From the NCBI GenBank assembly GCA_027485645.1, contig JAIXQR010000003.1:62001-126000 (forward strand): a stretch of 64,000 nucleotides of DNA. Reading direction: 5' to 3'. This document shows, one piece after another, positions 1 to 64,000 of the stretch. The notes under the pieces are model-generated. The model was not told the DNA's origin and did no database searches. It worked only from the letters and a program-made list of their open reading frames with translations. Position 1 is the first letter of the stretch; every line of letters starts with the position of its first letter. The stretch comes from a bacterium. GTDB lineage: Bacteria; Armatimonadota; Fimbriimonadia; Fimbriimonadales; Fimbriimonadaceae. Position numbers and translations under genes: made by a program.

Positions 1-417
1 GCCGTTGCTTGGCTGAGAAATGTACAGCCGGTCGACGTCTACGCCCAGGGTGCGGGCGTACTCCGTATCAAGCGCGTGCTCCGCATCAACGTATAGGGCA
101 AGTCCGCCAAGCTTCTGCGCTTCGGCAACACAGTGGAGGGCGAGGGTCGACTTACCGCCGGATTCAGGTCCGTAGATTTCGGTGATTCGACCTCGGGGAA
201 GACCACCTATCCCGAGCGCCATGTCAAGCGAAAGTGATCCAGTTGGAATGGCTTCAATTCCAACTCGGCTGGTATCGCCCATGCGCATGACCGCGCCTTT
301 GCCGAACGATCGCTCTACCTGACCAAGCGCGGCTTCTAACGCCTTCTCGCGGTCTGACTTGTCAACGTTTACTTCTGAATTCGCGGCTGCCTTTCTCACG
401 GGTTCCTCTTCACTCAC
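1..417 (-). CDS. recA: RecA recombinase, N-terminal part (runs off the window)
   Basis: The first 139 residues of RecA, the DNA-dependent ATPase that forms filaments on single-stranded DNA for homologous recombination and SOS induction. Visible are the [13 protein letters not shown] segment, the Walker A loop GPESGGKST and the [10 protein letters not shown] region, all at their usual RecA spacing. The start is taken as GTG at 417 (protein begins SEEEP); a GGTAAA stretch lies just upstream. The rest of the gene is beyond position 1. No clear LexA-type box could be recognised upstream. Confidence 0.96.
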
Positions 418-715
418 TTTACCAAAGAAAGAATAAAAATGCTAGACAAAAGAATACATATTTTTTGAAGATTTGAATTGGAATGTAGACGAGTGTACGG
501 TAATGGAAACCCGGGACACGATTTTTTGAAGGAAAATCCAATAGCCTGTTTCTCGTTGGGACACGGCAGCGTTGCCGGAAGCCGAACGTTGCCGCGATCA
601 AAGCGGCTTATGTTTTCTGCTTTGCAGATAGCTTTTTTCCTCTGTCGGGATAAAACATTGACGAAACCAACTCGATACTGGATTCCATAAATAGCACTCG
701 TACCTGCGGTTGACC

Positions 716-727
716 TGGCAATTGCCA
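716..727. promoter_or_regulatory. 12-bp perfect palindrome TGGCAATTGCCA
   Basis: Perfect dyad directly after a TTGACC hexamer (710-715) and about 115 bases before the start of the sugar-transporter fusion gene. The position suits an operator for a sugar-responsive repressor, but no regulator gene is adjacent, so this is inference. Confidence 0.35.
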
Positions 728-825
728 TCGTTAAACCTTGGTGACTCTGGTCGATGTCCATTTGGCATCGGCCAGTTCTTCTTTAAACCCCTTCCATTTG
801 CTCGGCACGCTCGGGGAGCGTCCAG

Positions 826-831
826 TAGAAT
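826..831 (+). promoter_or_regulatory. TAGAAT, putative -10 of a leaderless transcript
   Basis: The hexamer ends 9 nt before the TTG start at 841, and no ribosome binding site stands at normal distance. One of a series of similar hexamers before start codons in this window. Confidence 0.45.
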
Positions 832-840
832 GTCGCTACG

Positions 841-3243
841 TTGATCTCGGCCCGACTTCGATCGTTTCTGCTTGCTGGTCTCAGTTTGCTACTTGGATCG
901 AGTGCGCTGGCGCAAACCGAAGCCCCCACCGAGATCCGAATGATGGCCGGGCCCGGATACGGAATTCCTCCCAAAGAAGCCACCGCAACGACGGCCCAGA
1001 TTCGCCGCGCCGTATTTGAAGAGTTCCACCGTACGAATCCCGACGTCCGCGTTGTCAATGCCGGCGGGCTCAACCTGGTCGGTCCGCAAGCAGACAACAT
1101 GTTCCTGATGTCGATGGCCGGCGACCGTGCGCCGGATGTCTTTTACGTCAACTTTCGGCAGTACTACACGTTCGTTGAGCAAGGCTTTTGCCGGCCGGTA
1201 GACGACCTCATCGCGCAAGACCCCGATGTCATGGCTCGGGTCAACCCGACCGTTCTAAAGGTCCTCAAGAGCTTTGACGGCAAGTCGTACGCCATTCCGT
1301 TTTTCCAGGTCGCCGTAGCGCTGTACTACCGAAAGGACTTCTTTCTGGAAGTCGGCCTTGACCCCGCGAAGCCACCGGAAAACTGGGATCAGTTCTACGA
1401 ATACTGCCTAAAGCTCACGAAGCCAGGACGCAGTGGTTACGCCCTCAGCCAGGTGCCGAGCTACCACTGGCAAAACTTCCTCTACCAAGCTGGCGGCGAA
1501 GTGGTCGCCCCAACCGAATCTGGCGTTTGGCAGTCGAAGATCAATTCGAAAGGCGGTGAGCTTGCCGTCGACTACTTCCGGAAGCTGTTCCTGAAGCAGA
1601 AAGACGGCACTGGTCCCGTCGCCCACATTGCCACCGACTTTACGACCGACGTGAACACCGGCAAGATGGCGATGTGGTTCGGCTACACGAACGACGTCGT
1701 GCTCAACCAAAGCGATCTCAGCCCGAGCGTCATCGGCGTCAGTGCCCTTCCAGCCGGGCCGGCGGGAAGAAGCAACGAAATCAACGCCGGAATGTGGGCG
1801 ATTTCTTCGCGAGTGAAGGATCCGAAAAAGCTGGACGCTTGCTGGCGCTTCATCAAGTTCTTCGCCGGAGATGAAGCCGCGCGGGTGAACACCCAAAAGT
1901 GCGTTGAGCTTGGAATCGGAAACCTCGTGAACCCGGTCTGGCTGGAGAAGTTTGGCTACGACGATTACCTCTCGCAAGTCGATCCCAGCTACGTCAAAGC
2001 CAACCGAGAACTGTTCCAGACGGGCCATCCCGAGCCGTACGGTCGAAACTGCCAGCAGGTTTATGAAGTTCTAAACGCGGCCCTAGACCGGGCGAGGCTC
2101 GAGCCGGATCGTCCGGCAAAAGAGATCCTCGCCGAAACGCAGAAGGAAATGGACCAGAAGCTTCTCGGCTTCATCCCGCCCGAGGAGATGGCGACCAAGC
2201 GCGGCTGGGCGGCGGGAATTTTGGCCGTGCTTGCGGTGGTTGGCACCGTGTTCTCCGTCCGATTGTGGAAACGTCGAAATGCCGTTGTGGTCATAGAGCG
2301 CCTTCCGGCAGGGATTCCAAGATCACAAATATGGTCCTTCCTCGTTGCGTGCCTCCTGCCTGCCGCATTGAGCATTTTCACCTGGGCTTACTATCCGCTC
2401 GGCCGGGGACTCGTAATCGCGTTCCAGGATTACAAGCTCATCGGCGGTGCGTCATGGGTGGGTCTCGACAACTTTATCGGCGTCTTTAGTCAGCCCGTTT
2501 TCTACCAAAGCGTCTGGAACAGCTTCGTTTACGTCGCGCTGAGTTTGCTCATCGGCTTCTTCCTGCCGATCATTCTCGCCATCGCGCTCAACGAGATTCC
2601 AAGGTTCACCGTTCTCTTCCGCACGATTTTCTACCTACCGGCGATGACGAGCGCGATCGTGGTTTCGTTGGTCTGGCGGCAGTTTTATGAGAAGACCGAA
2701 ACGGGGCTCCTCAACACGATCTTGAAGCCGTTCATCGAGGCCATCAATCCGCTCTGGATGAAGCTCGGTAACGGCCCGATTCCGACCGCAAACGACTGGC
2801 TCGGAAGTCCGCAACTCGCAATGTTTGCCGTGGTCCTGCCTGGCATTTGGGCCGGAGCCGGAGCGGGGTCGATCTTGTATCTCGCGGCCCTCAAGAACAT
2901 CGCCCCGGAACGTTATGAAGCCGCCGATATCGACGGTGCTTCTTGGCTCGACAAGATTCGGTACATCACCCTTCCCGGCATCAAACCGTTGGTTTTGATC
3001 AACCTGCTCGGCGTCTTTATCGCCGGATTCAAGGCGATGGAGAACGTGTTTGTCCTGACCCAAGGCGGTCCGCTGAACTCCACACGCACCATCGGACTCG
3101 AGGTCTGGCAGAACGCGTTTATGTTCCTAAAGTTCGGTTACGCAACGGCCGCGGCTTGGGTCATGGGCAGCATCCTCGTCGGGTTCACGCTCATACAGAT
3201 CAAGAGCCTGCTGCGCATGCGCTTTAGCACCGCCAGCAATTAG
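841..3243 (+). CDS. Sugar ABC transporter: solute-binding protein fused to MalF/UgpA-type permease
   Basis: An 800-residue fusion for carbohydrate uptake. Residues 1-25 are a signal peptide ending ALAQT; about 30-440 form a family-1 extracellular solute-binding protein. About 456-473 is a membrane helix followed by a basic cytoplasmic stretch (KRR), then about 498-800 are a binding-protein-dependent permease with the EAA loop (EAADIDGASWLDKI, near residue 692). The topology is coherent: binding domain outside, tether helix, permease N terminus inside. The usual second permease and the ATPase are not adjacent, so they must be encoded elsewhere. Start is TTG at 841, chosen because the signal peptide begins there. 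The substrate cannot be read from the sequence. Binding-protein/permease fusions are well known for glycine betaine and amino-acid importers; this type seems uncommon. Confidence 0.88.
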   Translation: MISARLRSFLLAGLSLLLGSSALAQTEAPTEIRMMAGPGYGIPPKEATATTAQIRRAVFEEFHRTNPDVRVVNAGGLNLVGPQADNMFLMSMAGDRAPDVFYVNFRQYYTFVEQGFCRPVDDLIAQDPDVMARVNPTVLKVLKSFDGKSYAIPFFQVAVALYYRKDFFLEVGLDPAKPPENWDQFYEYCLKLTKPGRSGYALSQVPSYHWQNFLYQAGGEVVAPTESGVWQSKINSKGGELAVDYFRKLFLKQKDGTGPVAHIATDFTTDVNTGKMAMWFGYTNDVVLNQSDLSPSVIGVSALPAGPAGRSNEINAGMWAISSRVKDPKKLDACWRFIKFFAGDEAARVNTQKCVELGIGNLVNPVWLEKFGYDDYLSQVDPSYVKANRELFQTGHPEPYGRNCQQVYEVLNAALDRARLEPDRPAKEILAETQKEMDQKLLGFIPPEEMATKRGWAAGILAVLAVVGTVFSVRLWKRRNAVVVIERLPAGIPRSQIWSFLVACLLPAALSIFTWAYYPLGRGLVIAFQDYKLIGGASWVGLDNFIGVFSQPVFYQSVWNSFVYVALSLLIGFFLPIILAIALNEIPRFTVLFRTIFYLPAMTSAIVVSLVWRQFYEKTETGLLNTILKPFIEAINPLWMKLGNGPIPTANDWLGSPQLAMFAVVLPGIWAGAGAGSILYLAALKNIAPERYEAADIDGASWLDKIRYITLPGIKPLVLINLLGVFIAGFKAMENVFVLTQGGPLNSTRTIGLEVWQNAFMFLKFGYATAAAWVMGSILVGFTLIQIKSLLRMRFSTASN

Positions 3244-3270
3244 GCAAGAAATTTTTCGGGCATGTGTCGA

Positions 3271-3317
3271 AATGGGAGTTTCCCATTCGCTCTCTCCTTG
3301 AAGGACCCAATTGGTCC
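3271..3317. other. Two short inverted repeats before the YCII genes
   Basis: AATGGGA (3271-3277) pairs with TCCCATT (3281-3287), and GGACC (3303-3307) pairs with GGTCC (3313-3317). Neither is followed by a T-run. They lie between the transporter stop and the next ribosome binding site and could mark a weak transcript end or leader folding. Confidence 0.35.
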
Positions 3318-3331
3318 GAAAAAGGAAACCC

Positions 3332-3784
3332 ATGAAAACCCTCATCGCCCTCTCGCTTTCTGCGATCGTTGCCGCGACCGTTCTCTCCAATCCACCCGCC
3401 CAAGCGACCGCCCCCGCCAAGGCAACCAAGTCTTTCGGCATCTACTTCTATGAGACCCAGAAGTCTTTTGGCGACCGCACCGGCGCCGCCGCACCCAAGT
3501 ACTGGGAGAAGTGGATGGGATACATCGGCAAGATTCAAGCCTCCGGCGTCATCGAAAGCGGCTCTGCCTTGCTTCCACCAACCACGGGTGTCGTTCTGGA
3601 TGGCAAAGGCAAACGAGCCTTGAACGCCAGCACGGTTAATCTCAGCGGATATCTGATCGTGAAGGCAGAGTCCTTGGATGCTGCCGTGAGCATTGCCAAC
3701 ACCTGCCCGGCTATTCAGGACGGCGGCCGAGTGGAAGTCCGCGAGCTTCTGCCGATGAACCAAGATATGGAGAAGGGCAAATGA
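3332..3784 (+). CDS. Exported YCII-like protein
   Basis: 150 residues. An N-terminal Sec-type signal (KTLIALSLSAIVAATVLS...PAQA) precedes a domain resembling the YCII/DGPF family: FGIYFYETQKSF at the start, then tyrosine- and tryptophan-rich helix, ending GGRVEVRELLPM. The next gene encodes a clear paralogue without a signal peptide. The DGPF-like motif present in that paralogue is not visible here. Start ATG 3332 has AAGGAA upstream. The stop overlaps the next start (ATGA), so the two are translationally coupled. YCII proteins are usual neighbours of ECF42 sigma factors; an exported copy is unusual. Function unknown. Confidence 0.7.
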   Translation: MKTLIALSLSAIVAATVLSNPPAQATAPAKATKSFGIYFYETQKSFGDRTGAAAPKYWEKWMGYIGKIQASGVIESGSALLPPTTGVVLDGKGKRALNASTVNLSGYLIVKAESLDAAVSIANTCPAIQDGGRVEVRELLPMNQDMEKGK

Positions 3785-4140
3785 AATACGGCTTGCTTTT
3801 CTACGAAACCAGCGCCCAGTTTGCGGAGCGCGAATCCGAATCTGCCGGTCAATACTGGGGCGCCTGGAGCGCCTACATCGATCAGCTTGACGAGGCCGGC
3901 GTGATGGTACGCGGGGCAGGCGCGGGGCTCCAAGTTCCCGGAAGCGCAACTACGCTGAGAGCGACGGCGGGTGAGCTATCCATCCAGGATGGTCCCATCG
4001 CGGACACCAAGGAGCAACTCGCCGGGCTTGTTGTCCTCGAAGTTCCCTCCCTCGATGATGCGATGGCCTGGGCGAAGTTGGCACCTTGTGCGGAGGGTGG
4101 CGCGGTAGAAGTCCGCCCGATCCTCCCCGACCCAAGCTGA
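3781..4140 (+). CDS. YCII-related (DGPF) domain protein
   Basis: 119 residues, cytoplasmic, with the family's compact alpha/beta ferredoxin-like fold implied by the pattern KYGLLFYET at the start, the DGPIADTKEQLAG motif in the middle (DGPF type) and GGAVEVRPILP at the end. It overlaps the previous gene by ATGA and is followed after 7 bases by an ECF sigma factor gene. In many genomes DGPF proteins are encoded beside ECF42 sigma factors and are thought to act in the same pathway; the biochemical role is unsettled. Confidence 0.85.
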   Translation: MKYGLLFYETSAQFAERESESAGQYWGAWSAYIDQLDEAGVMVRGAGAGLQVPGSATTLRATAGELSIQDGPIADTKEQLAGLVVLEVPSLDDAMAWAKLAPCAEGGAVEVRPILPDPS

Positions 4141-4147
4141 TTCGTCC

Positions 4148-5326
4148 ATGACGGCTTCCGAGCGAGTTGATCTGATCTTTCGCGAGAGCTACGGCAAGGT
4201 CCTTGCTTATCTCCTCGCGCGAAGTTTCGACCTGCTTCGCTCGGAAGACGCCGTCAGCGCCGCCTTTGCCGCCGCGCTTATGGAGTGGAATGACGCGCTT
4301 CCACCAAATCCGGAAGCCTGGCTGTGCCGGGTCGCCCTCCATCGCGTCATCGACATCGAACGCCGAGAACGGCGGATCACCCCTTTGGAATCCCTCGCGG
4401 AGACCGCCGATCCCAACGAACCAGAAGACCCCACCATGCTCCCGGACGAGCGACTTCGCCTGTTTTTCCTCTGCACTCATCCCGCCATTGCCGCCGAAAT
4501 TCAGACCCCATTGATGCTGCAATTGGTGCTTGGTATGTCTGCGGAGAGCATGTCGGAGCTGTTCTTACTTCCTGCCGCGACCTTAGGCCAGCGACTCGTC
4601 CGAGCAAAGAGAAAAATTCGAGACGCGCAAATCCTCCCCGAGCTGCCAAACGCCGAAGAATTCCAGCAGCGCTTACCCGCAGTTCTGCAGGCGATTTATG
4701 GGCTGTATTGCCGAGACTGGGGAACCACCGAACCTACGGAAGCGATGGATCTCGCTCGCTCGTTGGTGATCGCGTCCGAAGGTGATCCGGAAGCGATGGG
4801 GTTATTCGCCCTGCTCTTGTTCTGCGAATCGCGCCGCACGGTGGTAAGGGATGTTTACATCCCGCTCTCGCAGCAGGATCCATCGGACTGGGACCAAGAA
4901 ATGATCAGCAGCGCCGAACAACTCCTGCAAGCGGCGGCGGCGCGCAAGTCACCGGGCCGTTTCCAACTTGAAGCGGCCATTCAATCTGCCCATGTTCAGC
5001 GCGCGTTCACCGGCTCTCCGAGCTTTGCCCAGATCGCGCGACTTTACGAGGCTCTCATCACGATGGCACCGACCACTAGCAATCGCCTTGGCCACGTTGC
5101 GGCGACTTTGGAGGCGAATGGTCCGGAAGCGGCACTCGCTTTGCTCTCCAGGATTGAGTTGACCGAGCCGTATTTGCCCTACGAAGCGGTGTCCGCCCAC
5201 GTGGCTCTTCGCCTGAATGACCTAACCGCGGTCCGAAAACATGCCGAAGCGGCACGTGCCCTGAGCAAGGACCCGAAGACTGCCGCATATTGGGCCGAAA
5301 TGATCCAGACGATCCAAAATCCGTAA
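4148..5326 (+). CDS. ECF42-type RNA polymerase sigma factor
   Basis: 392 residues. The N-terminal 170 residues carry sigma regions 2 and 4: FRESYGKVLAYLLARSFDLLRSED, then PEAWLCRVALHRVIDIERRERR for region 2 and a helix-turn-helix near residues 135-155. The C-terminal 200 residues are the helical TPR-like extension typical of group ECF42 (GRFQLEAAIQSAH is the hallmark segment; FLCTHPAI is the linker motif). Sigma factors of this group have no classical anti-sigma factor and are encoded with YCII/DGPF proteins, as here. The C-terminal domain probably takes the regulatory role. Confidence 0.9.
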   Translation: MTASERVDLIFRESYGKVLAYLLARSFDLLRSEDAVSAAFAAALMEWNDALPPNPEAWLCRVALHRVIDIERRERRITPLESLAETADPNEPEDPTMLPDERLRLFFLCTHPAIAAEIQTPLMLQLVLGMSAESMSELFLLPAATLGQRLVRAKRKIRDAQILPELPNAEEFQQRLPAVLQAIYGLYCRDWGTTEPTEAMDLARSLVIASEGDPEAMGLFALLLFCESRRTVVRDVYIPLSQQDPSDWDQEMISSAEQLLQAAAARKSPGRFQLEAAIQSAHVQRAFTGSPSFAQIARLYEALITMAPTTSNRLGHVAATLEANGPEAALALLSRIELTEPYLPYEAVSAHVALRLNDLTAVRKHAEAARALSKDPKTAAYWAEMIQTIQNP

Positions 5327-5378
5327 CCGCCTCCGAAAATCGACTTGTTTCAGCAAAACCTGAAAGCAGAGCCTCGCG

Positions 5379-5384
5379 TAGAAT
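5379..5384 (+). promoter_or_regulatory. TAGAAT, putative -10 directly before sdhA
   Basis: Six bases separate the hexamer from the GTG start at 5391; no Shine-Dalgarno sequence is present. Fits a leaderless mRNA. Confidence 0.5.
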
Positions 5385-5390
5385 ATCGTT

Positions 5391-7322
5391 GTGGCACTGG
5401 CAGGACAGCGAACGGTTGTAGTAGTAGGCGGAGGGCTCGCGGGCCTGATGACCACGATGAAGTTGGCGGAGGCCGGACACAAGGTCAAGCTCTTCAGCAT
5501 CGTGCCGGTCAAGCGATCGCACAGCGTCTGCGCCCAAGGCGGCATCAACGGCGCGGTGAATCTCCGTGGTGAAGGCGATAGCCCATATCTTCACTTCGAA
5601 GACACGATCACCGGCGGCGACTTCTTGAACCACCAGCCCCCGGTCATGCGAATGGCCGAACGAGCTCCGGCAATCATTTACCTGCTGGACCGAATGGGCG
5701 TTCCGTTCAATCGAACTTCCGAAGGTTTGCTCAGCTTCCGCCGATTCGGCGGCACCCTCAAGCACCGAACCGCCTATGCGGGTGCAACCACTGGACAGCA
5801 ACTTCTCTACGCGCTGGACGAACAGGTTCGCCGATGGGAGGCCAGTGGCCTTGTTGAAAAGCGAGAAGGCTACGAGTTCGTTGGCTTAATCAAGGACAGC
5901 AAGGAAGCCTGCCGTGGCATCGTCGCTCAGAACCTGCGAACGATGGAAGTCGAGTCGTATCCCGCCGACGCGGTTGTGGTTTGCACCGGTGGAAACGGAC
6001 TCGTCTTCGGTCGAAGCACCAACTCCATCATCAACTCCGGTAGCCCGGTCAGCCTCTGCTACCAGCAGGGCGTCCACTACGGCAACCCAGAGATGGTTCA
6101 GATTCACCCCACCGCCATTCCGGGTGAGGACAAGTGCCGCCTCATGTCCGAGTCGGTTCGAGGAGAAGGCGGTCGAATTTGGGTTCCACGAAATCCAGAT
6201 GACCAGCGACTGGCTGCCGACATTCCAGAAGCCGATCGCTGGTACGTCTGCGAAGAAATGGACCCGGTCTACGGCAACCTGCTGAGCCGAGACATCGTCA
6301 GCTTCATCATCTACTGCGTTTGCCGAATGGGCAAGGGCATCAAGGGCCGCGAGCAGGTCTATCTCGATATCACGCAGCTTCACAAGGATCGCGGCGGTCC
6401 ATTCACGCGAGATCAGATCAACGACAAGCTCGAAGGCGTTCTCGAAATTTACGAGAAGTTCATGCGCGAAGACCCAATCACCGTTCCGATGCGCATCTAT
6501 CCGGCGGTCCACTACACGATGGGCGGCCTTTGGGTGGATTACGAGACCAACGGCGACGGAAGCTGGGACGTAGACAGCCATCGCAACCAGATGACCAACA
6601 TCCCAGGTCTGTTTGCCGCTGGCGAGGCCGATTACCAGTACCACGGTGCAAACCGACTCGGTGCCAATGCGCTCCTGAGTTGCTTGGTCGGTGGAGAAAT
6701 TGCCGCCCAGGGCGTCCAGGCTTACGTGCGCAACATGGAATCGGCCGGCGAGGACGTTTTGTCCAGCCTCGCCGAGGAAACCCGAAAGGCACGGCAGTCC
6801 GAGTACGACGGCTTCCGCAAGAGCCAAGGCACGGAGAACCCATACAAGCTGCACCAGGAGCTTACGGACATCATGTGGAACAACTGCGGCATCTGGCGCG
6901 TTCAGCGCGATTTGCTATCGGCCAAGGATCAGCTCGACGAGCTTTCCGTCCGAATCAACCAGTGCCACCTCATCGACGATTCCGGCTGGAACAATCAGGC
7001 GGTTCCGTTTGCCCGATCGGTCAAAAACATGATCGAAATGAGCAAAGCCATCGTTGGCGGATCGCTAACTCGAAACGAGTCCCGAGGCGCCCACTTCAAG
7101 ATGGACACGCCGGATCGAAACGACACCGACTGGCTGAAGACCACCTTGGCGCAATGGACGCCAACCGGCCCAACCTTCAGCTTCGAACCCGTAGACGTCC
7201 GCTACCTCGCCCCACGAGCCCGAAAGTATAAGGTTAACCAGAACATGATCGTTAAGAAGATCATGGGCGAGGACTTCCTTGAGAACTTGCTGGGCAAGAA
7301 AGTCGAAGAACCGGTCGCCTAA
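5391..7322 (+). CDS. sdhA: Succinate dehydrogenase / fumarate reductase flavoprotein subunit
   Basis: 643 residues. Oxidises succinate to fumarate with covalent FAD and passes electrons to an iron-sulphur subunit at the membrane. The Rossmann motif VVVGGGLAGL is at residues 8-18; SHSVCAQGGING holds the FAD-linking histidine; HPTAIPGEDKC and QYHGANRLGANALLS are the substrate and FAD regions. Length and motifs fit the Bacillus-like type rather than the E. coli type. Start is GTG 5391. The iron-sulphur and membrane-anchor genes are not next to it: the upstream gene is a sigma factor and the downstream one purA. Confidence 0.95.
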   Translation: MALAGQRTVVVVGGGLAGLMTTMKLAEAGHKVKLFSIVPVKRSHSVCAQGGINGAVNLRGEGDSPYLHFEDTITGGDFLNHQPPVMRMAERAPAIIYLLDRMGVPFNRTSEGLLSFRRFGGTLKHRTAYAGATTGQQLLYALDEQVRRWEASGLVEKREGYEFVGLIKDSKEACRGIVAQNLRTMEVESYPADAVVVCTGGNGLVFGRSTNSIINSGSPVSLCYQQGVHYGNPEMVQIHPTAIPGEDKCRLMSESVRGEGGRIWVPRNPDDQRLAADIPEADRWYVCEEMDPVYGNLLSRDIVSFIIYCVCRMGKGIKGREQVYLDITQLHKDRGGPFTRDQINDKLEGVLEIYEKFMREDPITVPMRIYPAVHYTMGGLWVDYETNGDGSWDVDSHRNQMTNIPGLFAAGEADYQYHGANRLGANALLSCLVGGEIAAQGVQAYVRNMESAGEDVLSSLAEETRKARQSEYDGFRKSQGTENPYKLHQELTDIMWNNCGIWRVQRDLLSAKDQLDELSVRINQCHLIDDSGWNNQAVPFARSVKNMIEMSKAIVGGSLTRNESRGAHFKMDTPDRNDTDWLKTTLAQWTPTGPTFSFEPVDVRYLAPRARKYKVNQNMIVKKIMGEDFLENLLGKKVEEPVA

Positions 7323-7331
7323 GCGACCCGA

Positions 7332-7353
7332 GTTCTAGGCATATGCCTAGAAC
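7332..7353. promoter_or_regulatory. 22-bp perfect palindrome overlapping the purA promoter
   Basis: Arms GTTCTAGGCAT and ATGCCTAGAAC with no spacer. It begins 9 bases after the sdhA stop and covers the place where the -35 element of the TATAAT at 7359-7364 should lie (TAGGCA, 17 bases upstream). A repressor bound here would block that promoter. It could alternatively be the transcript end of sdhA, though no T-run follows. Confidence 0.5.
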
Positions 7354-7358
7354 CCTGC

Positions 7359-7364
7359 TATAAT
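7359..7364 (+). promoter_or_regulatory. TATAAT -10 element of the purA leader transcript
   Basis: Perfect consensus -10. Transcription would begin near 7371, giving an mRNA leader of about 115 nt before the purA start at 7486. Confidence 0.55.
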
Positions 7365-7370
7365 CAATCA

Positions 7371-7440
7371 CGTTGAGATAAGGCTCAACGGCCAAAAGCC
7401 GGCGGATCCTCGACATTGACATCGAGGACGTCGGCTTTCT
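7371..7440 (+). promoter_or_regulatory. Structured purA leader with terminator-like hairpin
   Basis: First hairpin: CGTTGAG (7371-7377) with CTCAACG (7384-7390), at the expected 5' end of the RNA. Second, longer hairpin: outer stem AAAGCCG (7395-7401) with CGGCTTT (7432-7438), inner stem TCCTCGA (7407-7413) with TCGAGGA (7422-7428), followed by CTT. It could act as an attenuator or a 5' stabilising structure. It matches no riboswitch class that I recognise. Confidence 0.45.
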
Positions 7441-7485
7441 TGCGTGTGCAAGCGGCCACAGGAATCGGTTCAAAGGAGAAACGAA

Positions 7486-8775
7486 ATGCCAACTCTCGTA
7501 ATCGTCGGCGCCCAGTGGGGCGATGAAGCTAAAGGAAAACTCGTCGATGTGCTTGGGCACGAAGCTCAGATGGTCGTTCGCTATGCCGGTGGCAATAACG
7601 CCGGCCACACCGTCATCACCGGCGGCCAAACCTTCAAGTTCCAGCTGATCCCCGCAGGAATCCTGCATCCCGGAACCGTGGCCGTACTCGGAAGCGGAAT
7701 GGTCGTCTGCCCGCAGGGCCTACTCGAAGAGCTCGACCGCACCCGCGAGCAGCGCGCCGAACTGGGCGAGCTCATCATCAGCTCCGCCGCCCATGTTGTC
7801 TTCCCGTACCACCGAATGCTCGATGCGCTGGAAGAAGATGCGCGCGGAGAGAACCGAATCGGTACGACGAGCCGCGGAATTGGACCGGCTTACCAGGATA
7901 AAGTTGCACGATTCGGTATCCGCATGGGTGAGTTCGTCGACCCAACCCGCTTCAAGCAGCGGCTCCAAGAAGTTCTTGCCTACAAGAATCGCCTGCTCGA
8001 AATGTTCGGTTCCGCGCCTATCGCCTTTGAAGGTCTGTACGAGGAGTACAGCAAGTACGCAGATCGTCTGCGACCGTTCGTCCGCGACACCGAAGTCCTC
8101 GTGCAAAACGCGGTGGCTCGAAACGAGCGCGTGCTGTTCGAGGGTGCGCAAGGAACCTTCCTCGACCTCGATAGCGGAACGTACCCTTACGTCACTTCGT
8201 CTCACCCCGTCGCTGGCGGTGCGTGCTTGGGCACCGGCGTCGGCCCCCGCGCCATTCAAAATGTGCTTGGTGTATGTAAGGCCTACACCACCCGCGTGGG
8301 TAGTGGCCCGTTTGTGACCGAACTCGATGACGCCATCGGCCAGCAGATTCGAGACCAGGGGCAAGAGTACGGCACCGTCACCGGCCGCGGTCGCCGTTGT
8401 GGCTGGCTCGACCTAGTCGCCCTCCGCCATTCCTGCCGCCTCAACAGCATCAGCGGCCTCGCCGTCACCCGCGTCGACATCCTCAGCGGCATCGGCCCGC
8501 TCCAAGTGGCCACCGGCTACCGACTCGCTGGCGAAACCATCCCCACCCTCCCAACCAACCCCGCCGACCTCGCGCGGGTGGAAGCGGAATTGGTGGAACT
8601 CGAAGGCTGGAACGACGACCTCCGCGGTGCCCGAAAGCTCGAAGATCTCCCGACACCCGTCCGGAAGTACCTCGACTTCATCGAAGCCCAAACCGAAACC
8701 CCAATCGCCATAGTCAGCATCGGCCCCGACCGAGAAGAAACCATCATCACCCGCCCAGACCTAATCTGGGCCTGA
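7486..8775 (+). CDS. purA: Adenylosuccinate synthetase
   Basis: 429 residues. Joins IMP and aspartate using GTP, the first committed step to AMP. The GTP-binding loop GAQWGDEAKGK at residues 8-18 and GGNNAGHTV are diagnostic; the IMP-binding region TTSRGIGPAYQDK and the C-terminal SIGPDREETI are also present. ATG 7486 was chosen over upstream in-frame codons because AAGGAG (7473-7478) lies 7 bases before it. It is preceded by its own promoter and a structured leader. Confidence 0.97.
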   Translation: MPTLVIVGAQWGDEAKGKLVDVLGHEAQMVVRYAGGNNAGHTVITGGQTFKFQLIPAGILHPGTVAVLGSGMVVCPQGLLEELDRTREQRAELGELIISSAAHVVFPYHRMLDALEEDARGENRIGTTSRGIGPAYQDKVARFGIRMGEFVDPTRFKQRLQEVLAYKNRLLEMFGSAPIAFEGLYEEYSKYADRLRPFVRDTEVLVQNAVARNERVLFEGAQGTFLDLDSGTYPYVTSSHPVAGGACLGTGVGPRAIQNVLGVCKAYTTRVGSGPFVTELDDAIGQQIRDQGQEYGTVTGRGRRCGWLDLVALRHSCRLNSISGLAVTRVDILSGIGPLQVATGYRLAGETIPTLPTNPADLARVEAELVELEGWNDDLRGARKLEDLPTPVRKYLDFIEAQTETPIAIVSIGPDREETIITRPDLIWA

Positions 8776-8851
8776 TATTTTCTGGCACGAAGTAGGGGTT
8801 ACTTCGTGTCTCTTGGTTCTGGCTAGCAAATGCTCTAGGTACGGTACCGGT

Positions 8852-9376
8852 ATGGCGTCTCACCGCGAGTTGCGACCCTTTGGCCTAGAATCGTTCTCTT
8901 TCTGGTTCGCAAAGCGACTCCTCGGCCGCCATCCTGAGTGGCTCCCTTACGTCGAACCCGTTGAGTCGGAGGAGGACGGTATGCCTGTCCGTACGCTGGG
9001 AATAAACCTTCCGTCCCAGAATGAGCAGATTCCCGAGCCCTTAACGATCGAGATCGCCCTGGATCGGATCGTCGTTGTCTCGTGGTTTCCGATGCGCGGG
9101 CCAGTACGGTGGCACTGCGACTGGGTCTGCTACTTGAAAGAAATGCCACGACCGACGGAGTGGCTTAACGAGCATGACGGAGTCGATAGCATTGCAGAGT
9201 TTTTGGAGCAGTTCCTGGCAGAAGAGTTAGCTGCAATCTGGACCAGTGACGGCCGGGAACAGGGCGGAACCTTCGGAATCGTAACGGCAGAGGATGTGAG
9301 GAGCGGTGTTTTCCGGAAAGGGAAAGAATGCACGGTGATTCGATCTTGGAAAGGTTCTTTAGATCTGTCGCTTTGA
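8852..9376 (+). CDS. Hypothetical protein
   Basis: 174 residues, not recognised. Acidic and Trp-rich, with no signal peptide or membrane helix. It resembles small soluble accessory or immunity-like proteins only in general character (segments such as RLLGRHPEWLPYVEP and FLEQFLAEELAAIW). ATG 8852 is used; a TTG at 8813 in frame is possible. It stands alone between purA and the convergent priA. Confidence 0.6.
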   Translation: MASHRELRPFGLESFSFWFAKRLLGRHPEWLPYVEPVESEEDGMPVRTLGINLPSQNEQIPEPLTIEIALDRIVVVSWFPMRGPVRWHCDWVCYLKEMPRPTEWLNEHDGVDSIAEFLEQFLAEELAAIWTSDGREQGGTFGIVTAEDVRSGVFRKGKECTVIRSWKGSLDLSL

Positions 9377-9480
9377 CTGATCCAAAAAGTGGAATCGAAA
9401 GCTTCAAGAACGGCAAAATCGGACTCCCAGCGATACGGCGCTTCGGCACAAGCCCGGGCCGGTTGAGCCGCCAAGTCACC

Positions 9481-11868
9481 TCAACTCAAACTCACCGGAT
9501 CCACGTCGATCACGACGCTCACCCCCCGCATCGAAACGCACTCCACGGCCGATTGAACCTCTGCGAAGTCAGCGTCAATCGAGAGCTTCAGCAGCAGGTG
9601 CCGCCGCCAGCGGTTGTTTAGCCGCTCGAGCGGGCAATCGGCGGGTCCCAAGACCGTCAGGCCAAGCGGCAGCGCGTCCCGGACCAGGCCGGATGCCTTG
9701 CCTACCGCCTCCCGATCTGGCCCCGTGACCAAAATATTTACCAGCCGCACGAACGGCGGGTAGCCGACCGACTGCCGCTCCAGAATCGCCTCTTCGAAGA
9801 ACCCAACGTAGTCGTGCCCCTGAGCGTGCACCACCGCGGGATGCTCGGGGTTAAAGGTCTGCACAAACACCCGACCCGGCAACGAGCCCCGCCCCGCGCG
9901 GCCAGCGACCTGGCTGAGCAACTGGAACGTCCGCTCTCCGCTGCGAAAGTCCGGAACGCTGAGCGAGATATCCGCCGCCACCACTCCCACCACCGTCACG
10001 TTCGGAAAGTCGAGGCCTTTCGCCACCATCTGCGTGCCGACCAAAAGGTCCAAGTCTCCGGCCCGAAAAGCGGACAAAACCTCCTCGAGCGCGCCCTTGC
10101 GCGAGGCGATGTCGCGGTCGAGCCGCCCGATTTGCGCCGCCGGAAACAGCTCGCGCAAGCCTTCTTCTACCTTTTCCGTCCCGAGCCCAAACGGGTTCAG
10201 GCGCGTGCTGGTGCACTTGGGGCATTCCGATGGCACCACGACCGAATGTCCGCACTGGTGGCACCGCAGCTTCCGCTCGCCGCGGTGGTAGCTCAGCGCG
10301 ACGCTGCACTGCGGGCAGGCCGTTCGGTAGCCGCAATCGCGACACATGAGGAACGGCGCGTAGGCGCGGCGGTTGAGGAACAAGATCGCCTGCTCCTTTC
10401 TTTCTAAAGCTTCGGAGATCGCCGATGCAAGTTCGGGCACCAGCAATGCGGGCTTGCCGTCCCGATACCCCGCCGCCAAATCGCATATCTGCACCGTAGG
10501 CATCTGTGCGCTCGCCGCCCGCGAGGGAAGCGAAATGAGCGTGACCCCGCCCTTTTCGGCCTCGTAAAAAGTCTCCAAACTCGGCGTTGCCGAACCCAAA
10601 ACGATCGGGCACTTGTGCAGCCGCGCCAGCTCCCGCGCGACGGTACGGGCATGGTAGCGCGGAGATTGCTCCTGCTTATAGGCCGATTCGTGCTCCTCGT
10701 CCATCACGATCAGCCCGATGTTCGGCAACGGCGCAAAGATAGCCGATCGCGGCCCCAGCACCACGCTCGCCTCCCCGTTCGCGATGCGAATCCAAGTCCG
10801 AAGCCGCTCCAATTGTGTAAGTTCGGAGTGCAAAACCGCCACCCCGCGCCCAAAGCGAGATCGCATTTGCGAGATGGCTTGCGTAGCCAGAGCAATCTCC
10901 GGCACCAAGTACAGCACTTGCCGACCCAGCGCGAGGGCCTGCGCCGCCGCCCGAAGGTACACCTCCGTTTTGCCGCTCCCCGTCACCCCGAACAGCAAGA
11001 ACGCCGAGCTTTCCCGCCCAGAAATTGCTTCCGAAATCGAGTCAACCGCCAACTGCTGCGCCGCATTCGGAGTCGGTGGAACCGCCAGTCGCACCTCGTC
11101 CGACTTCACCCATTCCAGCAAGCCGTCCTGCACCAGCGCGCGCACCGTGGTCTCCGTCACCCCCGCCAGCGCCCGCACTTCTATCGGAGAAAGCGGCGGA
11201 CCCCCGGCCGCCTGAAGCCGCATCAGGGTCAGCGCCTGCGCGGGCTTCCGCTTCCCTTCCGTTCGCAAAAACCGCTCAATCGCCGCTTCGTCGGCGCAAA
11301 GTCGAACCAGCTTTTCCTTCTGCCGCCGCTCGGTGAAAGGGGCCAGACGCTGCACAAACCGCACGTTCCCGCTTGTCCGAAGCGCCTTAAAAGCCCGCAC
11401 GATCCCTTCCGGCAAAATCCGCACCTCCTCGTCCGAAAGCTCCCCGCCCGCCTCTTGCAGCTTGCGAATCACCTCTTGCTGCACCACCGAAACCCCCTCG
11501 GCCCGCTCGCCCAAAGTCCAAGCCCCCTCCAGCCGATCCCGAACCCCCGGCGGAATGCATGGGCTCAATGCGACAGGCAACGAACAAAGGTAAGTTTCGG
11601 CGACAAACTTAGCGAGATCGATGAGAACCTCGGGAATCCGGATCCCGGTGACGACCTCCAGAATCGACTTGAGTTCGTCAAACCGAAAGCCGAGCTGCTC
11701 CTCCGTGGCCGCATACCGTCGAACCACAAACCCCAGCGCCTGCCGCTTCCCAATCGGCACCAAAACCGCATCGCCCAGCGCCGCATCGCCGTTATCAGCA
11801 TAAGTCCAAAGCGCCCGCCGCCCCGCTGTCTTGGGATCCAGGGCGACATCCAAAACCGCCCGTGTCAT
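9481..11868 (-). CDS. priA: Primosomal protein N' (replication restart helicase PriA)
   Basis: 795 residues. PriA recognises stalled forks and D-loops and reloads the replicative helicase. Order: N-terminal DNA-binding region, winged helix, helicase core with Walker A FGVTGSGKTEVYL (about residues 290-302) and DEEH box (about 388), then the zinc-binding cysteine cluster CRDCGYRTACPQC and CHQCGHSVVVPSECPKC, then helicase motifs ending QVAGRAGRG. The start ATG 11868 has no Shine-Dalgarno but a CATAAT 6 bases upstream. Divergent from ribE. Confidence 0.97.
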   Translation of the reverse strand: MTRAVLDVALDPKTAGRRALWTYADNGDAALGDAVLVPIGKRQALGFVVRRYAATEEQLGFRFDELKSILEVVTGIRIPEVLIDLAKFVAETYLCSLPVALSPCIPPGVRDRLEGAWTLGERAEGVSVVQQEVIRKLQEAGGELSDEEVRILPEGIVRAFKALRTSGNVRFVQRLAPFTERRQKEKLVRLCADEAAIERFLRTEGKRKPAQALTLMRLQAAGGPPLSPIEVRALAGVTETTVRALVQDGLLEWVKSDEVRLAVPPTPNAAQQLAVDSISEAISGRESSAFLLFGVTGSGKTEVYLRAAAQALALGRQVLYLVPEIALATQAISQMRSRFGRGVAVLHSELTQLERLRTWIRIANGEASVVLGPRSAIFAPLPNIGLIVMDEEHESAYKQEQSPRYHARTVARELARLHKCPIVLGSATPSLETFYEAEKGGVTLISLPSRAASAQMPTVQICDLAAGYRDGKPALLVPELASAISEALERKEQAILFLNRRAYAPFLMCRDCGYRTACPQCSVALSYHRGERKLRCHQCGHSVVVPSECPKCTSTRLNPFGLGTEKVEEGLRELFPAAQIGRLDRDIASRKGALEEVLSAFRAGDLDLLVGTQMVAKGLDFPNVTVVGVVAADISLSVPDFRSGERTFQLLSQVAGRAGRGSLPGRVFVQTFNPEHPAVVHAQGHDYVGFFEEAILERQSVGYPPFVRLVNILVTGPDREAVGKASGLVRDALPLGLTVLGPADCPLERLNNRWRRHLLLKLSIDADFAEVQSAVECVSMRGVSVVIDVDPVSLS

Positions 11869-11870
11869 GG

Positions 11871-11970
11871 GTTTATTATGGGACGGTCTACTCGGCTCCG
11901 GTCGGGCTGGAGGTACTAGGCAAAACGTATTGACTGACTAATCTGAACTCGGGTCCAGCCCATAATAAAC
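11871..11970. promoter_or_regulatory. Mirror-image promoters of priA and ribE
   Basis: The 12-mer CCCATAATAAAC occurs once on each strand (11871-11882 for priA, 11959-11970 for ribE), each directly before a start codon. The CATAAT inside each copy sits 6 nt before the priA ATG and 5 nt before the ribE GTG. The simplest reading is two leaderless promoters; a shared regulator binding both copies is also possible. Confidence 0.5.
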
Positions 11971-11971
11971 C

Positions 11972-12562
11972 GTGTTCACCGGACTCGTTCAGGGCGTAGG
12001 GACCGTCGCGGCGCGCGATGAGAGTCACCTCGAAATCGCCTTCCCGCCCAACCTCTGGTCAGACTCCCTTTCCGAAGGCGAAAGCGTCGCGATCAACGGA
12101 GCTTGCCTTACGGTCACCCACTTCACCGAAAGCCAAATGAGCTTTGACGTGAGCCCAGAAACCTGGAACCGCACCTCCCTCGGCCAACTCAAATTCGACT
12201 CATCCGTGAACATCGAACGCGCGATGCGTGCAACAGATCGGTTCGGCGGTCACATTGTGCAAGGCCACGTAGACGGCGTCGGAAAAGTCCTGAGCAAAAC
12301 TGACACCGGCGAGTTCATCGTTTTCCGGTTCGAGATCCCAGCCGAAGGCACCCTGTTTCTCATCGACAAAGGGTCCATTACCATTGACGGCGTGTCCCTC
12401 ACCGTCGTCCAGCCAACCGGCACCGAGTTTGACGTCTGGGTCATCCCGCACACCCTCGCGAACACCAATCTCAATAGTCGAAACCCCGGCGATGAAGTGA
12501 ATCTCGAATACGACGTGATCGCAAAGTACGTCCAGCGGCTCGTCAAGCCGTTTATCGCGTAG
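11972..12562 (+). CDS. ribE: Riboflavin synthase alpha chain
   Basis: 196 residues. Dismutates two 6,7-dimethyl-8-ribityllumazine molecules into riboflavin and a pyrimidine. The N-terminal MFTGLVQGVGTV and the two-fold lumazine-binding repeat (second copy starting around residue 97 with GHVDGVGKV) are typical, as is the internal GACLTV and GVSLTV pair. Start GTG 11972. The partner lumazine synthase ribH is 5.6 kb away at 18204, not in the same operon. An SDR gene follows after 8 bases. Confidence 0.96.
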   Translation: MFTGLVQGVGTVAARDESHLEIAFPPNLWSDSLSEGESVAINGACLTVTHFTESQMSFDVSPETWNRTSLGQLKFDSSVNIERAMRATDRFGGHIVQGHVDGVGKVLSKTDTGEFIVFRFEIPAEGTLFLIDKGSITIDGVSLTVVQPTGTEFDVWVIPHTLANTNLNSRNPGDEVNLEYDVIAKYVQRLVKPFIA

Positions 12563-12570
12563 AACCCACC

Positions 12571-13281
12571 ATGAATCCATCCACCGTCGCTCTCGTCACT
12601 GGCGCCAATAAAGGCATCGGCTTCGAAATCGCCCGCCAACTCGGAGAGCAAAACATAGAAGTTCTCCTCGGTGCCCGCGACCCCGAGCGCGGAAACGCTT
12701 CCGCCCTGCAGCTCCGAAACGAAGGGCTCAACGTCGACTTCTTCCACCTCGACCTCGAAGACCCAAGCACGATCCACAGCGCGGCCGAGCGAATCCAATC
12801 CGCCTACGGCCGCCTCGACATTCTGGTCAACAACGCCGGCATCTTGAATGACCGCGGACTTATGCCCAGCGAACTCACCGAAGCCGCCTTACGCCAGAAC
12901 TTCGAGATCAACTTCTTCGGTCCTTGGCTCCTCACCAGCGCCCTGCTTCCCCTCCTAAAAGCAAGTGAGCACCCACGCATCGTCAACCAGTCCAGCATCC
13001 TCGGCAGCCTGACCTCGATCGGAAAAATGGACGGCTGGATCACCCCTGGCTACACCGCCGCCAAGACCGCGCTGAATGCGATGACCGTCCTCTTCGCGAA
13101 AGAGCTCAAGCACGGCAAAGTCAATTCTTCCCACCCGGGCTATGTGGAAACAGACATGACCGGCCCCGATGCCCCGCTAACCCCGGCTCAAGGCGCGGCA
13201 ACCGCCGTTTGGCTCGCAACTCTTGAGGCAGATGGCCCCACCGGCGGATTCTTTAATGAGAAAAAACCGCTTGCGTGGTGA
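12571..13281 (+). CDS. Short-chain dehydrogenase/reductase (carbonyl-reductase-like)
   Basis: 236 residues. NAD(P)-dependent oxidoreductase: cofactor motif TGANKGIG at residues 10-17, NNAG at about 89-92, catalytic Ser in NQSSILG, and YTAAK with catalytic Tyr and Lys. The overall pattern (TGANKGIGFEIARQL) matches the carbonyl reductase branch. Substrate unknown. It lies 8 bases after ribE and is probably co-transcribed with it. Confidence 0.9.
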   Translation: MNPSTVALVTGANKGIGFEIARQLGEQNIEVLLGARDPERGNASALQLRNEGLNVDFFHLDLEDPSTIHSAAERIQSAYGRLDILVNNAGILNDRGLMPSELTEAALRQNFEINFFGPWLLTSALLPLLKASEHPRIVNQSSILGSLTSIGKMDGWITPGYTAAKTALNAMTVLFAKELKHGKVNSSHPGYVETDMTGPDAPLTPAQGAATAVWLATLEADGPTGGFFNEKKPLAW

Positions 13282-13294
13282 ACTGAATCCGTAA

Positions 13295-13300
13295 TAGAAT
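13295..13300 (+). promoter_or_regulatory. TAGAAT, putative -10 directly before the GH108 gene
   Basis: Six bases (GGCGCG) separate it from the ATG at 13307; no Shine-Dalgarno sequence. Confidence 0.5.
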
Positions 13301-13306
13301 GGCGCG

Positions 13307-13798
13307 ATGGCTGCGCAAAGTTATTCAGACGCGATAAAGTTCGTTTTGCAGTGGGAAGGGGGTTACGTCAACGACCCTGACGACAAAGGTGGTGCTACGA
13401 ATAAAGGCATCACGCAGAAAACGTACGACGCCTACCGGAAGAAGGTCAAGAAACCACTGCAACCGGTCAAGCAAATCGCCGATGCCGAAGTGCAGGCGAT
13501 CTACAAATCTGGATACTGGGACACCATCAGCGGCGACGCTCAACCTGCACCACTTGACCTAGTGCTTTTCGATGCCGCCGTTAATCACGGACCCGGCAAA
13601 GCGAAACAGTTTCTTGCGAAAGCCAAGACGACCATGGACGACGACGCAACAAACGACGGTATTGAACTTGCCCGCCGTGTCGTCGACCTCCGGGTCAACT
13701 TCTACTACACGATCGTAAAGAACAACCCGTCACAGAAGAAGTTTCTGAACGGGTGGCTCAATCGGATGCGCGCGCTCAAAAAGGCAATCGGTTACTAA
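13307..13798 (+). CDS. GH108-family lysozyme (endolysin / secretion-activating type)
   Basis: 163 residues. Predicted N-acetylmuramidase: the N-terminal QWEGGYVNDPDDKGGATNKG holds the catalytic glutamate of family GH108, and the C-terminal peptidoglycan-binding part includes DAAVNHGPGKAKQFL. Such enzymes are common in phages as endolysins and in Gram-negative bacteria as secretion-related muramidases. There is no signal peptide and no holin or phage gene nearby, so export is unexplained. Its stop is 3 bases from the stop of convergent folE2. Confidence 0.9.
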   Translation: MAAQSYSDAIKFVLQWEGGYVNDPDDKGGATNKGITQKTYDAYRKKVKKPLQPVKQIADAEVQAIYKSGYWDTISGDAQPAPLDLVLFDAAVNHGPGKAKQFLAKAKTTMDDDATNDGIELARRVVDLRVNFYYTIVKNNPSQKKFLNGWLNRMRALKKAIGY

Positions 13799-13801
13799 CC
13801 G

Positions 13802-14629
13802 TTACTTCGAGCGAGCCAAGTAAGCATAGGCGTTGTGGTCGTGAATCGATTCATGATTCTCGACCTCAATTTCATAGCTCGAGACAAGGGCGTTGGCATC
13901 AAAAGCCAGCGCCACTTCTCGAACCATGTCCTCCACAAACCGTGGATTCAGGTACGCCTGCTCCGTCACAAACTTCTCATCGGGTCGCTTCAGAACGGGA
14001 TAAAGCTGGGCCGAACCAGATGCTTCGATCATGTCGATCACATCTTCAAGCCAGAGCATGCCATTTGGCTGAATCCGAACCTTCACGTAGCCACGCTGGT
14101 TGTGCGCGCCATAAGAGCTGATCTCCTTGCTGCAAGGACAAAGCGTGGTCACCGGAACCGTCAGTTCCAAAATAAACTCGTTCTTGCTTCCGCCCGAAGC
14201 GATGAAGGCACATTCGTAGCCCATCATGCCGACCTTCCCGGTCACCGGTGCGGCCTTCTCACGGAAGAACGTAAAGCCAACCTCAAGGTGAGAGGTCTCC
14301 GCGTTCAGGCGTTCTCGGAGCTTGGCAAGAATGTCCGGAATCGTTTCCGAGCTAATGTCTTGGCTATATTCGCCCAAGACCTCAAGGAAGCGGCTCATGT
14401 GCGTGCCTTTAAACTCTTTCGGCAAGTCGACCGTAAGCGTAAAAACGCCAACCGTTCGCTGCAGTCCGTTGTCGCGCTCTCGCACGTGGATCGGGAACTT
14501 AACCTTCTTCACTCCGACTTTGTCGATGGGAATGTTTCGTTCGTCTTGGGAATTTTGAATGTCGACCATTGGAATAATAGTGGAATTCTCATCTCCCACC
14601 TGGGCGCTCGATACTGTTCGCAGAGCCAT
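13802..14629 (-). CDS. folE2: GTP cyclohydrolase FolE2 (type IB)
   Basis: 275 residues. Converts GTP to dihydroneopterin triphosphate for folate synthesis; the IB type works with metals other than zinc. Family motifs: RNIPIDKVGVKKVKFPI near the N terminus, the cysteine motif PVTTLCPCSKEIS, GAHNQRGYVKV and the C-terminal ENHESIHDHNAYA. ATG 14629 was chosen because TAGGAT lies 8 bases upstream, like other starts here; ATG 14569 is the alternative and would fit the shorter homologues. Confidence 0.93.
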   Translation of the reverse strand: MALRTVSSAQVGDENSTIIPMVDIQNSQDERNIPIDKVGVKKVKFPIHVRERDNGLQRTVGVFTLTVDLPKEFKGTHMSRFLEVLGEYSQDISSETIPDILAKLRERLNAETSHLEVGFTFFREKAAPVTGKVGMMGYECAFIASGGSKNEFILELTVPVTTLCPCSKEISSYGAHNQRGYVKVRIQPNGMLWLEDVIDMIEASGSAQLYPVLKRPDEKFVTEQAYLNPRFVEDMVREVALAFDANALVSSYEIEVENHESIHDHNAYAYLARSK

Positions 14630-14700
14630 GCTAGGCAATCCTACGCCTAAAGTTTTGATTCGGGTAGCAAAGACGTTTTTGGTCCCAGTTTTGGACCTGC

Positions 14701-15921
14701 CTATTGCGCCAAAGCATCTAGCCCGATAAACGACGCTTCCAGCATCTCGGCCAAGTGGAGAACCACCGGTTTCTGCTCCGATTCGTAGCAGCCTTGGGCA
14801 ATCCAGGCGTGGCAACCCGGATTTCCGAGCACCACAATTTCGGCTCGCGTCGCTTCAATGTGCCGCATCTTTCGGTCCAGCAGTTGCCGCGCCAGCTTAG
14901 GCTGGGTGACGTTGTAAATTCCTGCACTTCCGCAACAAGTGTCCGCCTCCCCGAGTGGAACCAAGTCCAAACCAGGCACCGCACCAAGCAGCTTGCGCGG
15001 AGCTTCCCAGATTTTCTGCCCATGCGCCAAGTGGCAGGCGTCATGGTAAGTCGCGCGATTCGTGAGGCCCGGCGACGTGGCTAATTTTTTCACCAACCCT
15101 TCCGCCAAGAAGAACTCGCTAATGTCACGAACTCGCTTGGCAAAGCTGGCACCTTCGGGGCCCAGCAACTCGCCGTATTCTTTCATCGTCGACCCGCATC
15201 CGGCGCTATTCACGATAATCGGCAAATCGTCCGTCATTGCCTGAATCAGGTCTCTCGCTCGCTCCCGCGCTTCGTCAAGCCCCCCGTTGTGCGCGTGCAT
15301 CGCCCCGCAACAGCCGGCCTTCACTTCGCGAACTTGATAGCCGATCCGCCGCAGAAGTCGCCGCGTTGCATGGTGAACGCGCGGGAACAGCACCCGCATT
15401 GCACAACCCTCAAGCAAATACACTTCGCCGCGCACCGGAGGCACTTCTTTGGCCAAAAGTGGAGCGATATGCCAGTCACTTGGGATTTGTGGCTTATCCA
15501 CTTCCGCATCCACCCCACTCACAAACCGGCTAACGAAATTCGGAATGCGGTTTCCAGGAAGAAAAGTGGACAACTTGGCCTGCAAGCGCATCAATCCCGG
15601 ATCGGTGGCAACCTTTAGCAGCGCTTGGCGTGGTCGGTTCGGGCGTTCCCCATCGATTGCGTCCCTCGCCAGCTCAAGGATGTTTCCGTACTCGACGCCG
15701 CTTGGGCAAGCCGTCTCGCAAGCTCGGCACCCAAGGCAGCGATCAAGGTGCGGCTTCACGTCATCCTGCCAGTTCAGCTTGCCATCCATCGCACTTCGCA
15801 CCAGATAAATGCGCCCGCGAGGCGATTCGAGCTCGCTGGCCGTTTCCGTAAAGGTCGGACAAGCCTCTAAGCAAAATCCGCAGCGAATACATTGCGAGGT
15901 CAGTGCGGAAAGGTCTTTCAT
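14701..15921 (-). CDS. glcF: Glycolate oxidase iron-sulphur subunit
   Basis: 406 residues. Electron-transfer subunit of the glycolate oxidase complex. Two ferredoxin-type cluster motifs lie in the first 100 residues (CIRCGFCLEACP and CLGCRACETACP), followed by two CCG-type domains (LEGCAMRVLFP...GCCGAMHAHNG and CHLAHGQK...CCGSAGIYN). The gene overlaps glcE by ATGA, so glcD, glcE and glcF form one operon transcribed leftwards. Confidence 0.95.
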   Translation of the reverse strand: MKDLSALTSQCIRCGFCLEACPTFTETASELESPRGRIYLVRSAMDGKLNWQDDVKPHLDRCLGCRACETACPSGVEYGNILELARDAIDGERPNRPRQALLKVATDPGLMRLQAKLSTFLPGNRIPNFVSRFVSGVDAEVDKPQIPSDWHIAPLLAKEVPPVRGEVYLLEGCAMRVLFPRVHHATRRLLRRIGYQVREVKAGCCGAMHAHNGGLDEARERARDLIQAMTDDLPIIVNSAGCGSTMKEYGELLGPEGASFAKRVRDISEFFLAEGLVKKLATSPGLTNRATYHDACHLAHGQKIWEAPRKLLGAVPGLDLVPLGEADTCCGSAGIYNVTQPKLARQLLDRKMRHIEATRAEIVVLGNPGCHAWIAQGCYESEQKPVVLHLAEMLEASFIGLDALAQ

Positions 15922-16715
15922 AGCTGCACTTCTCCCGGATTCAGTTTGCCCGAAGGGTCAAACTCCGCTTTCGCTCGCTGCCAATACTTGGACTGCACGG
16001 GATCAGAAATTGCGTAACTCCCAGCGATCAATGACCACCCAGACCCGGACACGGCCGGCTTTCCAACCCCATAAACCACGGATGCAGCCTCGTCGGCATA
16101 GACCACCGCACCGCCCAAGGATTCCACCAGCGCTTCAAAGTCCGTTGGCAAACACCTTTGGATAAAGTCAATTTCCGTCGCGCTCGGTGCATCAACGCTT
16201 GGCAACGCTTTGAGTGGACACGTGCGCAAGATCACTTCCGCAATGATTCCCAAAGTTCCTCGCGCTCCGACTAGTAAGCGCTGCACGTCGTAACCGGCCA
16301 CGTTCTTCACCGCTCGACTACCGCAGTGGACAAGTTCTCCCGAGGGCTGAACCACCGTCAGACCCAAAACCCACTCGCGCCAACTGGCATGGGTAGCCAT
16401 CCCTAAATGCGGCAGGTTCAGCCCGATCGCCGTAGCAAGGTCCAAGTTCGGATCTTCGCCTGGGGCCGCAATCCACGGCAGGCCTTGCCCGTGGGAGGCA
16501 AGCTCCGTCTGAAGGTCGCGAATCCCCGTTCCTGCTCGCACCACCACCACTTGGTCCGAAGGGTGAACCTCGAGGATGCCGCTGCAGGGCCGCAGGTCTA
16601 ACTCGACCGCCGGCGGAAGCGAAGAATTGCGGAACCGATGGGGAGACATGTGCCGCACCAGCGGCTGTTCTTTCACCAAGGTCTGAAGGTCCTCTAGCGA
16701 ATGGATCAGGGTCAT
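15918..16715 (-). CDS. glcE: Glycolate oxidase FAD-binding subunit
   Basis: 265 residues. Second flavoprotein of glycolate oxidase, related to GlcD but shorter. It shows the PCMH-type FAD-binding domain (VVVRAGTGIRDLQTEL, GSRAVKNVAGYDVQRLLVGA, GTLGIIAEV). ATG 16715 is chosen because it overlaps the glcD stop (TGATG) and gives the normal family N terminus; an ORF extension to 16784 exists but is unlikely. Confidence 0.92.
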   Translation of the reverse strand: MTLIHSLEDLQTLVKEQPLVRHMSPHRFRNSSLPPAVELDLRPCSGILEVHPSDQVVVVRAGTGIRDLQTELASHGQGLPWIAAPGEDPNLDLATAIGLNLPHLGMATHASWREWVLGLTVVQPSGELVHCGSRAVKNVAGYDVQRLLVGARGTLGIIAEVILRTCPLKALPSVDAPSATEIDFIQRCLPTDFEALVESLGGAVVYADEAASVVYGVGKPAVSGSGWSLIAGSYAISDPVQSKYWQRAKAEFDPSGKLNPGEVQL

Positions 16716-18148
16716 CACCAAGCCACTCCCCGCCATCGCGATTTGTGTTCGACACAGCTCTTCTGGTTTGGCAAAACTTTGCACGGGTTGCAGAGCGCCC
16801 CGTCGTTGAAAATGCGCTTGGCTTGTGCCTGAAACTCGAGGTCGGCGGGACTAAACATCAGCCCCATCAGATCCAGCTTTTCCACCCCGATGCCATGCTC
16901 ACCGGTAATTGATCCACCCAGTTCGATGCAACGCCGCATGATCTCCTCTCCGGCCTCCACCACTCGCCGCACTTGGTCTGCGTCGCGGTCATCAAAGTAA
17001 AAGCACGGATGCAAGTTGCCGTCGCCCGCGTGGAATATGTTCGCCACCCCAATTTGATGCCGACTCGCGACTTCGTAAACCGTGTCCAGCATCTCGGGCA
17101 ATTTTGAGCGCGGAATCACGCCGTCGTGCGTGACGATGCTCGGCGCCAGCCGCCCCATTGCACCCACTCCTTTCTTGCGGGCAGTCCAAAGCTTCTGTCG
17201 TGCCGCTTCGTCCTCGGCGGTCTCAAGGTTGAGGCAGTTCTGCGCGCGGCAAATGGCGTCGACGGTGGCCATTTCTGCCTTGACAATTTCGGCGGAATCA
17301 CCATCGCACTCCACAAGGAGCAACGCCTCCGTTCCCGCCGGATATTCGAGCCCAAATGCTGCCTTAAGCGCGCCAAGAATCCCGCGGTCCATGATTTCTA
17401 GGGCCGCCGGGATGGTGCCCGAGGCAATGATTTCCGCAACCGATTCCGTCGCCGCGCGAACCGTGCCAAATGCCACTAACGCGGTGATTACATGGTTCGG
17501 TAACGGCGTTAGGGTCACCCAGGCTTCGGTGGCTATGCCAAGGGTTCCTTCCGATCCGATAACGAGTCCGGCTAAATCCAGCCCCGGCCCACCCGGCACC
17601 CGGCTGCCCAGTTCAACCACGTCTCCTTCTGGCGTGACCATCGTGATGGCGACCACGTGGCTAGATGTAACGCCGTACTTCAGCGTGTGTGGTCCGCCCG
17701 CGTTCTCGGCAATGTTTCCGCCAAGCGTCGCCACGGTTTGAGAAGAAGGGTCGGGGGCGAAATGAAGTCCCGCCGCTTTCACCGCGTCCGAAAGCTTCTT
17801 GTTCGCAATCCCGGTTTGAGCAAGCATCTGGCGGTTCGGAAGGTCAATTTCCAGAATCTTCGTGAGCTTCTTTGTCGAGATTACGAGCCCGCCCAGCGCT
17901 GGTAGTGAGCCGCCACTGAGCCCTGTCCCGGCACCTCGTGCGGTGAACGGGACTTTGCGGACATTGCACCAGCGGACAAGCTCGGCAACCTCCGCCGTGG
18001 ATTCGGGCAGGGCCACTGCGACCGGCGGAAATCGGTCCACCGTGTAAGCGTCGCAATCGTAACCTCTTCGCGCCGCCGCGCCGGTCAAAAGCTGATCCGC
18101 GCGCAGAATCTGCGAGAGTTCTTGCAACCAACTGCGCTCAATTTCCAC
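16715..18148 (-). CDS. glcD: Glycolate oxidase subunit GlcD
   Basis: 477 residues. FAD-dependent 2-hydroxyacid dehydrogenase that oxidises glycolate to glyoxylate. FAD-binding motif RGAGTGLSGGSLP, the NIAENAGGPHTLKYGVT segment, and the C-terminal catalytic region IFHAGDGNLHP and GGSITGEHGIGVEKLDL are all diagnostic. Start GTG 18148. Divergent from ribH, with about 55 bases between the two starts. Confidence 0.95.
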   Translation of the reverse strand: MEIERSWLQELSQILRADQLLTGAAARRGYDCDAYTVDRFPPVAVALPESTAEVAELVRWCNVRKVPFTARGAGTGLSGGSLPALGGLVISTKKLTKILEIDLPNRQMLAQTGIANKKLSDAVKAAGLHFAPDPSSQTVATLGGNIAENAGGPHTLKYGVTSSHVVAITMVTPEGDVVELGSRVPGGPGLDLAGLVIGSEGTLGIATEAWVTLTPLPNHVITALVAFGTVRAATESVAEIIASGTIPAALEIMDRGILGALKAAFGLEYPAGTEALLLVECDGDSAEIVKAEMATVDAICRAQNCLNLETAEDEAARQKLWTARKKGVGAMGRLAPSIVTHDGVIPRSKLPEMLDTVYEVASRHQIGVANIFHAGDGNLHPCFYFDDRDADQVRRVVEAGEEIMRRCIELGGSITGEHGIGVEKLDLMGLMFSPADLEFQAQAKRIFNDGALCNPCKVLPNQKSCVEHKSRWRGVAW

Positions 18149-18154
18149 AAGTTC

Positions 18155-18160
18155 ATTGTC
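18155..18160 (-). promoter_or_regulatory. GACAAT, putative -10 directly before glcD
   Basis: Read on the minus strand it lies 6 bases before the GTG start at 18148. It deviates from consensus at the first and third positions. Confidence 0.35.
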
Positions 18161-18191
18161 TCACTTTCGGGCCAGTTCCTTTCCGGCAAGT

Positions 18192-18197
18192 TAAACT
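18192..18197 (+). promoter_or_regulatory. TAAACT, putative -10 directly before ribH
   Basis: Six bases (ACAGTT) separate it from the ATG at 18204; no Shine-Dalgarno sequence. Confidence 0.45.
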
Positions 18198-18203
18198 ACA
18201 GTT

Positions 18204-18662
18204 ATGAAAACCGTGCGTGGGTCGATGGATGCATCCTCGAAGCGCTTCGTCATCGTCGTGAGCCGCTGGAACGAAGCCATTACCAAGGAACTGCTCGAAG
18301 GCGCCCTCGATGAACTCGCCCGGCACGGCGATCCAGAAGTCACGGTGATCCACGTTCCCGGAACCTGGGAAATTCCCCCGGTCATCTCCGAACTGCTTTC
18401 TCGCCACGAGCGACCAGATGCCGTCATCGCCCTCGGTTGCATCATGCAAGGTCAAACCCCGCATGCCCGCTTGCTTGGTGGCGACGTAAGCGGTGCGCTC
18501 ATGGGACTGCAAGTTCAGTACGCCGCTCCGGTCGCTTGGGGAATCCTCACGCCAGACACCCAAGACCAAGCATGGGATCGCGCCGGGCTGAAGATGGGCA
18601 ATAAAGGTCGCGAAGCTGCGCTGGCTGCCATTGAACTCAGCAGCGTGTTGGATCAAATTTGA
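18204..18662 (+). CDS. ribH: 6,7-dimethyl-8-ribityllumazine synthase
   Basis: 152 residues. Condenses the ribitylaminopyrimidine with a four-carbon phosphate to lumazine, the substrate of riboflavin synthase. The chain shows FVIVVSRWNEAITKELLEGA, VPGTWEIPPV (substrate-binding turn), ALGCIMQGQTPH and GILTPDTQDQAWDRAG with the NKGREAA helix, all at normal spacing. The stop overlaps the TTG start of the next gene (TTGA). Confidence 0.96.
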   Translation: MKTVRGSMDASSKRFVIVVSRWNEAITKELLEGALDELARHGDPEVTVIHVPGTWEIPPVISELLSRHERPDAVIALGCIMQGQTPHARLLGGDVSGALMGLQVQYAAPVAWGILTPDTQDQAWDRAGLKMGNKGREAALAAIELSSVLDQI

Positions 18663-19420
18663 CCGCGCTCGAGTTTAGCGGTCTTGTCTTCTTTGGGGCC
18701 ATTGCAAGCGGAATCAACGTGATCGCTGGCGGAGGCACCCTCGTCACTTTCCCGTTCCTCACGTTCGGCATGCAGATGCCGGCAAACGTCGCGAACGCGA
18801 CCAACTCGGTTTCGCTCTGGCCCGGTTCTCTGGGCGGAGTGTTTGGGCTTCGTGCCCTGTTCCCAAAGGTCAAAACTCAGCTGCTCCAGCTGGCCGTCCC
18901 CACAATTATCGGAGCGACTCTGGGTGCGTGGCTGTTTGTGACTTCGGGCGAGTCGGCGTTTAAGAAGGTCGTTCCGTATCTGATCCTGTTCGCAGCGCTG
19001 CTCCTGCTCTTCCAGCCAAAAATCAAAAAGTTTCTCCTCGGCGATCGCCCGCACGTGCCGCTCTGGCTCGGCATCTTCATGCAGTTTCTCGTCGCGCTCT
19101 ACGGCGGCTACTTTGGCGCGGGCATGGGAATCATGATGATGGCGGCCTTTGCCCTCTTCATCGACGCTGACACCCACGAAATCAACCTGATCAAAAACTC
19201 GCTCGGAGTCCTCATCAACTTCTCCGCGAGCCTGTACTTCTTCTTTTCCGGCATCGTGGACCTCCCCGCCGCCGGCGCCCTCACCATCGGTGCCGTCCTC
19301 GGTGGCTACGGCATGGCCCGCTGGAGCCTCCGCGTCCCGCCCGACAAGCTCAGAACCGGCGTCGCTATCTACGGCGTCCTCATGGCCGGCATCTACTTCG
19401 TGCAGTCGCTGAGGGGTTAG
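18659..19420 (+). CDS. TauE/SafE-family membrane permease
   Basis: 253 residues with about eight hydrophobic helices. The repeated glycine-rich motifs GINVIAGGGTLVTFPFL (N-terminal half) and GYFGAGMGIMMMAAF (C-terminal half) are the marks of the TauE/SafE family, often called sulfite exporters; individual substrates vary and cannot be inferred. Start is TTG 18659 overlapping the ribH stop, so it is translationally coupled to ribH. There is no obvious functional link to riboflavin. Confidence 0.9.
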   Translation: MTALEFSGLVFFGAIASGINVIAGGGTLVTFPFLTFGMQMPANVANATNSVSLWPGSLGGVFGLRALFPKVKTQLLQLAVPTIIGATLGAWLFVTSGESAFKKVVPYLILFAALLLLFQPKIKKFLLGDRPHVPLWLGIFMQFLVALYGGYFGAGMGIMMMAAFALFIDADTHEINLIKNSLGVLINFSASLYFFFSGIVDLPAAGALTIGAVLGGYGMARWSLRVPPDKLRTGVAIYGVLMAGIYFVQSLRG

Positions 19421-19438
19421 TTTCGTTACGACGCAGGC

Positions 19439-20296
19439 TTACGCCGCCTGCGCCAGACGCGCGTAGTCTCCATTCATGATCCGCTCATACGCCCCGGTCA
19501 AGTACCACCGCTCTAACTCTTGAGCCCGGTGGACGGGCATAGGGTGAGTGAAGGTTTTGCCGTACATCATGAACAGCACTGCCTTCCCGATCTGATCTAG
19601 CGTGTCGGCGTCCTGATAAGCCCGCGCCTGGTCCATGAAGGCCTCGCGGTTCTGCTCGTGGCGTAATCGGCTTGGTCCTGCCGTAAGCGAAATCTGCGAA
19701 TCCAAGCTCGTCGTTAACGACTGCGAAACTAACAACCCGGCACGATCGGCTGAGAACTCCGCTTGCCGCGACCACTCGTAGTACGCGAGCACCAAGGCAT
19801 AAGAGGCTACGTCCGTCGTCCCCAATGTCCGCTTGCCCAGCAAGTCCAGCAAAGCAAACAGCACCGCACCGACGCTGAAGTACAGCACGTGGTTCGCCTT
19901 AATGTGTCCCAGCTCGTGGCCAATCAGGTGGTAGAGCTGCTCGTCCGAAAGGTTGTCCACAATCCCCGATCGCAGCGTGATATAGGGCCGCTCGACTCCA
20001 CCCGCAAAGGCGTTTGGAAACGGATTGTTCGTAATGTAAAGCTCCGGCTCCGGCATATCCAGCACCGCGCAGCTCTCCTTCAAAATCCGATGCAACGTCG
20101 GATATTGGTTAGGTCCACACCGAACCGACATGGACATATTCATCACGTAGAACCACCGGTCGAAACCGACCTCGTAAAACTTCCGCATCACCAACGGAAG
20201 CAGTGGCACCTTCTGGAGCTTCTCCAATGCCCATCGGTCGGCGTCAGAAACGAAGGCGTCGGCAGAAATACCCGTGAGAAGTTTGCGGTCCGGCAT
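19439..20296 (-). CDS. M48-family metalloprotease
   Basis: 285 residues. Zinc peptidase of the HtpX/Ste24 superfamily: the catalytic motif HELGH lies in LIGHELGHIKANHVL, followed by a hydrophobic stretch and the second zinc-ligand glutamate in RQAEFSADRAG. One or two helices after the motif suggest membrane attachment. The start ATG 20296 gives MPDRKLLTGIS; upstream codons up to 20374 are in frame but look non-coding. Convergent with the TauE-type gene. Likely envelope proteolysis; substrate unknown. Confidence 0.88.
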   Translation of the reverse strand: MPDRKLLTGISADAFVSDADRWALEKLQKVPLLPLVMRKFYEVGFDRWFYVMNMSMSVRCGPNQYPTLHRILKESCAVLDMPEPELYITNNPFPNAFAGGVERPYITLRSGIVDNLSDEQLYHLIGHELGHIKANHVLYFSVGAVLFALLDLLGKRTLGTTDVASYALVLAYYEWSRQAEFSADRAGLLVSQSLTTSLDSQISLTAGPSRLRHEQNREAFMDQARAYQDADTLDQIGKAVLFMMYGKTFTHPMPVHRAQELERWYLTGAYERIMNGDYARLAQAA

Positions 20297-20425
20297 GGCT
20301 GTGGGATTAGTGTAGAGGCAACCGGTTCCGAAAGGGGCATTTAGTCCCTGATCAACGGCGCGATGCCCTAACATAGCTTACGTCGAGCCCGCAACCTTAA
20401 CCGCGGCACGACGGAGACAAAGACA

Positions 20426-20938
20426 ATGCTGTTTGGAGACGTTCTTGCCGTTATCACCGGGTTTATTGCCCTCACGCTTACCAGTTGGGCAGCCCTATTG
20501 GCCGCTGGACTCATGTTCGATGCCAAGGTCCACCGTGCCCACACGAAACTGCAAGGCGGATTCTGGGGCCCCATGCTCCACGGCGTAGGAATCCTTCTGG
20601 TTCTCGGAGGTCTCGGTCTCGCGTTGCTAAACGCCCCGGCCCCGGGAGTCAAGTTCCTGGGTGCGGCCCTCATCGGTGGCCTGCTCGCCATCGGCACCGT
20701 CGGCGGAGCCGGACTTGCTCGCCTGGTCGCCATCCGAATGCGAGAACAGCACACGGACATGTCCGAGTTCACCGCCTTCTCCCGAAGCTCGCTCATCCTA
20801 GTCGGCGTTGGGCTGCTTCCTTTGCTCGGCTGGTTCCTCTTCCTCCCCGCCATGCTCTGCATCGCCTTCGGTGCCGGCTGGTCGGCTCTGCTTGGTAAGC
20901 AGAGAGTCAAAGCCCTCGAGCCAACTCCGCTGCAGTAA
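20426..20938 (+). CDS. Small integral membrane protein of unknown function
   Basis: 170 residues with four predicted membrane helices (starting near residues 6, 47, 75 and 120) and short loops. No family recognised. ATG 20426 follows a weak GGAG. It lies 12 bases before the DUF1800 gene and may be in the same transcript. Confidence 0.75.
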   Translation: MLFGDVLAVITGFIALTLTSWAALLAAGLMFDAKVHRAHTKLQGGFWGPMLHGVGILLVLGGLGLALLNAPAPGVKFLGAALIGGLLAIGTVGGAGLARLVAIRMREQHTDMSEFTAFSRSSLILVGVGLLPLLGWFLFLPAMLCIAFGAGWSALLGKQRVKALEPTPLQ

Positions 20939-20950
20939 GGAAGGCGACTC

Positions 20951-22342
20951 ATGCAAGACCAACCCAACATCTCCCGGCGCGATGCCCTCGCCCTCGGCTT
21001 GGCCGCGGGCGGTGCTGCCCTCCTTGCTGGTTGCTCCGATGTCTCCCGACGCATCTCCCCCGAAGGAAAGGCCCTCAAAGCCCCCTCCGGTAACGTCGCC
21101 GAAGAAGTTCGCCTGGCCAACCGCCTCACCTTCGGCCCGCAGGGCGAGGATCTCGTCGAAATCAAGTCGCTCGGCCGAAAAGGTTGGGTGAAAAAGCAGC
21201 TCGCTGCAGATCAGCAAGATGATCCGCGCCTCCTGCTCCAGCTCCGCCGACTCTCCGCCATCTATTACGAAGGCGGCGAACTCCGCGACCTGCCCGACTA
21301 CGAAGTCATTCGGCACCTCCAACAAGCCGCCGTCCTGCGCGCCGTCTACAGCCCAAATCAGCTCCAGGAGCGAATGGTCGACTTCTGGTCGAACCACTTC
21401 AACCTGTACGGCCGAAAGTGGCCGATCGCCTATAGCGTCCCCGAGGACACCCGCAAGGTCATTCGTCAACACGCCCTCGGCCGGTTCGAAGACATGCTCA
21501 TGGCCAGCGCCAAAAGCCCGGCGATGCTCCAATACCTAGACAACCAGATCAACCGCAAAGGCGTCCCAAACGAGAACTACGCCCGGGAAATCATGGAACT
21601 CCACACCCTCGGCGTGGGTGGCGGCTATAGCCAGAAAGACGTCATGGAAGTCGCCCGCTGCTTCACCGGCTGGGGCATCCAAACCGGATTCCTAAAGCGA
21701 CGCGGCGCCTTCCTCTTCGAATCCGAAAAACACGATGACGGCGCAAAGATCGTCCTCGGCAAAAAAATCGACGCCGGCCAAGGCGAGAAGGACGGCGAGA
21801 TCGTCATCGACATCCTCGCCCACCACCCCCAAACCGCCAACTTCCTCTGCCGAAAACTCGCCCGCTACTTCCTGGGCGATGAGCCCGAGCCTGTCATCAA
21901 CCAGATGAAGGCCGCCTACCTCGCCAGCAAAGGCGACATCAAGGAAACCTTGAAGCCGATGCTCATGGGCAACGCGCTCCTCGACGCTCCCCCCATCTTC
22001 AAGCGCCCGTTCGACTACGCCGTCAGCGCCGTCCGCGCCAGCGGAGCCCAAACCGACGCCGGCCCCGGCCTCCTGAAGCACCTATTCGACATGGGCCAAC
22101 CGCTCTACGAATGGCCGATGCCCGATGGCTACCCCGACGAGACCCAAGCCTGGACCGGCGGCATGCTCGCCCGCTGGAACTTCGCCGCCGACCTCGCCGC
22201 CAACCGCATCCAAGGAACGCAAATCCCCGATGCAAAAATCGCCGGTGCCGGAATCGCCACCCTCTCGACAAAAGTGCTTGCCGAACAACCCAAAACCGGG
22301 CTCGCCCTCATGCTCATGGCTCCAGCCTTCCAGTGGAAATAA
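20951..22342 (+). CDS. DUF1800-family protein, exported
   Basis: 463 residues. N-terminal twin-arginine-like segment SRRDALALGLAAGGAALLAGC, which also looks like a lipobox. DUF1800 hallmarks: FGPQGEDL, QERMVDFWSNHFN, NYAREIMELHTLGV and the GWGIQT cysteine-rich turn. DUF1800 and DUF1501 proteins are normally encoded as a pair, as here, in many environmental bacteria; their role is not established, though secretion by the Tat route is typical. SD AAGGA precedes ATG 20951. Confidence 0.9.
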   Translation: MQDQPNISRRDALALGLAAGGAALLAGCSDVSRRISPEGKALKAPSGNVAEEVRLANRLTFGPQGEDLVEIKSLGRKGWVKKQLAADQQDDPRLLLQLRRLSAIYYEGGELRDLPDYEVIRHLQQAAVLRAVYSPNQLQERMVDFWSNHFNLYGRKWPIAYSVPEDTRKVIRQHALGRFEDMLMASAKSPAMLQYLDNQINRKGVPNENYAREIMELHTLGVGGGYSQKDVMEVARCFTGWGIQTGFLKRRGAFLFESEKHDDGAKIVLGKKIDAGQGEKDGEIVIDILAHHPQTANFLCRKLARYFLGDEPEPVINQMKAAYLASKGDIKETLKPMLMGNALLDAPPIFKRPFDYAVSAVRASGAQTDAGPGLLKHLFDMGQPLYEWPMPDGYPDETQAWTGGMLARWNFAADLAANRIQGTQIPDAKIAGAGIATLSTKVLAEQPKTGLALMLMAPAFQWK

Positions 22343-22344
22343 AA

Positions 22345-23673
22345 ATGCCAAACCCACAGAAAATTTCAGGACCCTGGATCTCCTGCGACGGCGATGGAAA
22401 CTACGGCCGTCCCGAAGTCATCCGCCAACCAAAAGCGTCAACAAAAATCGAAGGCGTTTCCCGCCGCGGCCTCCTCGTCGGCGCATCCATGGCCAGCCTC
22501 GCCTGGGCCAGCCGAGGCACCGCCCTCGCCGGATTCACCGTCTCAGAAGAAAAGAAGGACAACGTCCTCATCGTCATCTTCCTGCGCGGCGGAGCCGACG
22601 GAATGAGCGTCCTCGTGCCTTTCTTCGAGGACCAGTACTACAAAATTCGGCCCAACATCGCCATCACCGAACGGCAATCCATCAAGCTCGACGACAAGTT
22701 CGGCCTGCACCCCGCCTTCGATCCCATCAAGCCGCTCATCGAAGAAAAGAAGCTCCTCGCCATCCATGCCGTTGGTAGCTTCGACCAAACCCGCAGCCAC
22801 TTCGAAGCCATGAGCGCCATGGAGCGCGGCCTCGCCAACGACGGAGCCGGCCCTGCCAGCGGCTGGCTCGGTCGCTACCTCGCCGCCTCCGCCCGACCCG
22901 ACCACACCCCGCTTCGCGCTGTCGCCTTCGGCAGCACCATGCCCGACGCCTTCCGCGGCGGACTCAATGCCATCGGCCTCAACAGCATCGCCGACTATCG
23001 CCTCAACGGAAGCGATGAAGAGCGAAAAGAACTCATCCAACGCCTGCGCAAACTCTGCGCCGAAGGCGACGACGCTGCCTCCGAAGCCGGCCGCAGCACC
23101 CTCGCCGTTCTCGACTCGGTGCAGAACCTAAAAATGAGCACCGACCTCGAAGCTCGCGGCATCAAGTATCCCGAAACCGGCCTCGGCCAAGGCCTCAAAG
23201 AGACCGCCACCCTCATGCGATCTGGCATCGGAATGGAAGTCGCCTTCCTCAACATGGGCGGCTGGGACACCCACGTCACCCAAGGCTCAACCGCCGGCTG
23301 GATGCCCGGACTCCTTGGCGAACTCGGAACCGCCCTCGGCGCCTTCGCGAAAGACCTCGGCCCCCTCCTCGATAAAGCCACCATCGTCGTCAAGTCCGAA
23401 TTCGGTCGCCGCGCCTACGAAAACGGCGGCCTCGGCACCGATCACGGCCGCGCCGGAGCCATGCTCGTCATGGGCGGCGGAATCAAAAAGCCCGGCGTCT
23501 ACGCCGACTGGCCAGGACTAAAGCCCGACGAACTCGAAGGCCCCGGAGACCTTCGCGTTACCACCGACTACCGCAGCGTATTAAAGGAAATCCTTGCCAA
23601 ACGCCACGGATTCAGCGACGCCGGAGAAGTCTTCCCCTCTTTCAAAGGCGCAACTTCAAACTTCCTGGCGTAG
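22345..23673 (+). CDS. DUF1501-family protein, Tat-exported
   Basis: 442 residues. Start ATG 22345, 3 bases after the DUF1800 stop; the open frame upstream of it overlaps DUF1800 and is not coding. Tat signal SRRGLLVGASMASLAWASRG. The core is an alkaline-phosphatase-like fold: VIFLRGGADGMSVLVP at the start, MGGWDTHVTQG in the middle and FGRRAYENGGLGTDHGRA with probable metal ligands toward the end, typical of the sulfatase-related DUF1501 family. Partner of the preceding DUF1800 gene. Confidence 0.92.
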   Translation: MPNPQKISGPWISCDGDGNYGRPEVIRQPKASTKIEGVSRRGLLVGASMASLAWASRGTALAGFTVSEEKKDNVLIVIFLRGGADGMSVLVPFFEDQYYKIRPNIAITERQSIKLDDKFGLHPAFDPIKPLIEEKKLLAIHAVGSFDQTRSHFEAMSAMERGLANDGAGPASGWLGRYLAASARPDHTPLRAVAFGSTMPDAFRGGLNAIGLNSIADYRLNGSDEERKELIQRLRKLCAEGDDAASEAGRSTLAVLDSVQNLKMSTDLEARGIKYPETGLGQGLKETATLMRSGIGMEVAFLNMGGWDTHVTQGSTAGWMPGLLGELGTALGAFAKDLGPLLDKATIVVKSEFGRRAYENGGLGTDHGRAGAMLVMGGGIKKPGVYADWPGLKPDELEGPGDLRVTTDYRSVLKEILAKRHGFSDAGEVFPSFKGATSNFLA

Positions 23674-23682
23674 CAACCGAAG

Positions 23683-23700
23683 AATGGTCCTAGGACCATT
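23683..23700. other. 18-bp perfect palindrome after the DUF1501 gene
   Basis: AATGGTCCTAGGACCATT, 9 bases past the stop codon, followed by a second small dyad CCCGGTCCGGG. No T-run follows, so it is more likely a protein site or an RNA-stabilising hairpin than an intrinsic terminator. Confidence 0.4.
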
Positions 23701-23797
23701 CCCGGTCCGGGAACGCTTTTCAAACACCAGCGTTGAAATACGTGTAAGTAGAGTCGCGAAAAAAAGTACGTGACCGAAGCGAGTGACCGTATCCTCA

Positions 23798-23870
23798 GCC
23801 GGGGCTGTTTCCTCCCCCAAAATAACCAGCTAGCTGGTGACGCGCAAAACCCTAGCCCCGGCATTTTTCT
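23798..23870 (+). terminator. Large stem-loop with T-run upstream of accB-like gene
   Basis: GCCGGGGCT (23798-23806) pairs perfectly with AGCCCCGGC (23854-23862) and is followed by ATTTTTCTT. Inside the loop is a 14-bp palindrome ACCAGCTAGCTGGT (23825-23838). It can serve as intrinsic terminator for the DUF1800/DUF1501 transcript or for a short RNA made in this gap, and stops 8 bases before the promoter-like TACACT of the next operon. Confidence 0.55.
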
Positions 23871-23877
23871 TACTCGG

Positions 23878-23883
23878 TACACT
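23878..23883 (+). promoter_or_regulatory. TACACT, putative -10 of the accB-folD operon
   Basis: Nine bases before the ATG at 23893, just downstream of the T-run of the preceding stem-loop. Weak consensus match; no ribosome binding site between it and the start. Confidence 0.35.
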
Positions 23884-23892
23884 CCAAAAAGA

Positions 23893-24321
23893 ATGGAGAA
23901 AGAACCCGCAAGCATGGAGACCCAAACTGGTTCAGCTTGGTCGTCGGTTCGGCACGCGCTTTCAACCGCTCGCGCTCACGGCTTTGCCGAAGTTGAACTG
24001 AGCATTGGCGACACCAGCTTCTCCGCAACCCTCACCCCGGCTCCGGCAAAACCAAAACCCTCCGAAGCCACCACAACCGAGCCCGCGAAGGAAACCAAAA
24101 AGCCGATCAAGTCGAACTACGTTGGCTACTTCCGACCCACAAACCCACCGCTTGAAGTCGGACAAACCGTCACCGCCGGTCAAGTCGTCGGCCACATCGC
24201 CGTCCTCGGACTCGCAAACGACGTGGAGACCACCGTGGCTGGAACCATTCTAGAAGTCCTCGCCGAAGCCGACGTTCCCGTTCAATTTGGCCAAATCATC
24301 GCCTGGGTGGAACCAACATGA
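23893..24321 (+). CDS. BCCP-like protein lacking the biotin-attachment lysine
   Basis: 142 residues. The N-terminal 45 residues, a Pro/Ala/Lys-rich linker (about 48-73), and a C-terminal biotinyl domain (75-140, NYVGYFRPTNPP...) follow the plan of AccB, the biotin carboxyl carrier of acetyl-CoA carboxylase. But the turn that normally reads EAMKM reads AVLGL at 103-107, and the lysine position is Gly106. So this copy cannot be biotinylated. Plants and algae have similar BADC proteins, which replace BCCP in the complex and slow it; I infer a similar regulatory or scaffold role here. It is the first gene of an operon with accC. ATG 23893 is preferred over 23914; an upstream extension to 23770 overlaps the terminator. 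A true accB should exist elsewhere in the genome. Confidence 0.82.
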   Translation: MEKEPASMETQTGSAWSSVRHALSTARAHGFAEVELSIGDTSFSATLTPAPAKPKPSEATTTEPAKETKKPIKSNYVGYFRPTNPPLEVGQTVTAGQVVGHIAVLGLANDVETTVAGTILEVLAEADVPVQFGQIIAWVEPT

Positions 24322-24704
24322 CGCAATCCAAAACTCGAGGAAACACGCTGGTCAGCCTCCTGGCAACCCTCGCCATCATCGCCGTCCTCAGCGTCGCCCT
24401 CTTCTACGGTAGCGGCGCCTTCGGCGGCGAAAAGAAGAGCGCCCGGCCCGACGGAAAAGGCACCACCGTCCTCGGCGCGGCAAAATACGCCGCCAAAGAC
24501 GACGTCTGCCGCAGCAACCTCGGCCAAGTCCGTAGCGCCCTGCAAATCGTCGCCATGACCAACGAGGACCAGCCACCGGCCGATATCAAAGAAACCAAGC
24601 TTCCGTCCGAATTCTACGTTTGCCCGGTTGGCGGAGAAGCCTACGAATACAACCAAGCCGATGGCCTGGTGAAATGCCCCCACCCCGGCCACGGAAAATA
24701 CTGA
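24318..24704 (+). CDS. Type IV pilin / pseudopilin-like protein
   Basis: 128 residues. The N terminus RGNTLVSLLATLAIIAVL matches the prepilin pattern (Gly8 before the cleavage site, then a hydrophobic helix), but the first residue is Asn rather than Phe and position +5 is Ser instead of the conserved Glu. Residues 50-128 form a small soluble domain with Cys pairs (DDVCRSN, FYVCPVGG, VKCPHPGHGKY). Overlaps the previous gene (ATGA) and abuts accC, so it is embedded in the fatty-acid operon. Processing by a prepilin peptidase is plausible but unproven. Confidence 0.68.
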   Translation: MTQSKTRGNTLVSLLATLAIIAVLSVALFYGSGAFGGEKKSARPDGKGTTVLGAAKYAAKDDVCRSNLGQVRSALQIVAMTNEDQPPADIKETKLPSEFYVCPVGGEAYEYNQADGLVKCPHPGHGKY

Positions 24705-26057
24705 ATGTTTAAGAAGATCCTCATCGCAAACCGAGGCGAAATCGCCTGCCGAGTCATCCGCGCTTGCCGCGAACTCGGCGTCCTCAGCGTTGCCGTCCAC
24801 AGCGAAGCCGACCGAGAAAGCCTCCACGTCAAACTCGCCGACGAAGCCGTTTGCGTCGGCGCAGGATCAAACACCGACAGCTACCTGAACCTCGCCAACG
24901 TGCTGATGGCCTGCCAAATCTCCGGCGCCGAAGCCGTCCACCCCGGCTACGGCTACTTCAGCGAGCGCGCCAACTTCGCCATCGCCCTCCAAAGCCTCGG
25001 CATCGCCTTCATCGGCCCCCCGCCCGGAGCCATTGAGGCCATGGGCGATAAGGCCAAAGCCAAAGCCGCCGCCATCGCCGCCAACGTCCCCGTCGTCCCC
25101 GGCTCCCCCGGCGCGGTGCCCAACGAAAGCGTCGCCCTCGACATTGCCGATGAGATGGGCTACCCCATCCTCCTCAAGGCCGTCGCCGGTGGCGGAGGCC
25201 GAGGCATCCGCCGCGTCGATGGCCCCGACGACCTCGCTCGCCTCTGGAAAATGGCTCAAGCCGAAGCCCAGGCCAGCTTTGGCTCCGGCGAAATCCTCAT
25301 CGAAAAGTGCGTCGTCCGCCCTCGCCACGTCGAAATCCAAGTCATCGGCGACCAGTACGGAAACATGGTCTATCTCGGCGAGCGCGAGTGCTCCATCCAA
25401 AACCTGCGCCACCAAAAGATCGTTGAAGAAGCCCCCTTCGCCCAAATGCGGCCCGAAGTCCGAAAAGCGATGGGCGAAGCCGCCGTCCGCGTTGCCCTCA
25501 GCGTCGGCTACCAAAACGCCGGAACCGTCGAATTCCTCCTCGATGACGACCACAACTTCTACTTCCTAGAAATGAACACTCGCCTCCAGGTCGAGCACCC
25601 GGTCACCGAGGAAATCACCAATCTCGACCTCGTACACCTCATGCTCCGGATCGCCAGCGGCGAAAAGCTGCCGATCACTCAAGACGATGTGAACCTAGAG
25701 GGCCACAGCATCGAGGCCCGCATCACCGCGCAGGACCCCGACAAAGACTTCGCCCCGAGCACCGGCCAAATCACCGAATGGGTCGCCCCGAGCGGCCGCG
25801 GAGTGCGGATGGAAACCCACGCCTACGCCGGTTTCTCCGTTTCCCCGTATTACGACCCCCTCATCGCGAAGCTCATCGTGAAAGCCCCCACCCGCGATCA
25901 GGCCGTGGCGAAACTTGCCGTCGCGCTGAACGAGTTCCAGATCGGCGGAATCCAGACAAACCTTCCGTTCCTGCGCCGCCTGGTGGTGAGCGACGCGTAC
26001 AAAACCGGTGAGTTCGATACCGGCTGGGTGCCGCGATTCCTTGAGGGCTTGGGTTGA
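24705..26057 (+). CDS. accC: Biotin carboxylase subunit of acetyl-CoA carboxylase
   Basis: 450 residues. Carboxylates biotin on the carrier protein using ATP and bicarbonate, the first half of malonyl-CoA synthesis. Signatures: FKKILIANRGEIACRVIRA at the start, HPGYGYFSERANFA, the ATP-grasp glycine loop KAVAGGGGRGIR, GERECSIQNLRHQKIVEE and EMNTRLQVEHPVTEE. Starts directly after the pilin-like gene; its stop overlaps nusB (TTGA). Confidence 0.97.
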   Translation: MFKKILIANRGEIACRVIRACRELGVLSVAVHSEADRESLHVKLADEAVCVGAGSNTDSYLNLANVLMACQISGAEAVHPGYGYFSERANFAIALQSLGIAFIGPPPGAIEAMGDKAKAKAAAIAANVPVVPGSPGAVPNESVALDIADEMGYPILLKAVAGGGGRGIRRVDGPDDLARLWKMAQAEAQASFGSGEILIEKCVVRPRHVEIQVIGDQYGNMVYLGERECSIQNLRHQKIVEEAPFAQMRPEVRKAMGEAAVRVALSVGYQNAGTVEFLLDDDHNFYFLEMNTRLQVEHPVTEEITNLDLVHLMLRIASGEKLPITQDDVNLEGHSIEARITAQDPDKDFAPSTGQITEWVAPSGRGVRMETHAYAGFSVSPYYDPLIAKLIVKAPTRDQAVAKLAVALNEFQIGGIQTNLPFLRRLVVSDAYKTGEFDTGWVPRFLEGLG

Positions 26058-26728
26058 TCTTTTCCAAATCCCGCCGCCACGCCCGCGAACTCGCCCTCCG
26101 CGTTCTCTACGAATCGGAATATGGCGACCGACCCGCCGCCGAAATCCTTGCCGAAGCCTTCACCGAAGTGCCGCAAGTCACCGCTGGCGTTGTCGAGCCA
26201 TCCCTGCTGTACAACCCAGATGACGACGGCTACTGGACCCAGCTCGAGTACGGCTTCAACCCCGAACTCGAACGCTACACCGAAGAGCTCGTCTACGGCG
26301 TCCAAAACCAACAAGCCCGCATCAACGAGCTGATTCAAGACCACCTGCACGACTACGAGCTCGGCCGCCTCGCCGCGATGGACCGCATCGTCATGCAAAT
26401 CGCCACCTTCGAGCTGCTCTACGTCCCCTATATCAGCCCCTTCATCACCATCAACGAAGCCATCGAAATCGCCAAGAAATTCTCCAGCGTCGAGAGCGGC
26501 AAGTTCGTAAACGGCGTACTGGGCAACTTGTATAAAGTCACCGAGAAGCACCACTGGGACCCGAAAATGGGCGAAGCCGAACCCGAGGTCTACGTGGCTC
26601 CGGAGGTGAAAGAAGAATTGGTAGAAGAAGTCGTCGACGCCGATTCGCAAGAAGGCAAAAACGCCCGCCGCTTTGGTTGGGTGCTGAAAACCGACCTCAT
26701 GCCCGAGCCGGCCAAGCCGTCAGAATAG
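26054..26728 (+). CDS. nusB: Transcription antitermination protein NusB with extra segments
   Basis: 224 residues against about 140 usual. NusB binds boxA RNA together with NusE to build antitermination complexes. The family pattern is clear: RRHARELALRVLYESEYG, AAMDRIVMQIATFELLY, TINEAIEIAKKFSSVESGKFVNGVLGNL. Extra material is an insertion of about 45 residues after the first helices (VPQVTAGVVEPSLLYNPDDD region) and an acidic C-terminal tail of about 50 residues. Start TTG 26054 overlaps the accC stop. Confidence 0.92.
   Translation: MIFSKSRRHARELALRVLYESEYGDRPAAEILAEAFTEVPQVTAGVVEPSLLYNPDDDGYWTQLEYGFNPELERYTEELVYGVQNQQARINELIQDHLHDYELGRLAAMDRIVMQIATFELLYVPYISPFITINEAIEIAKKFSSVESGKFVNGVLGNLYKVTEKHHWDPKMGEAEPEVYVAPEVKEELVEEVVDADSQEGKNARRFGWVLKTDLMPEPAKPSE
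26721..26726 (+). promoter_or_regulatory. CAGAAT, putative -10 directly before folD
   Basis: Six bases before the ATG at 26733, inside the end of nusB; would give folD its own leaderless start in addition to operon read-through. Confidence 0.3.
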
Positions 26729-26732
26729 AACC

Positions 26733-27587
26733 ATGCCCGCCCAAATCCTTGATGGCCTCGCCCTGTCGAAACAACTCCGCGCGGAGTTGAAAGAGCGCGT
26801 CGGCGTCCTCAAAGAAAAAGGCATCACCCCGCGCCTCGAAGCCATCGTTGCCGCCCAAGACCCCGCGAGCCTGGCCTATGTCCGCATGAAGCGAAAGTGG
26901 GCCGAAGCCGCCGGAATGGAAAGCGGCTCCTGGGAAGCCACCGCCGAAACCACCCAAGAAGAACTCCTCGCGAAGGTGCATGAGCTCAACGCCAACCCCC
27001 TCGTCCACGGCGTCCTCATCCAGCACCCGCTGCCCAAACACCTCGACGAAAACGCCGCCCTCATGGCCCTGGGGTCAGAAAAAGACGTCGACGGCATCAC
27101 CCCGCAATCGCTCGGCCGCCTCGTCGGCGACCTCCCCGGCTTCCGCTGCGCCACCCCGCTCGGAATCACCAAGATCCTGAAGCACTACCAAATCCCCACC
27201 GCCGGAAAGCACGCCATCGTCATCGGCCGCAGCGTCATCCTCGGCAAACCGATGGCCCTCATGCTCCTGCAAATGAACGCCACCGTAACCATCGCCCACA
27301 GCAAAACCGAAAACCTCCCCGCCCTCTGCCGCCAAGCCGATATCGTAGTAGCCGCCGTAGGCCGCGCCGAACTGGTGAAAGCCGACTGGATCAAACCCGG
27401 CGCGGTAGTCGTGGATGCCGGCTACAACAAAGTAGAGGGCCGAACCCACGACGTCGGCGACGTCGACTTTGAGGGCGTTTCGGAAGTAGCGTCGTGGCTA
27501 ACGCCGGTGCCTGGTGGGGTGGGGCCGATGACGGTGGCGAGTCTGCTGGCGAACTGCGTTGAGGCTGCGGAGCTGAGCGCAATTTAG
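26733..27587 (+). CDS. folD: Methylenetetrahydrofolate dehydrogenase / cyclohydrolase
   Basis: 284 residues. Bifunctional enzyme of one-carbon metabolism (5,10-methylene-THF to 10-formyl-THF). Signature AYVRMKRKWAEAAGM includes the catalytic Lys region, VHGVLIQHPLP is the second, and the NADP site VIGRSVILGKPMALML the third; ends with PGGVGPMTVASLLANCV. Last gene of the accB-like to folD operon; the AT-richer island begins right after its stop. Confidence 0.96.
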   Translation: MPAQILDGLALSKQLRAELKERVGVLKEKGITPRLEAIVAAQDPASLAYVRMKRKWAEAAGMESGSWEATAETTQEELLAKVHELNANPLVHGVLIQHPLPKHLDENAALMALGSEKDVDGITPQSLGRLVGDLPGFRCATPLGITKILKHYQIPTAGKHAIVIGRSVILGKPMALMLLQMNATVTIAHSKTENLPALCRQADIVVAAVGRAELVKADWIKPGAVVVDAGYNKVEGRTHDVGDVDFEGVSEVASWLTPVPGGVGPMTVASLLANCVEAAELSAI

Positions 27588-27682
27588 CTGAGCCAAGACA
27601 AAGAAACTCTACGGATTAATTGCGCGGATCACAAAGATCGACATTGATAAACAAATGCGAACATTATGGTATCTTGGCTCAA

Positions 27683-28213
27683 ATGGAGATTTCGTCACAG
27701 TTTTCGGTGCCTATGGCAACCGAAACTTCAATCAACGTGCTCCCATTGTTTTCATTGACAGTGCCGATTGAATCGCTTACCGAGAATGAAAAATGGGCAT
27801 TAATATGGCAACTTCATATTCCGCCATACAGTGATGAATTAAACTCCTATCCTCTGCCTTCCCCGAAGCAGATCTGCAGGCACTTGAAGCTATCCATGGT
27901 TGACGCCGTAGAAAAGGGACTCTTCCTCCTGAAGGCTGATATTCCGGCCGTGTGCTCCCTCCTTGTTTATGGCTCAGCTGCAATTAGAGATCGAGATGTT
28001 AGTGACCCTAATTTCAACACATGCCTTGGACGGAAGTCGGCATCGTGCAGGCATAAGCAAAAAAGTAAAATGATACTTACACTTGCAGAAATTCTGCTGG
28101 TAGGAAACTTTGCAGCCCAGAAACGTGGAAGTCCACTTGCGGATCGAGACCTATACTTCGATTTTCCCGTGATAAACCAAACAGATGTGATAACATTCAA
28201 CCCAGCGGGTTGA
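27683..28213 (+). CDS. Hypothetical protein coupled to a P-loop ATPase
   Basis: 176 residues, not recognised, with AT-richer codon use than its chromosomal neighbours. No signal peptide. The first third is hydrophobic-neutral (LPLFSLTVPIESLTENEKWALIWQL), the rest mixed with three Cys/Lys-rich bits. ATG 27683 is chosen since TATCTT lies 7 bases before; the frame is open from 27620. Its TGA at 28211 overlaps the TTG at 28210, which can start the ATPase, so the two are a coupled pair. Probably a partner of that ATPase. Confidence 0.6.
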   Translation: MEISSQFSVPMATETSINVLPLFSLTVPIESLTENEKWALIWQLHIPPYSDELNSYPLPSPKQICRHLKLSMVDAVEKGLFLLKADIPAVCSLLVYGSAAIRDRDVSDPNFNTCLGRKSASCRHKQKSKMILTLAEILLVGNFAAQKRGSPLADRDLYFDFPVINQTDVITFNPAG

Positions 28214-28215
28214 GT

Positions 28216-29583
28216 ATGAACGTCAGTAAGATCGTTTGGGGCAACGGCCGTGCCGAAAAGGATCGGCTTCTGCATGATGCATTCGTCTCTGTAGCGGATT
28301 ACAACTCAAGGCTTTTAAATGCCGAAGCTACTTTCATCGTCGGTGGACGTGGTTCCGGAAAAACCGCCCTGATTAGCTACTTCGCAGAAACGTTGAAACA
28401 AAGTGGCGTTGACTTTGTCGTTCAGATCAGTCCGCCGACCAGCCTTTACTCCGTTATCGATGAGATTTATCCAGACTCTCAAAACATAGCCAACATGACG
28501 GACCTTTGGAAGGTCGTGTTCAGCCACCTGATTGTGGTTGAGTATGGTGAATCATTGACAGGAAGGCTCACCACTTCTTATGAAGAGCGCATTCGACAGT
28601 ATTTCGTGTCGGTTTCTCCTGGAAGTCGGGACATCTTAGAGACATTTGTTAGCGTTCTGAAAATGTACGGTTCAAACAAGTTTATCAAGCAGGCTCTACC
28701 AGATAAAGGCACTGAACCGTCCTTGCCGAGCGTAACAGAATTGAACGAACTAGCTAAATATGTGTGTGAGAATAAGAACGTATGGCTGTTCATTGATGAT
28801 CTTGACTGGTGCTGGGATGGCTCACAAATTGCGAATTCGATTTTGGTGAGCCTCCTTCGAGCAAAATCCGAGTTTGAGCGCAACAAAGCAAATATTATCG
28901 TCACGCTCAGAACCGAGATATATAGCTTACTGTGTCGAATGCCGGAGTTTGGGTCGAAGTTTACCGATCGAATCGAACTCACGTGGAATGAAGAGCGACT
29001 GCAGAAGCTTTTGGTAAACCGAATTAAATTAAGCTATAAGGAACAAGGTGAATTGGTTCCAAAAGACGATCGCGCCGTATTTGATACAGTATTCGGTGAC
29101 ACGAGTAAAGAGAGCACTCAGACATTCCTAGGCCGGCTTTCAAATGGAAACCCTAGAGCGTTGCTTGATTTAGTTGCCATGTACACCCAGACTCTCGCTG
29201 AACAAGAGAGATCAACTCGTGATCCAAATTTGTTGCGAAAGCTTGAGCTGCCGTTTGCTCGTAAGCATCTTGCAGCGGTGCTGGCAGATCACGAGAAGTT
29301 CTTACCACAACTGAGGCCCTTTACATCCGGGATCAGTAGCTGCGTCTTGCCTGCCAAATTTACCGTTAAGGAATTGAAGGATGCGTTCAACGATGCAGGA
29401 TTACTTCGCGGGGATACCAATTTCATGGAGATTCTTCGAGCGCTCTGCTTGACGGGAGTATTCGCACATAGCCGAAACGGTAAAAATTGGGAATGGGAGC
29501 CTACCAACTTGGATAAAGACAGTCTCCTTAAGATTGCCGGTCAGTTTCGAGCGGCATTCACAGCTAAGAAAGCGAAGAATTGA
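28216..29583 (+). CDS. P-loop ATPase of Sll1717-like type
   Basis: 455 residues. Walker A FIVGGRGSGKTALI (about residues 40-53), preceded by the AEKDRLLHDAF motif and followed by Walker B WLFIDDLDW (Asp194/Asp195) and a possible sensor at TLRTEIYSL. The plan (short N-terminal AERD-like segment, KAP/STAND-like NTPase core, helical tail with a winged-helix-like end) resembles the family annotated P-loop ATPase, Sll1717 family, often seen in defence-gene neighbourhoods. No nuclease domain is visible in it. Start ATG 28216 or TTG 28210. AT-richer than the flanking chromosome. Confidence 0.72.
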   Translation: MNVSKIVWGNGRAEKDRLLHDAFVSVADYNSRLLNAEATFIVGGRGSGKTALISYFAETLKQSGVDFVVQISPPTSLYSVIDEIYPDSQNIANMTDLWKVVFSHLIVVEYGESLTGRLTTSYEERIRQYFVSVSPGSRDILETFVSVLKMYGSNKFIKQALPDKGTEPSLPSVTELNELAKYVCENKNVWLFIDDLDWCWDGSQIANSILVSLLRAKSEFERNKANIIVTLRTEIYSLLCRMPEFGSKFTDRIELTWNEERLQKLLVNRIKLSYKEQGELVPKDDRAVFDTVFGDTSKESTQTFLGRLSNGNPRALLDLVAMYTQTLAEQERSTRDPNLLRKLELPFARKHLAAVLADHEKFLPQLRPFTSGISSCVLPAKFTVKELKDAFNDAGLLRGDTNFMEILRALCLTGVFAHSRNGKNWEWEPTNLDKDSLLKIAGQFRAAFTAKKAKN

Positions 29584-29601
29584 AGAAAGGGTGAAAACGG
29601 G

Positions 29602-29982
29602 GTGCTTGATGCTGAGAGGGAAAAGCTTTTCAATCGGCATGCCCTGTTGTTGCGTGTAGGTACTATTGATCGCAAGTTATCCTGCCCTGTAGTACTTGGT
29701 AGGGCCTTACAGGTGTTTGATCGAGAATGTTGGACAGCGTCTGACTTTTCCGCCTCATGTCTGGTGAGTGACGCCATGGAATCTGGCAACCGAAGCGATA
29801 CTCGCCCCAGCGTCAATTTCCTCCTGGACCTCAATGATCCGTTCTTCTGTGTGGCGTTCTCTTCTGCTCGTGCGCTTCTCCTGCAGTGGAGACGGAAAAA
29901 TCTTTCTCAGCGACGGTCATTTTACGGCGAACCAATAAGGTGTGGAAATTTTGACAAGGTGCTGGAGATTGTTCCAGCCTAA
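29602..29982 (+). CDS. Uncertain small ORF between the two island units
   Basis: 126 codons open from GTG 29602, 18 bases after the ATPase stop, with a purine-rich GAAAGGG upstream. Not recognised. The reading LLRVGTIDRKLSCPVVLGRALQVFDRE looks protein-like, but the frame has no homologue I know and may be a remnant of a third gene of the unit. The 418 bases between 29583 and 30001 hold nothing else. Confidence 0.3.
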   Translation: MLDAEREKLFNRHALLLRVGTIDRKLSCPVVLGRALQVFDRECWTASDFSASCLVSDAMESGNRSDTRPSVNFLLDLNDPFFCVAFSSARALLLQWRRKNLSQRRSFYGEPIRCGNFDKVLEIVPA

Positions 29983-30000
29983 CTTCTTCGTTCTGAACGC

Positions 30001-33000
30001 CTAAACTCGGTCTGCAAGTTCCGAAAGAACCTGCCATGCAAGGCGCTCTCCTTTTTGTTCCAATATAGCTAGCAAACGTCTCCAGGTGTTGCGATTCTCT
30101 GAACTTCGTTTAGCGAGAGCTGACCAGCGGATAAGTAATCGAGCCACCGCCGACGCTTCGGCCGAATCGATGTCGGTCGGACTACCCACCTTTCGGCTGA
30201 CAGCTTCGAAAAGTTCTTGATCGAAGATTGAATACTCAGCCCTACACACCCTTGTTAAGAATCTCTCTCTCGAGTAGCCAGCTGACAAGCATGAGTTGAC
30301 GTAGGGGCTCAGAAGATGCTTATTCGCTTCCAGCCAATCCCGCCCAACAGTTTCGTCCCAGTCAATGCTGCCATGACCTCGAAGGCCGAACAGATACAAA
30401 TCAAAACCATGCCAGCGATCAGTGCTTGGTCGCGCTTCATACGCTGCGATAAGTGCTTCGAGTGAACGTGAAGCACTCTTTAGATCGGACGTGCCCCGCG
30501 AGTAACTTGTTAATAGTCCATCGATTAGTTCAAGTGAGTTCTTTCCTCTACCTGGACAAGTTGACCATTCTAGGAGGACAGTAGACCGCTCGCTAATGTC
30601 AAGGTCGGATAAGTATTTCCCGATGACGCGCCAAGATTCTTGTGAGGTCTGGTCGTATTCGTGATGTCCCTTATTGTTCCTATCATGCCAGGTGACTCCC
30701 TCTAACAAATCTCTAAGTATTGGTTGTAGGGCTGATCGCTCGTCGCTTGTCGAGGGACTTTTGAACAGCAATTCAAAAAGGGCCGGGAGAATGATCTTAT
30801 AGTTTGAAGGTCCCCATGGAGACTTCGCCTCACTATGGGCCGTTCCCAAGCCTTTGCGGTCGTCACTGATCCAGAGTCCATTCTCGATAAAATCCACTAC
30901 TCGAGTCGAATAGTCTAGATCCAGCGAGGAGGGTTTCTGGTCTCTAGGAAACTGTGAAAATCGTTCAATCTCTCGGAGCCGGACATGCTCTACAGCCCAT
31001 ACCCTAGCTATTTCCAGAACAATGCGGCAGAACTGCCTGCCCTGTTGTGTAGTTGCCGTGTCAATCACCACAGCATGAAGCGCTTGCGAACCCGAACTCT
31101 GTATTAAGGCAACCAGGGCCTTTCGCTTCTCAACCGAATCGAGGGATTCCTCAAAAATCAGCCGGGAGTTCATAGCCACAAGCCGAGTCCAATGCCACTT
31201 GTCGTCCCAATTCAATGGGTCTTCAAAGTGTCCGCTTTTAGATGCCAGGACCTCCGTCAGGTCGGCTCTAATGACGCTGACATCGTCGCCAACCTTAGTT
31301 GAAAGTCCAACAGTCGCGGCTTTTAGGCCAAGCAGCATTACTGCTAGAGTGGCTGAGAAGAACATCGGCACGGCACCATACTTTGGAACCGCTCGCTCTA
31401 GGTCATCGCACAACTGATCGACAATCGCTTGCGCTCCGTCTGGTAAGTCATTAGCATTATCCACTTCCATCAACACGTGATATGGATTCGCACGCATATC
31501 GAGGATCATTTGTCGTTGCAACTCCTCCCCACGCTGTAGCACATCATCCGGTAGAGTGACACCGATTGCCTGACAACCATCCGGTGTGGTCTGGGTGGTA
31601 AGTTTTGATCTGTCGTAAAAGCCTGCCAAGACTCTGAGACCCTGTGCGCTATCTGGATCCAAAGCATCGGCTTCCCGAAGCCATTGCTCTCGCGCTCGTT
31701 CAGCAGGACCAGGATCCCCGTGGATGAGATATACAATGGCGTAATCGCGAAGTTTCCTTTTGCGATGTTCCAGTTTGGAGAACCGAACTGCCTCTTTGTC
31801 GTCACGCCACCACTCTTGTCGGAAAGACATTCCACCAATCTGGCCCAGTGAGCTCGATGTGCTAGACGCTATGTCCAGCCAATCCAATTCCTTGCTGAAC
31901 AGGACTGGAGCTAATGTATCTATCAGTAATCTCGGATCTGACTTTGCAACCGAAATAAGTACAGCAAGCAATGCCAGATTATTAGTGCGAGCCAGTGTCA
32001 TCTCCACTTGCCGTTTAAGCTCATCGTAATTCTCAATTGAAAGTAGGGAGCTTTCTAAAGTCATTAGCAGAGATTGAATCACGTACGGTGCATTAGAATT
32101 CCCGCTCAGCCACTGATACACCTGTCCGCTACCGGCAAACTGGCGTGGTTCTCCGTACCAGTCTAGGGTGATGCCGGATTTACCCTTCATGTCATCGGCC
32201 CCCATGCTCCGTTCGAGACAGAACTCAACCATTGTCACGACTACATCTAGGCCGGCCTCGAACGAGTGATGAAAAAACGAAACAATAGAAGGGTTTAAGT
32301 GAGTTGCAGGAAAGAAAGGAAGCTGGTGGGAGGAGGTCAACCCATAAACATGGTCTTGTTCGAGCGGGTTGTAAGGGTCGAAGTCTCTTGGCTCCTCGAT
32401 CAGGCAAGCGTAAAATAGTTCTTTTGCTAATGATAAATCTTGGGCGGCAACTCTGTAAGCCCAACCGCTTCCTAAATACAACCCTTGAAACTTGTCATCA
32501 ACTTTGTTCCATGGACCTAACGGCCAAATGAGGACTTTATCCAACGGGCGCCCGGCAAACATCGAGATGCTTTCTCGATCTACGCTAGGTTTCGTTCGGG
32601 GGCCTTGACGTGCACTCACACGACGTAGTACTTTCGACGCAGAACTGCGTTCAAACCTCAGAGTTGCAATCGCGGCCCGATAAGCGAGAGTTTTGGCGTG
32701 CTCAAGGTCATCTCCATACGAACGAACACGCAATGCCCTACGCGCAAGAATCAGCGCAGGTCGGCTAGCTTGAAGAAAATCTTCTTCCCTGATGGCCTCT
32801 AGATATTGAACAATTACTTCTAATCCCTCGACGAACGCATGTGTAACGAACCATCTATACTCGCTAATCACCATCATTGTCGTAGGTAACCATCGTTCCC
32901 ACATCGGTTGGCGAATATGCGCACGAAGATTGATACTTTCGCCAACTGAATCTTCGGAGTAAGGTGCCAAAGGCTCAGCCGCGGTAAACAGAAAGCGCGC

Positions 33001-34947
33001 AATGAACCGATGCATTAGCTGATGATGCGTCTTAAGCTCGGAAGCAATCTTAATGGGCAGACTCAGTTTCGGGCTAGCCAGAATTACGGCGTCAAAGATG
33101 CTTTGTTCCAGCAGGCGATCTGCTTTAGTCAGTGATAGAAGCCTAGCAAAGCCCTCTGGCCCGAAATCCTCCACGATGGTAACACAAAAGAGCCTAAATG
33201 CGCGGCGCCAGATCGAATTGAAAACACAGTCAGAAAGTCTCTCTGCCAATTGGTCGCTTTCGTATAGCTCAGCCAGGATTTTTGCCCTGATATTGTCGCC
33301 GGTGGTATCGTGGTCCCAGCTGAGCCCTTGTCCGCTGTCTTCGATGATGCCTTGTGACCGTAGGACACCAATGCCTGCTGCGTCCGCATCTTCCGCCAGT
33401 CTTCCTATTCCTCGTTCAGCTTCCTTCGTGGCGAGGTCACGGGCAGTAGACCTTGCCAGAGGGCAACCAGTCCGAGGCTGAACACGGTTCCTCCAAAAGA
33501 TGTCAAGAAATCCTGAGAAAGTCTCCGGCCATTGCTCTTCACCCATCTTGACGAGTTGGTCGAGTGCCCGTGGGGTCAGCAAGAGCTGCGACGGAGCATA
33601 GCTCGTCAAAATGGCTGCAAACTCGGGAAAAGAGTGTGCGACTTCCTTAAGAAGTGTGTTGCTATCACGGCAGATTTGCACTTCTTTTATTCCCTTGCCA
33701 ATTGAAGGCGGCAGCTGGGCAGATTGTCTGTAAGCCACATTTGAAGCGCATCCAAAGACAAGCCGAACCCTTTCATCGGAGACCAAGTCAGCTACCCACA
33801 GCCGGAGTATTGCCCAATCGAGGTCGTTTTCCACCCGATCTAATTGATCAATAACGATCAAAATCTCTCGTTCGATAGTTAGACGTAGTAGACGTTCGAG
33901 GCTGCCTCTGCATCCTGCTGCGATAAGTGTCTCGCTCGGTTCCCGAAGTGCATCGGCCCTAAGGTAGATTGCATCCTTTTTATTGCACCATTCTGCGAGA
34001 ATTACTGACTTACCGATACCTGAATCACCGGTTACTAAAAGATATCTATGACTGCAATCAAATCGTCTGTCCAAATCTTCAAGATAGGGCTGATTATCGA
34101 GTTTTAATCTTCCGCCGATTGTGTTTACGGTAGGCTGATAGGCCTTCCCCCATTTCCGTAGCTTCAGCCATTGATCAGCAACATCTCCGTGGTTCTTCAG
34201 CAGGATCTGTGCTGGTAAGCGAGAGATCAATTTCTCCGAATTAAGTTCTGCGCCGTTACTCCTTGCCTCAGCACTCATTACTACCAACGCGTTCCAGAGG
34301 TCCTTCCATTGATCTCCGTTCTCTAGGGTTGATTCAGCAATACGCTTGACTATCCCCATATCGGAACCCAATTCAGGATCAAGATTAAGAGTAAGCAATC
34401 GAAGTTTTGAGGCTAGGGTCTGAGGTTCTCGGGTCTGTTTCCCACCCTTAAGCTTTGTCCAAAGGTCGCGATCGTTCTGATTAACTACATTCGCGGTCCG
34501 AACGCGGACTGATGTTTGCCTGAACGGTTGTTCCCTGCTCCACGTGATGAGTTTTTGCAGCGAATCGTGTTCGTCGCTTTTTGGTGGAGGTTGTGCAATA
34601 ACAAAAACATCCGAGTCAGTTATTTGAGACTCACTTTCTTCGATCATCCACCAGGCCCGATTAATCAAGTCGGAGTCCAAAGAATTTGTTTCAACGACGT
34701 CTCCAGATTTACACGTAATCAACCATCGCGCAGAAGTTTCGGTGATGACAACTAAATCGTCAAACAGGGCTCCAGAGATTCGTTGCTCAAAGTAAACCGC
34801 AACCGGTGCACCGGTCTCCATGCCAAGTAATGTCTCATTGGATAACAGGGCAAGTAGAATCCTGGCTGAAATGCGATCAGCATAGGTGAATCCTGCACCG
34901 CCGGTGGATGCTGGAGAGGATGGCTGCGGTGGTGTGAATTTATCCAT
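30001..34947 (-). CDS. Large STAND NTPase with Cap4-like nuclease domain (Avs-like)
   Basis: 1648 residues from ATG 34947; the frame continues 50 codons upstream, but these do not look coding. Residues 17-150 resemble a PD-(D/E)xK nuclease of the Cap4 type: Glu54 in VYFEQ, Asp63-Asp64 in LFDDLVV, and Lys80 in WLITCKSG. The NTPase has Walker A LVTGDSGIGKSVIL (307-314) and Walker B ILIVIDQLDR (Asp367, Asp370). The last 1150 residues or so are helix-rich and repetitive in hydrophobic pattern, as expected of a TPR-like sensor. This order (nuclease, STAND, sensor) is that of AVAST/Avs proteins, which recognise phage proteins and then cut DNA. Which phage protein it would sense cannot be told. It is transcribed toward the Sll1717-like ATPase unit, convergent with it. 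Confidence 0.75.
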   Translation of the reverse strand: MDKFTPPQPSSPASTGGAGFTYADRISARILLALLSNETLLGMETGAPVAVYFEQRISGALFDDLVVITETSARWLITCKSGDVVETNSLDSDLINRAWWMIEESESQITDSDVFVIAQPPPKSDEHDSLQKLITWSREQPFRQTSVRVRTANVVNQNDRDLWTKLKGGKQTREPQTLASKLRLLTLNLDPELGSDMGIVKRIAESTLENGDQWKDLWNALVVMSAEARSNGAELNSEKLISRLPAQILLKNHGDVADQWLKLRKWGKAYQPTVNTIGGRLKLDNQPYLEDLDRRFDCSHRYLLVTGDSGIGKSVILAEWCNKKDAIYLRADALREPSETLIAAGCRGSLERLLRLTIEREILIVIDQLDRVENDLDWAILRLWVADLVSDERVRLVFGCASNVAYRQSAQLPPSIGKGIKEVQICRDSNTLLKEVAHSFPEFAAILTSYAPSQLLLTPRALDQLVKMGEEQWPETFSGFLDIFWRNRVQPRTGCPLARSTARDLATKEAERGIGRLAEDADAAGIGVLRSQGIIEDSGQGLSWDHDTTGDNIRAKILAELYESDQLAERLSDCVFNSIWRRAFRLFCVTIVEDFGPEGFARLLSLTKADRLLEQSIFDAVILASPKLSLPIKIASELKTHHQLMHRFIARFLFTAAEPLAPYSEDSVGESINLRAHIRQPMWERWLPTTMMVISEYRWFVTHAFVEGLEVIVQYLEAIREEDFLQASRPALILARRALRVRSYGDDLEHAKTLAYRAAIATLRFERSSASKVLRRVSARQGPRTKPSVDRESISMFAGRPLDKVLIWPLGPWNKVDDKFQGLYLGSGWAYRVAAQDLSLAKELFYACLIEEPRDFDPYNPLEQDHVYGLTSSHQLPFFPATHLNPSIVSFFHHSFEAGLDVVVTMVEFCLERSMGADDMKGKSGITLDWYGEPRQFAGSGQVYQWLSGNSNAPYVIQSLLMTLESSLLSIENYDELKRQVEMTLARTNNLALLAVLISVAKSDPRLLIDTLAPVLFSKELDWLDIASSTSSSLGQIGGMSFRQEWWRDDKEAVRFSKLEHRKRKLRDYAIVYLIHGDPGPAERAREQWLREADALDPDSAQGLRVLAGFYDRSKLTTQTTPDGCQAIGVTLPDDVLQRGEELQRQMILDMRANPYHVLMEVDNANDLPDGAQAIVDQLCDDLERAVPKYGAVPMFFSATLAVMLLGLKAATVGLSTKVGDDVSVIRADLTEVLASKSGHFEDPLNWDDKWHWTRLVAMNSRLIFEESLDSVEKRKALVALIQSSGSQALHAVVIDTATTQQGRQFCRIVLEIARVWAVEHVRLREIERFSQFPRDQKPSSLDLDYSTRVVDFIENGLWISDDRKGLGTAHSEAKSPWGPSNYKIILPALFELLFKSPSTSDERSALQPILRDLLEGVTWHDRNNKGHHEYDQTSQESWRVIGKYLSDLDISERSTVLLEWSTCPGRGKNSLELIDGLLTSYSRGTSDLKSASRSLEALIAAYEARPSTDRWHGFDLYLFGLRGHGSIDWDETVGRDWLEANKHLLSPYVNSCLSAGYSRERFLTRVCRAEYSIFDQELFEAVSRKVGSPTDIDSAEASAVARLLIRWSALAKRSSENRNTWRRLLAILEQKGERLAWQVLSELADRV

Positions 34948-35140
34948 GTCTGTGCGCACACTCCGGGACGCAACTGTGCCGCGTTCGGGGTTTGTTACAC
35001 TTATAAAAAATCTCAAGAAGGTATTGGAGGCCAATCCGTAGTTGCATTTGGACCCGATAATCGAATCTCCATTCGCCTTCTTCAGTTTTTGTTTCACTGC
35101 GTTCTAGAACATCTTGCATAAGAAAGTTGCGGATCGCCAT
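34940..35140 (-). CDS. Possible small upstream gene overlapping the STAND gene
   Basis: 66 codons from ATG 35140 (open also from TTG 35167), reading AIRNFLMQDVLERSETKTEEGEW... and ending 8 bases inside the STAND gene, its TAA at 34940-34942. A TATAAT lies 18 bases before the ATG. The end is Cys/His/Arg-rich and not protein-like, so it may be a leader peptide, a real small partner, or chance. No family recognised. Confidence 0.3.
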   Translation of the reverse strand: MAIRNFLMQDVLERSETKTEEGEWRFDYRVQMQLRIGLQYLLEIFYKCNKPRTRHSCVPECAHRHG

Positions 35141-35158
35141 TTCGAGCGATGCAAAAAG

Positions 35159-35164
35159 ATTATA
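35159..35164 (-). promoter_or_regulatory. TATAAT -10 upstream of the STAND gene
   Basis: Perfect consensus hexamer on the minus strand within AT-rich sequence; no clear -35. Transcription would begin near 35152 and run through the small ORF into the STAND gene. Confidence 0.45.
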
Positions 35165-35194
35165 CAAAAATACAGCAGAATTGCGTCTACGCCT

Positions 35195-35510
35195 TTAGGA
35201 ATACTTGGCCCTCTTCTTACTCTTCGTCCCAGCGCTCGCTTCATCTAGTCCGGTATAGCGGAAGAATCCCCTCAAATATTGGGACCTCCGAAGCCATTCG
35301 CGGAGTTTCTCGCGTCGGCATGCCTGAACCTCGTATAAGCCTTCCACAACCATGCACTTGACTTTCTCAAGTGTTTCGCGCTGAGAATTCTCTCCAGCCG
35401 CCTTCTTCTATTGGCTCGGGCACGAGAGTTACGTGTGCCACGCCGTGATCATGCGCCTTACACCCAAATTTTAGCGAGTGACAACAACCCCTTAAAACCC
35501 ATTAAGTTGA
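35195..35510 (-). pseudogene. Possible frameshifted remnant of a small protein gene
   Basis: Reading on the minus strand, one frame (open from about 35510 to TGA at 35367) gives a protein-like stretch ending PEPIEEGGWREFSA, and the next frame continues as MVVEGLYEVQACRREKLREW...KKRAKYS from ATG 35353 to TAA at 35195. The two would join by a single-base shift near 35375. Not recognised; the evidence is only that the joined sequence reads sensibly. Confidence 0.25.
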
Positions 35511-35588
35511 CCAAACCGCCCCTCGCCTACTCAAAGGCATGACCAATCCAAACCATAAACGCCCAATCCCGAACCCGCAAAACCCAAA

Positions 35589-35622
35589 GTTTACATTCCG
35601 CCCCAACGCGGGAAGTGTAAAC
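35589..35622. repeat. Inverted repeat, hairpin-forming
   Basis: GTTTACA (35589-35595) pairs with TGTAAAC (35616-35622); inside, TTCC pairs with GGAA with one bulged base, and CGC lies opposite GCG. An AAATTTT run begins 4 bases to the right. Possible transcript end or protein site at the island edge. Confidence 0.45.
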
Positions 35623-35754
35623 ACTAAATTTTCGCCGCCCACGATACCCCGGAATTCCAGAGAAGAAACGCTCCCCGCAGCCCCGCCATACAAGGCAACC
35701 CAGAGCCACGCGAGGCCACCCAAAGCGCCCCCTCCCGAACCTAAACTGACCTGT

Positions 35755-35792
35755 AATTAATTAATCTCCCTAGGGGGGAACGTTAATTAATT
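35755..35792. repeat. AT-rich inverted repeat
   Basis: AATTAATTAA (35755-35764) and TTAATTAATT (35783-35792) flank CTCCCTAGGGGGG. Unusual for this GC-rich region; lies 38 bases before the Gfo/Idh start. Confidence 0.5.
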
Positions 35793-35817
35793 CCGCCCAA
35801 TCCCCCAAAATCTCAGC

Positions 35818-35823
35818 TAAACT
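35818..35823 (+). promoter_or_regulatory. TAAACT, putative -10 before the Gfo/Idh gene
   Basis: Six bases (CCGATC) before the ATG at 35830; no Shine-Dalgarno. Confidence 0.45.
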
Positions 35824-35829
35824 CCGATC

Positions 35830-36915
35830 ATGGCAGACCTTTCTCGGCGCGAAATGATGGCGGGGGTTGGCGGCTTGGCGCTGGCCGGACTTCCGAACCT
35901 CAACCTCTTCCAAGAGCCGGCAAAGCCTGTCGGCTGGGCCATCCTCGGCCTCGGCGGTTACGCCACTCGGAACATCCTGCCGAACTTCAAGGACTGCAAA
36001 CTCAGCAAGCCCGTCGCCGTCATCAGCGGTAGTCCGGACAAAGCCAAGGGAATCGCCGCCGAATACGGCATCCCCGAAAGCAAGATCTACAACTACCAAA
36101 ACCTGGAGAAGATCAAAGACGATCCAGACATCGAAGTCGTCTACGTCATCACCCCGCCCGGAACGCACCACGAGTTCACCATGCGCTCCCTCGCCGCCGG
36201 AAAGCACGTCTGCTGCGAAAAGCCCATGACCGGCGACCTGAAGGAAGCCGAAGAAATGGTCGCCATGGCCAAGAAGGTCAACAAGCGACTCGGCATCGGC
36301 TACCGCTGCCACTTCGAGCCGCACAACCTCGAGGCCATGCGCCTCTGCCGCTCCGGCGCCCTCGGAACGCTCCGAACCGTCCGCAGCGACCACGGCTTCA
36401 CCATGGGCTGGGACAACGGCTGGCACTCCAAGCGCAAACTCGGCGGCTACGGCGCCATCAGCGAAATCGGAATCTACGCCATCCAGGCCCTCTGCTACCT
36501 CGCCGGCGCCGACCCGGTCGAAGTCTACGGAACCCGCGACAAGCTCAAAGTCGACCGGTTCAAAGAAGTGGAAGACGTCAACCACTTCAACCTCATCTTC
36601 CCGAACGGCGTCCAAGGCTTCGGCGCCACCGCCTATTCCTGGAACGCCAACAACTTCCGGGTCTACGGCGACCGCGGCAACATCACCGCCGAACCCGCCA
36701 CCGGCTACACCGGCCACGTCTTCACGCTGAACAACAAGCGCATCGAAGTCGCCCCCGCCAACCAATGGGCCCTCCAAATGGACCACCTATCGGAATGCAT
36801 CCGCGACCCGAAAATGACCCTCCGAACCCCCGGCGAGATGGGCCTCCGAGATATCCGCATCATCGATGCCATCCTTAGGTCCGCCGAATCGAAGTCGTCC
36901 ATCCGACTCGTATAA
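35830..36915 (+). CDS. Gfo/Idh/MocA-family oxidoreductase, probably exported
   Basis: 361 residues. N terminus DLSRREMMAGVGGLALAGL is a Tat-type signal. NAD(P)-binding fold WAILGLGGYATRNILPNF and the family motif CCEKPMTGDLKEAEE. The second domain carries the substrate-binding residues around DHGFTMGWDNGWHSKRKLGGYG. Glucose-fructose oxidoreductase-like enzymes act on sugars; the substrate here is unknown. Followed after 6 bases by a hydrolase gene. Confidence 0.9.
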   Translation: MADLSRREMMAGVGGLALAGLPNLNLFQEPAKPVGWAILGLGGYATRNILPNFKDCKLSKPVAVISGSPDKAKGIAAEYGIPESKIYNYQNLEKIKDDPDIEVVYVITPPGTHHEFTMRSLAAGKHVCCEKPMTGDLKEAEEMVAMAKKVNKRLGIGYRCHFEPHNLEAMRLCRSGALGTLRTVRSDHGFTMGWDNGWHSKRKLGGYGAISEIGIYAIQALCYLAGADPVEVYGTRDKLKVDRFKEVEDVNHFNLIFPNGVQGFGATAYSWNANNFRVYGDRGNITAEPATGYTGHVFTLNNKRIEVAPANQWALQMDHLSECIRDPKMTLRTPGEMGLRDIRIIDAILRSAESKSSIRLV

Positions 36916-36916
36916 C
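36911..36916 (+). promoter_or_regulatory. TATAAC, putative -10 directly before the hydrolase gene
   Basis: Five bases before the GTG at 36922; it overlaps the stop codon of the preceding gene. Confidence 0.4.
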
Positions 36917-36921
36917 GTCAA

Positions 36922-37779
36922 GTGCCAAACCCAAACCTTAAGAAACGGGTCCTGATTTACACGGCGGGCACGGTGCTCCTCTACACCACCGCCGTCGTGT
37001 ACCTAGCGCACAAATACGTCCAACCTTCGCGCCAAAAGTTGGACACTCCGGCCGGACTCGTCGAGTCCACGATCAAAGGCGCCCACGGCGAAGCCCCGAT
37101 CTGGAGCAAAGATGTCGAGAATCCGAAAGCCATCGTCATCTTCGCCCACGGCTACGGCGGCACCCGCCTCCACTGGCCAAAGCTGATGGAAAAACTCGCC
37201 GAAGCCAAAATCAGCAGCGTCGCCATCGGAATGCCCGGACAAGAAGAATCCCCGATGCCCCAAGTCGGCTTCGGCGGAATCGAAGCCGACATCATCACCG
37301 ACGTCGCCACCGAAATCCGAAGCAAGAATCCGAAGACGAAAATCATCCTCTACGGCGTCTCCCTCGGCGGAGCCTCCACGTGGATCGCCGCTGGCCGGAA
37401 CCCGGAAATCGCCGACGCTGTCGTCACCGAAGCCGCCTACGCGAACCTAAACCAAACCAGCCGCCGCTACCTCTCGCTCAAGCTCCCCGCCGCCAGCCCC
37501 ATCCTAGAGCCCATCGTCCTCATCGGCCAAAAGATGGCCAACGTTGATCCAAACACCCTTAACCCGGTCGACTTCGCCCCCAAGTTCGGCAAACCAGCCT
37601 TGCTGATCCACGACAACGAAGACACCCTCGTGACCCCTGAAATTACGGAAGAACTGCAAAAAGCCACCCAGGCCGAAGTCTGGAAAGTCCCTGGCGCCGA
37701 GCACGCCCGCGCCATCGAACAAGACCTCCCCGGCTTAATCAAGCGCCTGCTGAGCTTTATCGAGTCGCTGAAGGCGTAA
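36922..37779 (+). CDS. Alpha/beta hydrolase with N-terminal membrane anchor
   Basis: 285 residues. A hydrophobic segment at about residues 10-28 (LIYTAGTVLLYTTAVVYLA) anchors or exports it. Nucleophile elbow YGVSLGGAS with Ser at about 147; oxyanion region FAHGYGGTRLHW; acid and His near LIHDNEDTLVTPE and PGAEHARAIE. Esterase or peptidase of unknown substrate. Start GTG 36922. Its 3' end overlaps the convergent methyltransferase gene by 23 bases. Confidence 0.87.
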   Translation: MPNPNLKKRVLIYTAGTVLLYTTAVVYLAHKYVQPSRQKLDTPAGLVESTIKGAHGEAPIWSKDVENPKAIVIFAHGYGGTRLHWPKLMEKLAEAKISSVAIGMPGQEESPMPQVGFGGIEADIITDVATEIRSKNPKTKIILYGVSLGGASTWIAAGRNPEIADAVVTEAAYANLNQTSRRYLSLKLPAASPILEPIVLIGQKMANVDPNTLNPVDFAPKFGKPALLIHDNEDTLVTPEITEELQKATQAEVWKVPGAEHARAIEQDLPGLIKRLLSFIESLKA

Positions 37780-39586
37780 TCGCCTCAATCACCCGCTGCG
37801 CAATCACCGCGCTCCCAAACGGCGGCATCAAGTACAAGCCCTCCGCGGAAGCCCGAATGAACTGGCTCAACTTCTGCGCCTCTTCAATCCCGATGCTCAA
37901 AGCAACGTCATCATCCGCCGCCTCCGCAATCCGCTTCCGCAACGCGTCCGGAATCACAATCCCGGGCACCTCGTGGTGCATAAACTCCGCATGTCGCGCC
38001 GACTTCAGCGGCAAAACTCCGACCAACATCGGAACCCCAAACCGCTTTCCAGCCTCAAAGCAAATCTCCGCCTGCGCCTCATCAAACACCGGCTGCGTAT
38101 AAACCACCTGCGCCCCGGCATCCACCTTCCGCCCCAGCCGATCCATCTCCTCCGCCGCATCAAAAGCTAGCGGATTGAACGCGCAAGCAATCGTAAACCC
38201 GCACTTCACGCCGATGCTGTATCCCGCCAAATCGATCCCGTCATTGAACCGCTTCAGAATCCGGCAAAGCCCAATCGAGTCGATGTCAAACACGCTCGTC
38301 GCACTCGGATAGTCCCCAATATTCGCCGGATCACCCGTAACGGCCAAGATGTTCCGAATCCCCAACGCGTGCGCTCCGAGCAAATCACTCTGAACCGCGA
38401 GCAGGTTCCGATCGCGGCAAGCAAAGTGCATCGTCACCTCAACCCCCGCGTCGCGTTGCAAGATGGTCGACACCGCCGCCGGCGACATCCGCAACCTGGC
38501 CCGCGCACCGTCCGAGATGTTGATCGTATCCACTCCAGCAGCTTTCAAAGCCATGGACCCTTCAGTTAGCTTCTTCAGGCTAAGTCCGCGCGGAACGTCG
38601 AGCTCCACCGCGATCACAAACTCCTTTCCAAGCTTTTGACCCAGGGCACTCGGCTCCGTAACCGGCACCGGCTTCTTTACCTGGCCCTCCCGAACCACTT
38701 CGCCGCGAGGTCGCACTTTGACCTTCGTGTTGTCCAGCAACTGCCGCAGCGCCGCAATGTGGGCCGGGGAAGTGCCACAGCATCCTCCAAGCAGCCGTGC
38801 TCCTTCCTCCACAAACCGCATCGTGGCTTTCGCGAAGTACTCCGGCTGAATGTCGTAGGTCACCTGACCTTTCACGAGCTGTGGTAATCCGGGCGTCGGC
38901 ATCGCCAGCACCGGCAAATCGGTGGCCTCAACCAGCTGCCGAATGATGTCCAGCATCCGCTGCGGCCCGACCACGCAGTTCGCGCCAACAACATCAACCC
39001 CCAGCGCCGCCATCTCGCGGGCACATCGAATTGGCAGCCCCTCGGCCAGCGCCTCGCCGTCCTCAATGTAAGCCTTGCTCGCAATCAAGGGCAGATCAGT
39101 CACCGCCCGCACAGCCCGAATGGCGATCTCCAGCTCGTGCATCGCGCTGTAAGTTTCGAGGATGATCCCATCCACTCCGCCTTCCACCAGGCCGAGTACT
39201 TGCTCGGTGATGGCGGCGAATACCTCCTCCTTCGAGAGCTGTCCGAACGGCTCGACCGTTTTGCCTGCGGGCCCAATCGCTCCGAGCACAAACCGTTCAC
39301 CGGAGAATTCTGAAACCGCCTGTCGAGCGATCTCCGCTCCGCGTCGATTCACCTCTCGCGGACTTACCGTCTCCGGCAATCGAAACCGGTTCGCCTGGTA
39401 CGTGTTGGTCTCAATCAGGTCGCTGCCCGCGCTCAGGTATTCGCGGTGTACTCGAAGTACCAACTCGGCAGCATCAAGATTTGCCAAGTCATACGGTTGA
39501 TGAGGGTAGCCGTACTGGCCAAGGAGAGTTCCGTTCGCCCCGTCCGCAATCAGGACTCGGTCTCGGACTGCTTCAAGCAGGGTCAC
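37757..39586 (-). CDS. Bifunctional homocysteine S-methyltransferase / methylenetetrahydrofolate reductase
   Basis: 609 residues. Residues 1-300 form a homocysteine S-methyltransferase with the zinc cysteines in VGANCVVGP and LLGGCCGTSPAHIAAL. Residues 315-609 form MTHFR (FVIAVELDVPRG, AVTGDPANIGDYP, VYTQPVFDEAQAEICFEAG). Same layout as Bacillus YitJ. Supplies 5-methyl-THF and methylates homocysteine to methionine. Start GTG 39586 overlaps the stop of the preceding peptidase (GTGA) and also has a perfect TATAAT 6 bases upstream, so it can be expressed alone or coupled. Confidence 0.94.
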   Translation of the reverse strand: MTLLEAVRDRVLIADGANGTLLGQYGYPHQPYDLANLDAAELVLRVHREYLSAGSDLIETNTYQANRFRLPETVSPREVNRRGAEIARQAVSEFSGERFVLGAIGPAGKTVEPFGQLSKEEVFAAITEQVLGLVEGGVDGIILETYSAMHELEIAIRAVRAVTDLPLIASKAYIEDGEALAEGLPIRCAREMAALGVDVVGANCVVGPQRMLDIIRQLVEATDLPVLAMPTPGLPQLVKGQVTYDIQPEYFAKATMRFVEEGARLLGGCCGTSPAHIAALRQLLDNTKVKVRPRGEVVREGQVKKPVPVTEPSALGQKLGKEFVIAVELDVPRGLSLKKLTEGSMALKAAGVDTINISDGARARLRMSPAAVSTILQRDAGVEVTMHFACRDRNLLAVQSDLLGAHALGIRNILAVTGDPANIGDYPSATSVFDIDSIGLCRILKRFNDGIDLAGYSIGVKCGFTIACAFNPLAFDAAEEMDRLGRKVDAGAQVVYTQPVFDEAQAEICFEAGKRFGVPMLVGVLPLKSARHAEFMHHEVPGIVIPDALRKRIAEAADDDVALSIGIEEAQKLSQFIRASAEGLYLMPPFGSAVIAQRVIEAITPSATR

Positions 39587-40260
39587 CTAGAAATTATAGC
39601 TTCGGTCGTGATGGCCCGAATGCGATCTCGAATTCGGATCACTCGCTCAACCTCTGCAACCGACGGCTTGAGTCTAGGATTTCGAATGTCAACCGGGCTC
39701 ATCACACCATCATTTCCGTCATCCAGCCCAAGAACATGACCCAATTCGTGGGCGACCGATTGCTGAATGCAACCCGAGGAAAGTGGCTTTCCATTTGGCG
39801 CCTTTGTTCGAATCTGGATCCGAACGCTCAGCCCGTTCTGGGTCAGCAGCCATCTGGCGTGGCCGGCTACGGGTGCGCCTTGATAAGTCAAGTCGTCCTT
39901 GAACTCCAGCACGATGTGGGCATCTCGCGCGGTTGGCACAGGTTCAAAAGCAACCAGCCCATTGGTCTCGGCCTCCCAGATTCCAAGTCCGCCTAGGAAG
40001 CCTTCAATGCTTGGCTTCATCGGTCCGGTAGGAAGCTTTTTGAGAAAAATTCGGAACCTTCCGTTTGGAATAAGCGCCTTACTGTAACGGGCAACCTCTT
40101 CGTGCTCGCCACGCGCAAGCTTGGCCTCGATAGAGGATATATAAGTTTCAAAGCTGGAGGCGCTCGCCGGTACCGGATCCTGCACAGCGAACGCGGAGGC
40201 GCAACTACTGCAGAGCGCTGCTAGAATCAGCGTGCGTTGAGCTGCAAAAAAGCGTGACAC
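39583..40260 (-). CDS. Secreted matrixin-like zinc metalloprotease
   Basis: 225 residues. Signal peptide (RTLILAALCSSCASAFA). The C-terminal part holds the extended zinc motif VAHELGHVLGLDD and a Met-turn candidate GVMSPVDIRNP, as in matrixin and related metzincins. Residues 40-165 are not recognised. Start GTG 40260 preceded by GGGGG. Upstream in the same transcript as the methyltransferase/MTHFR gene. Likely extracellular or periplasmic proteolysis. Confidence 0.82.
   Translation of the reverse strand: MSRFFAAQRTLILAALCSSCASAFAVQDPVPASASSFETYISSIEAKLARGEHEEVARYSKALIPNGRFRIFLKKLPTGPMKPSIEGFLGGLGIWEAETNGLVAFEPVPTARDAHIVLEFKDDLTYQGAPVAGHARWLLTQNGLSVRIQIRTKAPNGKPLSSGCIQQSVAHELGHVLGLDDGNDGVMSPVDIRNPRLKPSVAEVERVIRIRDRIRAITTEAIISR
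39593..39598 (-). promoter_or_regulatory. TATAAT, putative -10 of the methyltransferase/MTHFR gene
   Basis: Perfect consensus, 6 bases before the GTG at 39586, lying in the last codons of the peptidase gene. The clearest example of the leaderless pattern. Confidence 0.55.
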
Positions 40261-40362
40261 ATTGAACCCCCGGTAAAGTTACGGCAAGTTTGCTGTTTCT
40301 CGCACTGGCATTTATTGCCGATTGTCCGATATATAGCCGACTTTAGGTTCAACTAGAGGCTC

Positions 40363-40986
40363 ATGGATCGACTCATTTGTTTCGATATTGGCGGCGTATT
40401 GGTCCGGATTTCGCAAACCTGGCAAGAGGCCGCCGAGTTTGCTGGTGTCAAAACCACCATCGCTGACTCGCCGCCGCTGTTTCTAGCGGATGCCGAGCCC
40501 ATGAACCGACACCAGGCAGGCCACATCGACTACGCCACTTATCTAGATGAGATGGGCCAACTGATGGGCTGCCCCGTCGAGCATGCCGAGAAGGCGCACC
40601 TCTCGATTCTCCAGCACGAGTACCCCGGCATTCCGGAGTTTGTTTCTGAGGTGAAGAACGACGGGTTCCGCACGGCTTGCCTTTCAAACACGAACGCTCC
40701 TCACTGGGCAGATCTCACTAACCCGGCAAAGTTTCCGACCGTGGCGAGTCTAGAGTTCCGCTGCGCTTCGCACCTGTTCGAACTCGGCAAGCCCGACCCC
40801 GCGATCTATCGCCGATTTGAAGCAGAGACCGGATTCCGCCCGGATCAGATCATCTTTTTCGATGACAATCGACAGAACGTCGAAGCAGCAAATGCGGTGG
40901 GTTGGCTCGCGTATCGGATTGATCCGTATGGCGACCCGGCAGAACAGATGCGCGCGGCCCTTCGAGAAATCGAAGTCCTAAACTAG
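40363..40986 (+). CDS. HAD-superfamily hydrolase (phosphatase-like)
   Basis: 207 residues. Motif I ICFDIGGVLVR keeps the nucleophile Asp; the second Asp of DxD is replaced by Gly, as in some HAD family members. Motif II SNTNAPHW, motif IV FFDDNRQNVEAANAVGW. Substrate cannot be read. Shares a CTAG stop with the convergent lpxA: its TAG and that of lpxA overlap by 4 bases. Confidence 0.85.
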   Translation: MDRLICFDIGGVLVRISQTWQEAAEFAGVKTTIADSPPLFLADAEPMNRHQAGHIDYATYLDEMGQLMGCPVEHAEKAHLSILQHEYPGIPEFVSEVKNDGFRTACLSNTNAPHWADLTNPAKFPTVASLEFRCASHLFELGKPDPAIYRRFEAETGFRPDQIIFFDDNRQNVEAANAVGWLAYRIDPYGDPAEQMRAALREIEVLN

Positions 40987-41771
40987 CGCTGTCGAGCCCG
41001 ACCGTTTCGGCCAAAGGCTCGCTGCTCTTCGAACTCGAGGAGATACTCCACTTCGGCGGTCATCGGCACTTCTCGTCGAACGATCTCAACCGCATTCCGC
41101 AGGCCAAGCTGGGATTTGAACAGCAGTTTGCAAGCGCGGTGCAGGGCCAAGCGTCCGTCCGGAGTGATTCCGTACCGTCTTAATCCAACCGCATTAATAT
41201 CGATGACTTCCTGCTCGATGCCATCGACAATCATGAAAGGCGGAACGTCTTTGACAATCTTCGAGTAGCCGCCGACCATCGCCACTTTGCCTAGCCGACA
41301 GAACTGGTGCACGCCGGTAAACCCACCCACGGTCACATAGTCTTCGGCCGAGACATGACCGCCGAATGCGGAGTTGTTGGCGATCGTAATGTGATCGTGA
41401 ACTTCGCAGTTATGGCCGATGTGAGCGTAGGCCATCATGTACAAATCGCTGCCGATGGTCGTCGTCAGACCCTCTCCCGTGGCGCGATGCACGGTGGCGT
41501 ACTCGCGAAAAACGTTATCGTTTCCAATCACCAGGTACGTCTTTTCGCCCTTGTACTTCCGGTCCTGAGGGTCCCCACCAAGGATCGCTCCGTGACCGAC
41601 GAAGTTGCGCTCACCCAACGTGGTGCCCGTACAAATTCGCACGTGTGACTGCAGAACGCAGCCCGAGCCGATCTTGACTTCCGCATCCACGATGCAACCC
41701 GGGCCGATTTCTACATCATCGGCAATCTCGGCGGCGGGGTCAACACTCGCAAACGGGTGAATTTGGGCCAA
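40983..41771 (-). CDS. lpxA: UDP-N-acetylglucosamine acyltransferase
   Basis: 262 residues. First enzyme of lipid A synthesis; adds a hydroxyacyl chain from ACP. Left-handed beta-helix hexapeptide repeats over the first 190 residues; catalytic region HIGHNCEVHDHITIANNS and GGFTGVHQFCRLG. C-terminal helical part present. Start is TTG 41771, one base after the fabZ stop. It implies an LPS outer membrane. Confidence 0.96.
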   Translation of the reverse strand: MAQIHPFASVDPAAEIADDVEIGPGCIVDAEVKIGSGCVLQSHVRICTGTTLGERNFVGHGAILGGDPQDRKYKGEKTYLVIGNDNVFREYATVHRATGEGLTTTIGSDLYMMAYAHIGHNCEVHDHITIANNSAFGGHVSAEDYVTVGGFTGVHQFCRLGKVAMVGGYSKIVKDVPPFMIVDGIEQEVIDINAVGLRRYGITPDGRLALHRACKLLFKSQLGLRNAVEIVRREVPMTAEVEYLLEFEEQRAFGRNGRARQR

Positions 41772-41772
41772 G

Positions 41773-42213
41773 TCAGAATTCCCTCTCGACCAGCTTAAAA
41801 GTGAGCTCCATGCTTGCGGCTAGTTCACCTTCAACCGAAGCCTGCCCCTTAATGCGTCCAATCGAACCACGCATCCAAACCAACTGACAATCGATAATGA
41901 GTTGATCGCCAGGAACCACCATCCGGCGAAACTTGACGTCGTCAATTGCGCCAATCAGCGGAATGCGTCCTCGGGCATCGTCTCGCTGCATCGTCAGAAC
42001 CGCGCCAACCTGTGCCATGGCCTCGACGATGAGCACACCGGGCATCACCGGGAAGCCCGGATAGTGACCCTGGAAGAACGATTCGTTGAAAGTCACGTTC
42101 TTCAGCCCCTTGATCGTGGCGCCATCTTCGGCGATATCCAAGATTCGATCCACAAGGATCATTGGATAACGATGTGGAAGTACGCCGAGAATTTCTTGTA
42201 GGTTCAGAGTCAA
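41773..42213 (-). CDS. fabZ: 3-hydroxyacyl-ACP dehydratase
   Basis: 146 residues. Dehydrates 3-hydroxyacyl-ACP in fatty-acid synthesis. Catalytic His in LPHRYPMILVDRIL and catalytic Glu in PVMPGVLIVEAMAQVG. Start TTG 42213. Immediately upstream of lpxA, a common pairing because both use hydroxyacyl-ACP. Confidence 0.95.
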   Translation of the reverse strand: MTLNLQEILGVLPHRYPMILVDRILDIAEDGATIKGLKNVTFNESFFQGHYPGFPVMPGVLIVEAMAQVGAVLTMQRDDARGRIPLIGAIDDVKFRRMVVPGDQLIIDCQLVWMRGSIGRIKGQASVEGELAASMELTFKLVEREF

Positions 42214-42232
42214 GGGGGGCCTCAGTAATGCT

Positions 42233-42263
42233 GATTTGGGAGGGTACCCGTCCCTCCCAAATC
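42233..42263. terminator. 12-bp perfect stem between gdh and fabZ
   Basis: GATTTGGGAGGG (42233-42244) pairs with CCCTCCCAAATC (42252-42263), loop 7 nt. It lies downstream of the glutamate dehydrogenase stop on the minus strand and upstream of fabZ. No U-run, so it may reduce rather than stop transcription. Confidence 0.5.
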
Positions 42264-42284
42264 GACTTGTTTACGATCGTGCGC

Positions 42285-43538
42285 TTACGGGAAGATGCCG
42301 CGCTTGATGGTGGCGTCGGCAACGCGCTTCACGCCAATAATGAGCGCGGCATTTCGCATGTCCGTTTTGTGGGCACGCATGGTCGAATCAACCGAGGCGT
42401 AGCTCGATCGCATGATCCGCGTGAGTCGCTTGTTCACTTCGTCCTCTTCCCAGAAGAAGTTCTGCAAGTCTTGTACCCACTCGAAGTAGCTCACAATGAC
42501 GCCGCCGGCGTTCGCGAGAATGTCGGGAACAATCAGCTTTCCTTTGTCATTCAAGATCACGTCGGCAGCCGGTGTGCAGGGTCCATTTGCACCCTCAACA
42601 ATCAGGCCGGCCTTGATTCGATCCGCATTCTCTTCGGTGATCTGTCCCGAAATGGCCGCCGGGATCAGTACATCACAATCGAGCTCAAGCAGCTCGGTGT
42701 TGCTCACTTTCTCTGCGTTCTTGAATTCTCGAATGCCACCTTCTCGGCCGGAGAACCGGGTCGAGAGTTCACGAATCGGCAGACCCTCTGGGTTATAGAT
42801 GCCGCCGGTGGCATCGCTGATTGCCACGACCGTGCCGCCAGCTTCTTCCACCAGCAGCGCCGCCGTGCTTCCAACGTTTCCAAACCCTTGAACCGCAACC
42901 TTCATGTTGCCAAGATCGAGGTTCCGAACCTTCGCCGCTTCTTCAAGGGCAACCACAACACCGCGACCGGTAGCTTCGACGCGACCTTCCGATCCGCCAA
43001 GCTCCACGGGCTTTCCGGTAACGACGCCGGGGGTGGTGTAGCCTGCGGACATCGACATCGTGTCCATGATCCAGCTCATGACTTGAGCGTTGGTTCCAAT
43101 GTCCGGAGCCGGGATATCGCTCCGCTCACCAATCATCGAGCTGATGTCACTTGTAAAGCGCCGAGTGAGCTTTTCGATCTCTCGCTTGGAGAGCCGCTTG
43201 GTGTCAACCCGAACTCCACCCTTCGCGCCACCGTACGGGATGTTGACGACGGCGCATTTCCACGTCATCCACATGGCGAGTGCTGAAGTTTCGTTCAAGT
43301 CAACGTGCGGATGATATCGAATTCCGCCCTTCGTTGGTCCGCGCGAGGCGTTGTGCTGAACGCGATACCCTTCAAAAACTTCGACCGTGCCATCGTCCAT
43401 GACCACCGGGAAGTTCACAACCAAGGCTCGTTGCGGATGAGCGAGCACCTTGTGCAAACCCTCGTCCAAGTCTAAGTATTGGGCAGCAATCGCAAGTTGC
43501 TGTCGGGCCATGTTTAGGACATCAAATTGACTGCTCAT
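42285..43538 (-). CDS. Glutamate (Glu/Leu/Phe/Val) dehydrogenase
   Basis: 417 residues. Oxidative deamination of glutamate, or the reverse. Active-site segment MTWKCAVVNIPYGGAKGGVRV with the catalytic Lys; nucleotide fold QGFGNVGSTAALLVEEAGG; C-terminal VEGANGPCTPAAD. Closest to the bacterial NAD type. Starts 4 bases after mreD on the same strand, so it is likely transcribed with mreBCD. Confidence 0.93.
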   Translation of the reverse strand: MSSQFDVLNMARQQLAIAAQYLDLDEGLHKVLAHPQRALVVNFPVVMDDGTVEVFEGYRVQHNASRGPTKGGIRYHPHVDLNETSALAMWMTWKCAVVNIPYGGAKGGVRVDTKRLSKREIEKLTRRFTSDISSMIGERSDIPAPDIGTNAQVMSWIMDTMSMSAGYTTPGVVTGKPVELGGSEGRVEATGRGVVVALEEAAKVRNLDLGNMKVAVQGFGNVGSTAALLVEEAGGTVVAISDATGGIYNPEGLPIRELSTRFSGREGGIREFKNAEKVSNTELLELDCDVLIPAAISGQITEENADRIKAGLIVEGANGPCTPAADVILNDKGKLIVPDILANAGGVIVSYFEWVQDLQNFFWEEDEVNKRLTRIMRSSYASVDSTMRAHKTDMRNAALIIGVKRVADATIKRGIFP

Positions 43539-43542
43539 GCTA

Positions 43543-43988
43543 TCAGTTGTTGCTCGCGAACACCTTGGAAGCGAGCCAATAGAGTGGTATCGCCAGCGCA
43601 GCGTTGAGCAAAGCTGCTCCTAGTGTAGCCAACGCGACCTCTACAAAACTCCCGCCGGGCACTCCGATTCGGAACAGGATTTGCGCAGTGATGCAAGTCA
43701 AGAAAGCCCACACCGCCGCAACGATAAAGTTCGCATCGAAATCAAGCGACCGCAGCGATCCAAGAATGTAGCCAACAATCATCCGCGAGGCGGCAAAAGC
43801 CGCGATGTTCGATCCGATGACCGCGCCTTCGACCAGTCCGACCAAGAAGCCCCCGAGCAATCCCTGCATTCGCGTCCCAAACAGCGTCATGATCGCCAGG
43901 ACCAGCAAGGTCAGTTTTGAGACCGGTCCCGGCACACCGAGCATTCCGGCCGAGAGCCACAGCAGGAATCCAAATGTCACCCACCATT

Positions 43989-43992
<4 letters not shown>
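43543..43992 (-). CDS. mreD: Rod-shape-determining protein MreD
   Basis: 149 residues, about five membrane helices. Follows mreC with an ATGA overlap, as usual. No sharp motifs, but size, hydrophobicity and position support the call. Confidence 0.82.
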
Positions 43993-46115
<2,123 letters not shown>

Positions 46116-46176
46116 TTCCGTAAGCTCCTTGGAAGCCTACAGTTTACACGTAGCCGTGATTAATTCGGGACCGTGA

Positions 46177-46494
46177 TTACTTCGAGCCGCCGACGCTGAC
46201 GCCGGGTCGAGTTGCGCCGCTGCCGCCACCCACGCTCACACCTGGTCGAGCTGCACCTGGTGCACCACCACCAAAGCCTGCAAACCCGCCGCCGCCACCT
46301 GCAGCCGCTCCGCCGCCAGCAAGACCGTTCGTCATCTTGGTGGAACCGGCCGGAATAACGGGCGTAGTCACATTTGCCTTCGTCACCGCAGATGGAGTCT
46401 GCGGATCTCGCTTCGTGAAGTACAGAGTGGTAATCCCGCCAATAGCAAGGACTCCGCACACGATGGAGATGATGAGGTCGTTCTGATTTTTCAT
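46177..46494 (-). CDS. Gly-rich membrane-anchored protein
   Basis: 105 residues. Membrane helix at about 8-26 (IISIVCGVLAIGGITTLYF), then a low-complexity region rich in Gly/Ala/Val with a tandem segment (RPGVSVGG repeated at about 82-90 and 95-103). Not recognised. Located 61 bases upstream of remA on the same strand, so probably in the remA-mreBCD transcript. Confidence 0.6.
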   Translation of the reverse strand: MKNQNDLIISIVCGVLAIGGITTLYFTKRDPQTPSAVTKANVTTPVIPAGSTKMTNGLAGGGAAAGGGGGFAGFGGGAPGAARPGVSVGGGSGATRPGVSVGGSK

Positions 46495-46560
46495 CGCAGG
46501 TCTAATTTATTCTGACGCAGTTTTGCGGTTCCTGTGTCACATTCCTCTACTTTCTCGATT

Positions 46561-48096
46561 TTAGTGTCGGAAGTGTCGGGTACCGGTAAAGACCATCGGA
46601 ATGCCGAGTTCGTTCGCCTTCGCGATCACGTCAGGGTCCTTCTTGCTTCCGCCCGGCTGTACAATTGCGCCAATCTTCGCCGCCGCCGCAGTCTCAATGC
46701 TGTCTGGGAACGGGAAGAAGGCGTCGCTCGCAAGTCCGGCACCAACCGCGCCCTCGCCGGCCTGTTCCAAGGAGAGGCGAACCGACTGCACGCGATTCAT
46801 TTGGCCTGCGCCAACTCCCAGCAATCGATCAGCTTTACCAACAACGATCGCGTTCGACTTCACGTGCGGAATGATTCGCCAAAGGAATCGAAGCGAGGCC
46901 ATTTGCTCCTCGGTTGGCTGAATGTCCGTAACGACCTGCCAATCCTTGCCGGGGTCTTCGTCCGAGTCCTGGATCAGCGCGCCGCCGCGAATTGTGCGTA
47001 CGGTCAGGCCCGATTCTGCCGCCGGCAGTGGTGCGGTGAGCAATCGGACTTCCTGGCCCCAGCCCTTGCGTTCCTTGAACATCGCAAGAGCCTCGTCGGT
47101 GAATCCGACCGCAACGATGACGTCGAGCTTGTTTCCCTTAGCGGTCATTGCGGTCGCCGCTTCGGCATCCAACACGCCGTTGATGGCGACCACGCCGCCA
47201 AAAGCGCTGATCGGATCCGCAACGCGTGCAAGTTCGAACGCTTCACCAAATGTTGCCGCCGTTGCCGCGCCGCAGGGGTTACCGTGCTTCGTAATCGCGC
47301 AAGAAATGGGCGGAAGGTCGGCGACTAATTCCCAAGCGCCATCGGTATCGTTCCAATTGTTGTAACCCATCTCCCAGCCCCACAAGCTGGTCGCATTGGC
47401 CAATCCTTTGCCCGACAATGGATCCAAATAAAGCGCTCCGCGCTGGTGTGGATTTTCGCCGTACCGGAATGGCTGCGAACGACGGTAGCCCATGGTCAGC
47501 GTCTCGGTGAAGGAATCAAGCCCCGCCTTTTCCGTCATGTACCGAGCAATCATCGAGTCATAAAACGCCGTATGCCGGAACGCCTTTGCCGCAAGCTCGC
47601 GTCGCAACTGTTCACCATCGCCTGATCCTGCTAAAACCTCGATCACGCGCGCGTAATCCGCTGGGTCAACCACGATGTACGTGTTCGCGTGGTTCTTCGC
47701 CGCTGCGCGAATCATCGCCGGGCCGCCGATATCAATGGACTCAACCGCCTCTTCAAAAGTGTGCGGACTCGACACCGTCTGCTCAAATGCGTAAAGGTTC
47801 ACGCCGACGACCGAAATCGGCACCATCTTCAGCGACTCCATCGCGGATCGGTGCTCTTTCAGCCGGAGGTCACCGAGAATGCCACCGTGGATCAATGGGT
47901 GCAGCGTCTTAACTCGTCCGTCAAGGGTTTCTGGGAACCCCGTAACCTGAGCGACGTCGGCAACCGATAGCCCCGCTTCTCGAAGTCGGGTCGCCGTACC
48001 GCCGGTACTGATAACTTCAAAGTTCAGGCCCTGCAGGGCCTGAGCGAATTCGACGATCCCGGTTTTATCGGTGACAGAAAGAAGCGCGCGTATCAT
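46561..48096 (-). CDS. purH: Bifunctional purine biosynthesis protein (AICAR transformylase / IMP cyclohydrolase)
   Basis: 511 residues. Final two steps to IMP. N-terminal MGS-like domain (LLSVTDKTGIVEFAQALQG, VKTLHPLIHGGIL) and C-terminal AICARFT domain (YGENPHQRGALY, CAITKHGNPCGAA, IVVGKADRLLGVGAGQMNRV, DAFFPFPDSIETAA). Follows the large envelope protein gene by 17 bases. Confidence 0.96.
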   Translation of the reverse strand: MIRALLSVTDKTGIVEFAQALQGLNFEVISTGGTATRLREAGLSVADVAQVTGFPETLDGRVKTLHPLIHGGILGDLRLKEHRSAMESLKMVPISVVGVNLYAFEQTVSSPHTFEEAVESIDIGGPAMIRAAAKNHANTYIVVDPADYARVIEVLAGSGDGEQLRRELAAKAFRHTAFYDSMIARYMTEKAGLDSFTETLTMGYRRSQPFRYGENPHQRGALYLDPLSGKGLANATSLWGWEMGYNNWNDTDGAWELVADLPPISCAITKHGNPCGAATAATFGEAFELARVADPISAFGGVVAINGVLDAEAATAMTAKGNKLDVIVAVGFTDEALAMFKERKGWGQEVRLLTAPLPAAESGLTVRTIRGGALIQDSDEDPGKDWQVVTDIQPTEEQMASLRFLWRIIPHVKSNAIVVGKADRLLGVGAGQMNRVQSVRLSLEQAGEGAVGAGLASDAFFPFPDSIETAAAAKIGAIVQPGGSKKDPDVIAKANELGIPMVFTGTRHFRH

Positions 48097-48113
48097 AGGT
48101 GTTAAGGGAACGG

Positions 48114-49745
48114 TTAGCGTCCGGCCGTAGAAGGTCCGGTAGTCCCACCGGTCGTGATATCTCCCGGAGGCGTGGTGGTAGTTCCTGGTGAGCCGCCGTC
48201 GGTGGCCGGTGGTGGTACATCCGGCTTATCGATGTACTCAATCGTAATTTGTCGTGGAAGTCGCCGTCCGCGATCATCGATGGCCGTCAAAGTGAACGTC
48301 GTCTTGGCATTAATCGTGAACTCACGTTCACCCTTGGGCTCAACTTCAAACTGCTCGCCGTTCGACGACTTCAGCTCAACTCGAGCCGCTCGGGTGACTT
48401 GCCACGAAATCGAGACCGCATTATCAAACGGCTCAACTCGTGTTTTGTTCGAAGTGAACTCAAGGATCTGCGCTTCCGATTCGTCGTAGACCTGAATCTG
48501 AATCGACTTAACCGTCGCAATCCCGAGCTTGTTCTTGGCGCTGATCTCGTACGTGTAAGGCCCAGGAACGGTGTCGGTCGGAATTTCAACTTCAACGCGG
48601 CTGAGCGTAGTGTCGATATCCTTATTGCCGGGTCCAAGGGTCGCCGAGACAACGGACGAACTGAACTTGTAGTTCAAGAAGAAGGAACTTCCCACTCGGA
48701 CGCGGGTTGTGGATGCCTTTAGCGACAAAATCTCTGGCTCAGGAACAACCTCCGGCTCGGCGATCTTAATCGTGACCGGGTCCGACTTGGTCGTCATGTT
48801 GTCCCGCTTCGCTTGGGCAAAAATGGTGACGGATTCCTTTTGGTCGATCTTGTAGGTGAAGACGCCTTCTGAACTACCGTTCTCAACCAACACGGTTCCG
48901 TCTTCAAGAATCAGACTCACGCGGCTCCGCTCTGAGGATTCCCAGCTGAGCTTCACCTCGTCTCCACGGGTGACCTGCAGAAGATCGGCCCGAAGTCCAA
49001 CCGCGGGCGGCTTCGGCATGTTTACAAACCAAAGGAATGTCAGCAACGCAGCAATCACGATCGCCGCGAGGGTTCCTGGTGTCAAGAGGGATCGCTGCTC
49101 CAACTGGCCCTGGGTTACGGCCGAAACCGAACCATGTTCCACGCTCCGAGCGGTAACGCTGAACCCGATCAGTCGACTCTGAGCAATGACGTTCGTCTTT
49201 CGGGGTTTGACCTCTACCGAAACGGTCTTGGTTTGCCCCGGTCCAAGTTGGATGCGCTCGTCATCAAACTCGTAGGCGCAAGCATCTTCCGGATCGCTTC
49301 CAACCAGTTGAACCGTGTGCGGCGTATTGCCAAGGTTCATCACCGAAAGCTCAAACACGTTGCGCTTAGTAGTTGGTGAAACGTAACCCTTACGTGGATT
49401 CACCTCCATGCTTAGGGTGTGGAAAGGCTTGATTTCCAGAATGCCCTGGGCTTGGCGCGTTTCGCCGGTTCCAAGACTTCGGACCCGTACGACAAAGGGA
49501 TAGTGCCCAGCCAGGCTCTCGCTTTCACGAGGTGGCTTGAAAAAGGCCTTTTCTTCCGCGGTCTCGCCGGGGCGAACTTCAATCTCCGGCACTGGAATCG
49601 CCTTCCAAACCGTGTCAATTCCCTCAATCTCAATCTCAAATCGGTCCGATTCGGAGCCGCGATTTGTGATGGAGATTGACAGTGGAGTCGTGGTTCCCGC
49701 TTCCACCGGCACCACGTCCTGACTCAGGAGGACGCTGAAGCTCAT
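48114..49745 (-). CDS. Single-pass envelope protein with Ig-like/NEW3-type domains
   Basis: 543 residues from ATG 49745 (TACCCT 8 bases upstream). N-terminal half has two beta-sandwich-like repeats (VPVEAGTTTPLSISITNRG...VEVRPGETAE) as in NEW3/COG1470 proteins; one membrane helix at about 236-256 (PGTLAAIVIAALLTFLWFV); the C-terminal half has three further Ig-like repeats and a Pro/Thr/Gly tail. There is no signal peptide, so which half is outside is uncertain. Precedes purH in a common transcript. Function unknown. Confidence 0.72.
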   Translation of the reverse strand: MSFSVLLSQDVVPVEAGTTTPLSISITNRGSESDRFEIEIEGIDTVWKAIPVPEIEVRPGETAEEKAFFKPPRESESLAGHYPFVVRVRSLGTGETRQAQGILEIKPFHTLSMEVNPRKGYVSPTTKRNVFELSVMNLGNTPHTVQLVGSDPEDACAYEFDDERIQLGPGQTKTVSVEVKPRKTNVIAQSRLIGFSVTARSVEHGSVSAVTQGQLEQRSLLTPGTLAAIVIAALLTFLWFVNMPKPPAVGLRADLLQVTRGDEVKLSWESSERSRVSLILEDGTVLVENGSSEGVFTYKIDQKESVTIFAQAKRDNMTTKSDPVTIKIAEPEVVPEPEILSLKASTTRVRVGSSFFLNYKFSSSVVSATLGPGNKDIDTTLSRVEVEIPTDTVPGPYTYEISAKNKLGIATVKSIQIQVYDESEAQILEFTSNKTRVEPFDNAVSISWQVTRAARVELKSSNGEQFEVEPKGEREFTINAKTTFTLTAIDDRGRRLPRQITIEYIDKPDVPPPATDGGSPGTTTTPPGDITTGGTTGPSTAGR

Positions 49746-49791
49746 CGAATGGCAGGGTACCAGACCCATTCCCTATACAAGAAGGATCACG

Positions 49792-49797
49792 CACAAT
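49792..49797 (+). promoter_or_regulatory. CACAAT, putative -10 directly before cinA
   Basis: Six bases before the GTG at 49804; first base deviates from consensus. Confidence 0.35.
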
Positions 49798-49803
49798 CGT
49801 AAT

Positions 49804-51039
49804 GTGAAGACCGCCGAAATTGTTTCCGTTGGCACCGAACTCCTTCTGGGGCAAATCATCGATACCCATGCCCCGGTCATGGCGCAAATTCTTGCGGAGT
49901 GCGGCATTGGTTGCCAACGACGTGCAACGGTCGGCGACAATCTCAACCGCCTAACGGACGCCCTAACGGAGAGTCTGAACCGGGCAGATGTGCTCGTGAC
50001 CATCGGCGGACTCGGTCCGACGATGGATGACTTGACTCGGGATGCCATCGCCGCGGCTCTCGGGGACAAACTTGTGCGAGACGAGGCCTACGAAACCGAG
50101 CTTCGGGCCTGGTTCGCTAGCCGAAACTACGCATTTGCAGAGTCGAACGCAAAGCAAGCTGATCGGCCCGAGTCTGGGCAGATGATCAACAACCCGTTTG
50201 GCACCGCCCCGGGATTGCTGTGCCAGAAGAACGGAAAAGTCGTCATTGCGCTGCCCGGACCCAAGGGTGAGTTCGTGCCGATGGCTCAGGGGCCGGTGCG
50301 CGAGTTTCTGGAGACCCTAGGCGGCGGCGTCATTCACTCGCGGGTTCTCCGCGTCATTGGGATCGGGGAAAGCATGGTGGAACAGATGCTCGCCGAAGTC
50401 ATGGATGCCGAGAACCCGACCGTTGCGCCATATGCCCACACCGGTGAGGTTCATTTGCGGGTGACTGCGCGAGCAAAAACGAAGGATGAAGCCAACCGCC
50501 TGATCGATCCGGTTGAAGCCCAGATTCGATCAATCTTGGGTGATCACCTGTATGGCACCGATGAGACGACCCTTGAGGAGAGCTTGCTTCGAGTTCTGGA
50601 AGCCAACGGGCAAACCGTCGCGGTTGCCGAAAGCATGACCGGCGGACAACTTGCCGGCCGTTTGACCGCCGTTCCCGGCGCATCCAAGGCGTTCGTCGGA
50701 GGTTGGGTGACCTACACCGTGCCGATGAAAGAAGGCGCCCTTGGAATCGACCGCAGCTTCATTTCGGCCCATGGGCCGGTCAGCGCCGCCGTTGCGGAAC
50801 AGATGGCCGTTGCCGCGCGCACGAAGTCGGGTGCGACGTTCGGAATCGGCATCACCGGAAATGCCGGTCCAACGGCGGATGTTGACGGCAAGCCCGTCGG
50901 CCTGGTGTTCATCGCAACTTCCGGTGCAACCGGAACCAAGGTCGAAGAATTGAAGTTGCGCGGAACCCGAGAGGACATCCAACGCCGTGCGACGCAATCT
51001 GCGCTGAGCCAACTGCTCGAAGTCGTGAAGTCGGCCTAA
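49804..51039 (+). CDS. cinA: CinA family protein (competence/damage-inducible; NMN deamidase)
   Basis: 411 residues. N-terminal MoCF-like domain (TAEIVSVGTELLLGQIIDTHA, TIGGLGPTMDDLTRDA) and C-terminal deamidase domain (VAVAESMTGGQLAGRLTAVPGAS, GIGITGNAGPTADVDGKPVG). Usually acts in pyridine-nucleotide repair. Start GTG 49804. The stop is shared by 4 bases with the convergent lipoprotein gene. Confidence 0.94.
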   Translation: MKTAEIVSVGTELLLGQIIDTHAPVMAQILAECGIGCQRRATVGDNLNRLTDALTESLNRADVLVTIGGLGPTMDDLTRDAIAAALGDKLVRDEAYETELRAWFASRNYAFAESNAKQADRPESGQMINNPFGTAPGLLCQKNGKVVIALPGPKGEFVPMAQGPVREFLETLGGGVIHSRVLRVIGIGESMVEQMLAEVMDAENPTVAPYAHTGEVHLRVTARAKTKDEANRLIDPVEAQIRSILGDHLYGTDETTLEESLLRVLEANGQTVAVAESMTGGQLAGRLTAVPGASKAFVGGWVTYTVPMKEGALGIDRSFISAHGPVSAAVAEQMAVAARTKSGATFGIGITGNAGPTADVDGKPVGLVFIATSGATGTKVEELKLRGTREDIQRRATQSALSQLLEVVKSA

Positions 51040-52259
51040 GGTATCGGTTCCAGCACGAGATCGGGGGCAAGACCGGACTGGTCGGTCTCGCCTCCGTTAT
51101 CTTGACCATCTGCGCCCACGCTGTAGACCCGCGTAAATCGTCCGTCGGGCAAGAATCCGAAGTCGCTGCCGCTAAATGGGTCGGTGCGTACCGACTCGCT
51201 AAATTTGGTGATCGACGCCGGGGCGTTCTGGTCCAGCAGTCGCGTGCGCTCCAGCATCGTAGCGATGATCAGCAAGCGGGTCCGCGCCACCGTTCGGTCG
51301 TACTTGCTGAACATCGGCGTCCAAGTCCCGAGATAATGCGCGGCGACCTTGCGCCAAACCCGCTTGTCGTCAAACTCCTTCAGCTTACGCTTGCTTGCGC
51401 CTTTGTCCGCGTTCTCCAGCGCCTGCTTGATGCGCTCCAGGCGTTCGGCCTCCAGCCCGGCAAAGAATGCGGCGTTCTTGTCTCCGCCCTTGTTGGACTT
51501 GAGGTACTTCGCAATCGTGTCGCCATCGGGCAGGAACGTCTTTTCGATGGCTTTCCAGTCGTCCTTTTCAACTTGGCTAGCGAGAAGCCCTAACGAAACC
51601 GACTGATTCTTGCCCTCATTCTCGATTGTCGGCTTCAAACTGGGCGAGCGAGCGAGCACCGCCTTTAGGCCGCCAACGTATTTCCAAAGCTGCGATACCG
51701 TGAGCCGGTTGAGCAAGGGCATGCTGGCAACGCGAATCTCATCGGCCATGGTCGAGCCCAAGTCGAGATCGATGGCGTCTCCACCCATAAGATCAAAGGC
51801 AAACTTCATGCCGTCAATGCTCAGCGCCTGAGCCTCGTCTAGCTTGCCGTTTGTAATGGCGTCGGTGATACGCCAAGTGAAGATTCGTCCGATGAGTCGC
51901 CACGCGGCTCGGCGGCCGACTAATTCGGGACTGCCAATCGAACCTTGCGCGCTGTAATCCCAAGTGCATTTCAGCTGGGTAGCGCCGCGAACCATCGAAA
52001 TCGCTTTTGCGCCCTTCGTCATCGCGGTGACGCGCTGCGTTTCGTAAAACTTGGTGGCCGTGATGAGGTTCGGCAGCGACTGTTGGATTTCTTGTGCCGC
52101 TAAACCGTACCGATCAAACGCATCTTGGGTGCCTGCAACGGGCTGCCGCAGTGTTTCCGGTGCCGGAAAGGTGGGCATTGTCGCCTTGGCCCCAAACTGG
52201 CATCCGCTCCCAATTCCAAGAGTCGCCAGCCCTACCATCCATGGCAATGCGCTTCGCAT
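51036..52259 (-). CDS. Lipoprotein of unknown function
   Basis: 407 residues. Lipobox TLGIGSGCQFG gives lipid-anchored export. Otherwise mostly helical; the end (FLPDGRFTRVYSVGADGQDNGG) resembles the tail seen on several pseudopilin-like or envelope proteins with no known role. Convergent with cinA, stops overlapping by 4 bases. Confidence 0.7.
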   Translation of the reverse strand: MRSALPWMVGLATLGIGSGCQFGAKATMPTFPAPETLRQPVAGTQDAFDRYGLAAQEIQQSLPNLITATKFYETQRVTAMTKGAKAISMVRGATQLKCTWDYSAQGSIGSPELVGRRAAWRLIGRIFTWRITDAITNGKLDEAQALSIDGMKFAFDLMGGDAIDLDLGSTMADEIRVASMPLLNRLTVSQLWKYVGGLKAVLARSPSLKPTIENEGKNQSVSLGLLASQVEKDDWKAIEKTFLPDGDTIAKYLKSNKGGDKNAAFFAGLEAERLERIKQALENADKGASKRKLKEFDDKRVWRKVAAHYLGTWTPMFSKYDRTVARTRLLIIATMLERTRLLDQNAPASITKFSESVRTDPFSGSDFGFLPDGRFTRVYSVGADGQDNGGETDQSGLAPDLVLEPIP

Positions 52260-52352
52260 TTCGAGAATCTACCGTACACCAGCCACCTTAACGTTCCCTT
52301 CCGCACGGTTGGGGGGTTAGACTAGCCGAAGTTTCGTCTGGAGACCAATGGA

Positions 52353-53282
52353 ATGAAAGGTGTAATTCTTGCTGCCGGAAAAGGAAGTCGTTTGTATCCC
52401 GCCACGCACATCGTGCCCAAGCCGCTGCTGCCGATGGCAAACCGGATCACCTTGCACTACGCCCTCGATCGATTGACCGAGATGGGCATCAAGGACATCT
52501 GCGTGGTGGTGGGCGAGAATGAACCGAAGATGCGCGCCGCTCTCGGGGATGGTTCGGACTACGGCGTAAACCTTTCTTACGTTCGTCAAACCGAACCTAA
52601 AGGCTTGGCGCATGCCGTTGGCTTCGCTCAGGAGTTTGTTGGAGACGACACTTTCGCGCTGTATCTTGGCGATGCCATCTACGGTGCCGGATTTGCCGAG
52701 CACAAGAAGAAGTTTGAAGAGTCCGGCGCGGCAAACCTCAACATCGTCAAGCCCGTGCCCGATCCGTCGCGATTTGGCGTCGCCAATGTCGACGGCGACC
52801 GAATTGTCAAACTCGTCGAGAAGCCAAAGAACCCCGAGTCCAATCTCGCGATGGCCGGTCTTTACTTCTTTGGTCCCGAGCTTTGGAGCGTTCTGCCCGA
52901 TCTCCAGCCGAGCGGCCGAGGCGAGTACGAAATCACCGACGCGATCCAGATGCTCATCGACCGGCGTCACCTTGTGCTCGCGGGCGAATTCGATGACGCC
53001 TGGTTCGACACCGGCACCCTGGATTCCTATCTCGAAACTACGGCGTTCCTGGCTAAAGGGGAAAACCTCATTGCCGGAACGGTGAACGGGGAAGTTGGCG
53101 CTGGCGTAGTGATTGGTGAAGGCGCCGAAGTGACTTGTGAAAAAATTGAGGATGCCGTCATCCTCCCTGGGGCAAAAGTCTCAGTGAGCGGCGTTATCCG
53201 GCACTCGCTCATCGGCGGCACCGTCGATTCCAGTGTCTCCGTTGAGAGCCAAATATTGCATGGTGACTATCAAGGCGAATAA
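52353..53282 (+). CDS. Nucleotidyltransferase of the RmlA/GlmU type
   Basis: 309 residues. Signature GVILAAGKGSRLYPATHIVPKPLLP; catalytic Asp in YLGDAIYG; GEYEITDAIQ and FDTGTLDSYLE toward the end of the transferase fold; then a short left-handed helix-like tail (GAGVVIGEGAEVTCEKIEDAVILPG). Similar to the long form of glucose-1-phosphate thymidylyltransferase. Makes a nucleotide sugar; exact sugar unknown. RBS CTGGAGA before ATG 52353. Confidence 0.86.
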   Translation: MKGVILAAGKGSRLYPATHIVPKPLLPMANRITLHYALDRLTEMGIKDICVVVGENEPKMRAALGDGSDYGVNLSYVRQTEPKGLAHAVGFAQEFVGDDTFALYLGDAIYGAGFAEHKKKFEESGAANLNIVKPVPDPSRFGVANVDGDRIVKLVEKPKNPESNLAMAGLYFFGPELWSVLPDLQPSGRGEYEITDAIQMLIDRRHLVLAGEFDDAWFDTGTLDSYLETTAFLAKGENLIAGTVNGEVGAGVVIGEGAEVTCEKIEDAVILPGAKVSVSGVIRHSLIGGTVDSSVSVESQILHGDYQGE

Positions 53283-53847
53283 GAAACTCAGCGGAATGCT
53301 GCTCGCTGGCATCCTGGCCCTGGCCGGTTGCCAGCTCCAAAACCGGATCACCGGGCAGGCTGAGCTTGATCGCACCGAAGCGCTCATCCGAGCAGCTTGG
53401 CTCAACGCAAACGAAGAGGCGTTGCGGCTGTCCGAAGCAAGCTCGCTCCAGGCAAAGATCATTGCCCGCGACGAGCTCGTAGATCTGCAAGCGCAGATTG
53501 CAAACACGCGACGGCCTAAGTCGATGGACAACTTGCGTCTCGCCTACGTCGAGGAGCACATCGCCAAACTGGATGCCGCGATTCAGGTGGATGAAGCAAA
53601 GCAGCAACTCGAACGCCGAGTAAAAGAGGCCAAGTCTTGGCCAGAAAACCTGAAGAAATCGAGCGCACAGATTCGCAAGACGCTTGAAAACACGGACGAT
53701 CAGGTGCAGTCTCTGATGGCGGAAATCGAAGAGGGCCAAAGCAACTACGTCGCAGCCGAGAACACGATGAAAGAGATTTGGGGTCGCCTCAAGTCGGCGG
53801 GCGCAGTGATGCCTGGCTCGAAGTCAGGCCAAGACAAACAAAAATAG
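53260..53847 (+). CDS. Coiled-coil lipoprotein
   Basis: 195 residues. Lipobox LALAGCQLQN after a signal peptide, then about 150 residues of heptad-type coiled coil (VDEAKQQLERRVKEAKSW, AEIEEGQSNY). ATG 53260 lies inside the end of the transferase gene and the reading frame is open from 53233. Not recognised beyond a coiled-coil envelope lipoprotein. A 14-bp stem starts at its stop codon. Confidence 0.7.
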   Translation: MVTIKANKKLSGMLLAGILALAGCQLQNRITGQAELDRTEALIRAAWLNANEEALRLSEASSLQAKIIARDELVDLQAQIANTRRPKSMDNLRLAYVEEHIAKLDAAIQVDEAKQQLERRVKEAKSWPENLKKSSAQIRKTLENTDDQVQSLMAEIEEGQSNYVAAENTMKEIWGRLKSAGAVMPGSKSGQDKQK

Positions 53848-53875
53848 GGTCGTCAGAGCAAGCTCTGACGACCCT
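53846..53875. terminator. 14-bp perfect stem at the lipoprotein stop codon
   Basis: AGGGTCGTCAGAGC (53846-53859) pairs with GCTCTGACGACCCT (53862-53875), loop AA. Between convergent genes, so it may end transcription from both sides, though no T-run follows. Confidence 0.6.
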
Positions 53876-53894
53876 GGTCTTGCAACCGAAAGGC

Positions 53895-54035
53895 TTATTC
53901 GCCTTCTGGTTTCGTTTCAGGTGCCTTCGTTGCTTCTGGGGCCTTTTCGCCCTCAGCTGCTGGCTGGCTGCAGCCAGCGAGAATGCCACCGATAACGGCG
54001 AATGCGAATGCGAATGCGAAAATCTTCTTGGTCAT
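53895..54035 (-). CDS. 46-residue lipoprotein
   Basis: Reads MTKKIFAFAFAFAVIGG, lipobox ILAGCSQPAAEG, then a short Glu/Ala/Pro/Lys-rich tail (KAPEATKAPETKPEGE). AGAGGAG lies 7 bases before the ATG at 54035. The FAFAFA part is encoded by a tandem hexanucleotide. Small predicted lipid-anchored envelope protein; function unknown. Confidence 0.65.
   Translation of the reverse strand: MTKKIFAFAFAFAVIGGILAGCSQPAAEGEKAPEATKAPETKPEGE
53998..54018. repeat. Tandem hexanucleotide (GCGAAT) repeat
   Basis: Three and a half copies of GCGAAT inside the signal peptide of the 46-residue lipoprotein. Copy-number change would add or remove Phe-Ala pairs without a frameshift. Confidence 0.55.
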
Positions 54036-54368
54036 AACTAATCTCCTCTTGCTTGATTCAGCCTAGGACTTCGTTTGCGAACATTCGAACCTAACCAGAC
54101 TGGATTGCACCGAGATTATAGACAAGAAATCCAATATCCGCAACGGTCACCTAAAAATCTCTGCCATATGGCCCGCTTTTTCTGGGTAACTTACGGATTC
54201 GATGGGCGGGCAGCACATCCCAACAAACCTAATTCCGAGCGAAAACGGCCTCCGTTTTCGGACGTCTCGTCGGAGCTAGGGGAGCTGGGCTTGCCTTCTG
54301 AACCTTCCTGCCTCCCCGAAATTTCCTTGTCCTTTCTTTTCTCCTCGCCCGGTCCATCGAGAATCTGA
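54036..54368. other. Intergenic region upstream of argDF
   Basis: No coding frame looks real. It holds a 9-bp hairpin (CGAAAACGG 54240-54248 with CCGTTTTCG 54252-54260, loop CCT) and a pyrimidine-rich tract from about 54294 to 54357. These may control argDF; no ARG box of the usual type was recognised. Confidence 0.45.
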
Positions 54369-56483
54369 ATGCTCAAGTACGACGTCATCAAATCTCTCGA
54401 CGATTCCCATGTCATGGGAACCTACCAACGCCTCCCCGCCCTCTTTGTCCAGGGTGCGGGAGCCAAGCTTTGGGACAACCGCGGCAAGGAATATCTCGAT
54501 CTCCTCTCCGGAATCGCCGTCTGCGCCCTAGGTCACTGCCATCCTGCCATCACCGCTGCCCTCTCTCGGCAGTCGCAGCAGCTCATTCACGGGAGCAACT
54601 ACCTGCTCACCGCACCACAAGCTCAGCTCGCCCAAAAGCTCTGCGAGATCAGCGGCATGGAGAAGGTCTTCTTTGGCGTTTGCGGTGCCACCGCAAATGA
54701 AGCCGCGCTCAAGATCGCTAAGAAGCACGGCCGTCGAAAAACCGGCGACGAGACTTACGAAATCATCGCGCTCAACCGCAGCTTCCACGGTCGAACGATG
54801 GGCGCCCTTTCGGCTACCGGCAATTCCCGCTACCACGAGCCGTTCCTGCCGCTCGTCCCGGGCTTCCGCCACATCGAGCCAGATGATATCGATGCCCTGA
54901 GAGCCGCCTTCTCGGACAACACCGCCGCCGTAATTCTTGAAACTGTTATGGGCGAAGGCGGGGTGCATGCCCTCTCGCACGAGTTCCTAGCGGAAGCACG
55001 ACGCCTATGCGATGAACACAACGCGTTCCTCATCCTGGACGAGGTCCAATGCGGAATGGGCCGAACCGGCCGCTGGTTCGCGTTTCAGCACACCGAAGTC
55101 GTTCCGGACATTCTCGTCCTCGCAAAGGGCCTGGGCGGCGGTATTCCGATTGGTGCAGCCCTAGCTCGCGGACTTGCCGCCACGATGTTGGTACCCGGCG
55201 ATCATGGCAGCACCTTCGGTGGTAACCCGCTCGCTTGTGCCACCTCGCTCGCCGTCATCGATACGATCGAGCATCAAGGCTTGCTCGAACACTCGGAGCG
55301 AGTGGGCGGACAGCTTGCGACTGGCCTCAAGCAACTCGATGGCGTCACCAAAGTCGAGGGCCTGGGCATGATGCTCGGCGCAAAGCTCCGAACCCCGATT
55401 GCCAAGGAGATCGTCGCGAAGTGCTTCGAGAATGGCCTGATCATCAACGCCACCGATCTCAGCACCTTGCGCCTGGTTCCGCCGCTCATTCTCTCCGACG
55501 AAGAGGCGCGCCGTGCGCTCGACATCATCGCCGACGCGATGGAATCCGCGCGACCGGTCCTAACCCCGCTCGCCGTCCGAGCCGAAACCAAGCCGGCATT
55601 TCACGACGTCCTGTCCATCGACGATCTCACAAACGATCAGCTTGAGGAAGTGCTCGCTTTGGCTGCCGGTCAAAAGCACCGTCGCAAAGTCGCTCCTGCT
55701 CCGATCCAACGAGTCGAAAATCGCACCGTCGCCATGGTCTTCGAAAAACCCAGCCTGCGAACGCGGGTTAGCTTCGAAAGCGCCGTCTCCGAGCTAGGCG
55801 GACATCCGGTCTATCTGAGCCGGAACGACATCGGCATGGGATCCCGCGAGTCCGTTCGCGACGTAGCCAGCAACCTCTCCCAGTGGTGCTCGCTCATCAT
55901 CGCTCGGCTCTACTGGCATCGCCAACTCGTTGAGCTTTCCGACGTGTCCGAGGTTCCGGTCGTAAACGCCCTCACCGAATGGGAGCACCCATGCCAGGCC
56001 CTCGCGGACATGCAGACGGTGCGCGAGAGCTTCGGCGACGAGCGAGTGAAAATCGCCTATGTGGGAGACGGAAACAACGTCGCTCGGTCACTTGCCAAGC
56101 TCGCTACTCGTCTCGGCTATCCGTTCACCGTCGCCGGACCAGCGAACTTCCAGCTCGAGCCGATGGAAGGTCTCACCCAAACATCCGACATTGAGGAAGG
56201 AGTGAAGGGCGCTTCGGTCATCTACACCGACGTCTGGATCTCCATGGGCGACGAGCACGAACAAGAGCACCGCATGAAGGTCTTCGCGGCCTACCAAGTC
56301 AACGAGGAGGTCATGGAAATGGCCAACTCAGAGGCGATCTTCCTGCACTGCCTACCCGCGCGCAGAGGCTATGAGGTGACTGACGCCGTCATCGACGGCC
56401 ACCAAAGCCGCGTGGTCAGCCAAGCCGAAAACCGCTTCCACGCCCAGAAGGCCCTCTTGGCCAAAATGATGGGCCTCGCCTAG
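54369..56483 (+). CDS. argDF: Fused acetylornithine aminotransferase and ornithine carbamoyltransferase
   Basis: 704 residues. Residues 1-400 are ArgD: pyridoxal-phosphate fold with GATANEAALKIAKKHG, SFHGRTMGALSATG, DEVQCGMGRTG and the cofactor Lys253 in LVLAKGLGGGIPIG. After a short linker, residues 411-704 are ArgF: carbamoyl-phosphate motif SLRTR (462-466), EHPCQ (539-543), YVGDGNNVARSL and HCLP (660-663). No stop or frameshift interrupts the joint. The two activities are not adjacent in the pathway: the step between, deacetylation of acetylornithine, is done by argJ (61093), so the fusion may channel ornithine via ArgJ. Confidence 0.93.
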   Translation: MLKYDVIKSLDDSHVMGTYQRLPALFVQGAGAKLWDNRGKEYLDLLSGIAVCALGHCHPAITAALSRQSQQLIHGSNYLLTAPQAQLAQKLCEISGMEKVFFGVCGATANEAALKIAKKHGRRKTGDETYEIIALNRSFHGRTMGALSATGNSRYHEPFLPLVPGFRHIEPDDIDALRAAFSDNTAAVILETVMGEGGVHALSHEFLAEARRLCDEHNAFLILDEVQCGMGRTGRWFAFQHTEVVPDILVLAKGLGGGIPIGAALARGLAATMLVPGDHGSTFGGNPLACATSLAVIDTIEHQGLLEHSERVGGQLATGLKQLDGVTKVEGLGMMLGAKLRTPIAKEIVAKCFENGLIINATDLSTLRLVPPLILSDEEARRALDIIADAMESARPVLTPLAVRAETKPAFHDVLSIDDLTNDQLEEVLALAAGQKHRRKVAPAPIQRVENRTVAMVFEKPSLRTRVSFESAVSELGGHPVYLSRNDIGMGSRESVRDVASNLSQWCSLIIARLYWHRQLVELSDVSEVPVVNALTEWEHPCQALADMQTVRESFGDERVKIAYVGDGNNVARSLAKLATRLGYPFTVAGPANFQLEPMEGLTQTSDIEEGVKGASVIYTDVWISMGDEHEQEHRMKVFAAYQVNEEVMEMANSEAIFLHCLPARRGYEVTDAVIDGHQSRVVSQAENRFHAQKALLAKMMGLA

Positions 56484-57802
56484 CGAACCGAAGCCGTGTA
56501 AGGCAAGCTCACTGACAACTGGTCCGGGTCGTTACTGGTAACGGTAACCGTCCCGGACTTCGACCCCGGCGTAGTCGCCGTGTACGAAATTTGGTACCGC
56601 GTCGGCTTGCCGCGGACAAAAAGCATTCTTCGTCCGCCGTCTCGTACGACCCCCGATGGCACGGTGACGTTGTGCGTGAGCACAGAGATGCCGTTCGCAC
56701 CCCAGAGCGCGCGGTCGCCGTCGTCGTACACGTCTAGCGGAACGGTCACCGTTTCACCCACAACCATCTTTCCGAAGTCGATGCTGGTCTCGGAGAGCCG
56801 CATCTTAGCGGGAGCCTTGATGTCGAGAAAAACCGGAAGGTGGCCGTTGACCGGTGTAGCATCCACGAGCGCCTGCGCGATCACGCTTCCAACCATCGTG
56901 TTCCCGGTGATGGTCATCGGCACGTTGTAGCTCGACCCATCGTTGCCCCAGCATCGGTAAGAGTGGTTCGGGTCGTTCCAGGTCGTCGTGCTGTAAACCA
57001 TGTTCTGGACGCCAATGTAGTCCATGCCAACCCCGTCCACGAGATCCGGAGATAGGAGGATCTGGTCGTACCGACTGTCCATCTGCCCCACCGGATCCTG
57101 GGTGTGAATGTATCGGAATGCGCCGTTGTTGTCCCAACTTCCCGGAGAAGCGATCGGGTCGATGAATGGCCCAAAACTGTTAACCGAGCGGGTCAATGTC
57201 TGGTAAGCCGTTTGCGAAGCGTTCTGGATGTTGAGATCGCCCGCCACCATGCGTGATCGTTCAGCTGGCAACGTGTTCGCGTTCGAAATAATGTTGTTAA
57301 CTTCAAGCAGTCGTCGGCTTAAATCGGTCGAACCTGTGCCAGATTTAAGGTGAACGCTATAGGCAGAGATCGTTGCTCGTTCGCTCGAGTAACCCTTTAG
57401 CCTGAAGTCGTAGCGCATCGTGTTCCGCGGCTGGCCACTTGTGCCAGAACTTCCAGCCGCCGCAATCACTTGGCCTAGAAAAGTGACCTTCGACGTTCGG
57501 TAAAAGAATGCGCTGTCCGTGTCGGGTCCGTCCACGAAACTAGCGGCGGCCCAATCTCCCGGGCTGTTAGGGGCGGTATTCAGAATCGACAGGAACGCCG
57601 TGACTCCAGCCTGAGAAAGAAACTCTTGTCCAATGAAGACATCTGGCGCAAATTTTCGCCCTTGGAATTCACCATAAATGGAGGTCTGGAACGCGGATAC
57701 GCGTCCGCTAGAGTAATTCGTAACGTTCCAAGTTCCAACGCGCAATTGCGCAGCAGAAACAGCCGACAAACAAACACAAAGTGCAACGGTTTGGAATTTC
57801 AT
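56480..57802 (-). CDS. Secreted endonuclease/exonuclease/phosphatase-family protein
   Basis: 440 residues. Signal peptide (ALCVCLSAVSA). Metal-dependent EEP fold: RVGTWNVTNYSS, IGQEFL (catalytic Glu), VHLKSG, AGDLNIQ, SRYDQILLS, NGHLPVFLDI. Followed by a C-terminal beta-sandwich (about 330-440) like choice-of-anchor domains. Could be a nuclease or phosphodiesterase; substrate unknown. Its stop shares CTAG with the argDF stop. Confidence 0.83.
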   Translation of the reverse strand: MKFQTVALCVCLSAVSAAQLRVGTWNVTNYSSGRVSAFQTSIYGEFQGRKFAPDVFIGQEFLSQAGVTAFLSILNTAPNSPGDWAAASFVDGPDTDSAFFYRTSKVTFLGQVIAAAGSSGTSGQPRNTMRYDFRLKGYSSERATISAYSVHLKSGTGSTDLSRRLLEVNNIISNANTLPAERSRMVAGDLNIQNASQTAYQTLTRSVNSFGPFIDPIASPGSWDNNGAFRYIHTQDPVGQMDSRYDQILLSPDLVDGVGMDYIGVQNMVYSTTTWNDPNHSYRCWGNDGSSYNVPMTITGNTMVGSVIAQALVDATPVNGHLPVFLDIKAPAKMRLSETSIDFGKMVVGETVTVPLDVYDDGDRALWGANGISVLTHNVTVPSGVVRDGGRRMLFVRGKPTRYQISYTATTPGSKSGTVTVTSNDPDQLSVSLPYTASVR

Positions 57803-57904
57803 CTTAAACCGTGTATTATGGTAGCGCAGGAGGGGGGCCTTTAGGTGGACACGTATCTGTGTGACGAACCCAGTCGGAACATCTGTAGCACACTAAGGGG
57901 TCAA

Positions 57905-58714
57905 ATGAGCATGAGAACGCCACTACTTTATGTCGGGTTTATCCTGGCTTGCGTTCCCTCGCTCGCCCAGTCACAAGACCAAATTGTGATCGTCAACGAG
58001 GACACGGTTAAATCCGCGTTCCAAGGCTTCCGCGATTACCCACAGCTTCACCTGCGAATGTCCGGCCAAATGAATCGTGGCCCGGAAGTCAGTGCTTTCA
58101 CCGCCGACATTTATTGGCAAAAGGTCGTCGTCGATGGCCGCGCGATCGTTAAAGTCGAAGTCCTAGAACAAGCCCAGCAGCCCAACGGCTCCTTCCGGGT
58201 GGTGAACCGGGTGTATGGCGACGGCGTAAACATCTTCCGGTTTGATCCCCTCAGCCGCGAAATTTCCGCAAAGCAATACGGCTCAATCTCCGGTAACCAA
58301 CCGCAAAAGTACATCTCTAACGTGCTAGACTTGCTCAATTCCACCCCGCTTGGGCACGTGTCGTTTGGCGCACGAATGATGCAGGACATCCAGGGCGGCG
58401 ACGCTGCGACCTATAGCGGATGGCTTCCAGGAAACGAACGACTTTCTAACGAGTACATGCTCAGCTTCTCGCTCGGCGTGCCTAAGTCTCGCGAACTCCA
58501 GTTCCGATTCAATCCGAACACCCAGGCTCTGATCGATATTCGTTACCAAGAGACTCGCAACCTCGGCACCATCGTGCGCGGTATCGCGTGGGGACTCACG
58601 GTCGATAATGACTTTGTGTCATACGTGCCATTCCGGCCCTGGCCGAACAGCACCGTCGCAGGCTGGAAAACTGTTCCCTGGTCAACCGTTCGACAAGTCC
58701 GCGACGGATCGTAA
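57905..58714 (+). CDS. Secreted protein of unknown function
   Basis: 269 residues. Signal peptide RTPLLYVGFILACVPSLAQS. Rest is a beta-rich soluble chain with no motif known to me. ATG 57905 has AAGGGG (about 4 bases) before it; the frame is open from 57845. Overlaps by 33 bases the convergent gene at 58682. Confidence 0.65.
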   Translation: MSMRTPLLYVGFILACVPSLAQSQDQIVIVNEDTVKSAFQGFRDYPQLHLRMSGQMNRGPEVSAFTADIYWQKVVVDGRAIVKVEVLEQAQQPNGSFRVVNRVYGDGVNIFRFDPLSREISAKQYGSISGNQPQKYISNVLDLLNSTPLGHVSFGARMMQDIQGGDAATYSGWLPGNERLSNEYMLSFSLGVPKSRELQFRFNPNTQALIDIRYQETRNLGTIVRGIAWGLTVDNDFVSYVPFRPWPNSTVAGWKTVPWSTVRQVRDGS

Positions 58715-59113
58715 TCGCTTCAAGCGATTCTCAAATTCTTCCCACACGTCCTCGGTTGGCGGGCCGACCACCAACATCTCGATCGTGCTGCCGTCTCCAA
58801 GAACGGCAAAGCTGCGCTCGGGTCGGTCCGGCTGAATCAGCTGTCGCCAGTTCGCAATGGGGCCAGACACCAGGGTTCGAGCAAACACCGAAGGGGGAAG
58901 CACCGCCTCAAGCGGCTGTGAGGCATCCAAGAAGAGCCGAATCCCCGGCTGGTACCCGGCATCCTCAAAAAGTCGAAGCCAGACGCCGAGTTCAGAAATG
59001 CAGCGGAGGTCGAACCCTCCAAGCCACGCTAAGCGAGAGTTCTCGGGAGGCGTCAGTGTAGGGCACGTGATGTCGTGCGCGACAATCGGCTGATAAGCGT
59101 CTCGCCAGCGCAC
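58682..59113 (-). CDS. Hypothetical protein
   Basis: 143 residues, no signal peptide or membrane helix. Starts with GTG 59113, one base overlapping the TlpA-type gene stop (TAGTG), so it is coupled to that gene. Not recognised; possibly a small enzyme or regulator. Tail-to-tail overlap with the secreted protein gene. Confidence 0.55.
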   Translation of the reverse strand: MRWRDAYQPIVAHDITCPTLTPPENSRLAWLGGFDLRCISELGVWLRLFEDAGYQPGIRLFLDASQPLEAVLPPSVFARTLVSGPIANWRQLIQPDRPERSFAVLGDGSTIEMLVVGPPTEDVWEEFENRLKRLRSVADLSNG

Positions 59114-59616
59114 TAGAGCGCAGACTCGACCATCTTCTGCAGTTCGTTCGGCGAGAAGCCCATCACGCTACCAACGATGTTCCCGTCTCGATTCACGACG
59201 AAAGTCGTCGGGAGGGCACTGACCTTATAGGCGTTGTAAGCGGTTCGGAACGAGTCACGGTAGAAGCCAAACCGGTAGTTGTTGTTCCGGATGAACTCGT
59301 TGATCTTGCCTTCATCCTCGTCCGAGATGGCGACGATCTCGAGCCCCTTATCCTTGTACTTCTCGTACATTTCCTGCATGTGAGGGAAGGACTGGCGGCA
59401 CGGCCCGCACCAAGTGGCCCAAAAGTCGACGATAACGACCTTTCCTTTCAGGCCAGAAAGCGTCTTCGGCTTGCCATTGATCGCAAGCGAGTCAACCTCA
59501 AAGTCCGGTGCAATCGCGCCGGCAGAAAGGCCTTCCTCGGCGCATCCCGCCAGAAGCAGGGTTCCGAGGAAAAAGGCAGCTAGCTGCACTCCGCTTGAGA
59601 TTCTGATGTTCTTCAT
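59113..59616 (-). CDS. TlpA-type thioredoxin-like lipoprotein
   Basis: 167 residues. Lipobox LLLAGCAEEG anchors it outside the inner membrane. Thioredoxin fold with the redox motif VDFWATWCGPCRQSFPHM and cis-Pro segment VSALPTTFVVNRDG. Reduces disulphides in the periplasm, often in cytochrome maturation. Confidence 0.9.
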   Translation of the reverse strand: MKNIRISSGVQLAAFFLGTLLLAGCAEEGLSAGAIAPDFEVDSLAINGKPKTLSGLKGKVVIVDFWATWCGPCRQSFPHMQEMYEKYKDKGLEIVAISDEDEGKINEFIRNNNYRFGFYRDSFRTAYNAYKVSALPTTFVVNRDGNIVGSVMGFSPNELQKMVESAL

Positions 59617-59661
59617 GGAATGTCTCCCCCGGCCAGTTGAGCCGGAGGAATTACCGGCTGG

Positions 59662-60024
59662 TTAGAGGCCTTTTGCAGAAAGTCGAGGCTGAACCGGGCC
59701 AACCTTCGCGCCCTTGGCGATCAAAGTCGCTCGTCCCTGACCGGCCATTTCCTGGCAGCCAAAGAACTTGTAGCCTTCGCCTGCGACGAAGACCTTAAAC
59801 TTGCCCTCGTTGCCCGTGGCCATGCAGCACTTGCTTTCCGCCTTCGCCACTGCAACAGGCTTGGCCATGCAGCAAGCTTTTTTGCCTTCTGCCTTCGCCA
59901 TCATCTCCTGCGCCATGGCCATGAACTCGGCGTCCGGGTTCTTGGTCTTCTGGCAGCAAGCCTTATCATCGGCGATCGCCGCTGCGGCGAGGGAAACGAG
60001 CACGATACCGGCGAACATCTTCAT
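59662..60024 (-). CDS. Small exported cysteine-pair-rich protein
   Basis: 120 residues from ATG 60024. Signal peptide FAGIVLVSLAAAAIA. Mature part has three CC pairs (ACCQK, KACCMAK, KCCMATG), one further Cys, and many Met and Lys. Compatible with metal handling (for example copper), but not identified. Upstream of the TlpA gene on the same strand, and divergent from argC with overlapping upstream regions. Confidence 0.65.
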   Translation of the reverse strand: MKMFAGIVLVSLAAAAIADDKACCQKTKNPDAEFMAMAQEMMAKAEGKKACCMAKPVAVAKAESKCCMATGNEGKFKVFVAGEGYKFFGCQEMAGQGRATLIAKGAKVGPVQPRLSAKGL

Positions 60025-60052
60025 AACATCGTTATTGTGACACGATGAAGGA

Positions 60053-61057
60053 ATGATGCCTACCAAAATTCGCGTTGGGATTGTCGGCGCAACCGGATAT
60101 ACCGGCGCGGAGCTTGTACGGCTCCTGAGTGGCCATCCGAACGTCGAGATCGCGGTTGTCACGTCTGGCCGGCACGCAGGCGAGCCGCTTTCTGCGCATT
60201 GCCCGTGGCTCGATTCCGATCTCGTCCTGTCTAGTTTTGATCCCGAAACGATCGAAGTCGACGCCGTTTTCCTGTGCCAAGAGAGCGGCTTTGCCCTCCT
60301 CCATGCCGCGGACCTTGCTAAGCGAATGAGGGTGATCGACCTTTCCGCCGACTTCCGTCTAGAAAACGCTGACGCCTTTCGAACCGCCTACGGCAAAGAG
60401 CCCGCCGTCTTGCCAGAAGGAATCCGGTCCGTTTATGGTCTCCCGGAAATCACGGACCATCACAGCATCCGAGAGGCGCATATCATTGCCAATGCCGGCT
60501 GCCATGTTGCCGCCAGCACCCTCGCTTTGCGACCTTTCGCCCAAGCGGGCCTCATCAAGGGCACTCCGGTGATCGACACCAAAACGGGCGTATCGGGTGC
60601 CGGACGATCTCGTGCCGAAACCGCCTATCTTTTCTCGGAGCTTGATGGTTCTGTCTCGGCTTACAAAGTCACCGGGCACCGGCACGTTCCAGAAATTGAG
60701 CAGAACCTCGGCCTGACCGTCCGTTTCACGCCGCATCTGGTCCCGGTTCCGAGAGGGCTCCACGCCACCGTTCAGTTCCCGTCCACCTGCACCGACCCCC
60801 TCGCCGTGCTGGAAACGGCGTACAAGAACGAGCCGTTCGTCAGGGTCGTCCCATCTCCGCCGCAGACCAAGCACGTCCTGGGTTCCAACCGTTGCGACGT
60901 TTACGCAGCGCATGATCCTCACACCGGATTTGTCATCGCTATCGCCGTTCTGGATAACCTCGTCAAAGGGGCCAGCGGCAACGCAATCCAGAACTTGAAC
61001 CTTGCGTTCGGGCTTCCCGAAACGGCCGGTTTGCCCATCCACGGCCTCTGGCCGTAA
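60053..61057 (+). CDS. argC: N-acetyl-gamma-glutamyl-phosphate reductase
   Basis: 334 residues. Third step of arginine synthesis. Motifs: VGIVGATGYTGAELVRLLSGHP at the start, catalytic Cys in IANAGCHVAASTLAL and GVSGAGRSRAETA. GAAGGA precedes ATG 60053. Followed after 35 bases by argJ. Confidence 0.96.
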   Translation: MMPTKIRVGIVGATGYTGAELVRLLSGHPNVEIAVVTSGRHAGEPLSAHCPWLDSDLVLSSFDPETIEVDAVFLCQESGFALLHAADLAKRMRVIDLSADFRLENADAFRTAYGKEPAVLPEGIRSVYGLPEITDHHSIREAHIIANAGCHVAASTLALRPFAQAGLIKGTPVIDTKTGVSGAGRSRAETAYLFSELDGSVSAYKVTGHRHVPEIEQNLGLTVRFTPHLVPVPRGLHATVQFPSTCTDPLAVLETAYKNEPFVRVVPSPPQTKHVLGSNRCDVYAAHDPHTGFVIAIAVLDNLVKGASGNAIQNLNLAFGLPETAGLPIHGLWP

Positions 61058-61092
61058 AGCTCCCCGCGAAATTGCGGTAGCTTCCTAAGTTC

Positions 61093-62247
61093 ATGAGTTT
61101 GCTAACGGGACCCAAAGGATTTCAATTTGCGGGGGTGCGCTGTGGGTTAAAGAACAAGCGGAACGACCTCGGCTTGTTGGTCTCCGATGTGCCCGCTCGC
61201 GCCGCTGGAGTCTTCACCCAGAACGTCGTTCGCGCCGCTTGCGTGGATCATTCCCGTGCCGTGCTGAGCTCGGGAACCCTCCGCGCCCTGGTCGTGAATA
61301 GTGGCAACGCGAATTGCTGCACCGGCGAGCAAGGCGCGCGGGACACCGCCCGGATGGCTCAGCTCGCTGTCGCTGCGCTTAACCTCGAAGATCAGCCCGT
61401 GGCCGTCGCTTCGACCGGCGTCATCGGTCAACTTCTCGATATGGCGAAGGTCGAGCGTGGCGTCTTCAGCGCCGCCTCTCAGCTCGGAGCAGATGTTCGC
61501 CCCTTCATGGACGCGATTCTCACGACCGACTTGGTTGAAAAGCACGCCTCCGCGACCATCGGCGGAGCCCAAATCCTCGGTGTCGCGAAAGGCTCCGGAA
61601 TGATCGCGCCGAACATGGCTACCATGCTCGCTTTCGTCGTGACCGACGCCGCCATTGGCGACTACGACCTGCAAGCGATGTGGAAGCGCGTCATGGATCG
61701 CTCCTTCAACCGCGTTACGGTTGACGGAGACACCAGCACCAACGACATGGCCCTGTTGCTGGCAAACGGACTTTCGGGCGAAACACCAACCGAAACCGAA
61801 CTCGAAGCCGCCCTTCTTGAAGTCGCCGATTCCCTCTCTCGACAAATCGCCCGCGATGGCGAAGGCGCCACCAAGCTCCTTGAGATTCAAGTCACGGGCT
61901 CCGCGAACCCCCGTCGCATTGCCGAGAGCATTGCTAACTCGCCGCTGGTGAAAACCGCGATGTTCGGCTGCGATCCAAACTGGGGCCGCATTCTGATGGC
62001 GGCCGGAAAAGCCGAAGTTCCTTTCGAGACAGAAAGCGTCGTCCTCACCCTCAAGTCCAGCGGCGAAGATCACGTGCTTTTCGAAGCCGGATCGCCTGCG
62101 CCATTTGATCCAAAAAAGGTCTCCAGCAGCCTGAAATCCGACCATGTGATCGTCGACCTCTACCTAGGGCCCGGCGAGACCGAAACGGTGTACACCTGCG
62201 ATTTCGGTTACGGCTACGTTCGCATCAATGCCGAGTACCACACCTAA
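61093..62247 (+). CDS. argJ: Glutamate N-acetyltransferase / ornithine acetyltransferase
   Basis: 384 residues. Recycles acetyl groups between acetylornithine and glutamate. Autocleavage motif GMIAPNMATMLAFV (Thr nucleophile), and FNRVTVDGDTSTND. Downstream of argC and likely in the same operon; its product ornithine feeds the ArgF half of argDF. Confidence 0.96.
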   Translation: MSLLTGPKGFQFAGVRCGLKNKRNDLGLLVSDVPARAAGVFTQNVVRAACVDHSRAVLSSGTLRALVVNSGNANCCTGEQGARDTARMAQLAVAALNLEDQPVAVASTGVIGQLLDMAKVERGVFSAASQLGADVRPFMDAILTTDLVEKHASATIGGAQILGVAKGSGMIAPNMATMLAFVVTDAAIGDYDLQAMWKRVMDRSFNRVTVDGDTSTNDMALLLANGLSGETPTETELEAALLEVADSLSRQIARDGEGATKLLEIQVTGSANPRRIAESIANSPLVKTAMFGCDPNWGRILMAAGKAEVPFETESVVLTLKSSGEDHVLFEAGSPAPFDPKKVSSSLKSDHVIVDLYLGPGETETVYTCDFGYGYVRINAEYHT

Positions 62248-62248
62248 C

Positions 62249-63181
62249 ATGCCTCGCCACTACGTTTGCCAAAAGCTCGATGTGCCGTTCAGCATCAACG
62301 GCCGGCTCGACCATCCGGCGTGGATGAACGCGCCGTGGACCGAAGATTTCGTCGATATCCTCGGCCCGGAGGCAAAGAAGCCGCGTTTCCGAACCCGGGC
62401 GAAGATGCTCTGGGACTCCCAGTACCTGTACGTCGGAGCTGAACTTGAAGAACCGCACGTTTGGGGCACGCTCACTCAGCACGATTCGGTCATTTTTCAA
62501 GACAACGATTTCGAAATCTTCCTCGATCCCGACGGTGACAACCACCTCTATGCCGAGTTCGAAATGAACGCGCTCAATACGACGTGGGACCTCCTCCTGG
62601 TGAAGCCATATCGCGATGGCGCCCCGCCCGTAGATGGCTTTGAACTCGCCGGACTTCGCTCCGCCGTTCACGTTCGCGGCACCCTAAACGACCCACGCGA
62701 CACCGACGAAGGCTGGACCCTCGAAGTGGCGATTCCGTTCGCCGCGCTCAAACAAATTGCCGGTGTGCCGTGCCCGCCAAGACCGGGAGACGTTTGGCGC
62801 ATCAACTTTTCCCGGGTCCAGTGGGTGACCGATATCATCGATGGCAAGTACGTCAAGCGGCCCGGCCTTCCGGAAGACAACTGGGTCTGGTCTCCGCAAG
62901 GTGTGGTCGATATGCACCAGCCAGAGCATTGGGGAATGCTGCAATTCTCCGACGGAACGCCCTTACCAACGCCCGTGCTAGAGCCGGAAAGAGAACAGCT
63001 GATGGCGGTTTATCACGCGCAATGCAAGTACCGCGGCCAACACGGCCGCTGGGCAACCGATGTCGCGGCGCTCGGGATTAACGGGGCCGGAATCCAGATC
63101 GAGGCGACCACCCACCAGTGGTCGGCACAGCTTGGCAACTGGCTGGTTGACCACGAATCGCGTTTGCGCAGATTCAAATGA
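62249..63181 (+). CDS. CBM9-like (DUF1083) carbohydrate-binding protein
   Basis: 310 residues. Pattern PFSINGRLDHPAWMNAPWTEDFVDI ... AKMLWDSQYLYVGAELEEP ... ISFSRVQW-like WRINFSRVQWV marks the family-9 carbohydrate-binding module. No signal peptide. ATG 62249 is preferred; ATG 62228 in frame overlaps argJ. Function unknown. Confidence 0.78.
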   Translation: MPRHYVCQKLDVPFSINGRLDHPAWMNAPWTEDFVDILGPEAKKPRFRTRAKMLWDSQYLYVGAELEEPHVWGTLTQHDSVIFQDNDFEIFLDPDGDNHLYAEFEMNALNTTWDLLLVKPYRDGAPPVDGFELAGLRSAVHVRGTLNDPRDTDEGWTLEVAIPFAALKQIAGVPCPPRPGDVWRINFSRVQWVTDIIDGKYVKRPGLPEDNWVWSPQGVVDMHQPEHWGMLQFSDGTPLPTPVLEPEREQLMAVYHAQCKYRGQHGRWATDVAALGINGAGIQIEATTHQWSAQLGNWLVDHESRLRRFK

Positions 63182-63256
63182 GCCTTTCGTTGCGGAAATA
63201 ATTGCATCATTCCCCGCAAATCTGCATGACATATGCATCAAGTCTCAACGTCGGCG

Positions 63257-63262
63257 TAAAGT
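63257..63262 (+). promoter_or_regulatory. TAAAGT, putative -10 directly before the HxlR gene
   Basis: Seven bases before the GTG at 63270. Confidence 0.4.
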
Positions 63263-63269
63263 AACACAA

Positions 63270-63680
63270 GTGGAAAACAAGTCCGAAGCTGGTTGTTCCG
63301 GTTGCCCAATGGTGCGCCTCCTGGATTTCTTGTCTGGACGCTGGGCGTTACCGGTCCTGTTTCACCTGCACCGCGCCCAAGGCCCGATTCGGTTTGGTGA
63401 ACTTCGACGCAGCATCGGTCGAGTGACGCAAAAGGAATTGACCCGCACCCTGCGAGAGTTCGAACTTCGTGGACTTGTGACGCGGACCGTCTACGCCGAA
63501 GTGCCGCCGCGAGTTGAGTACGGCCTAACCCCGTTGGGAGATTCTCTGAAGGCCCCGCTCGCCGCCCTCGCCGCCTGGTCCGAAGAGCATCCGGAGGCCG
63601 TAGCGGTTATCCCCCAGTCCCGAATTGACGCTTCCAGTCATCCAGCAGACGAAGTGCCTGAATTGGCGTTAGCTGGTTAA
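63270..63680 (+). CDS. HxlR-family transcriptional regulator
   Basis: 136 residues. Winged-helix regulator; conserved Cys in CSGCPMVRLLDFLSGRWALPVLFHL and core FGELRRSIGRVTQKELTRTLREFELRGLVTR. Such regulators sense oxidants or aldehydes. Start GTG 63270; the upstream ORF extension to 63060 is inside the previous gene. Its 3' end overlaps mutS by 74 bases tail to tail. Confidence 0.88.
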   Translation: MENKSEAGCSGCPMVRLLDFLSGRWALPVLFHLHRAQGPIRFGELRRSIGRVTQKELTRTLREFELRGLVTRTVYAEVPPRVEYGLTPLGDSLKAPLAALAAWSEEHPEAVAVIPQSRIDASSHPADEVPELALAG

Positions 63681-64000
63681 CGTCGAGGTCCTTCAGGGCC
63701 TGCACCACCGCGGGCTCCTCCACGTCGAACAGCGTCAGCTGCAGCTTCTGATGCTGTAACGGCACCGATTTCGGCGCATCACTGGTTTGCTCTAGTTCGG
63801 CTAGAACCTCGCGGGCGCGCCGTAGAACGCTGGCAGGAACTCCCGCTCTTTGCGCAACGTGAATTCCGTAAGATCGATCCGTTCCCCCGGGCAAAACTCG
63901 GTGCGTCCAAACGATGTCTTGCCCAATCTCTTCCACCGCAACTCGGTAGTTGGCAAGGCTCGAGAGTTGCTCCGCCAAAGCATTGAGCTGGTGATAGTGG
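63607..64000 (-). CDS. mutS: DNA mismatch repair protein MutS, C-terminal part
   Basis: The last 130 residues of MutS: THYHQL (partly at the window edge) then LPGGTDRSYGIHVAQRAGVPASVLRRAREVLAELE, the ATPase C-terminal helices, and a tail. The start is outside the window. Confidence 0.94.
   Translation of the reverse strand, partial: HYHQLNALAEQLSSLANYRVAVEEIGQDIVWTHRVLPGGTDRSYGIHVAQRAGVPASVLRRAREVLAELEQTSDAPKSVPLQHQKLQLTLFDVEEPAVVQALKDLDVNQLTPIQALRLLDDWKRQFGTGG

Follow-up and report, generated by a model that had tools for sequence, protein, structure and literature searches.

A Lysine-Less AccB Homologue at the accC Locus of Armatimonadota, a Candidate Non-Biotinylated Subunit of Acetyl-CoA Carboxylase

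The locus and its AccB-like protein

The window analysed here is a 64,000-nucleotide stretch of contig JAIXQR010000003.1 (positions 62,001 to 126,000; assembly GCA_027485645.1) from a member of the Fimbriimonadaceae in the phylum Armatimonadota. It contains an AccB homologue without the biotinyl lysine, a biotin carboxylase gene, and their neighbours, listed below with coordinates in the window.

23893–24321, + strand: AccB homologue without the biotinyl lysine, 142 aa (translation, Pfam/NCBIfam, alignment, and model)
24208–24210, + strand: GGA codon of Gly106 at the biotinyl-lysine position (numbering and alignment to EAMKVFNE)
24318–24704, + strand: pilin-like ORF, 128 aa (N-terminal methylation motif just under the Pfam cut-off)
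24705–26057, + strand: accC, biotin carboxylase subunit, 450 aa (Pfam/NCBIfam and comparison with the second biotin carboxylase of the genome)
26054–26728, + strand: nusB, a conserved neighbour overlapping the accC stop
26733–27587, + strand: folD-like gene, a conserved neighbour (synteny; named by eye from the sequence)

The start of the AccB-like gene is uncertain (ATG at 23893 or at 23914), while its stop overlaps the start of the pilin-like ORF by 4 bases (ATGA), and the end of that ORF abuts the accC ATG. The initial annotation placed the AccB-like gene at the head of an accC operon; it is indeed the first gene and is coupled, but it does not touch accC, as the unexpected pilin-like ORF lies between them. 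This ORF is conserved in that position across much of Armatimonadota, is translationally coupled in many families of the phylum, and has a conserved tail, CPVGGEAYEY...CPHPGH; as a speculation, it could be a membrane anchor in the acc operon.

The order efp ... AccB-like gene, pilin-like ORF, accC, nusB, folD recurs in many Armatimonadota families. Because efp-accB-accC is also the order of lysine-bearing accB in other phyla (e.g., loci L158, L171, and L174), the lysine-less gene occupies the usual place of accB. Linkage to accC is not essential, since the AccB-like gene stands apart from it in families f3 and f4, in the f1 genomes G004, G129, and G130, and in most Chloroflexota.

Translation and alignment confirm that Gly106 stands in place of the biotin lysine. 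The surroundings of this residue are GHIAVLGLANDVE, with AVLGLANDV aligned to EAMKVFNEI of the canonical AccB, whose matching stretch in the same genome (L003, C4:366159) is GLIEAMKVFNEIP. The BCCP/AccB equivalog motif, of the E-A-M-K-M/V type with its biotinyl lysine, is absent, and without the lysine this site cannot carry biotin. The protein scores above the Pfam Biotin_lipoyl cut-off (26.8 bits; cut-off 22.1) and matches the NCBIfam BCCP model TIGR00531 with an E-value of 8.7e-11, its 42.5 bits being far under the equivalog cut-off of 115.2. A family profile of 35 sequences, mostly lysine-less with a few lysine-bearing homologues, aligns to residues 19–175 of E. coli AccB, N-terminal domain included (E 4e-28). 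Compared with canonical AccB, the protein also has a "thumb" loop 5 residues shorter, a feature missing from the initial annotation.

The AlphaFold2 model has a mean pLDDT of 86, rising to about 97 over the barrel, and comprises an N-terminal helix (residues 13–29), a beta-hairpin (33–46), an Ala/Pro-rich linker, and a C-terminal barrel (70–141), with Gly106 forming the turn between strands 98–104 and 107–112. Among PDB structures it most closely matches the E. coli AccB biotinyl domain, then AccB complexed with biotin carboxylase, and Arabidopsis BCCP1 is matched as well; a separate PDB search for BADC gave no match bearing that name. The protein is thus predicted to combine the barrel-sandwich biotinyl fold with the N-terminal AccB module of BCCP/AccB, and the profile alignment and predicted fold agree with the earlier claim that AccB architecture is kept.

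A Biotin_lipoyl search of the genome hits seven places, including long lipoyl-type proteins and the AccB-like protein itself. The initial annotation had left the canonical accB to be found, and a separate, lysine-bearing AccB (EAMKVFNE) is present away from the AccB-like locus, flanked by surE-like and hom-like genes. A BCCP of catabolic type (EAMKT) adjoins a gene whose start is HMG-CoA lyase-like by eye. There are two biotin carboxylases in the genome, the AccC encoded at 24705–26057 and one 47% identical, adjoining a gene that by eye is enoyl-CoA-hydratase-like. The second is probably of catabolic type, so the AccC of this locus is probably the sole fatty-acid-type AccC of the genome.

Conservation of the glycine and recurrent loss of the lysine

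Whether the glycine is conserved in relatives had been posed as a check on the initial annotation, and it is: it occupies the lysine position in 20/20 genomes of the source genus and in 39/39 distinct sequences of the source family (Fimbriimonadaceae). The second match in all 20 genus genomes is a normal AccB with the lysine. In 19 of the 20, accC lies ~360–440 bases downstream of the AccB-like gene; in the twentieth (G004) it is on another contig. Nearly every family genome that retains this accC also has the AccB-like gene. In two genome-reduced members of the family (G132 and G133, both of genus g24, 1.5 Mb), the AccB-type query finds nothing and this AccC lacks an orthologue, the only biotin carboxylase left being 47–48% identical to it; this co-loss counts as one event, in two related genomes of one genus.

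The AccB-like protein is 83.5% identical to that of the closest relative, and AccC is 97.8% identical in the same pair. For this single pair, in which dS is high and the values are rough, dN/dS of the AccB-like gene is 0.043 (YN00) or 0.13 (NG86); canonical AccB has values of similar magnitude (0.067 and 0.06, respectively), with AccC at 0.007 (YN00). Judged from these sequence comparisons, the AccB-like protein is under purifying selection and its constraint is clear, and a pseudogene is rejected on the dN/dS values. An error in sequencing or assembly as the source of the altered lysine codon, to which we assign a negligible probability, is refuted as well, because all 39 orthologues have the glycine under purifying selection, the same residue recurring in independent genomes whose surrounding sequence has diverged.

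From 64 genomes or MAG records of Armatimonadota, picked to spread over families rather than at random, we then read AccC together with the AccB-like protein of the efp-accB-accC locus, whose gene is linked to accC in all except G175, G176, and G130. The lysine is replaced in 44 of the 64 and kept in 20 (G 28, K 20, R 7, N 3, H 2, D 2, S 1, T 1). Families f12, f13, and f35 each include both lysine and non-lysine states, several different replacements occur within each of f10 and f12, and the shortened thumb is common to most of these proteins, lysine-bearing or lysine-less. With the AccC tree as a proxy for the species tree, unordered parsimony gives 5 changes between lysine and non-lysine; when regain of the lysine is disallowed, there are 10 losses on the rooting as drawn, at least 6 over all rootings, and 5–10 in 40 bootstrap trees. 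These counts suggest that the lysine was lost at least 6, and about 10, separate times in Armatimonadota, if it was never regained. A further lysine-to-arginine case (EVMRLSDE) is seen in an Armatimonadota AccB-like fragment at a contig end (L196, 3–287).

Lysine-less BCCP-like proteins also occur in other phyla. A scan of genome contigs and reading of the loci identified one with ETLGIRNPV adjoining accC in Eremiobacterota. Those of Chloroflexota have EALNVLNE in Ktedonobacteria and DVLGVSHEV in others, with efp directly upstream of the lysine-less gene, and a Ktedonobacteraceae MAG (L162, 1032–3442) has three neighbouring genes: accC, one for a lysine-less AccB (EVLHIPSE), and one for a canonical AccB (EAMKVFNE). 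The lysine is absent from 15 of the best 30 matches in the Chloroflexota sample, for which the query was biased toward lysine-less proteins. A canonical, lysine-bearing AccB is also present in 10 of 11 genomes from Chloroflexota, Eremiobacterota, and Armatimonadota; the eleventh, the possibly incomplete SZAS-4 MAG, has no such match. A tree built from all the BCCP-like proteins has too few columns and is poorly resolved as to whether one loss or several lie behind the lysine-less proteins of different phyla. Separately, locus L149 (Merdimmobilis) contains two AccB ORFs (3983–4423 and 7322–7762) that are identical over the stretch compared, reflecting either duplication or an assembly artefact.

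Proposed role in acetyl-CoA carboxylase

We propose, with a probability of roughly 0.6, that the AccB-like protein is a non-biotinylated AccB paralogue that belongs to the subcomplex formed by biotin carboxylase and BCCP within acetyl-CoA carboxylase, where its part is probably structural or regulatory. This partly supports the suggestion of a built-in regulator or scaffold in the initial annotation. In favour are the full AccB plan, the place of the gene in a tightly packed operon with accC, purifying selection, the normal AccB encoded elsewhere, the recurrent replacement of the lysine, and the co-loss in G132 and G133; against it count the lineages in which the gene is not linked to accC and the narrow basis of the co-loss. 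The N-terminal helix and beta-hairpin would bind AccC, this being the part that keeps the biotin carboxylase tetramer of Chloroflexus together, and the protein would co-assemble with canonical AccB. Carboxybiotin would then be carried by canonical AccB alone, and the AccB-like protein would determine how the complex is built, in what stoichiometry, or how active it is. An assembly factor ("glue") or scaffold is somewhat more likely than an inhibitor, in view of the coupling of the gene to accC and its presence in almost all family genomes that retain this accC.

As an inhibitor, the lysine-less protein would compete with holo-AccB for AccC and lower acetyl-CoA carboxylase activity under some condition. 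The anatomy would be the same as that of a subunit, co-expression with accC would supply a built-in dose, and a pH/light model in which plant BADC competes with BCCP has been described (PMC7712654). However, a protein fixed in the accC operon family-wide would need a release signal, and none is seen, while plant BADC binds BC and BCCP and aids their assembly, and its inhibitory action in plants has been argued against (PMC11926652); we therefore regard inhibition as unlikely.

Operon position alone would equally suit a regulator of expression, that is, a protein that has lost its enzyme role and senses or represses its own acc operon. E. coli AccB has been reported to regulate accBC in this way. 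The AccB-like gene is the first of the acc operon, its product retains the N-terminal AccB region, and loss of the lysine would release it from catalysis, but no DNA-binding fold is evident in the AlphaFold model and Chloroflexota keep the gene without an adjoining accC, making such a regulator improbable. Very improbable, too, is a remnant of an old accB, either decaying or with a function unrelated to acetyl-CoA carboxylase: the lysine loop varies between lineages and the protein diverges faster than AccC, but its dN/dS is far under 1 and of the order of canonical AccB, the glycine is invariant in the family, and ORF, fold, and operon are intact across much of Armatimonadota.

The subunit reading fits into a broader picture that we hold at about even odds. 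In this picture, at least three phyla (Armatimonadota, Chloroflexota, and Eremiobacterota) have a biotin-less AccB at the usual accB locus and a second AccB elsewhere that carries biotin, the losses in Armatimonadota were many and independent, plants are comparable, and heteromeric acetyl-CoA carboxylase would have turned repeatedly to a non-catalytic BCCP as an architectural solution. How this essential enzyme assembles is poorly understood, and whether plant BADC acts as glue or inhibitor is disputed. If the AccB-like protein is a subunit as proposed, this dispute could be addressed in a simple system, with a bacterial counterpart that is coupled to accC and exists naturally both with and without the lysine; biotin loss in a BCCP paralogue would also be a repeated evolutionary event.

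Comparison with known systems

The AccB-like protein shares with canonical AccB/BCCP (E. coli AccB; TIGR00531) the full domain plan, the fold, and the position in the acc operon, but differs in lacking the biotinyl lysine, in its shortened thumb, and in its score far under the equivalog cut-off. Our literature search found no report of a lysine-less AccB in bacteria, an absence that is not proof. New here is a phylum-wide pattern of lysine-less AccB-like proteins in bacteria, which probably represent a kind of subunit hitherto reported from plants alone. In 146 Cyanobacteriota genomes, a BADC-domain query, which makes for a weak test, hit nothing stronger than weak AccB-like matches, usually a single one in each genome, and no BADC-like second copy stood out. 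A cyanobacterial source of BADC has no support from this search, and neither it nor the poorly resolved protein tree gave evidence of common descent with plant BADC.

Non-catalytic "glue" subunits of bacterial acyl-CoA carboxylases have been mentioned (PMC11926652). They resemble the proposed subunit in being small and non-catalytic and in assembling a biotin-dependent carboxylase complex. They are not known to be AccB homologues. A mechanistic likeness may lie in BC1 of Chloroflexus aurantiacus, where dimers of biotin carboxylase come together as a tetramer, with higher activity, through the BCCP beta-hairpin rather than the biotinyl core (PMC11077971). In that system, unlike the present one, the BCCP is biotinylated and fused to biotin carboxylase in one polypeptide.

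Plant BADC, described as unique to the plant enzyme (PMC11926652), is the system that the proposed subunit would most resemble in its working. Like BADC1-3 of the plastid heteromeric ACCase, the AccB-like protein is a BCCP homologue that lacks the biotinylation motif and occurs alongside a normal BCCP. BADC1-3 are non-catalytic (PMC11926652), plastid-located, and not encoded in an operon, whereas the AccB-like gene sits in the accC operon and its product in Armatimonadota has the shortened thumb loop. Based on the separate canonical AccB, the conserved glycine, the conserved linkage to accC, and the recurrent loss of the lysine with the fold kept, the label "BADC-like" given in the initial annotation is fair as a functional analogy.
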